In this document: piece after piece, positions 1 through 6,015 of the stretch
Layout: the number at the start of each line of letters is the position of its first letter
Position numbering within the stretch: the stretch's first letter is position 1
Origin: Chloroflexota bacterium
GTDB lineage: Bacteria; Chloroflexota; Dehalococcoidia; SZUA-161; SpSt-899
NCBI GenBank assembly: GCA_018725425.1
Contig: QLUL01000072.1
Location: forward strand, 1-6,015
Length of the DNA: 6,015 bases
Reading direction: 5' to 3'
Translations under genes and position numbers: made by a program
Notes under the pieces: generated by a model
The model's input: the letters and a program-made list of their open reading frames with translations, nothing else
Told to the model about the DNA's origin: nothing
Database searches by the model: none

Positions 1-1
1 G

Positions 2-91
2 ACGGTAAAATCTCATATTAAGGGCATCTTTCGTAAACTCGGCATTAAGTCACGGGCAGAGGCTGCCAGTTATCTCCGGCAGCGCGATTAG
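2..91 (+). CDS. LuxR-family response regulator, C-terminal HTH fragment (partial)
   Basis: The reading frame opens at base 2 and ends at TAG 89-91, giving 29 residues that begin TVKSHIKGIFRKLGIKSRAE. This is the second half of a LuxR/GerE-type helix-turn-helix: the recognition helix (TVKSHIKGIFRKLG) followed by the usual K-S-R-A-E-A turn into the last helix. Such domains usually sit at the C-terminus of NarL/FixJ-type two-component response regulators and bind promoter DNA. The receiver half lies outside the window, so whether it is a response regulator or a stand-alone LuxR protein cannot be seen. It runs toward the peptide gene cluster, but a leader of about 310 bases with several hairpins separates them. 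Co-regulation is possible but not shown. Confidence 0.85.
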   Translation, partial: TVKSHIKGIFRKLGIKSRAEAASYLRQRD

Positions 92-120
92 CCCACTAGC
101 TCTCCTCGAACCACATAACA

Positions 121-204
121 CTCCCCTCAAAGATAAGGGGGAGAAACAATCACCCTTAAAATAACCCTCCCCTCAAAGCTAAGGGTGAGAAAAAATCACC
201 CTTG
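121..204. repeat. Two direct copies of a 38-bp hairpin repeat
   Basis: The units lie at 121-158 and 167-204, offset by 46 bases. They match at all but about four positions and are separated by 8 bases. Both begin CTCCCCTCAAAG and end with TCACCCTT plus one base. Inside the second unit AAGGGTGA (181-188) pairs perfectly with TCACCCTT (196-203) across a 7-nt A-rich loop; the first unit can form the same hairpin with one mismatch (135-142 with 150-157). The first unit can alternatively fold CTCCCC (121-126) onto GGGGAG (138-143). They resemble REP-type intergenic palindromes. They could act as transcript 3'-end stabilisers or weak terminators for the upstream gene; no T-tract follows on the + strand. 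Confidence 0.75.
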
Positions 205-216
205 AATTTCTCTAAA

Positions 217-235
217 AATCCCCCATTGGGGGATT
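217..235. terminator. Perfect short palindrome, terminator-like when read leftward
   Basis: AATCCCCC (217-224) and GGGGGATT (228-235) form an 8-bp G/C-rich stem with a 3-nt loop. On the - strand the stem runs straight into TTTTTAGAG, the layout of an intrinsic terminator; on the + strand no T-run follows. It may stop leftward (antisense) transcription coming from the peptide cluster, or act as a third hairpin of the upstream repeat group. Its right arm touches the TTGACT of the promoter candidate. Confidence 0.5.
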
Positions 236-262
236 GACTCAGTACCAGAATTAAACGAAAAT
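234..262 (+). promoter_or_regulatory. Weak sigma70-type promoter candidate for the peptide gene
   Basis: TTGACT (234-239) is a good -35 match. At 17-bp spacing it is followed by GAAAAT (257-262), a poor -10 that keeps the important A at position 2 and T at position 6. Transcription would start near base 269 and give an untranslated leader of about 130 nt, which would include the stem-loop at 333-372. Another possible -10 (TAATAC, 271-276) lacks a good -35. The call rests on motif matching by eye only. Confidence 0.25.
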
Positions 263-332
263 CGATAGTGTAATACCCGGTTGATATTTCTCCAGGGCAT
301 GGTGGTTAGCAGAGTGTTTAATAAAAAGAGGC

Positions 333-372
333 TGAAAAGGCCGGAAACTCAAGCCGAAATTCTGGCTTTTCA
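333..372 (+). promoter_or_regulatory. Leader stem-loop just upstream of the peptide gene
   Basis: TGAAAAGGCC (333-342) can pair with GGCTTTTCA (364-372) with one bulged G, enclosing a 21-nt loop. The loop contains GCC (353-355), which could pair instead with GGC (364-366), so two mutually exclusive folds exist. The structure ends 14 nt before the ribosome binding site of the peptide gene. It could affect translation or mRNA stability. I compared it by eye with known riboswitch classes and recognised none. Confidence 0.3.
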
Positions 373-386
373 AGACTAAACCGAGG

Positions 387-395
387 GGAGGTGAT
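387..395 (+). promoter_or_regulatory. Very strong ribosome binding site of the peptide gene
   Basis: GGAGGTGAT matches the complement of the 16S rRNA 3' end at nine consecutive positions, and its GGAGG core is 9 nt from ATG 401. It is the best Shine-Dalgarno sequence in the window. It fixes the peptide start at 401 rather than at the internal ATG 455, and suggests that the peptide is made in larger amounts than the enzymes downstream. Confidence 0.85.
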
Positions 396-400
396 CGGAA

Positions 401-529
401 ATGGTGGAAGCCTTAGTAACCGTGAGCGGCCTAATCGGTGAAGCAGGAGTCGTCATGGGCTTTGTCGGACCGGCTGGTTTCTGGGCCGCGGCAGGTGCTG
501 TGGTGGTGATAGTTGTAGTTCCCATATAG
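401..529 (+). CDS. Putative RiPP precursor: 42-residue hydrophobic peptide
   Basis: The peptide begins MVEALVTVSGLIGEAGVV and ends GAVVVIVVVPI. It has 12 Val, 7 Gly and 7 Ala, with Phe21, Phe27, Trp28, Pro24 and Pro41. The only charged residues are Glu3 and Glu14; it has no Lys, Arg, Asp, His, Cys, Asn, Gln or Tyr. The start is set by a near-perfect ribosome binding site, which argues strongly that it is translated. Its place ahead of a PqqD-like protein, radical SAM genes and an ABC exporter makes it the natural substrate. The N-terminal half with the two Glu would be the leader and the Gly/Ala/Val tail (about 23-42) the core. Without Cys, thioether products (sactipeptide, ranthipeptide, lanthipeptide) are ruled out. 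Val C-methylation, epimerisation or an aromatic crosslink remain possible. Alternatives are an unmodified membrane-inserting bacteriocin or a small membrane protein. No classical Gly-Gly export leader is clear. Confidence 0.75.
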   Translation: MVEALVTVSGLIGEAGVVMGFVGPAGFWAAAGAVVVIVVVPI

Positions 530-885
530 CTAGTGTTCAATTGGAACGGACTATCCAACTATAGCAGCCCGACCCCAGGATAAGGCAAGAAGGCCGCGGG
601 TGGCCCCCGGGCGTTCGATTGGTAAAGAGTGCCTTACGAGGTTATGCTTGTGAACGCCCGGGGCGCAGAATAAAACATGGAGTAGCAGGTCCGCTCAGAG
701 GAGTAGAGAGAAGTGGGCTGTCCTTTGGAATAACGAAAGGAAAAGGGTTGCCAACGGAGAGCCATCGTTTTTGAGAGATCTGTCAGTCGGCGCCAGGTCG
801 AGGGGTCGGCGGAAAGCGGGGGGGCGCAGGAGAGAGGCCACCGGGATCGGTTGTTTTCTGGCATTCGGATGCTATTCAAGAACCA
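530..885. other. Non-coding, structured, purine-rich gap between peptide and enzyme genes
   Basis: About 355 bases in which I find no convincing gene. It looks more G-rich than the operon after it and has a marked G/A bias on the + strand from roughly 660 to 850. It contains a strong inverted repeat (605-663). The + strand frames hold only very short ORFs without ribosome binding sites, such as nine codons from 643. The 81-codon - strand frame (634-879) starts at TTG without a Shine-Dalgarno sequence and resembles no family I know. The gap may be a long untranslated leader or processing region that sets different levels of peptide and enzymes, or hold an unrecognised small RNA. Confidence 0.5.
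605..663 (+). promoter_or_regulatory. Large stem-loop with a perfect 12-bp stem
   Basis: CCCCGGGCGTTC (605-616) is exactly complementary to GAACGCCCGGGG (652-663), with a 35-nt loop; G617-U651 could add a wobble pair. Nine of the twelve pairs are G-C. Inside the loop GTAA and TTAC can form a small second hairpin. No T-run follows, so it is not a classical intrinsic terminator. Its place between a probably highly expressed precursor gene and its biosynthetic genes suits partial attenuation or protection of the short upstream mRNA from exonucleases. Confidence 0.6.
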
Positions 886-887
886 AT

Positions 888-892
888 GAGGA
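888..892 (+). promoter_or_regulatory. Ribosome binding site that decides the radical SAM start
   Basis: Three in-frame ATGs lie at 886, 892 and 898. GAGGA (888-892) is 5 nt from ATG 898 and overlaps the other two. No Shine-Dalgarno sequence precedes ATG 886. The protein then begins MKDIALIQP, a usual opening for the B12-domain beta strand of this family, so 898 is preferred. Confidence 0.6.
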
Positions 893-897
893 TGGAC

Positions 898-2217
898 ATG
901 AAGGATATAGCATTAATACAGCCGCGTGACCCTATGCTGGACACCCAAATGTACGATACTCTCGTAATGGCTTCGCTTGAAATGCCGCCAATAGGGTTGT
1001 GTTATCTTGCTACGGTGTTAAGAGACTTGGGCTATAGTGTTGAACTGATTGACTTCAATATTGTTCCGGATGTTGCGGAGAGGGAAAGAACCATCGAGCA
1101 AGTAATTAGTTGGGGACCGAGGATTGTGGGTATTTCAACAATGACTCCTACATACCCGGGTGCCGTAGAGATCTCCAAACAAGTAAGGAAGTCCCTGGGT
1201 AACAGGACCAAAATATTGATGGGAGGGTATCATGCAACTGCTCTTCCAGAAGAATGTTTAAGAACATTTGCCGCTGATATTGTTGTTAAAGGCGAAGGAG
1301 AGGAAGTTATGCCCAAATTAGCTGAATTGCTTCTAAACGGCGGAAAAGACTCGTGTCTCACCGCCGTTGATGGGATATCTTATAGGGATAAGGACGGAAA
1401 TATAATCCACAACCCACCCAAGATTGTTAGGTTATTCGATCTCGATAGATTACCATTTCCCGACAGGGATCTCGTCAATCACATAGAAAAGTACAGAAGT
1501 CCCGCCTCTATTACTTCGACTAGAGGCTGTCCAGCCAGATGCATATTTTGTGCCGCAGGTGGATGGGGTTGTGTGGCTTCAAGAAGCCCTGAGAATGTAG
1601 TTGACGAAGTAGAATTCGTGATCAACAAGTATGGTTTCAGAAATCTGTATTTTGTGGACAATGTATTTACAGTTGATAAGGATAGAACAATGAGAATACT
1701 TACGTTAATGAGACAACGCAATCTCAAAATAGGTTTTGCCCTCGAAGCAAGGGCTCCAACCGTCGATAAAGACTTGATTAGAGCAATGGCCGACGCAGGA
1801 TGCATAGGGATTCAGTTCGGAGTGGAGAGTGGCAATCCAGAGGTACTTACAAAAATAAAGAAAGGTATTACGTTGCAACAGGTAGATAACGCTGTACAGT
1901 TATGCTTGCAATATGGAATCCGACCTTTGTGTAGTTTCATAATAGGGCATCCTTTCGACGACAGGGAAACGGTTCGTGACACAATAAATTACGCGAAAAA
2001 GCTAAAGAGGCAGGGTGCACTGGTGGTATTTGCGGTTCTAGACGTTTATCCGGGCACAGAGATTTTTGATAGGCGCGATGAACTTGGTGTTTCAATAATC
2101 GATCCGGATTTCTCAAGATGGACTGGAGGGCAGCGTGTACTGCGGACAAAACATCTGTCTTCCGAAGAACTGCGCCGTCTTCATCGGGAAGCGCTTTGCG
2201 AGGTGGCCGCAATATGA
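898..2217 (+). CDS. B12-binding-domain radical SAM enzyme (class B methyltransferase-like)
   Basis: 439 residues, with the usual two-domain layout and about the usual length for the BchE-like group. Residues 1-130 form a cobalamin-binding Rossmann domain (MKDIALIQP strand, PPIGLCYLATVLR, GISTMTPTYPG, LMGGYHATALPEE); such domains bind B12 without the DxHxxG histidine. Residues 200-400 form the radical SAM barrel with C211-PAR-C215-IF-C218 for the 4Fe-4S cluster, YFVDNVFTVD (251-260) and FGVESGNPEVL (307-317). Members use SAM plus methylcobalamin for methylation of unactivated carbons, or for other radical steps. Next to a Val-rich peptide and a PqqD-like protein, peptide C-methylation is the favoured role by inference, with the precursor at 401-529 as substrate. 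The start is taken at 898; 886 would add four residues. The protein ends abruptly at EALCEVAAI, without the FYxRP-type tail helix many relatives carry. Its stop overlaps the next start (ATGA). Confidence 0.9.
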   Translation: MKDIALIQPRDPMLDTQMYDTLVMASLEMPPIGLCYLATVLRDLGYSVELIDFNIVPDVAERERTIEQVISWGPRIVGISTMTPTYPGAVEISKQVRKSLGNRTKILMGGYHATALPEECLRTFAADIVVKGEGEEVMPKLAELLLNGGKDSCLTAVDGISYRDKDGNIIHNPPKIVRLFDLDRLPFPDRDLVNHIEKYRSPASITSTRGCPARCIFCAAGGWGCVASRSPENVVDEVEFVINKYGFRNLYFVDNVFTVDKDRTMRILTLMRQRNLKIGFALEARAPTVDKDLIRAMADAGCIGIQFGVESGNPEVLTKIKKGITLQQVDNAVQLCLQYGIRPLCSFIIGHPFDDRETVRDTINYAKKLKRQGALVVFAVLDVYPGTEIFDRRDELGVSIIDPDFSRWTGGQRVLRTKHLSSEELRRLHREALCEVAAI

Positions 2218-2666
2218 TGATAGGTTTCAAACAGGAGTTTGTCACAACCTTGAAACTCCTGAAGAAGAGTAAGGTCACGGGCAAAGTTAGCTACCTTGCT
2301 CATGCGGAGATGGTGGAGGAATTTCAGCCGTGGCCGGCAAGTACCGAACAGCTACTTAGCCCACTTGCTGGGCGTTGTGCGGCTCGCGATGAAAGTTTTG
2401 GGTATATTCTTGTTGTGTACGACATGGTTTTTATCGTCGACAAGCTTGCGATATTAGTGCTTAAGATGTGTAATGGTTTCAATTCTGTGGGGGAAATAAA
2501 GCGAGGCGTAAGGGAAGAGGTGGAGTGCGCTGAAGATTATTGTGGCGATGACCTTGAGACCGCCATTGAGCAAGCAATCAGCAACCTGACTAAAACTGGA
2601 ATAGCGATATTGATGCCCAAAGCGCAATTGCATCTGGAAAGACGCAGGGAAAGACGGAATGGGTGA
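2214..2666 (+). CDS. PqqD-like RiPP recognition element protein
   Basis: 150 residues from ATG 2214, which overlaps the preceding stop; GAGGTGG (2200-2206) lies 7 nt upstream. The frame is open as far back as 2118, but that part lies inside the upstream gene. Residues 62-136 read as a PqqD-type winged helix: strands YILVVYD and MVFIVD, a helix LAILVLKMCNG, then SVGEIKRGVREE and a final helix IEQAISNLTKTGIAIL. In RiPP systems this fold clamps the precursor leader and delivers it to the radical SAM enzyme, so the hydrophobic peptide is the expected ligand. Residues 1-60 are extra compared with stand-alone PqqD (about 90 residues) and begin with a basic helix (FKQEFVTTLKLLKKSK). That part resembles the missing tail of the upstream enzyme. 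The C-terminus is very basic (LERRRERRNG). The domain call is fairly sure; ligand identity is inferred. Confidence 0.75.
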   Translation: MMIGFKQEFVTTLKLLKKSKVTGKVSYLAHAEMVEEFQPWPASTEQLLSPLAGRCAARDESFGYILVVYDMVFIVDKLAILVLKMCNGFNSVGEIKRGVREEVECAEDYCGDDLETAIEQAISNLTKTGIAILMPKAQLHLERRRERRNG

Positions 2667-3666
2667 TAACGTGTCTACAGAGCATGGTGGCAAATATGTT
2701 AAACAGATCAGCCACCTAGCTAAGCTTAAAGGGCCCATCAGGCTTAACCTTGAACTGGCTCCGAGTATAGGTATCTGTGATGTTCCACTGAGATCAGGAG
2801 GCAGAAAGCCCGAGTTTGCATGCCCTAAACATTTCGTCGAGATAATTGAGAGGTTCTCTCGTCGCGAGATATTAACGTTCGCGCTAATAATGCCTGATAT
2901 CCTTTTGATACTAAAGGACAATAGTGATAGTATCGGGGCCATAAGTGGAAAAATCAATGAGACAGAAGCTCTCCTCTCAATTAATAGTGCTGTATCTTCA
3001 AGACAAAGTGTGTTAATGTTGAAGGAAGGCGTTGTTGAGTTCAGTTCAAAACTGCTGGATCTGAATATAGACTACGTCGTGCTATATGTTGACTTGGAGT
3101 TATTGCCGATTGTCTCTGAGGGCATAGGTAGACTGGCAAAGAGCTTAATGGGAGAACTTTCGTACTTGCAGTTATGTTCTGACTTGCCTCGCACAGCCAG
3201 CCAGACGGAGAAGTTAGTCACATGTACAAGAGAAATTGTGCGGATATCAGAGTTATTCCCGATAAATCTAGCTTTAGTGAATCGCGGTGAGGGTTCTATC
3301 GAGGATTTTGCGGAGCTTCTGTTAGCTTTAGAAAGCTTAGGCTTTCCCGGGACTCCTCTTGTTAAGCCGCCCTTGCCTTTTTGCTTGAGTTCGCTACTGA
3401 AGAGCAGTTATTCTGCAAGCAATCCAGGTATCTGTCCGGCCCGGGATATCTGCCTCACTATTGATTCGTCCGGGAATGGTGTACCCTGTTTGCACAACAG
3501 ACAACCCTCGTTGTCAAACTGGGATATTTCTACGGATTCATGGAAGAGGTATAAGGACGATTTTATAAGAACAGCAAATTTTCGTATGCTCGACGGTTGC
3601 AATGCTTGTGAAATCCAAAGGTACTGTATGGGACTGTGCGACATATGGCAGGCGAGCAAGAGGTAA
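2659..3666 (+). CDS. Radical-SAM-like protein with SPASM domain but no CxxxCxxC motif
   Basis: 335 residues; ATG 2659 overlaps the previous gene by 8 bases, with AGGGAAAG just upstream. The C-terminus is a SPASM domain: C259-X12-G272-X4-C277, then C314-X2-C317-X5-C323-X3-C327, fitting the consensus for binding auxiliary 4Fe-4S clusters except that the usual last Cys is absent. The N-terminal part starts like a radical SAM barrel (IRLNLELAPSIG, residues 27-38), but where CNLxCxxC is expected it reads GICDVPLRSGG. Only isolated Cys40 and Cys55 occur there, so the SAM-cleaving cluster cannot form in the usual way. Segments such as NIDYVVLYVDLELLP (136-150) and INLALVNRGEGSIEDFAELL (202-221) keep barrel character. 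It is probably a non-radical partner, scaffold or electron relay for the B12 radical SAM enzyme. A peptide-binding paralogue is an alternative. Confidence 0.75.
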   Translation: MGDNVSTEHGGKYVKQISHLAKLKGPIRLNLELAPSIGICDVPLRSGGRKPEFACPKHFVEIIERFSRREILTFALIMPDILLILKDNSDSIGAISGKINETEALLSINSAVSSRQSVLMLKEGVVEFSSKLLDLNIDYVVLYVDLELLPIVSEGIGRLAKSLMGELSYLQLCSDLPRTASQTEKLVTCTREIVRISELFPINLALVNRGEGSIEDFAELLLALESLGFPGTPLVKPPLPFCLSSLLKSSYSASNPGICPARDICLTIDSSGNGVPCLHNRQPSLSNWDISTDSWKRYKDDFIRTANFRMLDGCNACEIQRYCMGLCDIWQASKR

Positions 3667-3671
3667 GGAGG
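3665..3671 (+). promoter_or_regulatory. Ribosome binding site setting a TTG start for the ABC ATPase
   Basis: AAGGAGG lies 4 nt before TTG 3676, but 16 nt before the first in-frame ATG (3688). The spacing to TTG is short but workable, while that to ATG is too long, so the TTG start is preferred. A rare start codon behind a strong Shine-Dalgarno sequence may moderate transporter levels. Confidence 0.65.
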
Positions 3672-3675
3672 CAAT

Positions 3676-4590
3676 TTGAGCAACGACATGCTTATTCTGG
3701 AGAGAGTGTTCAAGAATTATGGCAAAGTTACGGCTCTTTCGGGTTTAAACCTCCGGGTTAAAGAAGGGGAAATTTTAGGCCTTGTTGGGCCTAACGGCGC
3801 GGGAAAGACTACGACTCTTAAAATATTGTCGGCTTTGCTCAAGCCGGATTCTGGAATTGTAATTGTGGATGACATCGACGTTCAAACTGACCCTTTCAAC
3901 GCTAAGAAGCTATTAGGTTATCTCCCGGACATACCCTTACTCTACGAAAGCTTCACCCTCTTTGACACGTTGAAAATGTATGCCAGGGTTTGGTCTCTTC
4001 AATTCGACAAGATGACAGCTTTAAGGGCTCTCGACGAGTATGGACTGGAGCCTCTCTGGAACCGCCAAGTCAGGACGTTGTCTAAGGGTCAGAAGCAGAG
4101 GCTAAGTTTGATATGTGCGCTTCTGCACAAGCCGCGGATACTTCTTCTTGATGAACCGTTTGCCGGGCTTGATATCGAGTCGAGACAGTTTATTCGCAAC
4201 AAGATTGAGCAGTTGGCTAATGACGCGGGCAAGACGATTGTGGTGAGTTCGCACGATCTGGCCGACGTGGAGAAGCTTTGCACCCGGATAGCTCTAATTG
4301 TAAAAGGCAGAGTCGCTTACTACGGCACCGAGGATGAAATAAGAACCAAAGTCCTTGGCAAGGTTTTCAAAATAGTCCTCGCGAAAATACCATCCAACCT
4401 GGAAGGTCTAACCAATTGCACGAAGGAGTACTCTGTTGCTGCAGACACCGTGACGTTTACCTTAGGCGAGGGGCAAAGCCCAAATCAGGTGTTAAAATAC
4501 TTCATCGCAAGGGATTGCCCCATTCGGGCATTTGAACCTCTGGGATTGGAGGAAATGCTTCTGGAGATTATAAAAAGGGAGGAATCCTGA
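3676..4590 (+). CDS. ABC transporter ATP-binding protein (ABC-2 exporter type)
   Basis: 304 residues. Walker A is GPNGAGKTT (38-46), the signature is LSKGQ (135-139), Walker B RILLLDEP (154-161), D-loop GLD (164-166) and H-loop His193, so it should be a competent ATPase. Residues 1-215 are the nucleotide-binding domain; the remaining 90 residues are an accessory tail typical of CcmA/NatA-like ATPases paired with ABC-2 permeases. There is no peptidase (C39) domain, so leader cleavage is not built into the transporter. It lies 9 bases after the SPASM gene and 2 bases before the permease gene, so these genes should be co-transcribed and translationally coupled. It powers export of the modified peptide or removes it from the membrane as self-protection. 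The family and motifs are clear; the substrate is inferred from context. Confidence 0.93.
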   Translation: MSNDMLILERVFKNYGKVTALSGLNLRVKEGEILGLVGPNGAGKTTTLKILSALLKPDSGIVIVDDIDVQTDPFNAKKLLGYLPDIPLLYESFTLFDTLKMYARVWSLQFDKMTALRALDEYGLEPLWNRQVRTLSKGQKQRLSLICALLHKPRILLLDEPFAGLDIESRQFIRNKIEQLANDAGKTIVVSSHDLADVEKLCTRIALIVKGRVAYYGTEDEIRTKVLGKVFKIVLAKIPSNLEGLTNCTKEYSVAADTVTFTLGEGQSPNQVLKYFIARDCPIRAFEPLGLEEMLLEIIKREES

Positions 4591-4592
4591 AA

Positions 4593-5327
4593 ATGTTGTG
4601 GTCTGTCTTATATAAGGAATTCCTGGAGCTGAAAAGCGATAAAGGGGCAATAGCGCGACTGGCCCTTCAAAGCATAGTATATGGGCTATTCTTCCCAACA
4701 GTGATGTATCTGCAGCTCGTTGGTGTATTGCCAATGGAAATTGGAGACGTTGTCCTGACTGAGGCAGAAAAGGTAACGATAGTAAAGCATTCCCTGGAGA
4801 CTTTCGGCCCGTTGCTCTTGCCATTCTTCGTCTCTGTAATGGCTTCACTGCTGGTTATACCTTCTATTGTTCAGGAGACTGAGAGTCGCACCCTGGAACG
4901 CCTCCTTTCGCTTCCACTCTCATGGAGGAACATCCTCTTCGGCAAGTTTCTTTTCTATTTCGCCATTTCCCTGGCATGTGCCTATATCATCGTTTCCATC
5001 TACTTTTTGCTGAGCAGTGCTATTGTGGAAGCGTTTCAACCTCCGGATTTGGGCACTTACCTGCTTGTACTTGTGCCCGCAGTAAGTTTTTACACGGTAT
5101 CAGCAGGACTGTTTGTTTCTGCGCGAGCCCGCAGTGTAAGATCGGCAAATGTACTCGGTGGATTCTTAACAGTGGGCCTATTCTTATTAGTGTTCTTCTT
5201 GTCATGGTTTGCAGGAGTAGAACCGGGAAGGGATATTATTGTAACCTTTAGTCTTGTACTATTTGTCGTAGGTGCAAAGCTGATATATCTTACTGCTAAG
5301 GTAAATCCGGAGAAATTGCTAACATAA
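4593..5327 (+). CDS. ABC-2 type transporter permease
   Basis: 244 residues with six predicted membrane segments by eye (about 22-41, 72-93, 116-140, 155-176, 187-207 and 213-234). Between segments 2 and 3 it carries ETESRTLERLLSLPLSWRNI (95-114) followed by GK, the conserved cytoplasmic coupling stretch of ABC-2 permeases. ATG 4593 follows GGGAGGA (4577-4583) at 9 nt. It is the membrane partner of the ATPase just upstream; one ATPase plus one six-segment permease would act as a homodimer of each. A large loop between segments 1 and 2 (about 45-70) is acidic and probably external. Expected role: exporting the hydrophobic peptide product or clearing it from the membrane for immunity. This is the last gene of the operon; a hairpin follows 19 bases after the stop. 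Confidence 0.88.
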   Translation: MLWSVLYKEFLELKSDKGAIARLALQSIVYGLFFPTVMYLQLVGVLPMEIGDVVLTEAEKVTIVKHSLETFGPLLLPFFVSVMASLLVIPSIVQETESRTLERLLSLPLSWRNILFGKFLFYFAISLACAYIIVSIYFLLSSAIVEAFQPPDLGTYLLVLVPAVSFYTVSAGLFVSARARSVRSANVLGGFLTVGLFLLVFFLSWFAGVEPGRDIIVTFSLVLFVVGAKLIYLTAKVNPEKLLT

Positions 5328-5346
5328 ACAGCGTCTTAACAGGGAA

Positions 5347-5366
5347 AGCTGAAGCCACCTTCAGCT
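5347..5366 (+). terminator. Hairpin after the operon, possible transcript end
   Basis: AGCTGAAG (5347-5354) and CTTCAGCT (5359-5366) form a perfect 8-bp stem with a CCAC loop, 19 bases after the permease stop. No T-run follows, so it is not a textbook intrinsic terminator. It may mark a processed or Rho-dependent 3' end. Confidence 0.5.
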
Positions 5367-5493
5367 ACTCAAAGGACCTCTCAATTCCTCATGAGGGTTC
5401 GGGGTCAGGTCATGCATTACGACATTTTCCTCCTTCGCCGATAGCTTATCTGATAGCGACTCAAACATATCCCAGCCTCTGTCTTATTCCTGA

Positions 5494-5559
5494 ATCCGTG
5501 AAGTTAAACTTAATTGCTTCACCTACAGGGTGAAGGTGGGTGAATCTATGTTCACGGAT
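5494..5559. other. Branched, folded non-coding element upstream of folK
   Basis: ATCCGTGAA (5494-5502) pairs with TTCACGGAT (5551-5559), an exact 9-bp outer stem. Inside it, CTTCACC (5517-5523) pairs with GGTGAAG (5529-5535) around TACAG, and AAGT-TAA-ACTT near 5501-5511 can form a third small stem. The result is a compact two- or three-way junction. It could be a small RNA element, a palindromic repeat or a site for a DNA-binding protein. I do not recognise the family. Confidence 0.45.
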
Positions 5560-5625
5560 CCACGTTATTCTAACCGAGGCTCTGGAGTTAATCAAGCATT
5601 GCCCGGATCGTATATGCTACAATAG
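5548..5625 (+). CDS. Doubtful 25-codon leader ORF before folK
   Basis: ATG 5548 is preceded by AAGGTGG (5534-5540) at 7 nt, and the frame runs 25 codons to TAG 5623-5625, four bases before the folK start. The translation starts MFTDPRYSNRGSG and resembles nothing I know. It overlaps the folded element and the likely folK -10 box, which argues against it being a gene. It is listed because the ribosome binding site is good and the spacing to folK would allow translational coupling. Confidence 0.15.
   Translation: MFTDPRYSNRGSGVNQALPGSYMLQ
5615..5623 (+). promoter_or_regulatory. Extended -10 promoter of folK
   Basis: TGCTACAAT (5615-5623) is an extended -10 element (TGn plus TACAAT, one mismatch to consensus). 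TTGCCC (5599-5604) is only 13 bp upstream, too close for a standard -35, so the extended -10 would have to do most of the work. Transcription should begin about base 5629-5630, essentially at the folK ATG. Confidence 0.5.
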
Positions 5626-5629
5626 GGCA

Positions 5630-6015
5630 ATGAACACCGTTTACCTCGGCCTCGGATCGAACCTGGGAGATAGAGAAAGGAATCTGGCAAGGGGACTTGA
5701 ATCCCTGGCAGAGAAGATGATGATCAAGCAGGTCTCCTCCATCTATGAAACGGAGCCTCTGGGTTACCTGGAACAACCCTGGTTTCTCAATATGGTCTGT
5801 TGCGGGACGACTCAGCTTGGCCCCTTTGAATTGCTCCGTTATGTCAAGGACATCGAGGGGCAGCTTGGCCGGCTTGCCAGCTTTCCGAACGCCCCTCGCC
5901 CCATCGACATCGATATACCCCTCTATGATGACCGGGTCATGGAGACTCAGGCCCTGGTTATCCCTCACCCTCGTATTGGAGAGCGGGCCTTTGTCCTGAT
6001 CCCACTGGTGGAGAT
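5630..6015 (+). CDS. folK: HPPK, 6-hydroxymethyl-dihydropterin pyrophosphokinase (partial, 3' end missing)
   Basis: 128 residues are visible and the window ends inside the gene; the family is usually about 160 residues. The enzyme transfers pyrophosphate from ATP to 6-hydroxymethyl-7,8-dihydropterin, a cytoplasmic step of folate synthesis. Family marks: VYLGLGSNLGDRERNL near the N-terminus, SSIYETEPLGYLEQPWFLNM (37-56) lining the pterin site, APRPIDIDIPLY (88-99) with the Mg-binding Asp93 and Asp95, and IPHPRIGERAFVLIPL (111-126). The Pro at DIDIPLY, where Leu is common, is a small oddity. ATG 5630 opens directly with the first beta strand; AGGG two bases upstream is too close to be a normal ribosome binding site, so a leaderless mRNA is likely. 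It has no functional tie to the peptide operon and marks its right border. Confidence 0.93.
   Translation, partial: MNTVYLGLGSNLGDRERNLARGLESLAEKMMIKQVSSIYETEPLGYLEQPWFLNMVCCGTTQLGPFELLRYVKDIEGQLGRLASFPNAPRPIDIDIPLYDDRVMETQALVIPHPRIGERAFVLIPLVE

Follow-up and report, generated by a model that had tools for sequence, protein, structure and literature searches.

We propose that a short hydrophobic open reading frame (ORF), a cobalamin-binding radical SAM enzyme, a PqqD-like protein, a SPASM protein and an ABC-2 transporter would together make and export a ribosomal peptide, predicted to be C-methylated by the cobalamin enzyme, a reading to which we give slightly better than even chances on the sequence data. 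The window, by which we mean the whole stretch of DNA analysed, is an entire contig of 6,015 bases from an uncultured Chloroflexota genome, a relative of Dehalococcoidia. The ORF listing places all six plus-strand frames where the sequence-only reading had them, and the coding features are:

1..90, + strand: last part (3' end) of an upstream gene, encoding the C-terminal portion of a LuxR/GerE helix-turn-helix (PF00196, 26.5 bits, cut-off 23.5)
387..396, + strand: Shine-Dalgarno sequence GGAGGTGATC of the 42-residue ORF (pairing -22.0 kcal/mol)
401..529, + strand: 42-residue Val/Gly/Ala-rich hydrophobic peptide, candidate RiPP precursor (ORF, ribosome site, composition)
898..2217 (open frame from 886), + strand: cobalamin-binding radical SAM enzyme, 439 residues (PF02310, PF04055)
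2214..2666, + strand: PqqD-like (RRE-type) protein, 150 residues, with the PqqD-like region at about residues 72-137 (PF05402, hhalign)
2659..3666, + strand: radical-SAM-derived SPASM protein, 335 residues (TIGR04085, cysteine spacing, decayed motif)
3676..4590, + strand: ABC transporter ATPase, DrrA-like, with a TTG start (PF00005, ABC_tran, 105.8 bits, over the cut-off)
4593..5327, + strand: ABC-2 type permease, likely exporter partner (PF01061, ABC2_membrane, 59 bits, over the cut-off)

The five enzyme and transporter genes are as tightly spaced as had been claimed: the cobalamin enzyme and PqqD-like genes overlap by 4 bases (2214-2217) and the PqqD-like and SPASM genes by 8 (2659-2666), while gaps of 9 and 2 bases separate the SPASM gene from the ATPase gene and the ATPase gene from the permease gene. 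The 42-residue ORF is set apart, with 356 bases between it and the 886 start of the cobalamin enzyme frame. The ATPase scores 203.9 bits against TIGR01188, under the NCBIfam cut-off of 312, and the window holds no peptidase gene. In two other loci, L003 (L003:3-464) and L072 (L072:6452-7084), an ABC ATPase ends in a fused helix-turn-helix similar to that at 1..90.

The cobalamin enzyme exceeds the cut-offs for both the B12-binding (PF02310, 94.5 bits) and Radical_SAM (PF04055, 106.2 bits) families, carries the CxxxCxxC motif as CPARCIFC (1528-1551), and has no SPASM match. Its start is better placed at 898 than at 886, given the stronger ribosome pairing (-8.5 against -3.3 kcal/mol) and the start of the L003 homologue at the same place. 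We found no DxHxxG cobalamin motif in its N-terminal 200 residues; this motif is missing from many cobalamin-dependent radical SAM members. The gene is conserved between window and L003 with dN/dS 0.167/0.640, and PADLOC returned one candidate-system match (60.2 bits). The best NCBIfam match is HpnJ (166.4 bits), followed by ApyD (NF050148, 160.7 bits, below its cut-off of 750), which is the highest-scoring model of a characterised RiPP enzyme; the RiPP C-methyltransferase model TIGR03975 gives 122.1 bits, below 281.85. Among solved structures the best match is AprD4. To our knowledge neither HpnJ nor AprD4 is a peptide methylase.

The AprD4 match would also fit a RiPP system with another B12 chemistry (cross-linking, oxidation, ring formation or epimerisation), the SPASM protein being needed for electron transfer. 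Non-methylating B12 radical SAM enzymes exist, as PbsB is described as cross-linking ortho-tyrosines (PMC12257519), and the partner keeps SPASM cysteines of the kind whose clusters have been proposed to have a redox role (PMC8326336). ApyD, however, is a C-methyltransferase, and the window and L003 peptides share no Cys, Tyr or Asp position; we hold this alternative to be rather unlikely.

The PqqD-like protein scores 16.3 bits against PF05402 (17.5 in the genome search), under the gathering cut-off of 23.4, and in NCBIfam HslJ (17.1 bits, E 0.0034) ranks above PqqD (13.1 bits, E 0.064), neither coming near its cut-off. We keep the assignment despite these scores because of the profile-profile comparison: hhalign aligned the family profile with ten PqqD domains, found as N-terminal fusions in 10 of the 120 B12 radical SAM relatives among the matches listed, at 92% probability (P 5e-7, 65 columns). 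When pq71, rre98 and r98n were compared one by one as individual sequences, none reached significance (P 0.053, 0.48 and 0.4, respectively). The structure model is poor (mean pLDDT 46.0), with no match at E 0.001, to a winged helix or otherwise, in the fold search, and a PDB sequence search with the profile gave PqqC/D at E 0.22 and 2.1, THR2 at 6.7 and chance matches to viral fusion proteins. The gene has a dN/dS of 0.214/0.689 between window and L003.

The partner had been described as radical-SAM-like, lacking the SAM cluster but retaining SPASM, and its sequence agrees. Pfam gave no match for it up to E 1, hence none to PF04055, and a motif search found no CxxxCxxC; at the corresponding site stands a decayed S36-x3-C40-x2-P43 (2764-2787). 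Although the TIGR04085 score (23.5 bits, E 5.8e-5) falls below the NCBIfam cut-off of 27, the SPASM assignment is supported by six exactly spaced cysteines: C259, C277, C314, C317, C323 and C327 (3433-3639) form Cx12Gx4C and Cx2Cx5Cx3C, in accord with the consensus Cx9-15Gx4C...Cx2Cx5Cx3C...C quoted in PMC12093266, of which the seventh cysteine is absent. The NCBIfam pseudo-SAM/SPASM models do not match. As with the PqqD-like protein, the structure model is poor (mean pLDDT 49.0); the fold search found nothing at E 0.001, its best hits being ordinary TIM barrels (xylose isomerase, for example), all weak, with the radical SAM enzyme NifB among the matches (E 0.008-0.019), and a PDB sequence search with the profile gave chance matches to fusion proteins.

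Among 5.8 billion proteins, a word-based search recovered five relatives of the SPASM protein. The four rows that reach the SAM-motif site show two degrees of degeneration, CxxxCxxP in P0002 and P0003 and SxxxCxxP in the window and P0001. Together with the missing seventh cysteine and the fast evolution of the protein relative to G002 (dN/dS 0.124/0.175, or 0.71, over 167 codons), this could be taken to mean that it is the decaying remnant of a former radical SAM/SPASM enzyme in a degrading cluster, and no partner. We think this improbable, as the six SPASM cysteines and C242 are invariant in all six aligned rows (two of them partial proteins), the ratio to L003 is lower (0.228/0.527, or 0.43), and the gene is uninterrupted and overlaps the PqqD-like gene.

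The candidate precursor is the most hydrophobic of the 45 ORFs of 30-70 residues in six frames (GRAVY 1.86), and its Shine-Dalgarno pairing is the strongest among 324 plus-strand candidate starts, tied with one other. Among the alternative small-ORF starts that were scored, those at 281, 299, 619 and 771 pair at -1.9 to -7.9 kcal/mol against -22.0 and were set aside. L003, the sole other locus to reach this site, also has at the corresponding place a hydrophobic ORF preceded by a ribosome site (one of one), so that homologous clusters devoid of such an ORF, which the sequence-only reading had named as evidence against itself, were not found. Its broader claim of a full RiPP logic is likewise supported, short of proof, by this ORF and the PqqD profile match. 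The two peptides are 27% identical, both start MVE, have a similar hydrophobic make-up and share M1, V2, E3, G10, A15, G16, G20, G26, W28 and V35; as a guess, the boundary between leader and core lies after A15-G16. The claim of a Cys-free peptide is correct for the window, but the L003 peptide has two Cys and the trait is not conserved. A PHROGs search with the peptides gave no match.

These data also bear on whether the 42-residue ORF encodes a small membrane peptide or arose by chance, unrelated to the enzymes, with the enzymes acting on another peptide, a small molecule or a lipid. The similarity of the two peptides is modest, being reached by 0.72% (global) and 3.4% (local) of 5000 composition shuffles, and their dN/dS is near 1 (0.79/0.88, both near saturation). 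Comparing 27 window ORFs with 35 from L003 (at least 15 residues, region 90-900), we found that the antisense frame of this DNA outscores the peptide frame (44 against 39), a 17-residue ORF at 600 being the other high-scoring pair (36). The 356-base gap and the top match to HpnJ point the same way, as does the neighbourhood of B12 radical SAM relatives in other Chloroflexota: in 20 stretches, from 17 of the 44 other genomes with a match to the enzyme, profiles of the window-family PqqD and SPASM proteins and of the fused PqqD domains found no ORF at E 0.001, so the close Chloroflexota relatives look unlike RiPP enzymes. Weighed against the ribosome site, the L003 ORF with its matching position, start and composition, an intergenic element and a hairpin common to both loci, and the binding of leader peptides by PqqD-type domains (PMC8326336), we nevertheless regard an unrelated ORF as unlikely. 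Genes with an ordinary radical SAM motif lie near some B12 radical SAM genes in L048, L049, L053, L054 and L055; neighbours in these stretches, as in L098 below, were assigned by a simple longest-ORF rule.

The intergenic features are:

165..305, + strand: conserved intergenic element (7 matches on 6 contigs)
180-204, + strand: terminator-like hairpin within the element
220-232, + strand: palindrome CCCCCATTGGGGG within the element
234-239 and 257-262, + strand: promoter-like pair, -35 TTGACT and -10 GAAAAT, with a 17-base spacer
603..664, + strand: RNA hairpin between the 42-residue ORF and the enzyme genes (pairing kept in L003)

The seven matches, the window counted, come from G000, G002, G004 and G197, two of them on L003. 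One promoter-like site was found against 0.6 expected from shuffles, and the element may be a promoter with an operator. In the 603-664 hairpin 14 pairs are kept in L003, with two changed on both sides, two on one side and none broken, in a comparison of two sequences with z of -1.15 and -2.54. Rfam gave no match at gathering score in the window, L003 or L004; a sub-threshold plant-miRNA match fell in window 90-900 (E 0.14).

Gene order in L003 is as in the window, with a LuxR-fused ABC gene, the hydrophobic ORF, and the B12 radical SAM, PqqD-like and SPASM genes, the promoter-like intergenic element and hairpin being kept; its SPASM gene runs off the contig, so the transporter is unseen there. 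G002 keeps the order SPASM, ABC ATPase, permease. A distant relative, L098 (G653:C17), combines a B12 radical SAM enzyme, a radical SAM/SPASM enzyme with a weak N-terminal PqqD match, a C39 peptidase and ABC genes; beside them lies a precursor-like ORF that contains a double glycine and a stretch rich in Val, Ile, Thr and Gly. Four scans of viral contigs gave no relatives, and none were found for P0024 among phages or for P0033 among plasmids, which left no neighbourhoods of the Lachnospiraceae-type B12 radical SAM enzymes to compare. A match on Streptomyces clavuligerus plasmid pSCL4 (31% identity), beside ORFs that by eye resemble carbamoyltransferase and glycosyltransferase genes, was considered as a possible clavusporin locus and set aside as uninformative, the record having no annotated features there.

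In the peptide-modifying system that we favour, a LuxR-type activator would drive the palindrome promoter and the strong ribosome site would give a high peptide yield, and the 603-664 hairpin would separate peptide expression from that of the enzymes. The PqqD-like protein and the SPASM protein, which descends from radical SAM enzymes and has apparently lost its SAM cluster, would position the peptide, the latter pairing with the cobalamin enzyme and supplying an auxiliary Fe-S cluster as well as substrate positioning. The cobalamin enzyme would then methylate unactivated carbons, most likely the β-carbons of Val and Ile or positions around the conserved Trp28, and the ABC pair would export the product. 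A bolder version, which we put forward tentatively, is a new RiPP class with a split enzyme, in which a cobalamin radical SAM enzyme without SPASM and a dead radical SAM protein giving only the SPASM module would C-methylate a Val/Gly/Ala-rich peptide to a membrane-active, polytheonamide-like product.

The function of SPASM clusters has been called controversial (PMC8326336), and in the enzymes covered there the SPASM and SAM clusters sit on the same chain, which makes it difficult to treat one apart from the other. In the window the SPASM module stands on a separate protein without a SAM motif, beside a cobalamin enzyme without a SPASM match; should the two proteins work as a unit, omitting or mutating one of them would be a way to test what the module does. 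If true, the proposal would also bring in a hydrophobic RiPP of a rarely sampled sort, possibly C-methylated, from a Chloroflexota lineage that is uncultured.

Several known types were considered and rejected: a sactipeptide or ranthipeptide (no Cys in the window peptide, two in L003; partner without CxxxCxxC), the PoyB/PoyC type (TIGR03975 under cut-off, Cx7Cx2C absent), an ApyD equivalog (160.7 bits against 750) and a DUF5825 pair (DUF5825 not detected in the partner). A nitrile-hydratase-type leader, which is a feature of proteusins, is absent from the window peptide. The suggestion that the class is unrecognised is supported only in part: a B12 enzyme with a SAM-cluster-less SPASM protein was not found in the open-licence literature within the search terms used, but its elements have precedents in ApyD, B12 enzymes with DUF5825, TrnC/TrnD and pseudo-radical SAM proteins.

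ApyD of aminopyruvatide, which methylates a Tyr C-β, is similarly a cobalamin radical SAM enzyme in an RRE-containing system with a ribosomal peptide substrate; it differs in having its own RRE and in working with a P450, an MNIO and a methyltransferase, with no SPASM protein mentioned in the sections of PMC11117315 used here. The polytheonamide enzymes PoyB and PoyC, the latter a Val methylase, also act on a peptide, although their motif is Cx7Cx2C (PMC5682303) and that of the window enzyme CxxxCxxC. A two-protein C-methylating unit in RiPP clusters is provided by the B12 enzyme that, with a DUF5825 helper, modifies clavusporins (PMC12257519); the window partner is a SPASM protein and differs from DUF5825, having no Pfam match at E up to 1. 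L098 differs from the window in that its SPASM protein keeps CxxxCxxC, its peptide has a double-glycine leader, a C39 peptidase is present, and its B12 enzyme is distant (tree distance 3.04, in a tree without P0022 and P0063, both of 380 residues or less; P0022 was also left out of the B12 enzyme profile). Pseudo-radical SAM proteins of Bacteroidales (IPR026418; TIGR04347, pseudo-SAM/SPASM) lie beside a radical SAM enzyme and a precursor and are hypothesised to be partners (PMC10352776), B12 being mentioned zero times in that text. The working precedent is the TrnC/TrnD complex of thuricin CD, two radical SAM-type proteins in one complex of which only the SAM cluster of TrnC is described as strictly essential (PMC12093266), so that the partner need not cleave SAM; TrnD nevertheless keeps its SAM cluster and both proteins are SPASM/twitch, whereas the window sets a cobalamin-dependent enzyme beside a partner without the motif.

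The window, which carries the cluster, is all of contig C313 of G000, a 1.52 Mb assembly in 342 contigs that is 81% complete, and its features are arranged along the forward strand as follows.

1-90, at the left end of the window: tail of a LuxR-type helix-turn-helix (HTH) protein
165-305: conserved intergenic element, between the HTH tail and the 42-residue ORF
401-529: 42-residue ORF
603-664: hairpin, between the 42-residue ORF and the B12 rSAM gene
898 (best start) onwards: cobalamin-binding radical SAM enzyme (B12 rSAM), then the PqqD-like protein, SPASM protein, ABC ATPase and ABC-2 permease in order
right end of the window: partial frame, which we take to be folK-like

The upstream half of the cluster is visible at two loci only, the window and L003 (contig C116 of genome G197), and the L003 contig ends inside the SPASM gene, so any transporter there would fall outside its sequence. 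The L003 record is titled Bacillota, yet its protein P0007 is named Dehalococcoidia elsewhere and it has the intergenic element in common with Chloroflexota genomes; misbinning is possible and, with its kinship in conflict (Bacillota versus Dehalococcoidia), L003 is therefore no evidence of inter-phylum transfer. L073 (1-3984), on another contig of G000, carries a cut-off radical SAM gene along with ABC genes, and its permease shares 55% identity with that of the window.

The 42-residue peptide, MVEALVTVSGLIGEAGVVMGFVGPAGFWAAAGAVVVIVVVPI, proposed as the precursor in the sequence-only reading, is the most hydrophobic of the 45 ORFs of 30-70 residues in six frames. Its ribosome site, GGAGGTGATC, pairs more strongly than that of any other forward-strand start out of 324 except one, with which it ties. 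L003 contains a 37-residue ORF, MVEPVMMLGGAVASAGCGIGILKCGKWTIVLVGVLLA, in the same position; its ribosome site pairs at -12.5 kcal/mol. The two peptides are 27% identical (kept residues M1, V2, E3, G10, A15, G16, G20, G26, W28 and V35), with a global score reached by 0.72%, and a local score by 3.4%, of 5000 composition shuffles. An antisense frame of the peptide DNA outscores the peptide alignment between the loci (44 vs 39), and dN and dS (0.79 and 0.88) are both near saturation; the case for a precursor therefore rests on position, ribosome site and composition, not on sequence conservation. Spacing allows a guess at a leader boundary after A15-G16. Downstream, the hairpin at 603-664 keeps 14/14 pairs in L003, with folding energies that are moderately unusual only (z -1.15 and -2.54).

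HMM scores for the PqqD-like protein fall below cut-off, NCBIfam HslJ (17.1 bits) exceeding PqqD (13.1 bits), and the predicted structure is of a quality too poor for a judgement of fold. Compared by hhalign with the PqqD domains at the N-terminus of ten related B12 rSAMs, the protein nonetheless reaches 92% probability (P 5e-7). Six relatives were found at E up to 0.001 out of 594 candidates, and of 197 related genomes the protein occurs in one, G000 itself. PqqD is fused to the B12 rSAM in 10 of the 120 B12 rSAM relatives listed (precomputed PF05402), which makes the pairing a recurrent one. These ten proteins (P0046, P0048, P0052, P0055, P0069, P0071, P0079, P0089, P0090 and P0099) have PqqD at the N-terminus in the sequences inspected, and are possibly RiPP enzymes.

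The B12 rSAM belongs to a broad family, with at least 243 relatives reaching E 1e-60 or better in a search whose scoring was confined to the 7,996 candidates with most words in common, 120 being listed. In a midpoint-rooted tree of 164 sequences it falls inside a 25-member group (local support 1.0) beside P0012-P0021 and P0023-P0036, whose sources include Lachnospiraceae (P0024) and an archaeon (P0017); the ten PqqD-fused proteins fall outside this group. Two of its members, P0021 and P0030, are each recorded on a 15,072-base contig and from the same sources, which suggests they may be neighbours paired in one cluster. The best solved-structure matches of the enzyme are AprD4, an unnamed radical SAM protein, OxsB, a Trp C2-methyltransferase and CysS. 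Within Chloroflexota, 45 of 400 genomes (G000 counted) have a match at 1e-70, and the PqqD and SPASM profiles found no match at E 0.001 in 20 stretches from 17 of the 44 others, scanned as ORFs of ≥50 residues under a simple calling rule.

The SPASM protein has five relatives at E up to 0.001 from 3,703 scored candidates (database ~5.8 billion), in a search requiring shared five-residue words that distant relatives may escape. It is present in 2/197 related genomes, G000 and G002 of the same genus, and a scan of genome contigs gave two loci (L003 and L004) from 38 pattern matches. The protein lacks CxxxCxxC and has no Pfam match; at the SAM-motif position the alignment reads SxxxCxxP in the window and P0001 and CxxxCxxP in P0002 and P0003, while P0004 and P0005 do not extend that far. 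Set against the SPASM cysteine motif and Aux I/Aux II ligand assignment quoted in PMC12093266, the Aux I ligands are matched by C259, C277 and C327. C314, C317 and C323 match three of the four expected for Aux II; the final Cys is missing. The predicted structure is a beta/alpha barrel (mean pLDDT 49.0, ~70-85 in the middle only). Its best-scoring fold hits, none reaching E 0.001, are ordinary TIM barrels, for example xylose isomerase; NifB, a radical SAM enzyme, is among them.

Matches to the B12 rSAM at 1e-85 occur in 12 of 398 genomes from the phylum to which G197 belongs (G197 counted), and among the 11 others, all examined, one has by our reading a RiPP-like setting.

L098:4050-10623, minus strand: RiPP-like cluster

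Its precursor-like ORF of 80 residues starts from GTG at 10623, with a better ribosome site (-16.1 kcal/mol) before an ATG three codons in; it encodes QVGG followed by a Val/Ile/Thr/Gly-rich stretch, and its sole NCBIfam match is sub-threshold MamC (15.9 of 100 bits). Alongside are a C39 peptidase (43.9 bits against a cut-off of 22), a 123-residue protein without family, a B12 rSAM, an ABC ATPase, a large membrane protein and a rSAM/SPASM enzyme. The N-terminus of this last enzyme matches PqqD weakly (18.5 bits against a cut-off of 23.4), a match that our own PqqD profiles did not detect. Aligned with hhalign to the SPASM of this enzyme, the SPASM region of the window has its cysteines in register in a weak match (P 0.0027, 11%); against the L071 rSAM there was no match (P 0.58). 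L098 is apparently a two-radical-enzyme peptide system, and suggests that one peptide cluster can hold a broad-family B12 rSAM and a rSAM/SPASM enzyme, both SAM motifs present.

The block at 165-305 has seven matches on six contigs in four genomes, the window included (G000:C313, G000:C297, G002:C142, G004:C13, G197:C23 and two on G197:C116, which is L003); those on C297 and C142 are partial. ATCCCCCnnTGGGGGATT is kept in 7/7 aligned copies, followed by a TTGAC -35 in five, TTAAC in one and TTGAT in one. A promoter scan found one promoter (234-262) where shuffles expect 0.6, so there is no excess, and terminator-like sites occur on both strands (a plus-strand hairpin at 180-204 and, on the minus strand, the palindrome itself); the block may thus terminate transcription of the upstream gene, along with or in place of serving as promoter and operator. 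LuxR-type activators often bind some 43 bases upstream of the transcription start, and we favour an operator for the palindrome because its centre lies at about that distance before the expected start. An ABC ATPase with a C-terminal LuxR/GerE HTH fusion lies upstream of the element at L003:3-464 and L072:6452-7084, window 1-90 is a similar tail, and this protein is a candidate regulator. The element (window 165-305, L003 680-880, L065, L066, L067 and L069) is found next to gene sets for ABC transporters or rSAMs in the four genomes, which suggests a regulon in common, or else a common terminator or repeat. At L071:315-6017 (minus strand, G197:C23), ABC, ABC-2-like permease, rSAM/SPASM and PqqD-like genes lie downstream of it, separated by a gene that by eye is transposase-like.

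From the gene set, the B12 rSAM would be the catalyst of a RiPP cluster. We favour C-methylation of the peptide as its putative reaction because ApyD, the top-scoring characterised RiPP model for the enzyme, methylates Tyr C-beta (PMC11117315), PoyC methylates Val of a polytheonamide-derived peptide (PMC5682303), and the side chains available on the peptide are mainly aliphatic. The SPASM protein, without the usual SAM-cleaving motif, may act as a partner. Our searches of open-licence PMC papers listed none that we recognised as pairing a B12 rSAM with a SPASM protein that lacks the SAM cluster. The GeoRSP system of Haft reportedly has a separate SPASM protein and PqqD. DUF5825, a helper for B12 rSAMs (PMC12257519), is a precedent for helper use, and the radical SAM partner TrnD of thuricin CD still serves with its SAM cluster disrupted (PMC12093266).
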